Assembly: GCA_024695505.1 (NCBI GenBank)
Contig: JAILIB010000139.1
Coordinates: 1 to 39,716 of the forward strand
Origin: Saccharofermentans sp.
Lineage (GTDB): Bacteria; Bacillota; Clostridia; Saccharofermentanales; Saccharofermentanaceae
Reading direction: 5' to 3'
Length of the DNA stretch: 39,716 nucleotides
Under the pieces are notes generated by a model that worked only from the letters and a program-made list of their open reading frames with translations, was not told where the DNA came from and did no database searches. The position numbers were made by a program, and so were the translations under genes. This document shows, one piece after another, positions 1-39,716 of this stretch (position 1 is the stretch's first letter; each line of letters opens with the position of its first letter).

Positions 1-969
1 CTGCAGGTTGCGGGAAAGATCCTGAGTTCGGGCGGGATCCACGTTACCGCGCTCAAGTCCGGAAACGCTCTCTTCGACTATCTCGATAAGGAGACCGAGC
101 TTCCGAATCTTATCCTGCTTGACGTGAAGATGCCTGAAATGGGCGGCTTTGAAGTTATTAAGAGACTGCATTCCCTTGAGTCTGAGGCATCCAGGATCCC
201 CGTTGTATTCCTTACGGCTGATGAGAGTGAAGGTGCTGAACATGAAGGCCTTTCGCTAGGCGCAAGTGACTTTATCAGAAAGCCTTTCGTACCCGATGTC
301 CTCCTGCTCAGAGTCAACAACCTGATCGAATTGAACACATTGAAGAATCAGCTTTACGGCGAGATCGAGAGCAAGACGCGTGAGAACAAGGCGATGTTCA
401 TGCAGGCGATCGGCGCGCTTTCCGCAGCGATCGATGCGAAGGATACTTATACGAGCGGTCATTCGAGCCGTGTCGCGGAATATTCCAAAATGATCGCCAA
501 GAGGGCAGGTTACTCCGATGCGAAACAGGATGAGATCTACATGATGGCTCTAATGCACGACGTTGGAATGATAGGCGTTCCGGGTGCTGTACTGCATAAG
601 CCCGGCAGGCTCACGCCTGAGGAATATGAACAGATCAAGAAGCACCCGCAGTCCGGAGCTGACATCCTCAAGAGCATTGACAGCGATCCGAAGATCGGGA
701 TCTGTGCCCTTCAGCATCACGAAAGATATGACGGAAGCGGATATCCGGCAGGCCTTAAGGGGGACGCGATCCTTGAAGAGGCAAGGATAGTTGCCGTGGC
801 GAATGCTTACGACGCGATGTCTTCCGACAGGATATACAGGGACAGGCTCCCGCAGCAGGAGATCATTGAAGAGATCAGGAGCGGAATGGGAACGCAGTTT
901 GATCCGAAGTTCGCAGAGATCATGCTTGAGATCATTGAAGAAGACAAAGCCTATGAGATGAGAGGTTGA
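1..969 (+). CDS. Response regulator with REC domain and HD-GYP c-di-GMP phosphodiesterase domain (5' truncated by window edge)
   Basis: Frame 1 is open from base 1 (LQVAGKILSSGGIHVTALKSGNALFDYLDKE...NLILLDVKMPEMGG), so the ATG at 124 is internal. HD motif MMALMHDVGMIGVP and GYP motif HHERYDGSGYPAGLKG are present. Confidence 0.93.
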   Translation: MQVAGKILSSGGIHVTALKSGNALFDYLDKETELPNLILLDVKMPEMGGFEVIKRLHSLESEASRIPVVFLTADESEGAEHEGLSLGASDFIRKPFVPDVLLLRVNNLIELNTLKNQLYGEIESKTRENKAMFMQAIGALSAAIDAKDTYTSGHSSRVAEYSKMIAKRAGYSDAKQDEIYMMALMHDVGMIGVPGAVLHKPGRLTPEEYEQIKKHPQSGADILKSIDSDPKIGICALQHHERYDGSGYPAGLKGDAILEEARIVAVANAYDAMSSDRIYRDRLPQQEIIEEIRSGMGTQFDPKFAEIMLEIIEEDKAYEMRG

Positions 970-974
970 CCCAA

Positions 975-3524
975 ATGAGTACAAATGACAAGGACCTTTT
1001 CCAAACATCGCACCTCACCATCCTGGTAAGCTACACGATCTTCGCAACTATACTGGTCGCCGAATCCCTTCTTCTCGGATGGGAAAAATGGGCGCTTCTT
1101 CTTATCATTTGCGGGATCATTGCCGCCTGGATCCTTCACATCAGGCATAATACTCCGTCTAATATACGTTTAACTCTTTATGCAGTCCTTATGATGGGCT
1201 GCTATTTTTTCTATGGCGTGCATCAGACCAGTACGTTCGATCTGGCGCTGGTAATGGCTGCCATCATCATGCTTCATACGATGACTGGCAGAAAGGTGTT
1301 TATAACTCTGTGCCAGTTTACGTTCTACCTGACGATGGCATATGAAGTGGTTACCATGATCGGCAACGGTGAAGTCTTTGACGTACTTGTCATTTCGCGT
1401 TGCGTGCTCCATTTCGCGATGGTCTTCTTCATCGGAATGTTCGCCAAAAAGATCATCGACAAGTGGATGCAGGTCCTCAACAAGTCCAAGGATGAAGTCG
1501 AGCAGCTTACCGAAGCAACGGAACATCTTAACGATTTCCTTGCCAACGTTTCACATGAGCTGAGGACCCCGGTAAACGCGATCATCGGTCTTACTACCCT
1601 TTGCATCGAGAAGTCCAGACACCGTGAAGTCGAGAATGACCTTATCGCGGTAAGGGATTCGGGCAGAAGGGTCGCAGAGCAGATCGGTGACATTCTGGAT
1701 TACTCCGAGATCGACCGTAAGAAAGCGGTCTGCAACAACGAGGACTACATGATGTCCTCTGTTCTCCACGATCTTGTCACGGATGTCAAGCAGTACAAGT
1801 CAAAGCACGTCGAGCTCATCATCGACGTTGATCCTTCGATCCCCGCGGTAATGAATTCAGACGTTGCCAAGATAAAGAAGATACTGAGGGCGCTTATAAC
1901 CAACGGCCTCAAGTACACGCAAAAGGGAGGCGTTTATGTAAGGATCACCACAGAGCCCCAGGATTACGGTGTCAACCTCTGTATAGAAGTCACTGATACC
2001 GGCAAGGGTATGACCGACTATGAGCTCGAGAAGGTATATGACAGCTTCTATCAGGCTGACTCCTCAAGATCGCGCCAGGGAGGAGGCTTGGGCCTGGGCC
2101 TCGCCATAGCTTCCGGCTTCGTGGCTCTCCTCGGAGGCTTCATGACGATCGAGAGCAAGCCTGATGTCGGAACGACGGTCAACGTCAGTATCCCGCAGAA
2201 GATCATCGATCCTCTGAGCTGCATGTCCGTTGCGGCTCCGGACAAGCTTGTTCTGGGCGCTTTCCTCCATTTCGAAAAATACGACCATCCGGCCGTACGC
2301 GACTACTACAACTCGATGGTCCTTAACATTGTCAAGGGTCTTGGCATACAGATGCACCGTGTTAACAACGCGCAGAACCTGAAGCTTTTGCATGACACGA
2401 TCCATCTGACGCACCTTTTCATTGCTGAAGAGGAATACAATGACAACGTTGACCTTATCGAGGATCTTGCAAAGGAAATGGTCGTTGCGGTCGTTGCCAA
2501 CGAAGGCATGATCCTTCCGAAGAACACGCACGTAAGGGTTCTCGAGAAGCCGTTCTACTGCTTCCCCGTCGTATCCATCCTGAATTCCTCGGTCGACACC
2601 AAGGAAGAGACGGTTAAGAAGCTTCGCTGCGAAGGCGTCAGGGCGCTTGTCGTTGATGACGAGTCCATGAACCTCGTTGTTGCCAAGAGTATCTTCGGCA
2701 GGTACGGCATGAAGGTTTATACCGCGACTTCCGGACAGGAATCCATCGATATCTGCCGTGAAAAGGTATTCGATATCATCTTCATGGATCACATGATGAG
2801 CGGCATGGACGGCGTTGAAGCGATGAAGCGCATCAGAACGGACGTTGCCGGCCTTAACGGTTCGATACCTGTAGTCGCGCTTACCGCAAACGCGATGAGC
2901 TCTGCCAAGCAGATGTTCCTTTCTGAAGGCTTTGACGGTTTCGTAAGCAAGCCGGTCGAGATAGAAGAACTCGAAAGAGTGTTAAAGCAGGTTCTCCCGA
3001 AGTCCGCGATCTCTTACGTTGATGCAAACGGCGTTATCGAGGAAGCGGCTGACGAGCCTGAAGAACCTGCACCTGCACCGGCTGCTGTACAGGAAAAGGA
3101 TTTCGTGAACGAGCTTCGTAAGTGCGGCATCGATACAGAAGCAGGCCTTAAGTACTGCGTGGGTGACAAGGAGTTCTACAAGTCGCTGCTCATTCAGTTT
3201 GCTACGGAGTCTGCCGACAAGATCGGTTCGATGAAGAAGTACTACAACTCGCGTGACTGGCACAATTACGAGATCCTCGTTCACGCCCTGAAGAGCACCG
3301 CCAAGATGATAGGCATAGCTGACCTGTCCGAGAAAGCCAAAGCTCTTGAGCAGGCGGCAAAACAGAATGACGCGAACTACATCCTTGAGAATCACGAGCA
3401 GATGATCAAGGATTACGGCCGCATCACGGCTGACATCAGGGAGCAGATCCTCTCTGATGATAAGGACGAAGATGACGACGTGTTTGAGTTTGAACCTGAG
3501 ACAGACGGAGGTGACAAGGTATGA
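975..3524 (+). CDS. Membrane hybrid histidine kinase (TM sensor, HisKA, HATPase, REC, Hpt)
   Basis: H-box FLANVSHELRTPVNAIIG; ATP lid GGGLGLGLAIASGF; REC VDDESMNLVVAKSI...IIFMDHMMSGMDGVEAM; Hpt YEILVHALKSTAKMIGI. ATG at 975; a TTG at 966 overlaps the upstream stop. Confidence 0.9.
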   Translation: MSTNDKDLFQTSHLTILVSYTIFATILVAESLLLGWEKWALLLIICGIIAAWILHIRHNTPSNIRLTLYAVLMMGCYFFYGVHQTSTFDLALVMAAIIMLHTMTGRKVFITLCQFTFYLTMAYEVVTMIGNGEVFDVLVISRCVLHFAMVFFIGMFAKKIIDKWMQVLNKSKDEVEQLTEATEHLNDFLANVSHELRTPVNAIIGLTTLCIEKSRHREVENDLIAVRDSGRRVAEQIGDILDYSEIDRKKAVCNNEDYMMSSVLHDLVTDVKQYKSKHVELIIDVDPSIPAVMNSDVAKIKKILRALITNGLKYTQKGGVYVRITTEPQDYGVNLCIEVTDTGKGMTDYELEKVYDSFYQADSSRSRQGGGLGLGLAIASGFVALLGGFMTIESKPDVGTTVNVSIPQKIIDPLSCMSVAAPDKLVLGAFLHFEKYDHPAVRDYYNSMVLNIVKGLGIQMHRVNNAQNLKLLHDTIHLTHLFIAEEEYNDNVDLIEDLAKEMVVAVVANEGMILPKNTHVRVLEKPFYCFPVVSILNSSVDTKEETVKKLRCEGVRALVVDDESMNLVVAKSIFGRYGMKVYTATSGQESIDICREKVFDIIFMDHMMSGMDGVEAMKRIRTDVAGLNGSIPVVALTANAMSSAKQMFLSEGFDGFVSKPVEIEELERVLKQVLPKSAISYVDANGVIEEAADEPEEPAPAPAAVQEKDFVNELRKCGIDTEAGLKYCVGDKEFYKSLLIQFATESADKIGSMKKYYNSRDWHNYEILVHALKSTAKMIGIADLSEKAKALEQAAKQNDANYILENHEQMIKDYGRITADIREQILSDDKDEDDDVFEFEPETDGGDKV

Positions 3525-6247
3525 AAGGCATTTTAAGATATCTTTTCCAGCCGTCGAAAAATGACCGTGAGGCAATTAAGTCCGCTTATTACGAGTCCGT
3601 CGCACCGACGCGCGTCACGATGTATCTTGCCCTTGCGGCAGCCATCACTTTCCTGGTACTGACGTTTGTATATCCTTCGTATTTCGGAGGAACCACTGTT
3701 CTCTACCACCAGATCTGCTATGTCTGGGTAATCCTGGTAGCCGCTATCTGGCTGCTCGGTATCCGCAACGCAATGAAGGACTATCAGGCCAGATACCGCA
3801 CCGTCTTTGTGCTTAACCACTTTATGGGAGTGTCACTCTATCTTTGGGTAGTATCTCTCATGATCGTCAACAGCATGGCCAGAGGCACCGTTGATACAAC
3901 GCTCTTCATGACCGTTGCACTGGTTGTTCCGCTTTGCGTATATCTGAACCCGATCGTATATGTCGTGATCGCGGTCATATCGAACGTCGGAGTCATCTCA
4001 TTCCTTTATTACATGGTCTCAAAGGGATCCATCGAACAAAACGAGATGGCAAACTTCCTTATCTTCTCTGTATTCCAGGTCGTAATGGGTCTCATAATGT
4101 CCTATACGAGGTTCAGGCTGAACGAACAGCTCGTTACCGCGGAGAAGCAGCGTAAAGAGATATACATGCTCAACAAGTCGCAGACGAGTTTCTTCTCAAA
4201 CATGAGCCATGAGATCAGGACTCCTATCAATACGATCATCGGCCTTAACGAGATGATCCTCCGTGAGGACGTCAGTGAGGAAGTCATAGAGGATGCAGTA
4301 AACATTAAGGCCGCAGGCAAACTCCTCCTTAACCTCATCAACGACATCCTCGACATGAGCAAGTTCCAGTCGGGAAGCATGCAGCTCCTGATCGAACCTT
4401 ATCACACGGGAGACATGCTCTCGGACATCGTCGGAATGCTCTGGATCAGGGCCAAGGATAAGAAGCTTGAATTCAATGTTGATGTTTCTCCTGACATTCC
4501 TGCGGAGCTTATCGGTGATGAAGTAAGGATCAAGCAGATCCTGATCAACGTCATCAACAACGCCATCAAATACACGAAGGAGGGATCTGTCTCCCTGACC
4601 GTCCAGTGCGAGAGGCCCGATGAAAAGACCTGCAACATGATCTACACGGTCTCCGATACCGGTATCGGCATCAAGTCGGAAGATATCCCGTACCTGTTCT
4701 CCGCTTTCAAGAGAGTCGATGAGACGGTTACCAAGCACATTGAAGGAACAGGTCTGGGCCTTTCGATCGTTAAGCAGCTTGTGGACATCATGGGCGGAAA
4801 GATCACCGTCAACAGTATCTACAAGAAGGGTTCAACCTTTATCATCGAGATCCCCCAGAGGATCGAACGCCAGGGCTCTGTCGGTTCTTACGATTTCACC
4901 AAGACCGGAAAAGCCGAAAAGAGAAAGGGTTATACTCCCAAGTTTGAAGCTCCCGAGGCCAGGATCCTGGTAGTCGACGACAATGAGGCCAACCTCATGG
5001 TCGTAAGCAAGCTCCTGCGCGACACGAAAGTCCGTATCGATACTGCCACGAGCGGCGCAGAAGCTTTGAGAAAAACGCTCAACATCAAATACAACGTTAT
5101 CTTCATGGACCATCTCATGCCTGAAATGGACGGCGTTGAGTGCAGAAGAAAGATAAAGGAACAGACGGGCGGAAGATGCCGTGAAACACCGATCGTCATT
5201 CTTACAGCGAATGCCGATGAAGAGAACAGGGCGCTCTATGCCCGTGAAAACTTCGACGGCTATCTGTCGAAACCGGTAAGCGGCGATGCTCTCGAAAACG
5301 AGCTGTATGCCCATCTCCCGAAGGAAATGGTCCACATTACCGGAAAGAAGAGCGAGATCGCTGAAGAGTCCATCTCCTGGATGAGCGGCGCAAAGAAGCG
5401 TAAGAGCATCGTGATCACTACGGAGAGCGTTGCGGATCTTTCGCCTGAACTTATTGAAAAATACGGAATCGCGGTCATTCCCCACAAGGTCCGCACGGAC
5501 GAGGGACTCTTCAAGGACGGCAAGGAGATCGAGACCCTGGGTGTCCTCAAGTACATGGAAAACCCGAAGAACAACGTTCTCCCGGAAGGCCCGACTGTAA
5601 GGGAAGTCGAAGAGTTCTTTGCAAAGCAATTGTCTTATGCAAACAACATTATCCATATTTCGATCTCCAGCAAGATCGAGCACAGCGGATACCAGCCGGC
5701 TCTTGAAGCATCAAGATCATTCGACAACGTCTTCATCATCGATTCGGGACACGTTTCGAGCGGTCAGGGCCTCATGGCGGTCATCGCGGCGAAAATGGTC
5801 GAAGAAGGCCTCTCTGCTGAAGAGATCGTCAAAGAACTCGAAGTCTATAAGAAAAAGATCCACACCAGCTTCATCGTTGACAATCTTGACTTCCTCGCGC
5901 GTGCGGGACAGGTCGGAAACGGCATAGCAAACCTCGTCAAGTCGCTTATGGGACGACCCGTATTAAGGCTGCGCAACGGCGTTATGGGTGTCGGAATGAC
6001 TTATTTCGGCGCCAGGGAGATCGCCTGGAAGGCATACATCAACTCCGTTCTGACGCATACCGCAAAGATCGACACCAGCATCCTTTTCGTAACCTACGTC
6101 GGCATCAGCAAGCGCGACACGGACTGGATCAGGGAGCAGATCGAGAAATACCAGCATTTCGATGAGATCTACTTCAAGCAGGCGTCACCTGCAGTCTCGG
6201 TCAACTGCGGCCCGGGTACGTTCGGTCTGTTGTTCGTAGAGAAATAA
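3521..6247 (+). CDS. Membrane hybrid histidine kinase fused to REC and a C-terminal DegV-family domain
   Basis: H-box FFSNMSHEIRTPINTIIG; HATPase GTGLGLSIVKQLVDIMGG; REC VVDDNEANLMVVSKLL...IIFMDHLMPEMDGVE; from about 5396 DegV-like KRKSIVITTESVADLSPELIEKYGIAVIPHKV...IIDSGHVSSGQGLM...TSFIVDNLDFLARAGQVGN. ATGA overlap with upstream gene. Confidence 0.92.
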   Translation: MKGILRYLFQPSKNDREAIKSAYYESVAPTRVTMYLALAAAITFLVLTFVYPSYFGGTTVLYHQICYVWVILVAAIWLLGIRNAMKDYQARYRTVFVLNHFMGVSLYLWVVSLMIVNSMARGTVDTTLFMTVALVVPLCVYLNPIVYVVIAVISNVGVISFLYYMVSKGSIEQNEMANFLIFSVFQVVMGLIMSYTRFRLNEQLVTAEKQRKEIYMLNKSQTSFFSNMSHEIRTPINTIIGLNEMILREDVSEEVIEDAVNIKAAGKLLLNLINDILDMSKFQSGSMQLLIEPYHTGDMLSDIVGMLWIRAKDKKLEFNVDVSPDIPAELIGDEVRIKQILINVINNAIKYTKEGSVSLTVQCERPDEKTCNMIYTVSDTGIGIKSEDIPYLFSAFKRVDETVTKHIEGTGLGLSIVKQLVDIMGGKITVNSIYKKGSTFIIEIPQRIERQGSVGSYDFTKTGKAEKRKGYTPKFEAPEARILVVDDNEANLMVVSKLLRDTKVRIDTATSGAEALRKTLNIKYNVIFMDHLMPEMDGVECRRKIKEQTGGRCRETPIVILTANADEENRALYARENFDGYLSKPVSGDALENELYAHLPKEMVHITGKKSEIAEESISWMSGAKKRKSIVITTESVADLSPELIEKYGIAVIPHKVRTDEGLFKDGKEIETLGVLKYMENPKNNVLPEGPTVREVEEFFAKQLSYANNIIHISISSKIEHSGYQPALEASRSFDNVFIIDSGHVSSGQGLMAVIAAKMVEEGLSAEEIVKELEVYKKKIHTSFIVDNLDFLARAGQVGNGIANLVKSLMGRPVLRLRNGVMGVGMTYFGAREIAWKAYINSVLTHTAKIDTSILFVTYVGISKRDTDWIREQIEKYQHFDEIYFKQASPAVSVNCGPGTFGLLFVEK

Positions 6248-6268
6248 CCGTTAAACGATTTCTGTGTT

Positions 6269-6303
6269 AAAAGAGGCATTCACGTAAGGAGTGCCTCTTT
6301 TCT
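6269..6303. terminator. Intrinsic terminator, probably bidirectional, between convergent genes
   Basis: aaagaggca-ttcacgtaaggag-tgcctctttt stem with flanking A and T tracts. Confidence 0.75.
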
Positions 6304-7147
6304 ATTTCATCAGTTCCCAGAAGCTTATTGCGCTGGCGGCGGCAACGTTCAGTGAGTCAACGCCGTGGAACATAGGGATCATAACGCGGTAATCACAAGC
6401 GGCTATTACTTCCTTGGGAAGGCCTGTCCCTTCGGTGCCGAGGATAACGGCGAGTTTCTCATTCGAACGGATCTCATCGTTGTCAACGCTTGTGGAATCC
6501 TCGGTCAGCGCCATCGCTACCGTCTTAAAGCCGTAGGACTGCAAAGTCCGTATCAGGGTTATCCCTTCGGATTCCTCCCTCGAAGCCTTGGTCCAGGGAA
6601 TCTGGAAAACGGTTCCCATGCTGACCCTGGCGGAACGCCTGGTGAGCGGGTCGACGGAAGGCGCGGTCAGCAGAGCGCCTTCCATTCCGAGTGCGGCGGC
6701 ACAGCGGATTATGGCGCCTACGTTTGTAGGATTAACGACGTCGTAGAGGACGGTGATGCGCTTTTTGTCCCGGCAGAAGTCTTCAACGGGAAGTTCGGGC
6801 TTTCTTCTCAAGGTCATCCACAGACCCCGGACAAGGTTGTAGCCCGTAAGATTTATCACGATATCCCTTTTGGCGGTATATACGGGGATGGCATCAAGCT
6901 TTTCCTTTCCCCAGAGCTTTTCAATCGCTTCAAAAACGGGCTGGGCTTCAACTTTCATTCGGCCGGTCTCAACAAGCATCTCGAGCGGCTCGTAACCTGC
7001 CTCGAGCGCACGGAGTACTACGCTGGCGCTTTCCGCAAGAAAGATCCCTATGTCGGGGTCAAAGTATCTGTAGAGCTGTGCTTCGGAGAGCCTGGCGAAA
7101 ACGTCAAGGTCAGGCGAGTTTATGTCCGTTATCTCGATCAGATTCAT
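6302..7147 (-). CDS. SpoU/TrmH-family RNA 2'-O-methyltransferase
   Basis: SPOUT motifs VLYDVVNPTNVGAIIRCAAALGMEGALL, LAVILGTEGTGLPKEVIAACDYRVMIPM, DSLNVAAASAISFWEL. Confidence 0.9.
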   Translation of the reverse strand: MNLIEITDINSPDLDVFARLSEAQLYRYFDPDIGIFLAESASVVLRALEAGYEPLEMLVETGRMKVEAQPVFEAIEKLWGKEKLDAIPVYTAKRDIVINLTGYNLVRGLWMTLRRKPELPVEDFCRDKKRITVLYDVVNPTNVGAIIRCAAALGMEGALLTAPSVDPLTRRSARVSMGTVFQIPWTKASREESEGITLIRTLQSYGFKTVAMALTEDSTSVDNDEIRSNEKLAVILGTEGTGLPKEVIAACDYRVMIPMFHGVDSLNVAAASAISFWELMK

Positions 7148-7279
7148 ATAAAAAGATGTGATTGCCTCAATTTTGCATTTCCTGTTTACGGGAACCCGGA
7201 TGCGGTTGCTGCTATTATATAACTAATAAGTGGTAAAATATCTCCATTATTGAGCAGATTATCTTATGGTCAGAGGAAA

Positions 7280-9055
7280 ATGAAAAAGATTAAGACATTT
7301 GTATCGGCGGTCCTTTTATCGGCAATGGTCCTATCGTTCTGTGCCTGTAAGAAACAGGAACAGCCGGCTGCCGAAACTCCGGCTACTGAGACAGGATCTT
7401 CCGTTCAGGTGACGGAAACGTCTGAACCTGTTGAAACCACGGAACATTCTGAACCGGCGGCAGAAAAAAAGAAGAGCAATGACATCGTTATCCTTGCTAC
7501 GAGCGATATTCACGCCTGCCCGGAAAGGGGATTCAGTTATACAGGTCTTTACCGTATCCGCGAGAGGTTTCAGAACGAAGGGTGCGAAGTCATTTTGACC
7601 GATTCCGGTGATGAGATCGAGGGTCACTCGATACTTTTCGGACCTGTTACCAGGGGTGACCAGGTCATAGATCTGATGAACAAGATGGGATACGATATGG
7701 CGATCCCCGGCAATCACGATTTCAATTATGGTCCTGACAGGCTTATCGAATTGACGAAAAAAGCAAATTACCCGTATCTTTCGTGCAATCTTGAAAAGAA
7801 CGGCAAGCTCGTTTTCAAACCTTATATCATTAAAGAGGTCAGAGGGAAAAAGATCGCTTTTGTCGGAGCGACAACGCCCAGGTCCTTAGGTGAATACACA
7901 TCCGAAACCCTGTTCCAGAATGCTGACGGCAAGCTGATATACAGCATGAACGGCGGAAATAAAGGAAAGAACTTCTGTAAGGTCATTCAGGCGAATGTTG
8001 ATAAGGCGAGGGCTGAGGGAGCCGATTATGTAATTGCCATGACTCATATCGGACAGGCAAAAAAATACAAATCTTATGACACTGTTTCTTACGTTATGGC
8101 CAATACGAAGGGAATCGATGTTTTCCTTGACGGACACAGTCATGACGCAAAGAAGATCGAGGCCGTTAATTCCGAAGGAAAGCCTGTTACAAGGATAGCC
8201 ATGGGCGCGAGATTCAGCAGGATCGGATATGTCAGGATCTCGGCTGATGACGGTTCGGTCAAGACGGGTATATTTACCTGGTCAAGCTCGGTAAGCCCGA
8301 CTGAACTTTTCGGGATCAGAAACGTTATGACGGAAGAGGTCGACAAGGCATTAGAGCAATTTAACGATACGTTATATAAGAAACAGGGAACTCTGGAATT
8401 CCCGCTGCTGATCACCGATCCTGAGAAAGTGAATGCTAATGGTGATCCGGTAAGAAATGTCACTAAAGTTGAGACCAACATGGGCGACTTCGTAGCCGAT
8501 GCTTTCCGGTCTGCCACAGGCGCGGATATCGCGATCGTTACCGGAAATATGATCAAAGCCTCATTGCAGCCCGGCGATATCTCGATGTACGATTGTTATA
8601 ACGTCCTTTCTGCAACTAAGCAGATATGCGTCGTTGAAGCTACCGGACAGGATATCCTTGACGCATTGGAATGGAGCTGCCGTAAATATCCGAACGAAAA
8701 CAGTTCGTTCCTTCAGGTGTCCGGTATTTCGTTCAAGGTCAACACCAAGATAAAGACCTCAGTAAAGAGCAAAAACGGCAAATTCTACAGGGTAGCGGGG
8801 AAACGGAGGGTGAGTAACGTTAAGATAGGCGGCACTCCGATCGACCCGAAGAAGAAATATACTGTTGCTTCGTATTTTAGGACGCTCAGAAGAGGTGACG
8901 GCGGATATAAGATGTTCAAGGAGTGCAAACGGACGAAGACCGTTTCAAGGCTTGATTTCCAGATACTCTCCGATTACATCGGCGGCAAGCTGAAAGGCAA
9001 CATCAGTTCATCTTATATGAATCCTTCCGGTCAGAAGAGGATAACCAAAGCCTGA
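7280..9055 (+). CDS. 5'-nucleotidase/UshA-like metallophosphoesterase, exported, probable lipoprotein
   Basis: Signal peptide with Cys followed by an E/T-rich linker; metallophosphoesterase motifs ATSDIHACPE, DSGDEIEGH, IPGNHDFNYG; C-terminal 5'-nucleotidase domain. ATG 7280 preferred over the 7250 ORF start. Confidence 0.88.
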   Translation: MKKIKTFVSAVLLSAMVLSFCACKKQEQPAAETPATETGSSVQVTETSEPVETTEHSEPAAEKKKSNDIVILATSDIHACPERGFSYTGLYRIRERFQNEGCEVILTDSGDEIEGHSILFGPVTRGDQVIDLMNKMGYDMAIPGNHDFNYGPDRLIELTKKANYPYLSCNLEKNGKLVFKPYIIKEVRGKKIAFVGATTPRSLGEYTSETLFQNADGKLIYSMNGGNKGKNFCKVIQANVDKARAEGADYVIAMTHIGQAKKYKSYDTVSYVMANTKGIDVFLDGHSHDAKKIEAVNSEGKPVTRIAMGARFSRIGYVRISADDGSVKTGIFTWSSSVSPTELFGIRNVMTEEVDKALEQFNDTLYKKQGTLEFPLLITDPEKVNANGDPVRNVTKVETNMGDFVADAFRSATGADIAIVTGNMIKASLQPGDISMYDCYNVLSATKQICVVEATGQDILDALEWSCRKYPNENSSFLQVSGISFKVNTKIKTSVKSKNGKFYRVAGKRRVSNVKIGGTPIDPKKKYTVASYFRTLRRGDGGYKMFKECKRTKTVSRLDFQILSDYIGGKLKGNISSSYMNPSGQKRITKA

Positions 9056-9071
9056 TCTGTTGAAGTATAAT

Positions 9072-9824
9072 ATGCGCATGCGCAAAGGAAAGCCGGTCAC
9101 ATCAGCCATATTACTTACGGCCGCGCTCCTTTTGACGGGAGTTTCGGGCTGTGCGGAGAAATCTGTTGAAACCTCGATGTCAACGGTCCATACTACATGG
9201 CAGGAAACGACCGAAACGACCACTGAAACAACTACCGAGCCGGCTACTGAAACTACCGCTGATCCTGTTTTGCTCAGGGAACCGTTTGTCGGTAAATGGG
9301 TAGGTCTTCTTAGAGCGGGGAAGAATACCGTTTTCTTTACTTTGACGTTTAATGCCGATGGCACGGGATCGCAGGAGTGTTCCGGGAAAACGCAGAAATT
9401 CCAGTATGCGGAACCCGATACGGTCAAAAAGACGATCAGGGTCACTTCCGAAAGCGGATCAGAATACACGATAAGTTATTACAACGGTGAAAACGCTTCA
9501 AACAAGAATTTTACGTTTTCCGGCGGCATGGTGATCGACTGCGAGGTCCCGAGCGTTGACTGCCTGAGGATAAGGGCAACGGATCCTTCGCTTACCGGCG
9601 TCTGGGTCTCGGGGAGCGGAAAGAAGGCGGCTACGCTTGAATTCAGAGCGGACAACGTAATGAAGGATAAGAGAGGCAGCGTTCCCTATACGATCGAGCG
9701 GACGGTCAGCGGCAAACAGGTGATAAGACTGCTTAACGGCGATATCGGGTACAAGATCGAAGGAAATGTCTTAACTCTCGAGACCAACGACACGGATATA
9801 GAGAAGGAGTGGAAAAAGAAATAG
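9072..9824 (+). CDS. Lipoprotein of unknown function with T/E-rich linker
   Basis: Lipobox LLTGVSGC, then ETTETTTETTTEPATETTADP, then a folded domain (FVGKWVGLL...). The ORF track start at 9060 is TTG. Confidence 0.7.
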   Translation: MRMRKGKPVTSAILLTAALLLTGVSGCAEKSVETSMSTVHTTWQETTETTTETTTEPATETTADPVLLREPFVGKWVGLLRAGKNTVFFTLTFNADGTGSQECSGKTQKFQYAEPDTVKKTIRVTSESGSEYTISYYNGENASNKNFTFSGGMVIDCEVPSVDCLRIRATDPSLTGVWVSGSGKKAATLEFRADNVMKDKRGSVPYTIERTVSGKQVIRLLNGDIGYKIEGNVLTLETNDTDIEKEWKKK

Positions 9825-9962
9825 CCCCGATATTTGTGGCTTTTCTGCGGATTTTGATTACAACTTCGGATCAAAATACCATTTAATCTTAAAATTTTTG
9901 AAAAAGGGTATATAATTGTCAGCGTATGCGCGCAAGCGACTAAAAATGAGGATGCTTACTTA

Positions 9963-10523
9963 ATGAAACGAATCGTATTGCTTTTGATCGCACTTCTGGA
10001 GGCTGCATGTATCTTTTTGATCTGCTGGTTCCCTCCTCAGAAGAAAGCTGAGACCGATTTTCACAATGCATCCATCACCATTACCGGAAGCCTCATGCTC
10101 ACTCTTACTGAAGACACCGTGCTTCAGGATAAATCGGCAGGCAGCCAGCCCCTCGAACTGAAGAAGGGCGACAAAGTCCGCATCAGACGTCTTACCGAGA
10201 CTTCAGTCGAGTTCTACGGCGATGAGACAAAAGAGTTCCCCGGCACGCTCCCCGTCACTTCCTTTGCCGAAACGGATAAGATAAACGAACTTCTTGCGCC
10301 TTCAAGAAATGCCGAAGAGTATAGAAGAGATGACTATCTTGATAACTGCCTGATAAAGAACATCGTCGTCAGTGCGGATTTCTTCGCGGTTATGGGCGGC
10401 CTCTGCCTTCTTGCTTCGATCAAGCACGAATGGATGGGTTTTGCACTCAATATTCTTCTCGTAGCGATATCTGCGGTCATCATCCTTGCCCTCAAGGATC
10501 AGCTCGCACTGTTATTGTTCTGA
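9963..10523 (+). CDS. Small membrane protein of unknown function
   Basis: N-terminal TM and two C-terminal hydrophobic segments; ATG start in an A-rich leader. Confidence 0.7.
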   Translation: MKRIVLLLIALLEAACIFLICWFPPQKKAETDFHNASITITGSLMLTLTEDTVLQDKSAGSQPLELKKGDKVRIRRLTETSVEFYGDETKEFPGTLPVTSFAETDKINELLAPSRNAEEYRRDDYLDNCLIKNIVVSADFFAVMGGLCLLASIKHEWMGFALNILLVAISAVIILALKDQLALLLF

Positions 10524-10536
10524 AAGACCTTTGATC

Positions 10537-11880
10537 TCACTTAAAAATATGTGTCTCGCGGGAATCTTTATACATTCCCCAGCCTGGTTCGCCATTGCGG
10601 GCGAATTCTCCCCACGCCTTGCGGAGTGTAATACCGAGAGCCTCGGCATCGGGTTCCAATGCTTTGTTTTCAGGAGATCTGGCTTCTCTGTTCGGCTCGG
10701 TCTTTGAACCGAAGAGAACAGGCACTTCATCCGCGTGACGGCACCGCTTGGCGTACTGATATTCATATATCCAGATGTTCCCCTTGTATGAGGAAGCTAT
10801 ATCCATCACGGGCTTTTTATAGACTTTGTAAGTAAGATCGTCAGACAGGCGCTTTCTCAGGTCCTTGCCCCATTTTGTCTTGAGCTTGAAAAGCCTTGGA
10901 GCATATGGAAGAAGCAGCGTGGGGAATTTGTCCGTGAAAAGATTTGCCTCATGCAGACAGGTTCCGATAAGCATCGGCTTGTCGGAAGCGAATACGGTCT
11001 TTACGGGGTAGTCTTTGACGGTTCTGCCATCCAAGACCGGCGAGAAGACGCAGGTGACCTCGCCTCCGGCACGGACGCGGATCTTGATCTTTCTGTTTGC
11101 CCTGTAGACCTTTACGGGATCCGCCGAGAGTATCTTTTCCGGTGTCTTACTGCTGATGCCGAGCATTCTCAGATACATCTTCGTGATCTTTTCGCTCTGC
11201 TCCGGTGTCCAGAACGAATCTACACATGCGGACTGGACAATGGATTTTGCGAAGAGCGGCGTTGCCTCAGGCATAGACATGAGGGCCAGTATGCAGGCGG
11301 CTCCTGATGACTGACCGAAAAGCGTTACGTTTGCCGGATCTCCGCCGAAAGCAGATATGTTTTTGTTGATGAACTCCAACGCCTTGATCTGGTCAAAAAG
11401 GCCGCAGTTCAGATCGAATCTGTCACTTAAGTAATTCAGGTTCAGGAAGCCGTAGATGTTTAGCCTGTAATTGAAATCAACGAGGATCGCGCCGGTCTCT
11501 TTTGCGAAACGGGTGAGATCATAGACCATTTCATCCGTGTTTTCGTTTATCCGTCCCGTTCCTCCGGTGGCATAGGAACCGCCGTGGATCCAGACGAGGA
11601 CGGGAAGGCCTTCACCCTGTCCTTCAGGAACACAGATGTTCATATAAAGGCAGTCCTGACCCGTATAACTTATGTAGTGACGTGAACTGTAACCCTGGAT
11701 GGAATTGCGGCCGCCCTTGTCCGCATTGAGTATCCCGTCCCAGGGTTCCGGATCCTCCGGATGACGGAAAGCCAGATCAGATACAGGGGCTTTGGCATAT
11801 GGGATCCCGAGGTATTCACGGCATCCGTTTTTTGTGATGCCGGAAACTTTGCCGCAGGATGTCTCGATTATCTGTTCCAT
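10537..11880 (-). CDS. Type B carboxylesterase family protein
   Basis: Nucleophile elbow VTLFGQSSGAACIL; oxyanion region VLVWIHGGSYATGG; N-terminal GKVSGITKNGCREYLGIPYAKAP. Confidence 0.92.
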   Translation of the reverse strand: MEQIIETSCGKVSGITKNGCREYLGIPYAKAPVSDLAFRHPEDPEPWDGILNADKGGRNSIQGYSSRHYISYTGQDCLYMNICVPEGQGEGLPVLVWIHGGSYATGGTGRINENTDEMVYDLTRFAKETGAILVDFNYRLNIYGFLNLNYLSDRFDLNCGLFDQIKALEFINKNISAFGGDPANVTLFGQSSGAACILALMSMPEATPLFAKSIVQSACVDSFWTPEQSEKITKMYLRMLGISSKTPEKILSADPVKVYRANRKIKIRVRAGGEVTCVFSPVLDGRTVKDYPVKTVFASDKPMLIGTCLHEANLFTDKFPTLLLPYAPRLFKLKTKWGKDLRKRLSDDLTYKVYKKPVMDIASSYKGNIWIYEYQYAKRCRHADEVPVLFGSKTEPNREARSPENKALEPDAEALGITLRKAWGEFARNGEPGWGMYKDSRETHIFK

Positions 11881-11994
11881 AAGATCTAAATCTGCTGTCT
11901 GCTGTCGGGATAATACGTTTATTGTTAATTATATAGCAAGAAATGTCATATTATAAGCATTTTTACAAAAGAATATGATATATGACGCGTTACA

Positions 11995-12040
11995 ATTTGT
12001 TCATAATATATTTATATTTGTTCACACCACTAATTATAAT
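11995..12040 (+). promoter_or_regulatory. Candidate regulatory region upstream of the exosortase operon: direct repeat ATTTGTTCA x2 (21 bp period) and TATAAT -10
   Basis: atttgttca at 11995-12003 and 12016-12024; tataat at 12035-12040. Confidence 0.4.
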
Positions 12041-12086
12041 ATAACGGGGTTGATCTTTCGTTAAATGCTCTAGAGGAAAGATTATT

Positions 12087-13781
12087 ATGAATCGATTTGC
12101 AAAAAAGCTGACTGCGACGGCAGCAGCACTGGCGATCTTATTGGCGGTACCTGCTGCGGCGGCACCGTCGTTTGTTGTTTATGCAGACGAAGAAGTCCAG
12201 GAGACCGAAGCTCCGAAAACCACAAAAGTTGCTGAAACGACAAAACCCAAGGAAACCGTTAAAGAAACAAAGTCGGCTTCAAAGCCTGATGAAACGGTTA
12301 AGGAGACCGAACCTTCCAAACCCGCAGAGACTGTAAAAGAGACTGAACCCTCAAAGCCGGCTGAGACAACTAAGCCGACTGAGCCCTCAGATACTTCCAG
12401 GAAGGGAGAACCGGAAGAGACGACAGCTCCTTCAGAGCCTTCCGGAACGAAGGAATCCACAGAGCCCGAAGAGACCAAAGAACCTTCCGAAACAACTTCC
12501 GGAGAGACGGAACCTTCAAGATCTTCTGAACCTTCCGAGACAACTGAGCCTGAAGTTACTGAAACGATAGCACCGAGCCGCGCGGCTAAAAAGGCGGCCA
12601 GAGGCCAGTACCAGGGCATAACGATCGACGGTAATTTCTCCGATTGGGACAGTGTAGTCAAATATGATTTCTCCGGCCGCCCGAACAGCCATGTCAATTA
12701 TGGCGCCCTTGTTTGGGACGGAGACTATATCTACATTTACCTCGAAGAACAAAGAGCTCACTCTTCCACCTGGTCCGGCCCCAACAACAACGGTAATTTC
12801 GTCATCAAGCTCAAGAACGGTATCGACGTTGTTGTAAGCATTACCGACAAAGGGCAGCAGAACGGAAACAAAGTAAGTGTTTCCAATACAAAAACTGGAA
12901 CGGTATTGACCACCGAAAACGGCGGCATCCAGATCGCGTATGATAAGGATTATTACACCGAGGGACGTCCTTCTCTGATGGAGATCGCCATACCGGCATC
13001 CATTCTTCCCGAAAATACACAGAGCATATCGTTCGGTTATTATCTTGATGATCCCGTCATAAAGAATGTTGCAAATCCTCATCCGACCGGCGGTCAGGGC
13101 GGCGAAGGTGAAGAAAATGACGGAAGCAAGATAAAGATCGACGGATACTATAGCGACTGGCTTAATTTCCCGCACCAGACCATCGAATATGATACCCAGG
13201 GTGCTCATCATAATTTTGCCGATGCTCATGGAGCTATCTACCAGAAGAGCGCCAAGACGGTATATGTTCATGCAAAGACCAATGACTTCATGGAAGGCCC
13301 TCCGGATTACTATGGCGGCAACCAGTTCCTTGAGATCACGGTAACTCTGGCAGGCAGGGAGACCAAGATGGTCGCATGTCTTGTCGATGAAAACGGAAAC
13401 ATCAATTGGAATTCGTCCGAGAATGACAAGCATTATGCTAAAGGCAAATACAAGTTTGCTTTGTTTGAGCAGTCCGGCTGGCATCAGACAACGAACATGA
13501 ACAACATCCATCCGAATGATACTTTCTACGGATATCAGTATCTTGAAGTCGGCGACAGGGTTGACGAAACGGAATTCAGCATAGATACAAAAGCGCTGGC
13601 TAAGCATCTCGGACTGAATCTGACTCAGGCCGCCGAGCTCAAGGTATTATTCCACCGTGTCGGCCGTGAACCGCTTATCGCTTCAGGCATCTCGACAGGC
13701 CCGGTATTTACGCTCGTTCTTACTACGGTAGCGGCAGGTTCGTATTACGTTTTCACGCGTAGGAAGAGAAGGCAGGCTTGA
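12087..13781 (+). CDS. Secreted surface protein: signal peptide, long E/T/P/S linker, two IDGxxSDW domains, Firmicu-CTERM-like sorting signal
   Basis: Signal peptide ATAAALAILLAVPAAAAPS; ETVKETEPSKPA repeats; ITIDGNFSDWDSV and IKIDGYYSDWLNF; C-terminus STGPVFTLVLTTVAAGSYYVFTRRKRRQA (TM plus basic tail). Confidence 0.85.
   Translation: MNRFAKKLTATAAALAILLAVPAAAAPSFVVYADEEVQETEAPKTTKVAETTKPKETVKETKSASKPDETVKETEPSKPAETVKETEPSKPAETTKPTEPSDTSRKGEPEETTAPSEPSGTKESTEPEETKEPSETTSGETEPSRSSEPSETTEPEVTETIAPSRAAKKAARGQYQGITIDGNFSDWDSVVKYDFSGRPNSHVNYGALVWDGDYIYIYLEEQRAHSSTWSGPNNNGNFVIKLKNGIDVVVSITDKGQQNGNKVSVSNTKTGTVLTTENGGIQIAYDKDYYTEGRPSLMEIAIPASILPENTQSISFGYYLDDPVIKNVANPHPTGGQGGEGEENDGSKIKIDGYYSDWLNFPHQTIEYDTQGAHHNFADAHGAIYQKSAKTVYVHAKTNDFMEGPPDYYGGNQFLEITVTLAGRETKMVACLVDENGNINWNSSENDKHYAKGKYKFALFEQSGWHQTTNMNNIHPNDTFYGYQYLEVGDRVDETEFSIDTKALAKHLGLNLTQAAELKVLFHRVGREPLIASGISTGPVFTLVLTTVAAGSYYVFTRRKRRQA
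12252..12386 (+). repeat. In-frame tandem repeat encoding ETVKETEPSKPA-like units in the linker
   Basis: ETVKETKSASKPD/ETVKETEPSKPA/ETVKETEPSKPA/ETTKPTEPSD read directly in the translation. Confidence 0.8.
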
Positions 13782-14407
13782 AGATAGTTATTGCCATTCT
13801 GGCTGTTTTACTGTGGATAGGTCTGCTTGAAATCCTGCGCAGGGCGGGTCTCAAGTTTTGGCGCTATCTCGCCGGAAGCTGCGGGCTTTTTCTTATCTTG
13901 ATGATCCTGGTCCGTCCCTTTGTAACCGTCCCGCTTGCGCGTGTCGTAACGGCTCTTGCAGGGATCATGGGTAAGGTGACCGGGATCTTTCAGGCGTATT
14001 TCAGATATGGCGTCATTTTCATAGATTCAGCGTCAGGAGCCATCACCGTCAACATCGATCTTGAGTGTTCCGGAGTGATCGAAATATCAGCCTTTATTTC
14101 TCTCCTGTTTCTTTTTTCCGTTTATAACATCCCCGAACGCATTTATGTCGGAGTCATCGGAACGCTTTACACGATACTTACGAATGCTCTGAGGATCACG
14201 ATCATCTGCGTGTTCATCCATTTCTGCGGAACGGATTTCTATTATGTTGCCCATACGTTTATCGGAAGGATCATATTCTATGTCCTTCAGGTCATCTTAT
14301 ATTTCTATGTTTTCACCAGACCCCAGATAAAGAGAACGAAGACCGGAGGTTTCTCATATAATGCCGCCGGTACTGCGAAAGCAGTCGAGGAGGAAGAAAA
14401 GGCATGA
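13778..14407 (+). CDS. xrtG: Exosortase family protein, XrtG type
   Basis: 209 aa multi-TM protein; triad C97 (DLECSGVIEISAF), R139 (TNALRITIICVF), H159 (YYVAHTFIGRIIFY). TTG start overlapping the upstream stop (TTGA). Adjacent to a CTERM-bearing protein and XrtG-associated genes. Confidence 0.85.
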   Translation: MKIVIAILAVLLWIGLLEILRRAGLKFWRYLAGSCGLFLILMILVRPFVTVPLARVVTALAGIMGKVTGIFQAYFRYGVIFIDSASGAITVNIDLECSGVIEISAFISLLFLFSVYNIPERIYVGVIGTLYTILTNALRITIICVFIHFCGTDFYYVAHTFIGRIIFYVLQVILYFYVFTRPQIKRTKTGGFSYNAAGTAKAVEEEEKA

Positions 14408-15786
14408 ATGAGATCATGACCAATTTAATAAATCCTTTCTTCTACTGGGTCGCATGGATCATTATCCCGATACTGGTCGAGGTTGTTCCTTCGATCGCAT
14501 CGTTCTTCTCATTGCTGATCAACAGGAATAAGCATAAGAATGCTGAAGATCCTCTCATATGGCCGGACATCGTGCTCGTTGTTCCGGTCTATAACTCCGA
14601 AAAGAGTATTGAAGAGTGCCTGAGATCGATCCACGAGAGTGATTATCCGAATGACCGCATGGAGATCTACATGGTCAACAACATGAGTTCCGACAAGAGC
14701 TTTGATGCCTTTATGCGTGCGCAGCAGAAATACAGTGAGCTCAGAATGTCATGGCTCAATTCCGGACAGGGAAAATCCCGCGCGCTCAATCTTGCCATAT
14801 ATAACAGCAAAGGCAAGTACATGATCAACATCGACTCGGATGGAACGCTTGAAAAGACTGCCCTTACCAGGATGATCAGGCACATGGAGAATGAACCTGA
14901 TGTCTCATGCCTTACGGGTTCGATCCTTACGAGACCCGATGAGATAGAGAAGATAAAGACCTTCAAGGGAAGGCTCTTAAGACGCCTTGAGTTCTGCGAA
15001 TATGCCCAGGCTTTCCTCGCAGGCAGAAATTATGCTTCGGAAAAGGGAAGGATGTACACCCTTTCAGGAGCTTTCTCCGCGTTCAGGCTCGATACGATCA
15101 GAAAATCCCATATGTATAATACGGAGACCATTTCCGAAGATACCGAGATCACGTTCCAGATGCGCTATCTTCAGAAACAGAAGGTCGGAATCTGTGTGGA
15201 TGCACTGTATTTTACCGATCCGATCGAAGACGTGAACAAGCTCTATACCCAGCGCCAGAGGTGGCAGAGGGGTTCGCTCGAAGTTGCACGTCTGTATCCG
15301 CAGAGCCAGCTCAAGCCCTGGAGATTCGTTAAGGACGTTAATGTCAGGACGCTGCTCTTTGACCATACCTTTGCGTTCCCGAGAATGATCTGGTATCTGG
15401 CGTTGATCTATCTGATGACAAACGGATACTCAAGTCTGGTGGTAGTAACTGCACTTGGCGCGATATTCCTTTTCTATATCCTCTGCGGCTACCTGTATTT
15501 CCACATAGCATCTTATCTGCTTAAGCCATTCCCTGATATAAGGGCATATTACCGCAAACAGCGTGTTCCAGTTGCGCTTCTGCCGCTGTATAACTTCGTT
15601 GTGTTCTTTATCAGATTCGCAGGCATCATCAACAGCATGAATACCAGAAGTTCATGGAAGACGGACACCCTGACTAGGGAAATGGACAAGTTCATGACGA
15701 CGCTCAGATCCTGTTTCAGGACATTCGCGAACGGTTTAAAGAGATTCAGACAAAGTATAAATTACGAGGACCGGTACAATGAATAA
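14404..15786 (+). CDS. Membrane glycosyltransferase family 2, exosortase G-associated, processive-type motifs
   Basis: VVPVYNSEKSIEECLRSI; INIDSDGTLEK (DxD-like); TISEDTEITFQMRY (ED); YTQRQRWQRGSLE (QxxRW); C-terminal TMs. ATGA overlap with xrtG. Confidence 0.9.
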   Translation: MNEIMTNLINPFFYWVAWIIIPILVEVVPSIASFFSLLINRNKHKNAEDPLIWPDIVLVVPVYNSEKSIEECLRSIHESDYPNDRMEIYMVNNMSSDKSFDAFMRAQQKYSELRMSWLNSGQGKSRALNLAIYNSKGKYMINIDSDGTLEKTALTRMIRHMENEPDVSCLTGSILTRPDEIEKIKTFKGRLLRRLEFCEYAQAFLAGRNYASEKGRMYTLSGAFSAFRLDTIRKSHMYNTETISEDTEITFQMRYLQKQKVGICVDALYFTDPIEDVNKLYTQRQRWQRGSLEVARLYPQSQLKPWRFVKDVNVRTLLFDHTFAFPRMIWYLALIYLMTNGYSSLVVVTALGAIFLFYILCGYLYFHIASYLLKPFPDIRAYYRKQRVPVALLPLYNFVVFFIRFAGIINSMNTRSSWKTDTLTREMDKFMTTLRSCFRTFANGLKRFRQSINYEDRYNE

Positions 15787-16870
15787 TTCAAGGACGAAAT
15801 ATGTTGTGGCAGTTACCATCGGCGTGCTGTTCATAGCATTCCTGATGTCGGCTTTTGCATGGTGGGAGATCTTCAACTATGAACAGGGTGTCGCAGAACT
15901 GTATGCCCAGGAGCAGGACGGTTATGTTGAGATCGTAGCCAGACAGATCGAACGCTACGGTGATGTTGCCGGCGACAAGTTCGTTGAAGACACGATCGAG
16001 ATGCTCGACTCGACTTCACAGAGATACTGGACTCTTGATAACACCCAGTACTTCCTGTTCGTTAAGAGCATTAATGATACGAATATTTACAAGACATTCT
16101 CCACCGATACCTTTTACAACACGCAGAGCGCACAGAGCTTTCTTCAGACGCTCGTAAAGGGACAGGTTAAACATTCGATAATCAGACTCGAGGGTTTTAA
16201 ATACGTCGCTTCAGGAATCATCTTTGAGTATGCAGGCACCGAGTACCGTCTCTGCCTGCTGACCGACTACGATGTCATGCTTACGAACAACGCATATCTG
16301 AGCAGCAAGCTATATCTGCTTATAGACATCATCCTCATGATCGCTCTCATTGTTATTTCATGCATCTTCTTCGCTATCCGCTTATCGGGGGAGAGGAAAA
16401 AACTTCACGACATAATAGAAGTCAACACCCAGCTAAACAGATATATCGATTTCCTCGACAATGCCGTAATGGGAAGAAACTCAACGGCCATCATCACGGG
16501 TGAAGGCAAGATAATGCATCTTATTCACAGGATGGAAGAAAGAAAGATCTATCCGTGCACGTTTGTTGACGTAAAACTCGAAACAGATAAGATGATCCCT
16601 TTCTACGAGACTTACAAGGACAAGTTCAAAAAAGGCATCGTATGGATCAGATACAGCAGGGACAATTTCATTTTGGTATTCGGAAAACTTAAGAAGGATG
16701 ATGCACTCAACTTTTTTGACAATACGGTCACGGAGTGGAAGCGCGGTCTCGGAGATTCCGGTATAGAGGTCAGGGCCCTGGAAGCCGGTGCTGCAACCGG
16801 AGTAATGACTGTTTACAGGACTCTGGTCGTAGGCGGTTCACAGGACTTGATGAATAAGGAGGAAGAGTAA
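15779..16870 (+). CDS. Membrane sensor-like protein with extracytoplasmic domain and degenerate GGDEF-like C-terminal domain
   Basis: TM at about residues 9-29 and 178-200; C-terminal WIRYSRDNFILVFGKLKKDDALNFFDNTVTEWKR resembles the R-[GGDEF]-x4 region with SRDNF in place of GGDEF. Overlaps the upstream gene by 8 bp. Confidence 0.7.
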   Translation: MNNSRTKYVVAVTIGVLFIAFLMSAFAWWEIFNYEQGVAELYAQEQDGYVEIVARQIERYGDVAGDKFVEDTIEMLDSTSQRYWTLDNTQYFLFVKSINDTNIYKTFSTDTFYNTQSAQSFLQTLVKGQVKHSIIRLEGFKYVASGIIFEYAGTEYRLCLLTDYDVMLTNNAYLSSKLYLLIDIILMIALIVISCIFFAIRLSGERKKLHDIIEVNTQLNRYIDFLDNAVMGRNSTAIITGEGKIMHLIHRMEERKIYPCTFVDVKLETDKMIPFYETYKDKFKKGIVWIRYSRDNFILVFGKLKKDDALNFFDNTVTEWKRGLGDSGIEVRALEAGAATGVMTVYRTLVVGGSQDLMNKEEE

Positions 16871-17317
16871 ATGCTCAGATATTACAGGATCAAAGCTTAT
16901 CTCAATGCTAACCATTTTGTCGTTTTTGACGGCAAGAAGGGTAAAACACATCCCCACACATGGGAGTTCGTTGCCACCGTTTATACAAAGAATGACAGCA
17001 TCGTAAAGTTTACGGATACCGAGAAGGCAATAATGAAGGTTTTCGAGCCGTATCAGGACCGCGTATTGAATGAGATCGAGCCGTTTATGGCGATTATCCC
17101 TTCGCTGGAAAACATCACCGAACACTTTGCAAGCAATATTTCCGAAGCAGTAAGGCCGTTTGACTACCACCTCAGGAGATTCGAGGGAAGCGAGACTCCG
17201 GTAAGAACATATGGTGTCAGATTCCCTGAAGTCGGTGACGGTTCCGAAGATGAAGACAGTGACAGTGTCGAGGCCGCTATTGCGCGTCTGGAGGAGGGCA
17301 GTGGATACAAGGGCTGA
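16871..17317 (+). CDS. 6-pyruvoyl-tetrahydropterin synthase-related protein
   Basis: LNANHFVVFDGKKGKTHPHTWEFVATV (AxH and HPH putative Zn ligands); VLNEIEPFMAIIPSLENITEHFASNI matches the PTPS LN...PTxEN region. Confidence 0.8.
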   Translation: MLRYYRIKAYLNANHFVVFDGKKGKTHPHTWEFVATVYTKNDSIVKFTDTEKAIMKVFEPYQDRVLNEIEPFMAIIPSLENITEHFASNISEAVRPFDYHLRRFEGSETPVRTYGVRFPEVGDGSEDEDSDSVEAAIARLEEGSGYKG

Positions 17318-19820
17318 CAGAATAAAGCGCGCAGTTGTCTTTTGCGTTTCGATCCTGATCAATCTGGCGATCGCCGTTCTGGTCGTCTGGGTCATCAAGC
17401 GGAATGTCCTTCTGTTCAAGGGTTCTGACTCCATGTACCATGTGTACAGGGGCAGCTGGATCTTTAATGAGGCGAACTCAGGCAATCTGTGGCCGCTCTA
17501 CAATCCTGTCTGGTACAACGGCGTTGAGCTTATGCGTTACTGGACGCCGGCTGCCGCATATCTGATGGCGTTCAGCCATTGGATAGCTACTTTCATCCCT
17601 CAGTTTGCCGATACGGGATATGCCTTCGGAGGATTTGCAGTTTATTGCGGATTTATCTACTTCATCGGCGCCGTATCGTGGGCTGTCGTAGGACTCAGGA
17701 AGAAAAGAGCCTTGTTTGGCGTGTTCCTTGGAATAATGTGGTTCTTCATGCCTGCCAGTATCCATGTCCTGATCGGAGAGGGAAACCTTCCGCGAAGCCT
17801 TATAATGTCTGTTTTCCCGCTCTTGTTCATGTTCGTTAACGAGTATCTTAAAAAGGGAGAGAAAAAGGATTTTATCGGCACAGCGGTCATGTTCTGTTTT
17901 ATGTGCTGCTGCCATGTCGGCTATACCGGAATGGTTGCGATAGCGTGCCTGATCTATCTTGTCATTTACAGATTGTGCTGCTTTGTGGGTTCGACCAGGC
18001 TCGAAAAGGGAAGACACAAGGATCTCGATCTGATCATAGCCATCATTTCAGGATTCCTTTTGAGCGGCATATTCCTTTATCCTGCCATCAACGGCGGCCT
18101 GATGTCCAATTCCGGCCATACCGATCAGACTGCCAGGAATTTCTTCCAGAGTCTGCTTTCCACGCTTAATCCCGTTGAAAAGATCAGGATCGGACATGAG
18201 CACAATTACTTCGGCCTTGCGTCTTTCCTGCTCGCCGTCTTCGGATTGTTCGGGGCCAAGCGCAGGGCAAGACCGGGTTTCATAACAGCGGTCATTATCG
18301 TTCTTCTCACTTCCAATACGGCGTCACCGATAATCAGATCGCTTCCCGGCGGACAGCTGATGTGGATGCTCAGATTCCTTCAGATCGCTGCCGGAATGAT
18401 CCTTTTCTCCATGCTCGAATGGGACAGCCTCAAGAAGCCCCTTCTTGTCGGGGTTTCCCTGGTGCTGGTCCTTGACTGTTTTACCCTTTGTACCGTTATG
18501 TCCAAGACCGACGGCATCGAAAGGATGGAGGACTATTTCACGCAGCTCGAAGACACCACGTTGATCGATGAGGCTAAGGAATCAACTCATAACCGCATCG
18601 CGCTTATGGACAGCGGAAGAGCCCTGGTTAACGGTGTATATTATCTGACCGATTATAACGGCAGTGTTCCGCAGTTTTTCGGACAAGGATGGGAGGCGGC
18701 TTCCGCATCAAGACAGATCGCCCAGATCAATGAAGCTTACGAATACGGGTATTATTACTTTATGTTCGACAGACTGCTAGAAATGGGTAACGATACAGTC
18801 CTGATCAAGAAGGATGCGCCGGTAAAGACTCCTTATAACGAGGATGAGGCAGATACCGCTGCCGCTGCCGTCGGCTATGAGAAGATCAAAGATGAGGGCT
18901 TGTATGCGGTGTTCTCGCTTAAAGGGATCGACGGTAAATACGGTACCATCAGCAAATACAAGGGATTGGCGATCGGAGACGGAGCATATTACATCACCAT
19001 GATGTTCCCGTCTATCGAGGAGGCACCGAACAAATATATTGACGACTATACGGTAGAGGAACTGTCGAAGTACCACATAATCTATCTGGACGGCTTCAAA
19101 TACCATAACGTTGATAAGGCTGAGGACATAATCAGGCAGGTCTCGAAGAACGGCAGCAAGGTCTATATCCTGGCTGACGGCATTCCTTCAAATTCCAAGA
19201 GCCACACAAACAGATTCCTCGGAGTCGAATGCCAGTCGATCGAGTTTGACAACGGTTACCCGACTCTTAACACCAAGAAGCTTGGAACATTCGAAGTCGC
19301 GCTCTTTCCGGATGAATACAGGCAGTGGAAAACTGTTTACATGAACGGACTTACCGAGATCGAAGGATGGTCCGAGGTCCTTGGCGAAACGCTCCCGTTT
19401 TACGGAAAAGGCGAGAATGAGAACATCACTTTCGTCGGATACAACCTTACGTACTATTTCTCCATTACCAAGGACAGAAACATAGGTGCACTTCTTTCGG
19501 GCATCGTGCAGACGTCAACAACCGAACTCCCGGAAAGAAAGACGGTTCCGATAGACATATCCTACACTCCGGGCAAAATTTCCGTATCTTCTCCCGAAGA
19601 CAATGTCAACACGAATCTTACGGTCCATGACATCTTTAGCGGAAACTATACCGAGCGTAACCGTCTTATCTACGTTAACAAGGGGACTACTGAGATCAGT
19701 ATGCACTATCCGTATCCGGTTCAGAGCATATTGATGTCTGTACTGGGCATTGCCGTAATTGCCGTAACCTCGGTCTTCATCAAGCCGCGCGGCAGAAAGA
19801 AGGAAGACCCCGTAAGGTAA
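17301..19820 (+). CDS. Large polytopic membrane protein, 6-pyruvoyl-tetrahydropterin synthase-related membrane domain family (GT-C-like)
   Basis: GTG at 17301 after gaggaggg gives VDTRADRIKRAVVFCVSILINLAIAVLVVWVIKRN; loop FKGSDSMYHVYRGSWIFNEANSGNLWPLYNPVWYNG after TM1; many TMs then a soluble region. The ORF start at 17211 overlaps the upstream CDS and is less likely. Confidence 0.82.
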   Translation: MDTRADRIKRAVVFCVSILINLAIAVLVVWVIKRNVLLFKGSDSMYHVYRGSWIFNEANSGNLWPLYNPVWYNGVELMRYWTPAAAYLMAFSHWIATFIPQFADTGYAFGGFAVYCGFIYFIGAVSWAVVGLRKKRALFGVFLGIMWFFMPASIHVLIGEGNLPRSLIMSVFPLLFMFVNEYLKKGEKKDFIGTAVMFCFMCCCHVGYTGMVAIACLIYLVIYRLCCFVGSTRLEKGRHKDLDLIIAIISGFLLSGIFLYPAINGGLMSNSGHTDQTARNFFQSLLSTLNPVEKIRIGHEHNYFGLASFLLAVFGLFGAKRRARPGFITAVIIVLLTSNTASPIIRSLPGGQLMWMLRFLQIAAGMILFSMLEWDSLKKPLLVGVSLVLVLDCFTLCTVMSKTDGIERMEDYFTQLEDTTLIDEAKESTHNRIALMDSGRALVNGVYYLTDYNGSVPQFFGQGWEAASASRQIAQINEAYEYGYYYFMFDRLLEMGNDTVLIKKDAPVKTPYNEDEADTAAAAVGYEKIKDEGLYAVFSLKGIDGKYGTISKYKGLAIGDGAYYITMMFPSIEEAPNKYIDDYTVEELSKYHIIYLDGFKYHNVDKAEDIIRQVSKNGSKVYILADGIPSNSKSHTNRFLGVECQSIEFDNGYPTLNTKKLGTFEVALFPDEYRQWKTVYMNGLTEIEGWSEVLGETLPFYGKGENENITFVGYNLTYYFSITKDRNIGALLSGIVQTSTTELPERKTVPIDISYTPGKISVSSPEDNVNTNLTVHDIFSGNYTERNRLIYVNKGTTEISMHYPYPVQSILMSVLGIAVIAVTSVFIKPRGRKKEDPVR

Positions 19821-19877
19821 CATGCCTATTGGGAACGCTGTATAGAGGCATTTATTGTCTGAAATGTCCGTATATTT

Positions 19878-19906
19878 TTGACCCCCGCTTCTATAAAATT
19901 CTATAT
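19878..19906 (+). promoter_or_regulatory. Sigma-A-type promoter candidate
   Basis: TTGACC (19878-19883), 17 nt spacer, CTATAT (19901-19906), upstream of the Na/Pi transporter. Confidence 0.5.
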
Positions 19907-19963
19907 GAGTAAATAGGTTTGATATTGGCGTCGTGTCGGGCGCCCGAAAGAAGAGGGAAAACT

Positions 19964-21697
19964 ATGGACAGCATTTGGACGTCGCTTCTCGGCCTGTGTG
20001 CCGGAATGGCCTTGTTCCTTTACAGTATAAAGATGACCAGCGGAAGCCTGGAGGTTATCGCCGGAAACAGGATGAAGATGATCCTGGCCAAACTGACCGG
20101 CAACAGGATCCTGGGAGTCACGGTCGGCGCGGGCGTTACCGCACTTGTACAGTCTTCCACGGCCACAACGGTCATGGTAATAGGCTTTGTCAACGCAGGC
20201 CTCATGAACCTTTATTCGGCGCTCTGGATCATAATGGGCGCCAACATCGGTACCAATATCACGTCACAGCTCATCGCATTCGACATCGGAGTATTCGCTC
20301 CTGTCGTAGCGCTCGTCGGTACGTTCGTATGCATCTTCGTTAAGGACAAGAAGCTCAAGAGCGTAGGCGAAGCCATTGCGGGCTTAGGCTTCATCTTCTT
20401 CAGCATGAGCCTCATGACCAGCTCGATGGCTCCGATCTCCAAACTCGATATCGTAAAAGAGATATTTGCGGGAATCAACAATCCTTTTGTCGGCATTGTC
20501 GTAGGCATCATCTTCGTTATCATCATCCAAAGCTCTGCAGCAGGTGTCGGTATCCTTCAGGCTATGGCGGTTGCTTCAGCCGGACAGCTTATCACGCTCG
20601 AACAGGCGATGTTCATAATCTTCGGCCTTAACGTCGGAACCTGCCTTACGGCGCTGCTCGCTTCAATGAGCGGATCCAAGAACGCAAGACGTGCCGGTCT
20701 CATGCATCTGCTCTTCAATGTTTTCGGAACCACTATCTTTACGGCGATCTCGTTCGTTTTCCCGGTCGCTGACTGGATCAGAGCCATAAGTCCGAACGAC
20801 GTGGCAAGACAGTTCGCCAACATGCACCTTGCATTCAACCTCGTTACCACGATCATAATGCTCCCGATCGGAGGCCTTTTCGTTAAGCTTGTCGAAAAGC
20901 TCGTTCCTGACAAAGGCGATGATGAAGAGGGAGTACAGTACCTCAAGTATCTCAACCCCCAGATGCTCACGTCAGCCAGCCAGCTCGGTCTTCATGTACT
21001 GACAAGCGCCATCGCGAACGAGATAGGGCGTATGTTCATGTTTGCGGGCGAGAACTGCAGAAAGAGCTTCCAGGCGGTGCTCTCCAATGATGACAAGCTC
21101 CAGGAGGAGATCAACAACCGTGAGGAATACATCGATTACCTCAACAAGGAGATCTCATATTACATCTCTCACATAATGCTGTTCGACATGTCCGAGAAAG
21201 ATGCGGTCACCATGAGCGCGTTATTCAAGATAGCCGGAAACATCGAGCGAATGGGTGATCACGCCGTTAACATCGCAGGATACGCGAGCATGCTCGAGGA
21301 CAAGAGGCTCAGCCTTTCCGAAAAAGCCCAAAACGAAGTGGCGCAGATGGAGAAGACGATCACAGAAGCCTGCAATGCTCTAGCAAAGACCAAGACTTCT
21401 TCCGTACACATAAAGATGGCCCAGATCGAGCAGAAGATCGACGACCTTACCGATATTTACCGCGAGCACCAGCTTGAAAGGCTCAAGTCCGGCATATGCT
21501 CCGGCGACGCTTGCGTCATCTACTCGGAAATGCTTACTGACTTTGAGCGTTTGGGAGACCACATGCTCAACATAGCGGAAGCCGCGGCAGAGACCGGTAT
21601 AGTTTCATTCGGCGTTTCGGAATTCGAGGTTCCGGCAGAGGAAAAGCCCGTACTCAAAGCGGCTCCTGCCGATGATGACTATGACGACGATGAGTGA
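19964..21697 (+). CDS. Na/Pi cotransporter family protein with C-terminal PhoU-like domain
   Basis: Duplicated GVTALVQSSTATTVMVIGFVNAGL / IIFVIIIQSSAAGVGILQAMA; IMGANIGTNIT; C-terminal PhoU-like helices IERMGDHAVNIA and FERLGDHMLNIAE. Confidence 0.93.
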   Translation: MDSIWTSLLGLCAGMALFLYSIKMTSGSLEVIAGNRMKMILAKLTGNRILGVTVGAGVTALVQSSTATTVMVIGFVNAGLMNLYSALWIIMGANIGTNITSQLIAFDIGVFAPVVALVGTFVCIFVKDKKLKSVGEAIAGLGFIFFSMSLMTSSMAPISKLDIVKEIFAGINNPFVGIVVGIIFVIIIQSSAAGVGILQAMAVASAGQLITLEQAMFIIFGLNVGTCLTALLASMSGSKNARRAGLMHLLFNVFGTTIFTAISFVFPVADWIRAISPNDVARQFANMHLAFNLVTTIIMLPIGGLFVKLVEKLVPDKGDDEEGVQYLKYLNPQMLTSASQLGLHVLTSAIANEIGRMFMFAGENCRKSFQAVLSNDDKLQEEINNREEYIDYLNKEISYYISHIMLFDMSEKDAVTMSALFKIAGNIERMGDHAVNIAGYASMLEDKRLSLSEKAQNEVAQMEKTITEACNALAKTKTSSVHIKMAQIEQKIDDLTDIYREHQLERLKSGICSGDACVIYSEMLTDFERLGDHMLNIAEAAAETGIVSFGVSEFEVPAEEKPVLKAAPADDDYDDDE

Positions 21698-21710
21698 AGG
21701 AAATCCTGAT

Positions 21711-22274
21711 ATGGCTCAGGCCGTTTCCGAAAAGGTAAATATAGTCCTTTTTGAACCCGAGATCCCACAGAATACGGGAAATATAATGAGGACATGTGTT
21801 GCCGCAGGGTGCGGCCTTCACATAATAAAGCCGCTCGGTTTTGACATAGAGGACCCGAAGTTCAGGCGCGCCACAACCAACCACATAACCTGGGCGGAAT
21901 ATAAGCTCTATGATGACTGGAAGAGCTTCGCTTCTGCCAATGACGGCGAATACTTTTTCATGACAAGGTACGGAAAGGTCCCGCCTTCTGACATAGATTT
22001 CAAGGCAGCCTCAAAGTCCGGAAAGATCTTTCTTGTTTTCGGCAAGGAAAGCACAGGCATTCCGGGAGAAATACTCCGCGCAAACATGGACAGGTGCTTC
22101 AGGATACCGATGGCTGACGAATGCAGGTGCTTAAATCTTTCAAACGCCTGCGCGGTGGCGATCTATGAAGTCATGAGGCAGCTCGATTACCCGGGGCTTT
22201 CGCGCACCGAGACGATCAAAGGGGATGACTTCCTCGAGAAGAATTACTCATACGATGAGACGTTGAAAAAATAA
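21711..22274 (+). CDS. trmL: tRNA (cytidine(34)-2'-O)-methyltransferase
   Basis: VNIVLFEPEIPQNTGNIMRTCVAAGCGLHIIKPLGFDIEDPKFRRA; FLVFGKESTGIPGEIL; LNLSNACAVAIYEVMRQ. SD gaagga before ATG 21711. Confidence 0.92.
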   Translation: MAQAVSEKVNIVLFEPEIPQNTGNIMRTCVAAGCGLHIIKPLGFDIEDPKFRRATTNHITWAEYKLYDDWKSFASANDGEYFFMTRYGKVPPSDIDFKAASKSGKIFLVFGKESTGIPGEILRANMDRCFRIPMADECRCLNLSNACAVAIYEVMRQLDYPGLSRTETIKGDDFLEKNYSYDETLKK

Positions 22275-22304
22275 AAGGCGCTTCCATGAAGGAAACGCCT
22301 TTTT
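22273..22304 (+). terminator. Intrinsic terminator
   Basis: aaaaggcgcttcc-atga-aggaaacgccttttt hairpin plus T tract. Confidence 0.75.
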
Positions 22305-22331
22305 GCTGATAAGTGATTTGCTTTTCAGATC

Positions 22332-22958
22332 TCAGAAAGTAATCCTGTAGCCGCCGATCGAGAGTTCCTTGTCAGGAGCAATGACATAGTCCTGATTCTT
22401 TCTCTTTTTGGAAAGGCTGATGCTTCTGGAAAGGCTGGAAGCACGGCTGCGGCTGCGGCTGAGCGAACGGCTTAATGAGCTTGCCTTTGTGGTGTAAGAA
22501 CCTGTTCCCGCAATAATGGAGAAGATCATCATTGAACCGATGGCGCATCCGACGATGGAAAGGATCATTCCTGTAAGACCCATGCCCTTGCCGTTGGGGT
22601 TCTTGAGCGAGAGGATTCCGCAGATAAGGCCTGCTACCGCGATAAGCATGCCGAAGACGGGAACCCAGCAGAATACGAGAGCGCAGATTCCGAGAACGAG
22701 AGCAACGATGGCGAGAGCCTTGCTTCCGCCTGCCGCGGGCTGCTGCTGATAGATGGGTGTTGACTGATAAGCAGGCTGCTGATAAACGGGCTGTACAGGC
22801 TGCTGGTATACAGGCTGTACGGGCTGAACGGGTACTGCCTCGATAGGCTGTACGGGAACTGCCTCACCTGTAGTGGGTGAAACTCTTACTGCTGCTCCGC
22901 AATTAGGGCAGAGAGCGCTTCCGTCAGCTATCTGTGATCCGCAATTTTCACAAAACAT
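22332..22958 (-). CDS. Zinc-ribbon protein with QP/Y-rich linker, DUF4190-like membrane region and S/R-rich segment
   Basis: MFCENCGSQIADGSALCPNCGAAV; QPVYQQPVQPVYQQPAYQ; ALAIVALVLGICALVFCWVPVFGMLIAVAGLICGILSL; SSLSRSLSRSRSRASSLSRSISLSKKRK. Confidence 0.8.
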   Translation of the reverse strand: MFCENCGSQIADGSALCPNCGAAVRVSPTTGEAVPVQPIEAVPVQPVQPVYQQPVQPVYQQPAYQSTPIYQQQPAAGGSKALAIVALVLGICALVFCWVPVFGMLIAVAGLICGILSLKNPNGKGMGLTGMILSIVGCAIGSMMIFSIIAGTGSYTTKASSLSRSLSRSRSRASSLSRSISLSKKRKNQDYVIAPDKELSIGGYRITF

Positions 22959-22983
22959 GATGATTCCTCCTCAAATTCCTTTA

Positions 22984-23736
22984 TTACAACACCTTTTGCA
23001 GGAAAGATACCAAACGCTCGTTTTGAGGATTGGTAAATATCTGTTCAGGTGTGTTTTCCTCGATTATTCTACCACAATCCATGAAAATAACACGGGTTCC
23101 GACTTCTCTTGCGAATCCCATTTCGTGTGTGACACAGACCATGGTCATTCCGGCTTTAGCAAGCTGCTTCATAACTTCCAGAACTTCGCCTACCATTTCA
23201 GGGTCGAGTGCGCTCGTAGGCTCGTCGAAAAGCATGACTTCAGGATCCATGGCGAGGGCCCTTACAATGGCGATCCTCTGCTTCTGTCCGCCGGAAAGCT
23301 GTGACGGATAAGAGTTTGCACGGTCACCCAGTCCGACTCTGTCGAGCAGTGCCTGCGCCTTTTTCTCGGCTTCAGCCTTTGACAGGCCGAGGAGCTTTAC
23401 AGGTCCCAATGTCATGTTCTTCATGATCGTCAGGTGAGGGAATAGGTTGAAGTGCTGGAAGACCATTCCCATCTTCTGCCTGAGCTTGTTTATGTCCATG
23501 GCCTTTGAAGTAATGTCGGTGCCATGGAAAGTGATGGTTCCGGAAGTGGGGCGCTCGAGCAGGTTGAGGGAACGCAGGAACGTCGATTTGCCGGATCCTG
23601 AAGGTCCGATGACCACGACGACCTCGCCCTTGTGGATGTCGGTCGTGATGCCGTCAAGAGCCTTGATATCTCCGCCTCCGTAGTGTTTCTTGAGATCATT
23701 TACAGAGATGATCACTTCTCCTTTTTCAGCGCTCAC
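22984..23736 (-). CDS. Polar amino-acid ABC transporter ATP-binding protein
   Basis: Walker A GPSGSGKS; signature [34 protein letters not shown]; GlnQ-like. Confidence 0.95.
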
Positions 23737-24562
23737 TGTTTCTCAGCCTCCTTTCAAGCAAGGTCACCAGCTTTGAGAAGAAGATGACGATGACAAGATA
23801 TATGAGAGCGACCGCAATGAGCGGCATGAATGCGGAATAAGTCCTTGACCTTATGATGTCTCCGCCTTTGGTAAGGTCCTGCAGTCCGACGTAACCGGAT
23901 ACGGAAGTCTCCTTGATGAGAACGATGAATTCGTTGGCAAGGGCGGGGAGGACATTCTTGATCGCCTGGGGGATGATGATGTGGATCATTGTCGCGATAT
24001 AACCGAAACCCAGGGATCTTCCCGCTTCGAACTGGCCGACGTCGATGCTCATGATACCGCTTCGTATGATCTCAGCCACGTATGCGCCGGAGTTGACGCC
24101 GAACGCGAGGATTGCGACAAGGACCTTGTTGTTGGACGTTGCGAAGATGACGAAGTAAGCGATCATGAGCTGGACTACCATAGGGGTTCCGCGGATGACC
24201 GTGAGATAGATGTTTGCAAAGAAATTGAAGAAACCGAGCAGGCCTTTGAGGAACCCCGGACGCATTTCTTCCGCGAGCTTGTCATGTGAGGATCTGACGA
24301 GTGCAACGATTATGCCCAGAAGGATACCAAGCAGAGCCGCAAAAAAGGTTACTTCAAAGGTTATGCCCAAACCCTTAAGGAGATACATGTATCTCTTTTG
24401 GGTAACGAAGTTGTTTATGAAATCGTCTTTAAGCCCGTTCCACAGATCGCCGAACCATCCGGATGAAGCCTGTTCCGCCGCTTCGCCCGCGAGTGTGACG
24501 ACACCTGCAAAAGCACTTGATAATATGGACGTCATCAGATCAAATATCCCCCCCGAAAACAA
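23726..24562 (-). CDS. Polar amino-acid ABC transporter permease
   Basis: HisM/GlnP-like: [72 protein letters not shown]. Confidence 0.94.
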
Positions 24563-24582
24563 GTTCTTCTATTGTAAATAAG

Positions 24583-24618
24583 AAAAGAGCGGAAATAAAG
24601 ACTTATTCCGCTCTTTTT
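24583..24618 (-). terminator. Hairpin/terminator between the solute-binding protein gene and the permease gene
   Basis: aaaagagcggaa...ttccgctcttttt inverted repeat in the intergenic gap. Confidence 0.65.
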
Positions 24619-24661
24619 CTTTACTGTTATCCCGGGTTACTGCCCGGAGCAGTTCTGGCTT

Positions 24662-25450
24662 TTATTTTGAAGGAATGTACTTCTCGATGATCTTGCCGAT
24701 CGTGCCGTCCTTTGTGAGTTCTTCAAGAGCCTTGTTGATCTCTGCGAGAAGAGCCTCGTTAGACTTGTTGACAGCGATAGCATATTTCTCTTCGGTGTAA
24801 GGAGTCTCAAGGATCTTAAGACCGGGATTTGCAGCAACAAGTGACTTTGCAGGTTCATTGTCGATGCATACTGCGCCGATCTTGCCAGATGTGAGAGCGA
24901 TGACTGCATCGTTTCCGCTGTTGTAACGGTCGATCCTGCCTTCGCCTACGCCGCCGTCTTCTTCAGACATGTAAATGTCGCCTGTAGTACCGGACTGAAC
25001 GCCGACCTTGTAATCACCTTTAAGAAGATCGTCAATAGACTTGATGGGAGAATCTTCCTTTACGATGATGGACTGGATACCTGTAGCATAAGAAGTTGAG
25101 AAGTTAACGGACTTAAGCCTGTCTTCTGTAACAGTCATGCCTGCGCAGCCGATGTCATACTTGCCTGCCTGAACGCCTGCGATGATGGAATCGAAAGGAA
25201 CGTCCTCGATAACGAGCTCAAGTCCGAGCTTGTCAGCGATTGCCTTAGCGATCTCAGCGTCGATGCCGATGATCTTGTCGCCTTCGTGATACTCGTAAGG
25301 CTTGAACTGTGCGTTAGTAGCCATTGTGAGCTTTCCGGCTGCAACAGTGTTCAGCTTGGAACCCTTTGAAGCCTTTGAGCAAGAAGCCAGACCGAAGCAG
25401 AATGAAGCTGCGATGACCATGGCCATGATTTTGCGTGCAATTGTTTTCAT
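24662..25450 (-). CDS. Amino-acid ABC transporter substrate-binding lipoprotein
   Basis: SBP family 3: MKTIARKIMAMVIAASFCFGLASCSK; LTMATNAQFKPYEYHEGDKIIGIDAEIAKAIADKLGLEL; YDIGCAGMTVTEDR. Confidence 0.94.
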   Translation of the reverse strand: MKTIARKIMAMVIAASFCFGLASCSKASKGSKLNTVAAGKLTMATNAQFKPYEYHEGDKIIGIDAEIAKAIADKLGLELVIEDVPFDSIIAGVQAGKYDIGCAGMTVTEDRLKSVNFSTSYATGIQSIIVKEDSPIKSIDDLLKGDYKVGVQSGTTGDIYMSEEDGGVGEGRIDRYNSGNDAVIALTSGKIGAVCIDNEPAKSLVAANPGLKILETPYTEEKYAIAVNKSNEALLAEINKALEELTKDGTIGKIIEKYIPSK

Positions 25451-25607
25451 AACAACATCTCCTTTGTTTAAACGATTAAACAAGAGTATATTACCCTTGA
25501 TATTTGCCGCCGGTAAATTCGCAATTCTCTCAAAAACCTACTTTAAAAGGCCGTTGGCGTTATGCAGTTTTATATGGAAAAAAAGGTGATTTTAGGCCTA
25601 TTTTAAG

Positions 25608-25636
25608 TTGCCGTTTGCCATTGTTTTAAGTAGAAT
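25608..25636 (+). promoter_or_regulatory. Sigma-A-type promoter candidate
   Basis: TTGCCG (25608-25613), 17 nt spacer, TAGAAT (25631-25636), upstream of the 25671 gene. Confidence 0.5.
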
Positions 25637-25670
25637 ATTTGAAGATGATCTTATAAAGGCGGCACTTTAG

Positions 25671-26948
25671 ATGAAACGCATATTGATACTTGGTTGTAAC
25701 GAGATTACAAAACGCCTCGTTCTGGCCCTTTGCGCCGACCGTTCGCTCGCGTCGGGGATCGCATTAGCCTCCGAGAACAGAGAAGACTGTGATGACCTTA
25801 AGAATCTCGCCATGAGGCGCGGTTTCAGAGTTACTACATCAGCTATAAATCTTAATAATCCCGAAGGCGCGAAGATGATGGTAAAGATCATCGCGCCGGA
25901 GCTCATCGTCAACCTCATGCCCGCCGAGTACACCCAGGCGGTAATGGATCTTGCGGCCCAGGTCGGATCAGACTATATTGACGACCGACTTTGCGGAATT
26001 CCGCTCATGCCTTCGCCGAATGCTCTTCTTTCAGAACAGTTCAGAAAATTCGGAGCTTTCCAGCATGAGAAGAAGACCGCCGTTTGCGGCGTAGGCTTCA
26101 ATCCCGGCGTTATCACTACGATAGTCAGAAACGCGGTGGCAAATGATTTCTTCGAGGTCAGTTCCGTAAGTTTCTGCGTCATTCCCGGTGATTCGCAAAG
26201 CAAGGCTTCAAAGAAAGAATCTGAAAGCCAGAACGAACATGTCGATGTTCTCTATTCCGAAGACATAAAGAATCCGAACGCAGGCAAGGGAGTCAGCGCG
26301 GCCCAGCCCGTCATCTACATCAAAGACGGCAAGGCTACCCAGACGGAGGAGTTTTCGAGAGAGGGCAAGTCCTCCGGCGGCAGGCAGGTCTTCATGACGT
26401 CCAATCCCGTTATCACGGATTTCCTCAAGGAGATTCCTGAGATCCGCGAGGCTTCATATTTTGAGCCGGTCGAGAGAAGGGAAGGGAGAAAGGTTCCTAC
26501 TGAAAAGATCGAGCTGTTAAGGTCTCTCGGCCTTCTTTCCGACAAGCCTGTCAGGGTAGGAAACGTAAACGTTAAGCCGATCGATCTCGTTGCCGAGATC
26601 CTGCCGAAGAGGATCGCGGAGACTGCTACGTCCGAAGAGATAAAAGATGTTGTTTATACAGGCGAAGCAAGCTATGAGATCTATGTCACCGGTCAGAAGA
26701 ACGGCAAGGTCCTGACAAAGCTTTATAAGATAACTGCGGATAACGACCAGATAAGAGACAAGTACGGTGTTTCCGCGCTCGAGTATCTTGACGGTTCCGC
26801 CATGGTTGCGGGCGTCAGGCTCATGTGCCTTGACAAGTGGTCAAAGCCGGGCGTGTTCACACCCGCGGCTTTCCCTGCGAATCTGTATTATGACGCATTG
26901 AGAATAGAAGGAGTCATCGTCGAAGAAAGCGAGAGCAAGCCGCTCTAA
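25671..26948 (+). CDS. Saccharopine dehydrogenase/carboxynorspermidine reductase-like protein
   Basis: MKRILILGCNEITKRLVLAL Rossmann start; INLNNPEGAKMMVKIIAPELIVNLMPAEYTQAVMDLAAQVGSDYID; CGVGFNPGVITTIVRNAV. Confidence 0.82.
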   Translation: MKRILILGCNEITKRLVLALCADRSLASGIALASENREDCDDLKNLAMRRGFRVTTSAINLNNPEGAKMMVKIIAPELIVNLMPAEYTQAVMDLAAQVGSDYIDDRLCGIPLMPSPNALLSEQFRKFGAFQHEKKTAVCGVGFNPGVITTIVRNAVANDFFEVSSVSFCVIPGDSQSKASKKESESQNEHVDVLYSEDIKNPNAGKGVSAAQPVIYIKDGKATQTEEFSREGKSSGGRQVFMTSNPVITDFLKEIPEIREASYFEPVERREGRKVPTEKIELLRSLGLLSDKPVRVGNVNVKPIDLVAEILPKRIAETATSEEIKDVVYTGEASYEIYVTGQKNGKVLTKLYKITADNDQIRDKYGVSALEYLDGSAMVAGVRLMCLDKWSKPGVFTPAAFPANLYYDALRIEGVIVEESESKPL

Positions 26949-26962
26949 ACGGAGGAACCCCT

Positions 26963-27901
26963 ATGATAGACTTCAGCGACGCCGCCAATAGAGCCAAGAT
27001 CGACAAGATCGTCGTGGATACGATCCGGAAATATTCCACGGATACGGTCTACTTCAAGGACAAGGATTCCAAGTTCATATGGAACAGCTTAGGTCACATC
27101 CAGCAGCTTGGCGTAAGAAGCCAGGAAGAGGCGCTCGGAAAGACTGATTTTGATTTCTTCCCCAAGGACTTCGCACAGTCTGCCAGAGAGACGGAAATCA
27201 CGATAATGCAGACCGGCTATCCGCTCATAAACATGGTCGAGGAACTTATCCTTGATGATGAAAATGTCAGGTACTATCTGTGCTCAAAGTATCCCCTTTA
27301 TGATGACGATGGAAAGATCATCGGCACATGGGGATCGAGCAAGGACGTCACCGAACAGAAGATGCTCGAGAAAGAACTCCAGCGTTCTTACAGCAAGATG
27401 GAGATGCTCTCCAGAGTTGATGACCTGAGCGGACTCTACAACCGCAGATACTTATACGAGGAACTTGATAAGTACGCCGGCTTGTATGATGAGCGTCAGG
27501 ACAATACGACGTTCTCGATCATCGTTCTCGATCTTGACGATATGCAGAACTTCAATGACCAGTACGGTCAGCAGAACGGCGACCTTCTTCTCAGATACAT
27601 TGCCGACATCCTTTTGACCAATACAAGGAAGGCCGATACATGTTTCAGGACGGGCGGAGATGAGTTCGCAGTCGTACTCCCCGATACCGACAAACTCGCT
27701 GCCGTGGGAGTTGCAAAAAAGATCGTCCAGCAGATCTCGGGAAATCCGTACGTTACCGACAATAAGAGGGTAAGCATTTCCGCTTCAGCAGGTGTCGCAG
27801 CATTCAACAAGGCTGACCCCGACATTTCAAACTTCCTCTCAAGAGCTGAGAGAAAGCTTAATAAATCGAAGCGCGAAGGCAAGAATCAGGTTTCTTTCTG
27901 A
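26963..27901 (+). CDS. Diguanylate cyclase: PAS plus GGDEF domain
   Basis: PAS-like TVYFKDKDSKFIWNS...; intact FRTGGDEFAVVLPDTD. Confidence 0.92.
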   Translation: MIDFSDAANRAKIDKIVVDTIRKYSTDTVYFKDKDSKFIWNSLGHIQQLGVRSQEEALGKTDFDFFPKDFAQSARETEITIMQTGYPLINMVEELILDDENVRYYLCSKYPLYDDDGKIIGTWGSSKDVTEQKMLEKELQRSYSKMEMLSRVDDLSGLYNRRYLYEELDKYAGLYDERQDNTTFSIIVLDLDDMQNFNDQYGQQNGDLLLRYIADILLTNTRKADTCFRTGGDEFAVVLPDTDKLAAVGVAKKIVQQISGNPYVTDNKRVSISASAGVAAFNKADPDISNFLSRAERKLNKSKREGKNQVSF

Positions 27902-27922
27902 TCCAACGGAATAATTAAGACC

Positions 27923-29752
27923 TTATAAGCGGGATGCTCCTATTCTGGATGCTCCCGCTTTTATCATTTTGCGTGCGGCATCTTCGGAACGGATCCCGCC
28001 GGCAGCCTTTACCCTGACTTCAGGACCGACGTTCGACCTCATGAGCGAAACGTCTTCCACAGTTGCGCCCGCGCTGCCAAAACCGGTGGAAGTCTTGATG
28101 AAATCAGCACCTGCTTCCGTTACGATGCGGCAAAGCGAGATCTTCTCGTTTTCTTCGAGTGAGCATGTCTCGATTATCACCTTAAGTATCGCGCCTTTTT
28201 CGTGAACGGCGTCCGCTATCAGGCGGATCTCTTCTGCAACTTCGTCCATCCTTCCGGATTTGACGAAATTGATGTTTATGACCATGTCGATCTCGGAAGC
28301 GCCGTTGTCGCAGGCTTCCTTTGCCTCATAGATCTTGGAGCCCGTAGTGGAATATCCGTTGGGGAAGCCGATGACGGTGCAAACGGCCATGCGGCCTGCA
28401 GAGAACGCATAAGCATCCTTTACGAAGCACGGGGGGATGCATACCGATGCACATCCTGAGGAGGCCGCCTTTTCGATCAGTGCTTTGATGTCATCGGCCG
28501 TCGCGGTGGTCTTGAGGTTTGTAAGGTCAACATAGCTCATTATGTTGTCTTCTGACTGTACGGAAGAAGCTGCTGCAGGAACGAACCGCTTAGCGTACTT
28601 TCTGCCCATCAGAGCATTCAGGACGATCGAGGAGACATTGAAGAAACCTTCTATCTCGCCGAGGTTTTGGGGTACCAGGTAACCTTCTCCGTAGATCAGG
28701 AGAGGCACGCATTCTCTTGAATGGTCCGTCGAAACGGTAGAAGGATCGCATCCGTGATCTGCCGTTATCAGGAGCAGGTCGTCATCTTTCAGGTTGCCGA
28801 TGACGGTTCCAAGAGCATCGTCAAATTCGTGCATTGCCTCGCAGTAGCCTTTTATGTCGTTGCGGTGGCCGTATTTCATGTCGAAATCGACAAGGTTGAC
28901 GAAGCACAGTCCGTTGAAATCGCGTTCCGTCATGGAGATAAGCTTTTCGATACCTTCGGTGTTGCCCGAAGTCGGGTTGGATTCCGTGATCCCCCTGCCG
29001 GCGAAAAGGTCGAATATCTTGCCGACCGAGATGACGTCGAAACCTGAGTCTTTCAGTATGTCGAGCATCGTAGACGAAGGTGCTTCGAGTGAGTAGTCGT
29101 GCCTTCTCGGGGTCCTCTCAAAGTTACCCGGAGTGCCGGTGAACGGTCTTGCTATAACGCGTCCGACCGCGTTTTCGCCGGTCATTATTGTCCTTGCTTT
29201 TTTGCATATCTCATAAAGTTCTTCAACGGGAACGACATCTTCATGTGCCGCTATCTGCAGGACGCTGTCGGCTGAAGTGTATACGATCAGTTTGCCGGTC
29301 TTCATATGTTCTTCGCCGTAGTCGGCAATGACCGCGGTTCCGCTGTACGGCTTGTTGCAGAGAATGCCTCTGCCGGAAGCCTTTTCCAGTGCTGCCAATA
29401 CTTCTTCCGGGAATCCGTCCGGATATGTAGGCTGAGGCTTATCGGAAAGGATGCCCGCGATCTCCCAGTGCCCTATCGTGGAATCCTTGCCTGCGGAAAG
29501 CTCGCGGACGCGGGCATATGCTCCGACAGGTGAAGGAACCGTCTTTTGTTTTGATAGATAATCGAGGATGCGCGGATCTTCTTCGCCGTCGATAGCGAGA
29601 AGTCCCATTTTCTCAAGATTCGGGAAAGGCATGTCCGAATACGAAAGAACGGCCGCGAGAGTGTTGCTGCCTTCATCGCCGAATCTTGCGGCGTCAGGCG
29701 CGCCTCCTATGCCGAAACTGTCCAAAACTACGAGAAATACGCGTTTAGCCAT
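27923..29752 (-). CDS. Fused phosphopentomutase (DeoB) and deoxyribose-phosphate aldolase (DeoC)
   Basis: DeoB: MAKRVFLVVLDSFGIGGAPDAARFGDEGSNTLAAV, HWEIAGI, TADHGCDPSTVSTDHSRECVPLLIYG. DeoC from about 28540: MSYVDLTNLKTTATADDI, EIDMVININFVKSG, ADFIKTSTGF, VRVKAAGGIRS. One uninterrupted 609-codon frame. Confidence 0.92.
   Translation of the reverse strand: MAKRVFLVVLDSFGIGGAPDAARFGDEGSNTLAAVLSYSDMPFPNLEKMGLLAIDGEEDPRILDYLSKQKTVPSPVGAYARVRELSAGKDSTIGHWEIAGILSDKPQPTYPDGFPEEVLAALEKASGRGILCNKPYSGTAVIADYGEEHMKTGKLIVYTSADSVLQIAAHEDVVPVEELYEICKKARTIMTGENAVGRVIARPFTGTPGNFERTPRRHDYSLEAPSSTMLDILKDSGFDVISVGKIFDLFAGRGITESNPTSGNTEGIEKLISMTERDFNGLCFVNLVDFDMKYGHRNDIKGYCEAMHEFDDALGTVIGNLKDDDLLLITADHGCDPSTVSTDHSRECVPLLIYGEGYLVPQNLGEIEGFFNVSSIVLNALMGRKYAKRFVPAAASSVQSEDNIMSYVDLTNLKTTATADDIKALIEKAASSGCASVCIPPCFVKDAYAFSAGRMAVCTVIGFPNGYSTTGSKIYEAKEACDNGASEIDMVININFVKSGRMDEVAEEIRLIADAVHEKGAILKVIIETCSLEENEKISLCRIVTEAGADFIKTSTGFGSAGATVEDVSLMRSNVGPEVRVKAAGGIRSEDAARKMIKAGASRIGASRL
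27927..27961. terminator. Terminator between convergent genes, stem overlapping the last codons of deoB-deoC
   Basis: aagcggga...tcccgctttt inverted repeat. Confidence 0.55.
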
Positions 29753-29883
29753 ACTGACGATCCCCCTGAAAAACTCTTTTAGCTAATTATAGCAATTTAT
29801 CGAAAAAGCGTTTTCGCCTTAAAAAGACCGAACAAAACATATTATTTAAAGTATAATTCTATTTGAAAAATCCGGAGGAATTG

Positions 29884-30645
29884 GTGAACGTGGATCTGAA
29901 GATCAGATTATCCGCAGCTTTAATGGCTGCTGCGATGCTTTTAAGCGCAGGCTGCAGTAAAAAGCCTGAAGAGACAACGGCTCCTTCAGAGTCCGTTACG
30001 GAAACTTCAACAGAACAAACGGCAGAAACGACTTCCGGATCCGTGACTGAGACAACGGAAGAGACAACATCTGTAACTTATAAAGAGTATGGAACAGGCG
30101 CTTTCTCATATAAGGTAAGCAACGCCATTCTCAAGAATGAAGTTAATATTGATGCGGCCATTCACACCTATGACGGCGTTAAGGGCCTTGATTCCGGCTG
30201 GCACGGAACTCATTGGATCGACGTTACTTCCTGGCTGACCGATTTCCATGCTTTTACGATAAGTGACGATTATCTGAAGTGCGGTTCTCCTGAGTTCAGA
30301 TTTCATGAGGCAAAGGCGAAGAACGGCATGACCGTAAATTTCGTCCCAGCCAAAGAACTCGAAAAGAAGTCTTATGACGGATTCGACGTTCCGGCAGAAG
30401 TGCCCGTGACACTTGTTAACATTCAGATCACTCTTCCGGACGGTTTCACGATAGTAATCGCCGATGGCGGCAACGATGATGAATTTGATCTTTCAGGTTC
30501 CGGCAGGGGCTGGTACATGACAAAAGAACAGATCGCCGTGGCCGAATATGTTATAGAGCAGCTTGAGAAGGATCCGTCCAAGGATCCGATCTCTGACATG
30601 TTTGAACATAAGACTTTGAACAAAAAGAATACCTACACCTTCTGA
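29884..30645 (+). CDS. Lipoprotein of unknown function with T/E/S-rich linker
   Basis: Lipobox LLSAGCSKK; linker ETTAPSESVTETSTEQTAETTSGSVTETTEETTS. Probable GTG start after ggaggaa; the exact start is uncertain (ORF track 29863). Confidence 0.72.
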   Translation: MNVDLKIRLSAALMAAAMLLSAGCSKKPEETTAPSESVTETSTEQTAETTSGSVTETTEETTSVTYKEYGTGAFSYKVSNAILKNEVNIDAAIHTYDGVKGLDSGWHGTHWIDVTSWLTDFHAFTISDDYLKCGSPEFRFHEAKAKNGMTVNFVPAKELEKKSYDGFDVPAEVPVTLVNIQITLPDGFTIVIADGGNDDEFDLSGSGRGWYMTKEQIAVAEYVIEQLEKDPSKDPISDMFEHKTLNKKNTYTF

Positions 30646-30657
30646 TCAGGGACAGTT

Positions 30658-31776
30658 ATGGAAGAAGAACTTACTTTTGCGGACCTCGACTTATCGCCCG
30701 AGGTAATGGAATCTTTGAAAAAGATGGGTGTTAAGCGCCCGACTACTATACAGCAGAAGGCCATCCCTCTGTTGATGGACAACATGAGCGTGATAGCCAA
30801 AGCACCTACCGGAACGGGAAAGACGTTTGCTTTCGGCATCCCGATACTTGAATATCTGAACATGGAAGTAAATTTCGTACAGGCCCTGATCATGAGCCCG
30901 ACGAGGGAACTTGCGCTCCAGATCACGTCAGAGCTTAAAGGACTTGCCCGCAACATAAAGGGATTCCGCGTTGCTTCGCTTATCGGCGGGCAGAGCATGA
31001 ACGTCCAGAAGGAAAAGCTCGCTAAAAAGCCCCAGGTCATTGTTGCCACTCCCGGAAGGCTCCTTGACATGGTCGGCAGAAATTTCGTTGATATCTCGCA
31101 GATTTATACTCTTGTTCTTGATGAGGCCGATGAGATGCTCAAGATGGGCTTTATCAAGGATATCAGGAGGATAATGGCACTGACCCCGAAAGACAAGCAG
31201 ATAGCGCTGTTTTCGGCTACGATGCCCAGGGAGATCCAGGACATCACATGGCAGTTCATGGAAGGCGCCGCTGAGATAGACGTAATGCCTAAAGCGGAAG
31301 ACCATCCGGACATCGATGAGTATATCGTTGAGTGCCCTGAGAAGGACAAGCTCAGCGCGATAACGAGGATAATGGCAAAGGAAGACCTCAAGAAGGTTAT
31401 TGTTTTCTGCAATACCAAGGACCAGACTTCAAAGGTCGGCGCAAGGCTCGCCGCAAACGGACTGTCAGCCCAGGTCCTTCACGGCGACATCGGACAGGGG
31501 ACAAGAAACCGTGTCATGGACGCATACCGTGCAAACAAATTCGACGTTCTCGTAGCAACCGACGTCATTGCCAGAGGCATAGACGTTGATGACATAGAAG
31601 CGATATTCAATTACGACATTCCCAAGGAAAACGAACTCTACCTTCACCGCATCGGACGCACTGCGCGTGCGGGAAAATCGGGAATGGCATTTTCACTTGT
31701 CGCGTTTTTGGACCGCGACAGGATGGAAGAGATCATCAGATATACGAGAGTCGATCCCAAGATCTATATACTCTGA
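30658..31776 (+). CDS. DEAD-box RNA helicase (core only)
   Basis: APTGTGKTFAFGIP, SPTRELALQ, LDEADEMLKMGF, FSATMP, HRIGRTARAGKSG. Confidence 0.95.
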   Translation: MEEELTFADLDLSPEVMESLKKMGVKRPTTIQQKAIPLLMDNMSVIAKAPTGTGKTFAFGIPILEYLNMEVNFVQALIMSPTRELALQITSELKGLARNIKGFRVASLIGGQSMNVQKEKLAKKPQVIVATPGRLLDMVGRNFVDISQIYTLVLDEADEMLKMGFIKDIRRIMALTPKDKQIALFSATMPREIQDITWQFMEGAAEIDVMPKAEDHPDIDEYIVECPEKDKLSAITRIMAKEDLKKVIVFCNTKDQTSKVGARLAANGLSAQVLHGDIGQGTRNRVMDAYRANKFDVLVATDVIARGIDVDDIEAIFNYDIPKENELYLHRIGRTARAGKSGMAFSLVAFLDRDRMEEIIRYTRVDPKIYIL

Positions 31777-33249
31777 TCAGTTTTGTTTCAGCGAGTGAAA
31801 TCCCTTTAAAGCGCCCTTGTAGGTCATCGGTGTAAGGAAGATGATGATAGGGAACAATTCAAGACGGCCTGCGAGCATGTCGAAGATCAGCACCCATTTT
31901 GACAATCCGTTCAGGAACGCATAGTTGCTCGTCGGTCCTACCATCGAAAGACCCGGACCGATGTTGTTGATCGTTGCGGCAACAGAGGTGAATGTCGTGA
32001 CAAGGTCATGTCCCTCAAGGCTTACCAATATAGTTGATGCCGTAAATATCAGCAGATACACAAAGAAGAAGACCGATACCGAGCGTTCGAGTTCGGGTTC
32101 TATTGCCTTTCCGTCGATCTGGACCTTCTTTACCGATCTCGGATTGATGTAGCTTCTTATCTCCCTTGCGATCGTCTTTGTCCTGATCTGGAGACGGGAG
32201 ATCTTTACGCCGCCGCCGGTCGATCCCGCGCATGCTCCGCAGAACATAAGGATGACAAGCAGGAGCTTGGATAAAGTGGGCCACGTGTCAAAATCAGCCG
32301 TGGCAAATCCCGTCGTGGTGATCACGGTCGCGACCTGGAAGAAAGCGTGCCTTGCGGCCTCGTGCGAACTGCCGGTGACCTTGAGGATGTTGACCGTTAT
32401 CATTACCGTCGAAATGAGGATGATGGCGAGATAGACCTTAATTTCACTGAGCTTCACTGCCTTTCCGGGCTGTCTGGAAATCAGAAGATAGTAGAAATTG
32501 AAGTTGATGCCGAACATTATCATGAACACCGCAACGATCCACTGGATGTGCGGAGCATATGAAGTAAAGCTGTCATTCCTGATACCGAAACCACCTGTGC
32601 CGGCCGTACCAAACGCGGAACAGATGCTGTCGAAGATCGGCATTCCTGCGATGGCCAGAACGATGATCTCTATGAGGGTAAGAGCCAGATAGATCATGTA
32701 AAGGGCCTTCGCGGTAGTTCTAACCTTGGGTACGAACTTTCCTACGGAGGGACCAGGGCTCTCGGCCTTCATGAGGTTCAGGTTTGATCCGCCTGACATC
32801 GGGACGACGGCGAGCAGGAATACCAGTACGCCCATGCCTCCGATCCAGTGCGTCAGGGATCTCCACATGAGTGAAATGTGAGACAGGCCTTCAACGTTGG
32901 TAAGGATGCTCGCTCCGGTCGTGGTAAAGCCTGAAACGGTCTCGAACATTGCATTCGTAAATGAAGGGATCTCGCCTGTCACTACAAACGGCAGGCATCC
33001 GCAGACGGATAGAACGATCCAGCTCAATGCCGTCGCGATGCATCCGTCCTTGAGATAGATCGTGACTTTTTCAGGTTTCTTGAATGAGATCAGAATGCCG
33101 ATTGCGATGTAGAAGATCGCGAAGAGTGCGTAAATGACCGAATTGCGGAGCTCGCCATAGATCAGTCCGCAAATTACCGGCAGGAGGATCAGGAGGCCTT
33201 CGATGGCCATGACCTTGCCCAGGATGTATATCTGCAGCCTTATCTTCAT
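31777..33249 (-). CDS. trkH: Trk/Ktr-type potassium uptake membrane subunit (TrkH family)
   Basis: Filter-like repeats ETVSGFTTTGAS, GTAGTGGFGIRND, TVITTTGFATADF, ATINNIGPGLSMVG; GACAGSTGGGVKISR. Confidence 0.93.
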   Translation of the reverse strand: MKIRLQIYILGKVMAIEGLLILLPVICGLIYGELRNSVIYALFAIFYIAIGILISFKKPEKVTIYLKDGCIATALSWIVLSVCGCLPFVVTGEIPSFTNAMFETVSGFTTTGASILTNVEGLSHISLMWRSLTHWIGGMGVLVFLLAVVPMSGGSNLNLMKAESPGPSVGKFVPKVRTTAKALYMIYLALTLIEIIVLAIAGMPIFDSICSAFGTAGTGGFGIRNDSFTSYAPHIQWIVAVFMIMFGINFNFYYLLISRQPGKAVKLSEIKVYLAIILISTVMITVNILKVTGSSHEAARHAFFQVATVITTTGFATADFDTWPTLSKLLLVILMFCGACAGSTGGGVKISRLQIRTKTIAREIRSYINPRSVKKVQIDGKAIEPELERSVSVFFFVYLLIFTASTILVSLEGHDLVTTFTSVAATINNIGPGLSMVGPTSNYAFLNGLSKWVLIFDMLAGRLELFPIIIFLTPMTYKGALKGFHSLKQN

Positions 33250-34619
33250 CTTAAAATGTCGGTAAGCTCTGTAAAGCCTTTGTTCATGGTAACGACCATG
33301 ACGTTGTCTCCGACGTTAATCTGGTCGGAACCTGTAGGGATTATTATCTTGCCGTCGCGGCTGATAAAGGAGATTATCAGTCCGGGTTTGAGATTAAGAT
33401 CTTTGAGCATAACGCCGGTGACCCTGGAAACTTCCTTAACCTTGAACTCGCAGGCTTCAGCCCTGTCGCTGAAAAGACTGTACATGACTTCGAGGTTGCT
33501 CCCGATCTTGGCCTGTCTGGATCTGGCGCTTGAGATGATCCTCTCGGCTGTAATGTATCTGGGGTAGATGACGCTTCCGAGCTTCAGGCTTTCGATCGCC
33601 TCAGTGAATGTGATCTTGTTGATCTTTGTGATGGCTTTTGCGCCGGAAACGGCTTTAGTGTGCAAAGCAAGCATGATGTTCTCTTCATCAAGTCCCGTAA
33701 GGGCGACAACGGAGTCAACGTCACGGATTCCTGCCTCTTCGAGGAGAGCTTCGTTCGTGCCGTCACCCTTGAGGATGGTGGCTTTCGGAAGAAGGTCACA
33801 GAGCTTTTCGCATCGCGCGTTGTCCTTTTCAATGATCGTGACGTCGATTCCCGACTTGATCAGGAGGTCAGCGAGATAGTAAGCGCAGGTGCCTCCGCCT
33901 ACGATCAAAGAGCTCCTTACCGACCGTGTGTTGAAACCGATCAGTTTCAGGAAGTTACAGTTGGTCTTTCTTGTGCTGATATAAGAAATGATGTCGCCGC
34001 TCTTAAGTTCAAAGCTTCCGTTAGGAATAGTGAAGTCATTGCCGCGCTCGACACCAACGATAAGGATATCGTTGGTGATGTTCTGACCAAGATATGCGAC
34101 TGTTTTGCCGTCCAGGATATTGCCTTCGGGGATCTGGATCTTTACGAGCTCAGCCTGTCCGTGCGCGAAAGAGTTTACCGATAACGCAGCAGGGAGGTAA
34201 AGGAGGCGTGACGCTTCGACGGCTGCCTCGTATTCCGGGTTGATGATCATCTCGATGCCGAGCCTGGAACGGAGATAAGAAACGTCTCTTACGTATTCCG
34301 GGTTTCTGACGCGTGCGATAACGGACAATTTGTTGTTAAACTGTCTTGCAAGGGTGCAGCAGAGAAGATTGAGTTCGTCTGATTCCGTAACGGCAATGAA
34401 TAGATCAGCCTCTGATACGCCTGTTTCTTCAAGTATCTCGTGGCTTGCGCCGTTTCCCGATATGCACATGCAGTCGCATTGATCGGCCAGCTGGTTCAGC
34501 CTTTCAACGTTCTTGTCGATTATGACCAGATTGTGCCCCTCATCGGCAAGACGGTTAACAAGGGTGTCTCCAACCTTGCCTGCACCGACAACGACGATCT
34601 TTAGTCCCCTCTTTGCCAT
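33246..34619 (-). CDS. trkA: Trk potassium transport NAD-binding regulatory subunit
   Basis: Two RCK units: KIVVVGAGKVGDTLVNRLADEGHNLVIIDKN and SLIVGGGTCAYYLADLLIKSGIDVTIIEKD; ATGA overlap with trkH. Confidence 0.94.
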   Translation of the reverse strand: MAKRGLKIVVVGAGKVGDTLVNRLADEGHNLVIIDKNVERLNQLADQCDCMCISGNGASHEILEETGVSEADLFIAVTESDELNLLCCTLARQFNNKLSVIARVRNPEYVRDVSYLRSRLGIEMIINPEYEAAVEASRLLYLPAALSVNSFAHGQAELVKIQIPEGNILDGKTVAYLGQNITNDILIVGVERGNDFTIPNGSFELKSGDIISYISTRKTNCNFLKLIGFNTRSVRSSLIVGGGTCAYYLADLLIKSGIDVTIIEKDNARCEKLCDLLPKATILKGDGTNEALLEEAGIRDVDSVVALTGLDEENIMLALHTKAVSGAKAITKINKITFTEAIESLKLGSVIYPRYITAERIISSARSRQAKIGSNLEVMYSLFSDRAEACEFKVKEVSRVTGVMLKDLNLKPGLIISFISRDGKIIIPTGSDQINVGDNVMVVTMNKGFTELTDILR

Positions 34620-34670
34620 GATTGCTTTCTTATCCCCTCTGAAGTGTTTCTAAATGCAGACCCAAAGCGG

Positions 34671-35771
34671 TCAGATCCCGAAAAGTCCCTTAACGGCTTC
34701 CTTGTTGACCTTGGAGCCGATGACGACGATCTTTCCGGTGACGTCAGAAGCTCCTGTGCGGACATCTGATTCACCCGGAACGTAGTCGAAATGGATCCAC
34801 TCGCCGTTTTCTCCTGCAACGATGCCCTTTGAACGGAGGATCATGCCGTACTTCGAGTTTTCATCAAGAGATTCGAGAGCAGCCTTTATCTGATCCTGCG
34901 TGAAGCGCTTTGAAGTCTCGAATCCGATGGAATCGAATACCTCGTCGGCATGATGATGGTGATGCTCATGTTCATGTTCGTGCTCATGCTCGTCTTCATC
35001 ATGGTCGTGGTGATGATGGTGATGCTCGTGCTCGTGATCGTGTTCATCCTCATCGTCATCGTCGTCGTCGTGATGGTGGTGAGACCTGCACTCCTCGCAG
35101 TCACAGTCCTCATCGTGGTCGTGGTGATGGTGATGCTCGTGCTCCTCGGCTTCAAGAAGGGCCGCAGCCATGTCAGCGGCTGTGATGGGCTCTTCGATTG
35201 CCTTGAGGATTTGTACTCCGGAGAGCTCGTCCCAGGGCGTGGTGATTATCTGTGAATGATCGTTGATCGCGCGGATGAGTTCTATAGCCTGATCGAGCTT
35301 GTCCTGTGCGATGTTGCCCGTACGGCTGAGGATTATCGTTCCCGCGTACTTGATCTGGTTTTCATAGAATTCCTTGAAGTTCTTGAGGTAAACTCGGCAC
35401 TTGGAAGCGTCGATGACAGTAACAGTTCCGCAGATCTCCGTGCCTTCAACGCGCTTGACTGCAGCAACGACGTCAGAGAGTTTGCCTACGCCGGAGGGCT
35501 CGATGAGGATCCTGTCGGGAGAGAACTTATCGATGACTTCCTTGAGAGCCGTGCCGAAATCGCCTACGAGGCTGCAGCAGATACAGCCGGAGTTCATCTC
35601 GGTGATCTCGATGCCCGTTTCCTTGAGAAAACCGCCGTCGATTCCGATCTGGCCGAATTCGTTCTCGATGAGGACAAGCTTTGCTCCGTTGTATCCGTCA
35701 GCAATGAGCTTTTTGATGAGCGTTGTCTTTCCTGCTCCGAGAAATCCTGAGAAAATGTCTACTTTTGTCAT
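34671..35771 (-). CDS. G3E/CobW-family GTPase with very His-rich insert
   Basis: Walker A GFLGAGKTTLIKKL; SGCICCSLVGDF (CxCC); ILIEPSGVGKLSDV; His-rich segment encoded at 34950-35141. Confidence 0.93.
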   Translation of the reverse strand: MTKVDIFSGFLGAGKTTLIKKLIADGYNGAKLVLIENEFGQIGIDGGFLKETGIEITEMNSGCICCSLVGDFGTALKEVIDKFSPDRILIEPSGVGKLSDVVAAVKRVEGTEICGTVTVIDASKCRVYLKNFKEFYENQIKYAGTIILSRTGNIAQDKLDQAIELIRAINDHSQIITTPWDELSGVQILKAIEEPITAADMAAALLEAEEHEHHHHHDHDEDCDCEECRSHHHHDDDDDDEDEHDHEHEHHHHHHDHDEDEHEHEHEHEHHHHHADEVFDSIGFETSKRFTQDQIKAALESLDENSKYGMILRSKGIVAGENGEWIHFDYVPGESDVRTGASDVTGKIVVIGSKVNKEAVKGLFGI

Positions 35772-35787
35772 TTATATCGCCTCTTTC

Positions 35788-36738
35788 TTAGTTGAAATAG
35801 ATTACGTCGTTATCCGGCTTTGAAGTGAGCGCGTACTCTTCTGCCTGGAGGCAGGGGACAGCGATCTTCTGGCCGTCAGGGGTTTTGTCTTCAAAATATC
35901 TCACGGTTCCGGTGACCTTGAGCCACTGTCCTGCGGGGAAGCCGGGCTTGATCTGGTAAAGGCAGAGGATGCCCATCGGCTGAAGGTCTGCGGCGCAGCA
36001 GGTGTAAGCCTGGCGCTCTAAGGCGAATGCCTTCCCGCGGTACTCCGGGATCGGGATAGCCTCTCCGATGAGGCTTACGCGCTTGCCTTCGTAGCGTGCG
36101 CGGTTGTCCATGGAATCCGTATAGAAAAGACCGAAATCGTCTGCCGATATGTGGCAGGGATTCGCCTTGAGGTCATAGGGAAGATGGTCTTCGATCCTTA
36201 CGATCTCATTGTTCTTTGAAACGAAGTTGATGCTCATTCCTGGGTTGACTGCCTTGACGGAAGCTCTCATCTTGGGGAGGTTGTCGTTATCAGGGTCAAC
36301 GCGGTTGAATATGACAGTGTCGCCGTACCTGTAGTAATCGGCGAAGAAAGTTGTCATGTTCTTGAGTGAATTGCTGTAGGTCGAGGCATCGATCACGACG
36401 ACGGCCGCAGCAAGCGCCCAACGGTCGGGAACGTCGACCTTGTCGAAGAACTCCGCGGGGGAAACCGTGCCGTTCCATTCGATGAAGACTACGGACGGGG
36501 AATACTTCTCCTCGATGTCGAAGGTCATTTCCTTGGTGACTTCGTCTGTCTCGCAGTTTATTACCACGGGTTTTACTCCGCCAAGGTGCTCTTCGTCGTA
36601 TTCTTCGTCACCCTCTTCGGTGCAGATTACGACAGACCTGCGGTTCTTGAAGTTATCGTTGGTCAGCCAGGAACAGATGCAGGAAGTCTTGCCGCTGTCG
36701 AGGAATCCCGTAAAGAAATAAACCAGACAATCATCCAT
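35788..36738 (-). CDS. Divergent G3E/CobW-like GTPase fused to a C-terminal YcgQ (DUF1980/TIGR03943)-like domain
   Basis: P-loop TGFLDSGKTS; VVFIEWNGTVSPAEFF in place of ExSGxxxP; CxCC absent; C-terminus RYEGKRVSLIGEAIPI...LERQAYTCCAADLQPMGILCLY...GQWLKVTGTVRYFE. Confidence 0.8.
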   Translation of the reverse strand: MDDCLVYFFTGFLDSGKTSCICSWLTNDNFKNRRSVVICTEEGDEEYDEEHLGGVKPVVINCETDEVTKEMTFDIEEKYSPSVVFIEWNGTVSPAEFFDKVDVPDRWALAAAVVVIDASTYSNSLKNMTTFFADYYRYGDTVIFNRVDPDNDNLPKMRASVKAVNPGMSINFVSKNNEIVRIEDHLPYDLKANPCHISADDFGLFYTDSMDNRARYEGKRVSLIGEAIPIPEYRGKAFALERQAYTCCAADLQPMGILCLYQIKPGFPAGQWLKVTGTVRYFEDKTPDGQKIAVPCLQAEEYALTSKPDNDVIYFN

Positions 36739-36851
36739 AAGTTTCTACCTCTTTTATTACACGTGTATTATTTTGTCCTCTGTTTTTAATTATTTCAAGA
36801 CAAAAAAGGTATAAAATCAGTTCCGTAAAGTTTTTATATTTGGGAGAAATA

Positions 36852-37850
36852 ATGAAATCTGTCACGATCGGCGGAGTCACAATAAAGGGGAACGTAGCGC
36901 TCTCGCCGATGGCGGGAGTGAGCCACGTTGCGTACCGCGGGATCTGCAGGGAAAAGGGCGCTTCCTATGCGCCTACAGAACTGGTTTCCGCCCGCTCGAT
37001 CAGATATAACGGCCTTGAAAAGAGCATGCAGTACCTGAGGATCGACCCCGAAACTGAGGGCGTTACGGCGATCCAGCTCTTCGGCTCGGAACCGGACGAT
37101 TTCACCGCCGCCATAGACAAGATCATGGAACATCCGCTTCTTTCAAAGGTGGATATCATCGACATAAATATGGGCTGTCCCGTGCCCAAGGTCGTTAAGA
37201 CCGGAGCAGGAAGCGCACTCATGAACGATCCTGAGACTGCCGCTTCCATAGTCAGGGCATGCAAGGCCGCGCTTGAGGGAGCTCCCAGACACATACCGGT
37301 TACGGTCAAGACCAGGATCGGCTTTGACCCGGGCGATTCGGGCAGGCCGGATCTCGCCAGAGCCGTTGCCGATGCGGGCTGTGACATGCTCTGTGTTCAC
37401 GGCCGTACAAGGCCTCAGATGTACACGGGTTCCTGTGACAGAAAAGCCATAGCCTTGATGAAAGAGGCAATTAGGGGTTATGATATACCGTTTTTCGCGA
37501 ACGGCGATGTGACTGACGGACCGTCTGCAGCATCGCTCATCGGGGAAACGGGCGCGGACGGCGTCATGATAGGGAGAGCCGCAAGAGGGAATCCCTGGAT
37601 CTTTGAAGAAGTCAGCGCTTTCCTCGAAGGAAGACCGGCTCCAAATCCGCCTTCGGAACGCGAAAGGAAGGAAATGCTCATAAGAGAGCTTAAGGGAAGA
37701 TGCCTTTATTGCGAAGAGGAATTTGCGGTAAGGGAGTTCCGCAGCGTAATGCCGTTTTACGTCAAGGGCATACGCGGTGCGGCACAGTTGAAGGTCAGGC
37801 TCTGTTCGGCTCTGACCGTGAATGAGATAAAGGAGATATTGGAACTTTGA
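36852..37850 (+). CDS. tRNA-dihydrouridine synthase (DusB-like)
   Basis: NVALSPMAGVSHVAYRGICREKGASYAPTELVSARS; DINMGCPVPKVVKTGAGSALM; VTVKTRIGF; CVHGRTRPQMYTGSCD. ATG 36852 after gggaga. Confidence 0.94.
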   Translation: MKSVTIGGVTIKGNVALSPMAGVSHVAYRGICREKGASYAPTELVSARSIRYNGLEKSMQYLRIDPETEGVTAIQLFGSEPDDFTAAIDKIMEHPLLSKVDIIDINMGCPVPKVVKTGAGSALMNDPETAASIVRACKAALEGAPRHIPVTVKTRIGFDPGDSGRPDLARAVADAGCDMLCVHGRTRPQMYTGSCDRKAIALMKEAIRGYDIPFFANGDVTDGPSAASLIGETGADGVMIGRAARGNPWIFEEVSAFLEGRPAPNPPSERERKEMLIRELKGRCLYCEEEFAVREFRSVMPFYVKGIRGAAQLKVRLCSALTVNEIKEILEL

Positions 37851-38479
37851 CAGAATTGATCCTGATAGGCATTGGCGTCATCATCGGTGCGATCATCTGC
37901 TTCAACGGCTATAAGATATTCCGTGTATGCCTTGCGGTGCTCGGAGGAATGCTCGGTTACATTTTGGGAGACTTTATATGCAATCTGGCGCAGGGCCAGG
38001 GCCAGCCTGTCTCTTTGCTGGCAAGGCTCCTGATCACGGGAATCCCTGCCATTGCTCTTGCCATAGCTTCATTTGCTCTTTACATGAAAGCGCTGATCGG
38101 TCTGACCGCCTTATTTTGTGCCTACTTCGTTTATAAAGATTACGGAAGCCTTTTCCCGGGAAACGGCCCTTCAAAGGCGCTGATGTCACTTCTGGCCGGT
38201 TTTGTGGCGGGCCTTTTGCTTGGCGTCATCGTGTATTTCGCCCAGAAATGGACCATTTGCTTTTTTACGGCTTTTCTCGGAGCGCGCATCATCGCTTCGG
38301 CGACCGCGCCGTTTCTTTGGGGATTGTTAAAGGATAACCAGTATGCGCTGTATTTCCAGGACACGCTTTTGGGGACGAGGATTACCGAAACACCGGCCCT
38401 TACCGCAAGTTTTATAATCGTTGCTTTTACGGCTGCGGGACTGGTCGTTCAGTTGAAATCCTCAAAAAAGCGTAAATAA
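37847..38479 (+). CDS. Multi-spanning membrane protein, DUF4203/TMEM198-like
   Basis: Repeated Gly-rich TM segments; TTG start overlapping the dus stop codon (TTGA). Confidence 0.7.
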   Translation: MTELILIGIGVIIGAIICFNGYKIFRVCLAVLGGMLGYILGDFICNLAQGQGQPVSLLARLLITGIPAIALAIASFALYMKALIGLTALFCAYFVYKDYGSLFPGNGPSKALMSLLAGFVAGLLLGVIVYFAQKWTICFFTAFLGARIIASATAPFLWGLLKDNQYALYFQDTLLGTRITETPALTASFIIVAFTAAGLVVQLKSSKKRK

Positions 38480-38496
38480 AGCAATAAAAAAATCAA

Positions 38497-38525
38497 TTGA
38501 CCGAACGCACATATCTTGTTATTAT
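38497..38525 (+). promoter_or_regulatory. Sigma-A-type promoter candidate
   Basis: TTGACC (38497-38502), 17 nt spacer, TATTAT (38520-38525); no annotatable CDS on the + strand downstream. Confidence 0.55.
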
Positions 38526-38531
38526 TTGGCT

Positions 38532-38660
38532 AGTAATGAGGCGATTGAATAGGGGACCTCAGTTACTGAGGTCAAGTTTTTAATTTCTTTACGACAGTTT
38601 TCTTAATCTATCCCTTATTCCATGTCGATGGCATCTTGATTCGTATCAAGATGCCATCGG
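38532..38660 (+). ncRNA. Candidate structured small RNA
   Basis: Downstream of the 38497 promoter. Hairpin gacctcag-tta-ctgaggtc (38555-38573), enclosing pairing gaataggg/ccc(t)tattc (38547-38554 with 38612-38620), then perfect 15-bp hairpin (38626-38659). Confidence 0.35.
38626..38659. terminator. Perfect 15-bp inverted repeat, probable (bidirectional) terminator
   Basis: cgatggcatcttgat-tcgt-atcaagatgccatcg, followed by gtatatttt. Confidence 0.6.
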
Positions 38661-38700
38661 TATATTTTGGGGAATTTTTCGGGCGGCACTTCAAGCGCGA

Positions 38701-39666
38701 TCAGTTAACAACGTTTACCGGACTGCCTTTGAGGAACGCGTCAAGATTATCGGCCGCGGCTTCGATCAGCCTGACCCTTGTTTCTTTTGCTGCCCATGCG
38801 ATATGGGGAGTGATCACACAGTTGGGAGCGCCCAGAAGCGGATTTTCGGGAAGCATTGGCTCAACCGTGACAACGTCTGCTCCATAACCTCCGAGAAGTC
38901 CTGAATCGAGAGCTTCGCGAACGGCCTTTTCGTCAACGACCGGGCCTCTCGCGCAGTTAATGAAGAACGCGCCCTTTTTCATCGAGGCGAGACGGTCTTT
39001 GTTTATGAGTTCCCTGGTCTCGGGCGTGAGAGGACAGTGGACCGATATAACATCAGCGGTCTTTATGCCTTCGTCCAAAGTCGTGAAGGGGATCTCGTAC
39101 CCGTCGATAACGGCTGAACCTTCTTCAGCGCGGTGGGGTACGGCAGATACCTTCATTCCGAGTGCTGAGGCGATAGCGGCTACGCGCCTTCCGATCTTGC
39201 CAAAGCCGAAGATCAGCATGTTCTTTCCGACAAGTTCTGTCAAAGGAGCAAGGAAATAACTGAATTGAGGACTCCTGCACCAGCCGCCGTCCATTACGTC
39301 GGAGCTGTGCATGCCGGGACGGCTTGCGAGCTCAAGAAGGAGGGCGATGGTCATCTGCGCGGTCGCGAAGGTCGCGTATTCAGGGACATTCGTCACCGTT
39401 ATTCCGAGTTTTTTGCATTCCCCGAGGTCGACTACGTTGTAGCCTGTCGCCAGGACGCCAATGTATTTGAGGTCAGGAAGGTTTCTTAAAGTGTCCGCGT
39501 CAAAAACGGTCTTGTTCGTGATGCAGATCTCAGCGCCCTTTGAGCGCTCCACGACCTGATCTTTTGCCGTGTAGTCATATGCCGTAACTTCGCCGAAACG
39601 CTCCAGGGGTGCCCAGGAAGCGTCACCCGGGTTTGCGCCGGCACCGTCAAGGATCACTATCTTCAT
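38701..39666 (-). CDS. D-2-hydroxyacid dehydrogenase (glycerate/hydroxypyruvate dehydrogenase-like)
   Basis: NMLIFGFGKIGRRVAAIASALGMKV NAD-binding; FINCARGPVVDEKAVREALDSG; NCVITPHIAWAAKETR. ATG at 39666 preferred. Confidence 0.93.
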   Translation of the reverse strand: MKIVILDGAGANPGDASWAPLERFGEVTAYDYTAKDQVVERSKGAEICITNKTVFDADTLRNLPDLKYIGVLATGYNVVDLGECKKLGITVTNVPEYATFATAQMTIALLLELASRPGMHSSDVMDGGWCRSPQFSYFLAPLTELVGKNMLIFGFGKIGRRVAAIASALGMKVSAVPHRAEEGSAVIDGYEIPFTTLDEGIKTADVISVHCPLTPETRELINKDRLASMKKGAFFINCARGPVVDEKAVREALDSGLLGGYGADVVTVEPMLPENPLLGAPNCVITPHIAWAAKETRVRLIEAAADNLDAFLKGSPVNVVN

Positions 39667-39716
39667 GATTGTTTTCCGTCCTTTGTGAATTTTCAAATAA
39701 TGTAACATTCTGGCGG

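Follow-up and report, generated by a model that had tools for sequence, protein, structure and literature searches.

A complete DegV domain forms the C-terminal end of a hybrid histidine kinase that is encoded at positions 3521-6247 (+) of the window, i.e. the whole stretch of 39,716 nucleotides analysed here. The safest claim that its sequence appears to permit is that the clade to which it belongs lost every residue typical of the fatty-acid-binding FakB proteins, the catalytic arginine included, with the fold left intact. The gene is the last of three overlapping genes, which encode a putative c-di-GMP response regulator (gene 1), an HK-REC-Hpt kinase (gene 2) and the HK-REC-DegV fusion (gene 3). 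Judged by the order of the genes and their domains, a single phosphorelay is the simplest interpretation: a kinase without Hpt domain and a kinase with Hpt domain would share the latter. The replaced residues and this arrangement together suggest that a lipid-binding fold may have been turned into a signalling part.

The frame of gene 3 runs through 908 codons without interruption, beginning with an ATG within an ATGA overlap with the stop codon of gene 2, and its product is a multi-TM histidine kinase followed by REC and by a complete DegV domain. In Pfam searches the domains appear in the order HisKA (residues 221-285, 2e-15), HATPase_c (332-447, 3e-27), REC (482-594, 3e-22) and DegV (630-907, 6.5e-45), every one of them well over its cut-off. 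The input end (residues 1-205, nt 3521-4135), which was delimited by hydropathy, conservation and helices, contains about six hydrophobic helices and represents the least conserved part of the protein, with a mean column identity of 0.40; no sensor domain was recognised there. In the kinase part (HisKA and HATPase_c, nt 4172-4870), the features of hybrid histidine kinases, namely His230, Asn347 and the G1 and G2 boxes, are kept in 79/79 members of the gene 3 family, apart from one N-box Asn that is kept in 77/79. The same complete conservation (79/79) applies to Asp486, Asp487, Asp530, Thr562 and Lys584 of the REC domain (nt 4961-5320). The linker between REC and DegV (nt 5321-5401) contains a conserved EExISWM segment, of which Trp620 is invariant across 41 sequences; its residues 610-626 have a pLDDT below 50 in the predicted model.

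The DegV domain (residues 630-908, nt 5408-6244) starts at about nt 5396-5408, which agrees with the start near 5396 and the full length that the sequence-only reading had assigned to it. Its membership in the DegV fold family is clear from Pfam PF02645 (154 bits vs a cut-off of 27) and from NCBIfam TIGR00762 (162 vs 99.7 bits). The predicted domain has a mean pLDDT of 90.7 and superposes over its full length on solved FakB/DegV structures; Foldseek returned 1vpv, 2dt8 and 4x9x with E-values of 1e-23 to 1e-24, and the TM-scores amount to approximately 0.8-0.9 (at best 0.88/0.89), or 0.80-0.88 when calculated by query length. The model of full-length gene 3, with a pTM of 0.41, is too uncertain for statements on domain packing. 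A likely intrinsic terminator with a 13-bp stem, a 7-nt loop and a U-rich stretch (nt 6269-6301, +), called by consensus scan only, would close the cassette.

At least 586 loci related to gene 3 were found when species genomes were scanned, and the counts for the close family refer to 80 of them that were fetched. The full HK-DegV fusion exists in one frame of ~890-920 aa in 78/80 fetched loci, which together with the open frame and the Pfam and NCBIfam domains corroborates the single HK-REC-DegV frame claimed before. A fused-DegV profile (E <= 1e-60) has matches in 69 of the 115 genomes searched from the window's family, almost always within long frames, and the class-wide search with such a profile found matches in 10 of 391 genomes. 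Another family of the class (f28, with Lachnospiraceae-like matches) reached 101 of 397 genomes at E <= 1e-50; among 139 places listed for this family, frames of at least 700 aa occur in 91 and frames of 1000-1300 aa in 18. The matches outside the class in a phylum-wide search are free-standing proteins of ~290-390 aa. The HK-REC-DegV architecture is not rare, being present in the window's family and in many Lachnospiraceae-type genomes. Moreover, purifying selection on the DegV part is strong: dN/dS amounts to 0.016-0.093 in six pairs, within the range of the other domains, which rules out that the domain is decaying. At one locus (L001:2241-4967), kinase and REC are almost identical to the window (pS 0.00-0.03) and the DegV part is diverged (pS 0.48), a pattern that corresponds either to recombination between REC and DegV or to a chimeric MAG contig.

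The functional residues of the fold can be judged from Staphylococcus aureus FakB2, in which Thr61, Ser93 and His266 reportedly form the carboxylate network, Arg170 is said to be the invariant catalytic residue and Arg202 is reported to dock FakA. In the window, Thr61, Ser93, Arg170, Arg202 and His266 correspond to Pro, Glu, Gln, Phe and Asn; for the 202 column, the pairwise alignment is shifted by a one-residue gap that is resolved in multiple alignments. Gln occupies position 170 in 79/79 close fusions, Asn occupies position 266 in all 78 close fusions that reach it, and position 202, Phe in the window, varies among Phe, Ile, Val and Met in the close family. The Thr61-Ser93-His266 network is absent from the window and intact in 0/79 close fusions, and the complete set of five residues was found in no fusion examined, close or distant. 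All five residues are kept in 13/13 members of the closest free-standing clade and in the four solved references, and Arg170 is present in all free-standing controls, including both DegV genes of the window's genome. Among the distant fusions, many have retained Ser61, Ser93 and Arg170 (SSRxN) but not 202 and 266, hence the FakB site was remodelled by degrees.

The two free-standing DegV genes on contig 67 of the same genome (L081/L082/L084), which also carries a FakA gene, have Ser or Ala in place of His266 and Lys or Thr in place of Arg202, so that of the FakB set only Thr61, Ser93 and Arg170 are kept in them. The argument that loss of Arg202 and His266 proves the absence of FakB function was dropped, as the genome's own DegV genes near FakA also lack both residues. 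In this genome, the residues that discriminate are only Arg170, Ser93 and Thr61, with Arg202 being weak. Within the DegV fold, 61 of 290 columns are invariant in 13 diverse sequences, among them Gln172 and Asn270 (domain numbering), which align with Arg170 and His266 of FakB. The strict conservation of these new residues, taken with the low dN/dS values, indicates a changed and probably working site rather than a decayed one. Since all five FakB residues are replaced, it is unlikely that the window DegV presents acyl chains to FakA, and the idea of a FakB working together with FakA was demoted after this comparison. The "recognisable DegV motifs" of the sequence-only reading hold for the fold but not for the function, and its FakB-like binding is largely contradicted, with regard to carboxylate binding and FakA presentation, by the absence of the ligand residues. 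On the features tested, we class gene 3 with hybrid kinases and its C-terminal domain with the DegV fold family but not with FakB.

With regard to function, the cassette is more informative than DegV alone. The earlier reading had placed gene 3 correctly but had missed the two overlapping genes upstream of it. Gene 1 is cut by the contig start, its frame being open from nt 1, and its 3' part of 323 codons (nt 1-969, +) encodes a REC domain and the HD-GYP end (Pfam HD_5, 3e-36). Full orthologues of ~786 aa, one of 786 aa being found in L002, have the order REC-GGDEF-x-REC-HD-GYP, shorter forms among the relatives are REC-GGDEF(-REC) or REC-HD-GYP, and the GGDEF and HHExxDGxGYP motifs are mostly intact in gene 1 relatives. 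In the HD-GYP domain of the window, VANAYDAM is found where most orthologues have VADAYDA; if that Asp of VADAYDA is a metal ligand, the window and L002 may have a weakened phosphodiesterase. The unassigned segment separating GGDEF from the second REC of the regulator (L003:1992-4349, residues 300-440, and its orthologues) may be a second, degenerate GGDEF, as Pfam shows two GGDEF stretches in the L154 orthologue.

Gene 2 (nt 966-3524, +) overlaps the end of gene 1 with its start and encodes a multi-TM HK-REC-Hpt protein (Pfam HisKA, HATPase_c, REC and Hpt), which is probably the holder of the phosphotransfer histidine of the cassette. An HK-REC-Hpt gene adjoins the fusion in 76/78 close loci, and a gene 1 relative was found in 68/78, the missing ones including loci that are cut by contig ends. 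Flanking DNA was available for 28 more distant loci, and each of these cassettes contains an Hpt, normally on the partner kinase; in L101 and L157 the adjacent HK-REC is without Hpt and the Hpt is located behind DegV instead, and in L100 and L164 it resides on a separate REC-Hpt protein. In approximately half of these 28 loci the gene just upstream encodes a GGDEF or HD-GYP regulator, and in several a lone REC. Taken over all loci, close and distant, most have a GGDEF and/or HD-GYP response regulator as upstream gene and others a lone REC. As some cassettes are flanked by nothing more than a lone REC, or by no gene recognised as a regulator, c-di-GMP is not the universal output, and a single output of this kind for all cassettes was rejected. 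One locus (L153:7751-13140) contains two HK-REC-DegV genes in tandem with an Hpt-bearing kinase on either side.

DegV itself takes four positions in the same system: C-terminal, which is the common one, in the interior between REC and Hpt (L101 and L157), N-terminal, or encoded by a separate gene. A 1578-aa protein (L156:3808-8544) has the order DegV-dCache-dCache-HK-REC-Hpt, with DegV at residues 7-283. In L099, from the window's genus, a separate DegV gene of 285 aa directly follows the genes for HD-GYP-REC and HK-REC-Hpt proteins. In a tree of 75 DegV domains, 55 of them fused, all 55 fused domains fall on one side of a branch (94/83); the operonic copy of L099 joins them on a long branch (100/98), apart from other DegV proteins, and is either a pre-fusion form or a later split. 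Judged from these positions, DegV is a module of the cassette and not only the tail of a REC domain, and its N-terminal and free-standing occurrence favours a regulator or sensor over a strictly REC-gated output.

These data are somewhat better explained than not by gene 3 being an accessory hybrid kinase without Hpt, in which DegV would sense a ligand or act allosterically and which would feed a shared Hpt with usually a c-di-GMP output. The phosphoryl group would pass from His230 to Asp530 within gene 3 and then to the Hpt of gene 2, which the equivalent sites of gene 2 would use as well, and from there onward to the REC domain or domains of gene 1, the GGDEF/HD-GYP response regulator that would set the c-di-GMP level in this organism. 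The pairing of both kinases we infer from the adjoining genes. The DegV domain, as a non-FakB member of the fold, would most likely bind a hydrophobic or amphipathic ligand or the partner kinase, and this binding would tune the phosphoryl flow, i.e. DegV would serve as an input or allosteric part and not as an output. However, its place after REC, classically an output position, counts against an input module. Lipid status may yet be coupled to signalling via gene 3, given the retained fold and the conserved clade of single origin.

Other explanations deserve discussion. A protein-interaction or scaffolding module, which anchors gene 3 on gene 2 or at the membrane and has no signalling ligand, is rather unlikely; the loss of the FakB ligand residues in the window clade, the conserved REC-DegV linker and the movement of DegV between proteins of the cassette would fit a docking part, whereas the many invariant residues inside the fold, Gln172 and Asn270 among them, and the fixation of new residues suggest a changed site rather than decay. 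It appears improbable that DegV is the output of REC, with phosphorylation gating a FakB-like presentation of fatty acids to FakA and the relay controlling lipid synthesis; of the alternatives, this one comes nearest to the FakB view of the sequence-only reading. The position of DegV behind REC, its complete fold and the presence of a FakA gene in the genome are in line with such an output, but all five FakB residues are replaced in the window, Arg170 even in every close fusion, FakA adjoins its own DegV gene on another contig, and DegV is also found at the N-terminus of a kinase-Hpt protein and encoded on its own. Finally, the genome is fragmented into 199 contigs, and a fusion produced by assembly or frameshift from two neighbouring genes was considered. 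The chance of such an artefact is negligible, and it was rejected, because 78 other, independent loci show this frame with matching domain boundaries, including isolate contigs such as JHXJ01000001 (L009) and FNPA01000007 (L019).

Comparison with known systems helps to place the proposed accessory kinase. In Xanthomonas, the five-TM HK-REC-Hpt protein RpfC drives the REC-HD-GYP phosphodiesterase RpfG, and a fatty-acid signal (DSF) acts via the phosphorelay to lower c-di-GMP (PMC4504480). Genes 1 and 2 resemble this pair as a REC-HD-GYP regulator and a multi-TM HK-REC-Hpt in one operon. In contrast, the window adds another hybrid kinase, which carries DegV, gene 1 usually contains GGDEF besides HD-GYP, and RpfC reads its signal through the five-TM input domain and has no DegV fold. 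The DSF parallel for the cassette is suggestive, since DegV is a fatty-acid-binding fold. In Pseudomonas, LadS phosphorylates GacS and RetS inhibits it (PMC5992135), and the proposed likeness lies in one Hpt-bearing hybrid kinase that is modulated by other hybrid kinases, which the architecture and the presence of an Hpt in the cassette would fit. The output of that network is GacA/Rsm, though, it has no DegV and its kinase genes are unlinked. The best PDB matches for the gene 3 kinase part include the kinase regions of GacS, RetS and ShkA, a similarity of fold that is generic for hybrid kinases. With BarA/GacS-type hybrid kinases gene 3 shares HisKA-HATPase-REC with intact residues, but a C-terminal DegV replaces the second REC or the Hpt. 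FakB1/2 of S. aureus and DegV of B. subtilis share the whole-domain fold at ~23-25% identity; the window DegV differs in its fusion to a kinase, the five replaced functional residues and its separate clade. In agreement with the earlier statement that no characterised example was known, literature searches found no characterised DegV linked to a histidine kinase or to c-di-GMP.

More tentatively, and with the odds rather against it, a single recruitment event in Clostridia could have made DegV the cytoplasmic sensor, for a lipid or a metabolite, of a phosphorelay with two kinases that controls c-di-GMP. This would be the Gram-positive and intracellular equivalent of how RpfC/RpfG sense DSF. 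Should the role proposed for gene 3 be right, part of the large DegV family gains a function outside fatty-acid kinase, and a lipid-binding fold becomes tied to the control of c-di-GMP in Clostridia of gut and rumen, which are abundant but poorly studied. As the conserved three-gene cassette encodes ligand, relay path and output together, these ideas are directly testable.

The genome context gives further background. The FakA gene on contig 67 encodes 538 aa and has one DegV gene directly upstream and the second on the same contig, hence the usual task of the fatty-acid kinase is covered by genes elsewhere in the genome. Moreover, 29 GGDEF matches in the genome speak for extensive c-di-GMP signalling. 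In a different locus (L102:684-6284), a free-standing DegV that retains the complete FakB residue set adjoins a 1570-aa protein downstream of a sigma54-type activator; by eye, this protein looks like a fusion of Ser/Thr kinase, AAA ATPase and LuxR-type parts, and no FakA was evident among the ORFs listed there. Apart from the cassette, the window contains a complete Gram-positive exosortase pair (nt 12087-14407), in which a Firmicu-CTERM sorting-domain protein (12087-13781) is directly followed by the exosortase XrtG (13778-14407).

Follow-up and report, generated by a model that had tools for sequence, protein, structure and literature searches.

An XrtG/Firmicu-CTERM locus with a predicted GT-C glycosyltransferase and a PTPS-like protein in a Saccharofermentans-group gut bacterium

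The locus and its distribution

We analysed a stretch of 39,716 nucleotides (the window) from a Saccharofermentans-group, rumen-type gut bacterium, in which six + strand genes occupy positions 12087-19820. The initial annotation had described these genes and the types of junction between them, and inspection of the open reading frames and the sequence bore out all of them. Genes 1 and 2 meet in TTGA at 13778 and genes 2 and 3 in ATGA at 14404, genes 3 and 4 overlap by 8 bp at 15779, genes 4 and 5 abut at 16870/16871, and genes 5 and 6 overlap by 17 bp, given GTG 17301 as the start of gene 6. From these overlaps and from synteny we infer that the genes form an operon. Scores below are given against the curated family cut-offs.

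11868..19846, no strand assigned: the cassette as a presence/absence unit, delimited by the empty site in a sister species
12011..12040, + strand: candidate sigma-70-type promoter before gene 1, TTTATA-18-TATAAT (consensus scan, 10/12 matches)
12087..13781, + strand: gene 1, secreted Firmicu-CTERM target (TIGR04145, 106 bits; cut-off 50)
13680..13769, + strand: sorting signal of gene 1, comprising ASGISTGP, a TM helix and the basic tail RRKRR (from the sequence)
13778..14407, + strand: gene 2, exosortase XrtG with Cys97/Arg139/His159 (TIGR03110, 182.8 bits; cut-off 103, exactly 102.75)
14404..15786, + strand: gene 3, XrtG-associated membrane GT2 (TIGR03111, 567 bits; cut-off 364)
15779..16870, + strand: gene 4, two-TM protein with an extracytoplasmic and a predicted degenerate GGDEF-like cytoplasmic domain (TM prediction, profile-profile comparison)
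16871..17317, + strand: gene 5, PTPS-like protein (TIGR03112, 113 bits; cut-off 69)
17290..17303, + strand: Shine-Dalgarno sequence GGAGGAGG and GTG start of gene 6 (pattern count)
17301..19820, + strand: gene 6, PF10131 membrane protein with a predicted GT-C fold (PF10131, 404 bits; cut-off 26)

The sequence GGAGGAGG stands 3 bases upstream of GTG 17301. This is its single occurrence in the window, and none of 100 shuffles contained the pattern; a longer reading frame from ATG/17211 is a less likely start for gene 6. The number of sigma-70-type consensus sites in the region, to which the candidate promoter belongs, was not clearly above that in shuffles.

Five of the six genes, all except gene 4, exceeded their curated cut-offs. 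The identification as an XrtG/Firmicu-CTERM locus, for which the initial annotation had looked to the exosortase and associated-glycosyltransferase models, is thus confirmed by significant matches to both, by the other family scores and by genome-wide co-occurrence: XrtG and Firmicu-CTERM proteins were found in the identical 18 of the 115 genomes of the order, with one target protein in each. Gene 1 is the only Firmicu-CTERM protein of its genome, and the earlier proposal of one dedicated target encoded first therefore held. The gene order seen in the window recurs in dozens of related loci which, together with the 18/115 co-occurrence, argues that the cassette is not a chance arrangement. Loci with XrtG are widely distributed among gut Firmicutes: for one pattern set, 142 matches were confirmed. 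Gene 4 is absent from its place in some relatives.

Comparison with a sister species (G043, L117) showed that exactly this block is missing there. DNA similarity extends up to window position ~11868 and resumes at ~19846, and the esterase gene adjoins trmL with no XrtG locus between them, leaving a precise empty site. We also considered the Na/Pi transporter gene downstream (19919) as a part of the cassette and rejected it, because some XrtG-bearing relatives have gene 6 directly beside trmL without the transporter, and because the transporter is present in several XrtG-free genomes.

Properties of the encoded proteins

The gene 1 product consists of a signal peptide, a Ser/Thr/Pro/Glu-rich linker (residues ~36-165), two beta-rich domains and the C-terminal sorting signal, and a pattern search of 75 relatives found a related sorting motif close to the C-terminus in 67. 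The AF2 model is all-beta (pLDDT 88). An IDGxFxDW motif had raised the suspicion that the domains were CBM9/DOMON, but neither Pfam nor the PDB profile and fold searches bore this out; in the CBM9 test of the gene 1 family one member scored at E 0.05 and the fold matches were weak, and matches to Fab folds reflect generic beta sandwiches. With fold and family searches both weak, a carbohydrate-binding role for gene 1 is unproven. The linker contains 43 Ser/Thr, and such a linker is present in the target proteins of 14 of the 75 relatives. Since most targets lack it, we rejected linker O-glycosylation as a universal role of the system.

The catalytic residues of XrtG (C97, R139 and H159) are invariant in 80 of 80 relatives, as are the gene 3 motifs D140xD142, ED241-242 and QRQRW 279-283. 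The models nearest to gene 3 are PgaC and cellulose synthase, and by its sequence it looks like a membrane-embedded processive synthase. Eight relatives carry a long C-terminal extension on gene 3 which, where tested (L027), is an OpgB-like phosphoglycerol transferase. The processive-synthase features and this extension fit a surface glycan polymer better than glycosylation of gene 1. Thus, of the earlier suggestion that the locus glycosylates a single dedicated substrate, the single target stands whereas glycosylation is not established.

Gene 6 gave only noise when its sequence was searched against the PDB, so a comparison of folds was needed. Its AF2 model (pLDDT 88.8) had as its top 19 PDB matches exclusively GT-C-type enzymes or OST-containing entries (AftD, STT3, DPY19, PglB). 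Of 36 sequences, 28 have Asp and 3 have Glu at residue 43, in the first outer loop. By predicted fold, gene 6 is a GT-C glycosyltransferase.

Gene 5, which also matches PF01242, keeps the zinc triad H15, H27 and H29 in 90 of 90 copies and, by residue counts in the same copies, the pterin-anchoring Glu108. The catalytic Cys is absent from all 90, with no conserved Cys in residues 20-26, and the Asp-His catalytic pair of PTPS is replaced. Fusions join gene 5 to gene 6 in 14 relatives, and 2 relatives have a fusion of gene 5 with gene 4.

The gene 4 product has two TM helices and no family match over the curated models, and the window copy on its own has no GGDEF match. PF00990 is matched by 7 of 32 gene 4 relatives, and profile-profile comparison of window-type C-termini with those matching domains gave a probability of 91% (E 1e-6). 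The GG(D/E)EF motif is absent, being YSRDNF in the window and NDDEF, SDNKF or SNDIF in relatives, and the RxxD I-site five residues before it is not kept (the Arg is lost and the Asp partly retained). An active diguanylate cyclase or I-site receptor was rejected on these grounds. Because relatives lack the I-site and the window copy lacks its own GGDEF match, binding of c-di-GMP by gene 4 itself is doubtful. The initial description of gene 4 as sensor-like stands for a predicted membrane sensor and is extended here by a predicted degenerate GGDEF-like domain; gene 4 is likely a regulator.

Related systems and c-di-GMP links

The locus is of a known kind, although one known so far almost solely from computer annotation. 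All four models of the XrtG/Firmicu-CTERM system (TIGR03110, TIGR04145, TIGR03111 and TIGR03112) are matched over cut-off, and the order target-XrtG-GT2 agrees with the annotation of Lactococcus pBV60 and of Eubacterium eligens. The window differs from the Lactococcus locus, in which TIGR03766 takes the place of the PF10131 GT-C and gene 4 is absent, and from the known system in the tandem domains and long linker of its target.

The c-di-GMP-controlled exopolysaccharide operons ydaJKLMN of B. subtilis and pss of Listeria encode a membrane GT2 synthase and a degenerate GGDEF membrane protein, a pair that the window would share if the GGDEF-like prediction for gene 4 holds. The I-site is not kept in gene 4. 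To our knowledge those operons have no exosortase, CTERM protein, PTPS domain or GT-C. In the L. acidophilus gts operon, a PgaC/BcsA-like GT2 linked to EPS is co-transcribed with a c-di-GMP receptor, in that case a degenerate EAL protein, and raised DgcA increased EPS and co-aggregation; the paper mentions no exosortase (PMC6123363). In the CsbB/GtcA/YfhO transmembrane glycosylation systems the GT-C acts outside, and XrtG relatives share GtrA, GtrB-like and YfhO partners with them; however, those systems are without a sorting protease, and the PTPS-related family was not named there as GT-C (PMC8035078).

The relatives' loci show further links to c-di-GMP. On Lactococcus plasmid pBV60 an intact GGDEF cyclase and an EAL gene lie directly upstream, heading the locus; in C. 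ljungdahlii a c-di-GMP-II riboswitch, at 2735-2818 of L075, heads the XrtG gene run; GGDEF and HD-GYP occupy the gene 4 position in one locus (L078), and Desulfosporosinus has a gene 4 with an HD-GYP domain fused to it. These links are independent; with the predicted degenerate GGDEF of gene 4 included, they take four forms, GGDEF plus HD-GYP at the gene 4 position being one. Rfam showed no c-di-GMP riboswitch upstream of the window locus and no riboswitch in the whole window. Companion genes in relatives, a GtrA flippase, a GtrB/PgfS-like GT2 and YfhO, are parts of glycan or transmembrane-glycosylation systems. We found no direct functional study of an XrtG locus in the literature, and the earlier statement that no experimental function is known remains true. 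The one qualification is a correlation with aggregation: the XrtG system is up-regulated in self-aggregating L. plantarum (PMC12854382).

A model for the cassette

We consider it somewhat probable that the locus is a complete XrtG cassette making a cell-surface glycan together with a dedicated accompanying surface protein. The gene 3 synthase would make the glycan from a nucleotide sugar and extrude it through the membrane in which it is embedded, and gene 6 would act at the outer face, where it would transfer sugars from a polyprenyl-phosphate carrier, that glycan being the most likely acceptor. Gene 1 would be exported; XrtG would cut it at STGP by way of an acyl-enzyme on Cys97 and pass it to an acceptor (a membrane lipid or the glycan itself), so that its beta domains would be displayed on the surface alongside the glycan. 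Gene 4 may sense an outside signal and control the synthase through its degenerate GGDEF-like domain, and gene 5, as a catalytically dead ligand-binding PTPS domain, may act on genes 6 and 4. Production would be tied to c-di-GMP by means that differ between lineages. This model is supported by the family identities and scores, the 80/80 catalytic motifs of XrtG and GT2, the co-occurrence, the gain/loss unit marked by the empty site, the PTPS-domain and other fusions in relatives and the GT-C fold prediction, and further by the glycan companions, the four forms of c-di-GMP link and the up-regulation in L. plantarum (PMC12854382). It is weakened by the missing I-site of gene 4, the lack of a riboswitch in the window, the PgfM-like YfhO, the weak searches with gene 1 and the relatives in which gene 4 is missing from its place.

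The same enzymes could instead serve a dedicated protein glycosylation, in which genes 3 and 6 modify gene 1, its linker rich in Ser/Thr being an example of a site, and XrtG links this modification to processing of the C-terminus. Each genome has one target encoded beside the enzymes, the fold of gene 6 is that of protein-modifying oligosaccharyl and mannosyl transferases, and relatives have a YfhO similar to PgfM1/PgfM2, from the protein-glycosylation system of streptococci, which would fit this reading, as would their PgfS-like extra GT2 and the many Ser/Thr of the window linker. However, the linker occurs in so few targets though the enzymes are conserved, and the motifs of gene 3 and its OpgB-like fusion partner are of kinds that act on glycans; we regard this alternative as possible but not probable. 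It is unlikely that the glycan is itself the anchor, with XrtG transferring gene 1 onto an amine on a glycan or glycolipid from genes 3 and 6. That scheme would follow, by analogy, the proposed archaeosortase transfer to archaetidylethanolamine, the acyl-enzyme of archaeosortase A being proposed to be resolved by lipid ethanolamine (PMC7157517), and it agrees with the conserved Cys/Arg/His of XrtG and with the phosphotransferase domain fused to gene 3, but that domain resembles phosphoglycerol (OpgB) and not phosphoethanolamine transferases and so gives no amine donor. We think it very improbable that gene 5 encodes a functional enzyme of the pterin or queuosine type, with a modified pterin being made or used by the locus: the retained His triad and Glu and the TIGR03112 and PF01242 matches are set against the loss of the catalytic Cys and Asp-His pair and the fusions to a membrane glycosyltransferase and to a sensor.

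The present evidence makes testable a system that had existed in annotation only. New here are the predicted fold of PF10131, a non-catalytic PTPS domain with two fusion partners, the likely regulator gene 4 and the independent c-di-GMP links. We tentatively speculate that XrtG loci have put a catalytically dead PTPS-like domain, with its zinc/pterin pocket, to new use as a sensor of a small ligand, perhaps a guanine-derived messenger, and that this domain switches the GT-C and the membrane sensor. If true, this would be a new kind of regulator of surface glycan synthesis in Firmicutes.

Identity and distribution of the cassette

The initial annotation had placed six + strand genes (12087-19820) in the XrtG/Firmicu-CTERM family. 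Re-reading of the window sequence recovered the gene set and its junctions as described, and NCBIfam and Pfam searches bore out the family assignment, with five genes above the curated cut-offs of the Firmicu-CTERM (gene 1, the target), XrtG (gene 2), XrtG-associated GT2 (gene 3), PTPS-related domain (gene 5) and PF10131 (gene 6, a membrane protein) models. Gene 4, a two-TM sensor, matched no NCBIfam or Pfam family in the same searches. Gene 6 starts at a GTG (17301) preceded by a perfect Shine-Dalgarno sequence, GGAGGAGG. The window's genome encodes one XrtG, one PF10131 protein and a single Firmicu-CTERM protein, in which the Firmicu-CTERM domain is present twice. The cassette is real and belongs to an already known kind that is experimentally almost untouched; our confidence in its mechanism is moderate.

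Scanning genome contigs with gene 3 as query gave 80 relative loci (81 with the window), mostly from rumen and gut Clostridia, with Saccharofermentans nearest. The commonest order among the 81 was 1-2-3-4-5-6 (33 complete loci and 6 near contig ends), and 5-1-2-3-4-5-6, 6-1-2-3-4-5 and 6-1-2-3-5 also occurred. Genes 1 and 2 were separated by 60 bp or less in 71 of 76 loci, as were genes 2 and 3 in 79 of 80. Comparison of the flanks revealed no neighbouring gene common to loci outside the genus. Of the 115 genomes surveyed in the order, the 18 with XrtG were also the only ones with Firmicu-CTERM, and each has a single target gene adjoining XrtG; the XrtG-bearing assemblies include one (G044) in which XrtG is split across two contigs.

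In a sister genome without XrtG, the esterase that precedes the cassette in the window adjoins the trmL that follows it, and DNA similarity to the window ends at ~11868 and restarts at ~19846. The block and its promoter region are thus gained or lost as one unit. Beside trmL, that cassette-free genome carries a GT2 distantly like gene 3 (L117 5297-6097, 27% identity). A complete XrtG locus, with cyclase and EAL genes, is found on the conjugative Lactococcus lactis plasmid pBV60, and thus the system can move between strains; it adjoins bacteriocin genes and an IS6 transposase. An XrtG system is over-expressed in L. plantarum strains that self-aggregate and induce IFN (PMC12854382).

Proposed sorting and glycan-synthesis components

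Cys97, Arg139 and His159 are invariant in all 80 XrtG proteins. The target comprises a signal peptide, a Ser/Thr/Pro/Glu-rich linker, two beta-rich domains (AF2 pLDDT 88) and a C-terminus of ASGISTGP, a TM helix and RRKRR. Such linkers are uncommon among related targets, 14 of 75 having one. That the beta domains bind carbohydrate is a guess: their best fold match, the starch-binding protein Sas6, had a low TM-score, and sequence searches gave no clear family assignment.

The gene 3 motifs D140xD142, ED241-242 and QRQRW are kept in 80/80 proteins. Model searches placed gene 3 nearest to PgaC, and the PDB matches spanning its nucleotide-binding part through the QRQRW region were cellulose synthases. 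Eight relatives (L027, L029, L032, L036, L037, L053, L055 and L057) have a long C-terminal extension. That of L027 matches PF00884, is nearest to the OpgB/MdoB phosphoglycerol transferases (OpgB/LtaS-like) and forms one protein of ~990 residues with the GT2; by sequence, the other seven extensions look alike. OpgB/MdoB enzymes decorate glucans.

On its predicted structure (pLDDT 88.8), gene 6 is assigned to GT-C: the top 19 PDB fold matches were all GT-C-type enzymes or OST-containing entries (AftD, STT3, DPY19, PglB). At position 43, in the first loop, 28 of 36 proteins have Asp and 3 have Glu. Relatives' loci contain additional genes for GtrA flippases, GtrB/PgfS-like GT2s and YfhO, and the window's genome encodes three GtrA proteins outside the cassette. 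Multi-component transmembrane glycosylation has been described (PMC8035078), and the L. acidophilus gts operon was a further system compared with the cassette (PMC6123363). A UDP-GlcNAc 2-epimerase gene adjoins gene 6 at L062 16210-17334, and related genes lie near 5 loci, on either strand; these are a weak hint that the glycan contains ManNAc.

His15, His27 and His29 of gene 5 are kept in 90/90 domain copies and Glu108 in 75/75 main copies; neither the catalytic Cys nor the Asp-His pair is conserved. The PTPS-like domain is fused to the gene 6 N-terminus in 14 relatives, and replaces the gene 4 C-terminal domain in L049 and L072. Given the lost residues and these fusions, gene 5 is probably a non-catalytic binding or adaptor module.

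Gene 4 and c-di-GMP

Two TM helices of gene 4 flank an outside domain. A GGDEF match was found in 7 of 32 relatives (best 9e-22), and profile-profile comparison of the window-type C-terminal domain with these gave 91% probability, part of which possibly comes from a coiled region. Gene 4 has lost both the GG(D/E)EF motif and the Arg of the I-site, and is therefore not a cyclase or a classical I-site receptor. Its place in Desulfosporosinus (L078) is taken by a protein that joins a sensor, a degenerate GGDEF domain and an HD-GYP domain, the last with intact HD and HHExxDGxGYP-type motifs. On pBV60, the run target-XrtG-GT2-PTPS-TIGR03766 is directly preceded by an EAL gene and a gene for an intact cyclase of the PAS-GGDEF type. 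B. subtilis YdaK and Listeria Pss offer analogies to the cassette.

A c-di-GMP-II riboswitch scoring 54.9 bits (gathering threshold 53.5) in C. ljungdahlii (L075) lies upstream of a same-strand run of chemoreceptor, GtrB-like GT2, PTPS-GT-C fusion, target, XrtG, GT2, gene 4 and gene 5, which we infer to be a single transcript. Searches found no riboswitch in the window, nor any upstream of the XrtG genes in 21 other loci scanned. Downstream of the L075 XrtG genes, a second c-di-GMP-II riboswitch (18021-18104) heads a receiver/CheC-like/GGDEF gene run. The window's genome has 33 GGDEF domains, and thus c-di-GMP signalling is present in this organism; one of these domains (27416-27889, +; 122 bits) lies ~7.6 kb downstream of the cassette.

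The interest of the cassette is raised by the probably non-catalytic PTPS module, found fused to either of two partners, by the assignment of gene 6 to GT-C, by the fusion of gene 3 to an OpgB-like domain and by the recurring links to c-di-GMP.
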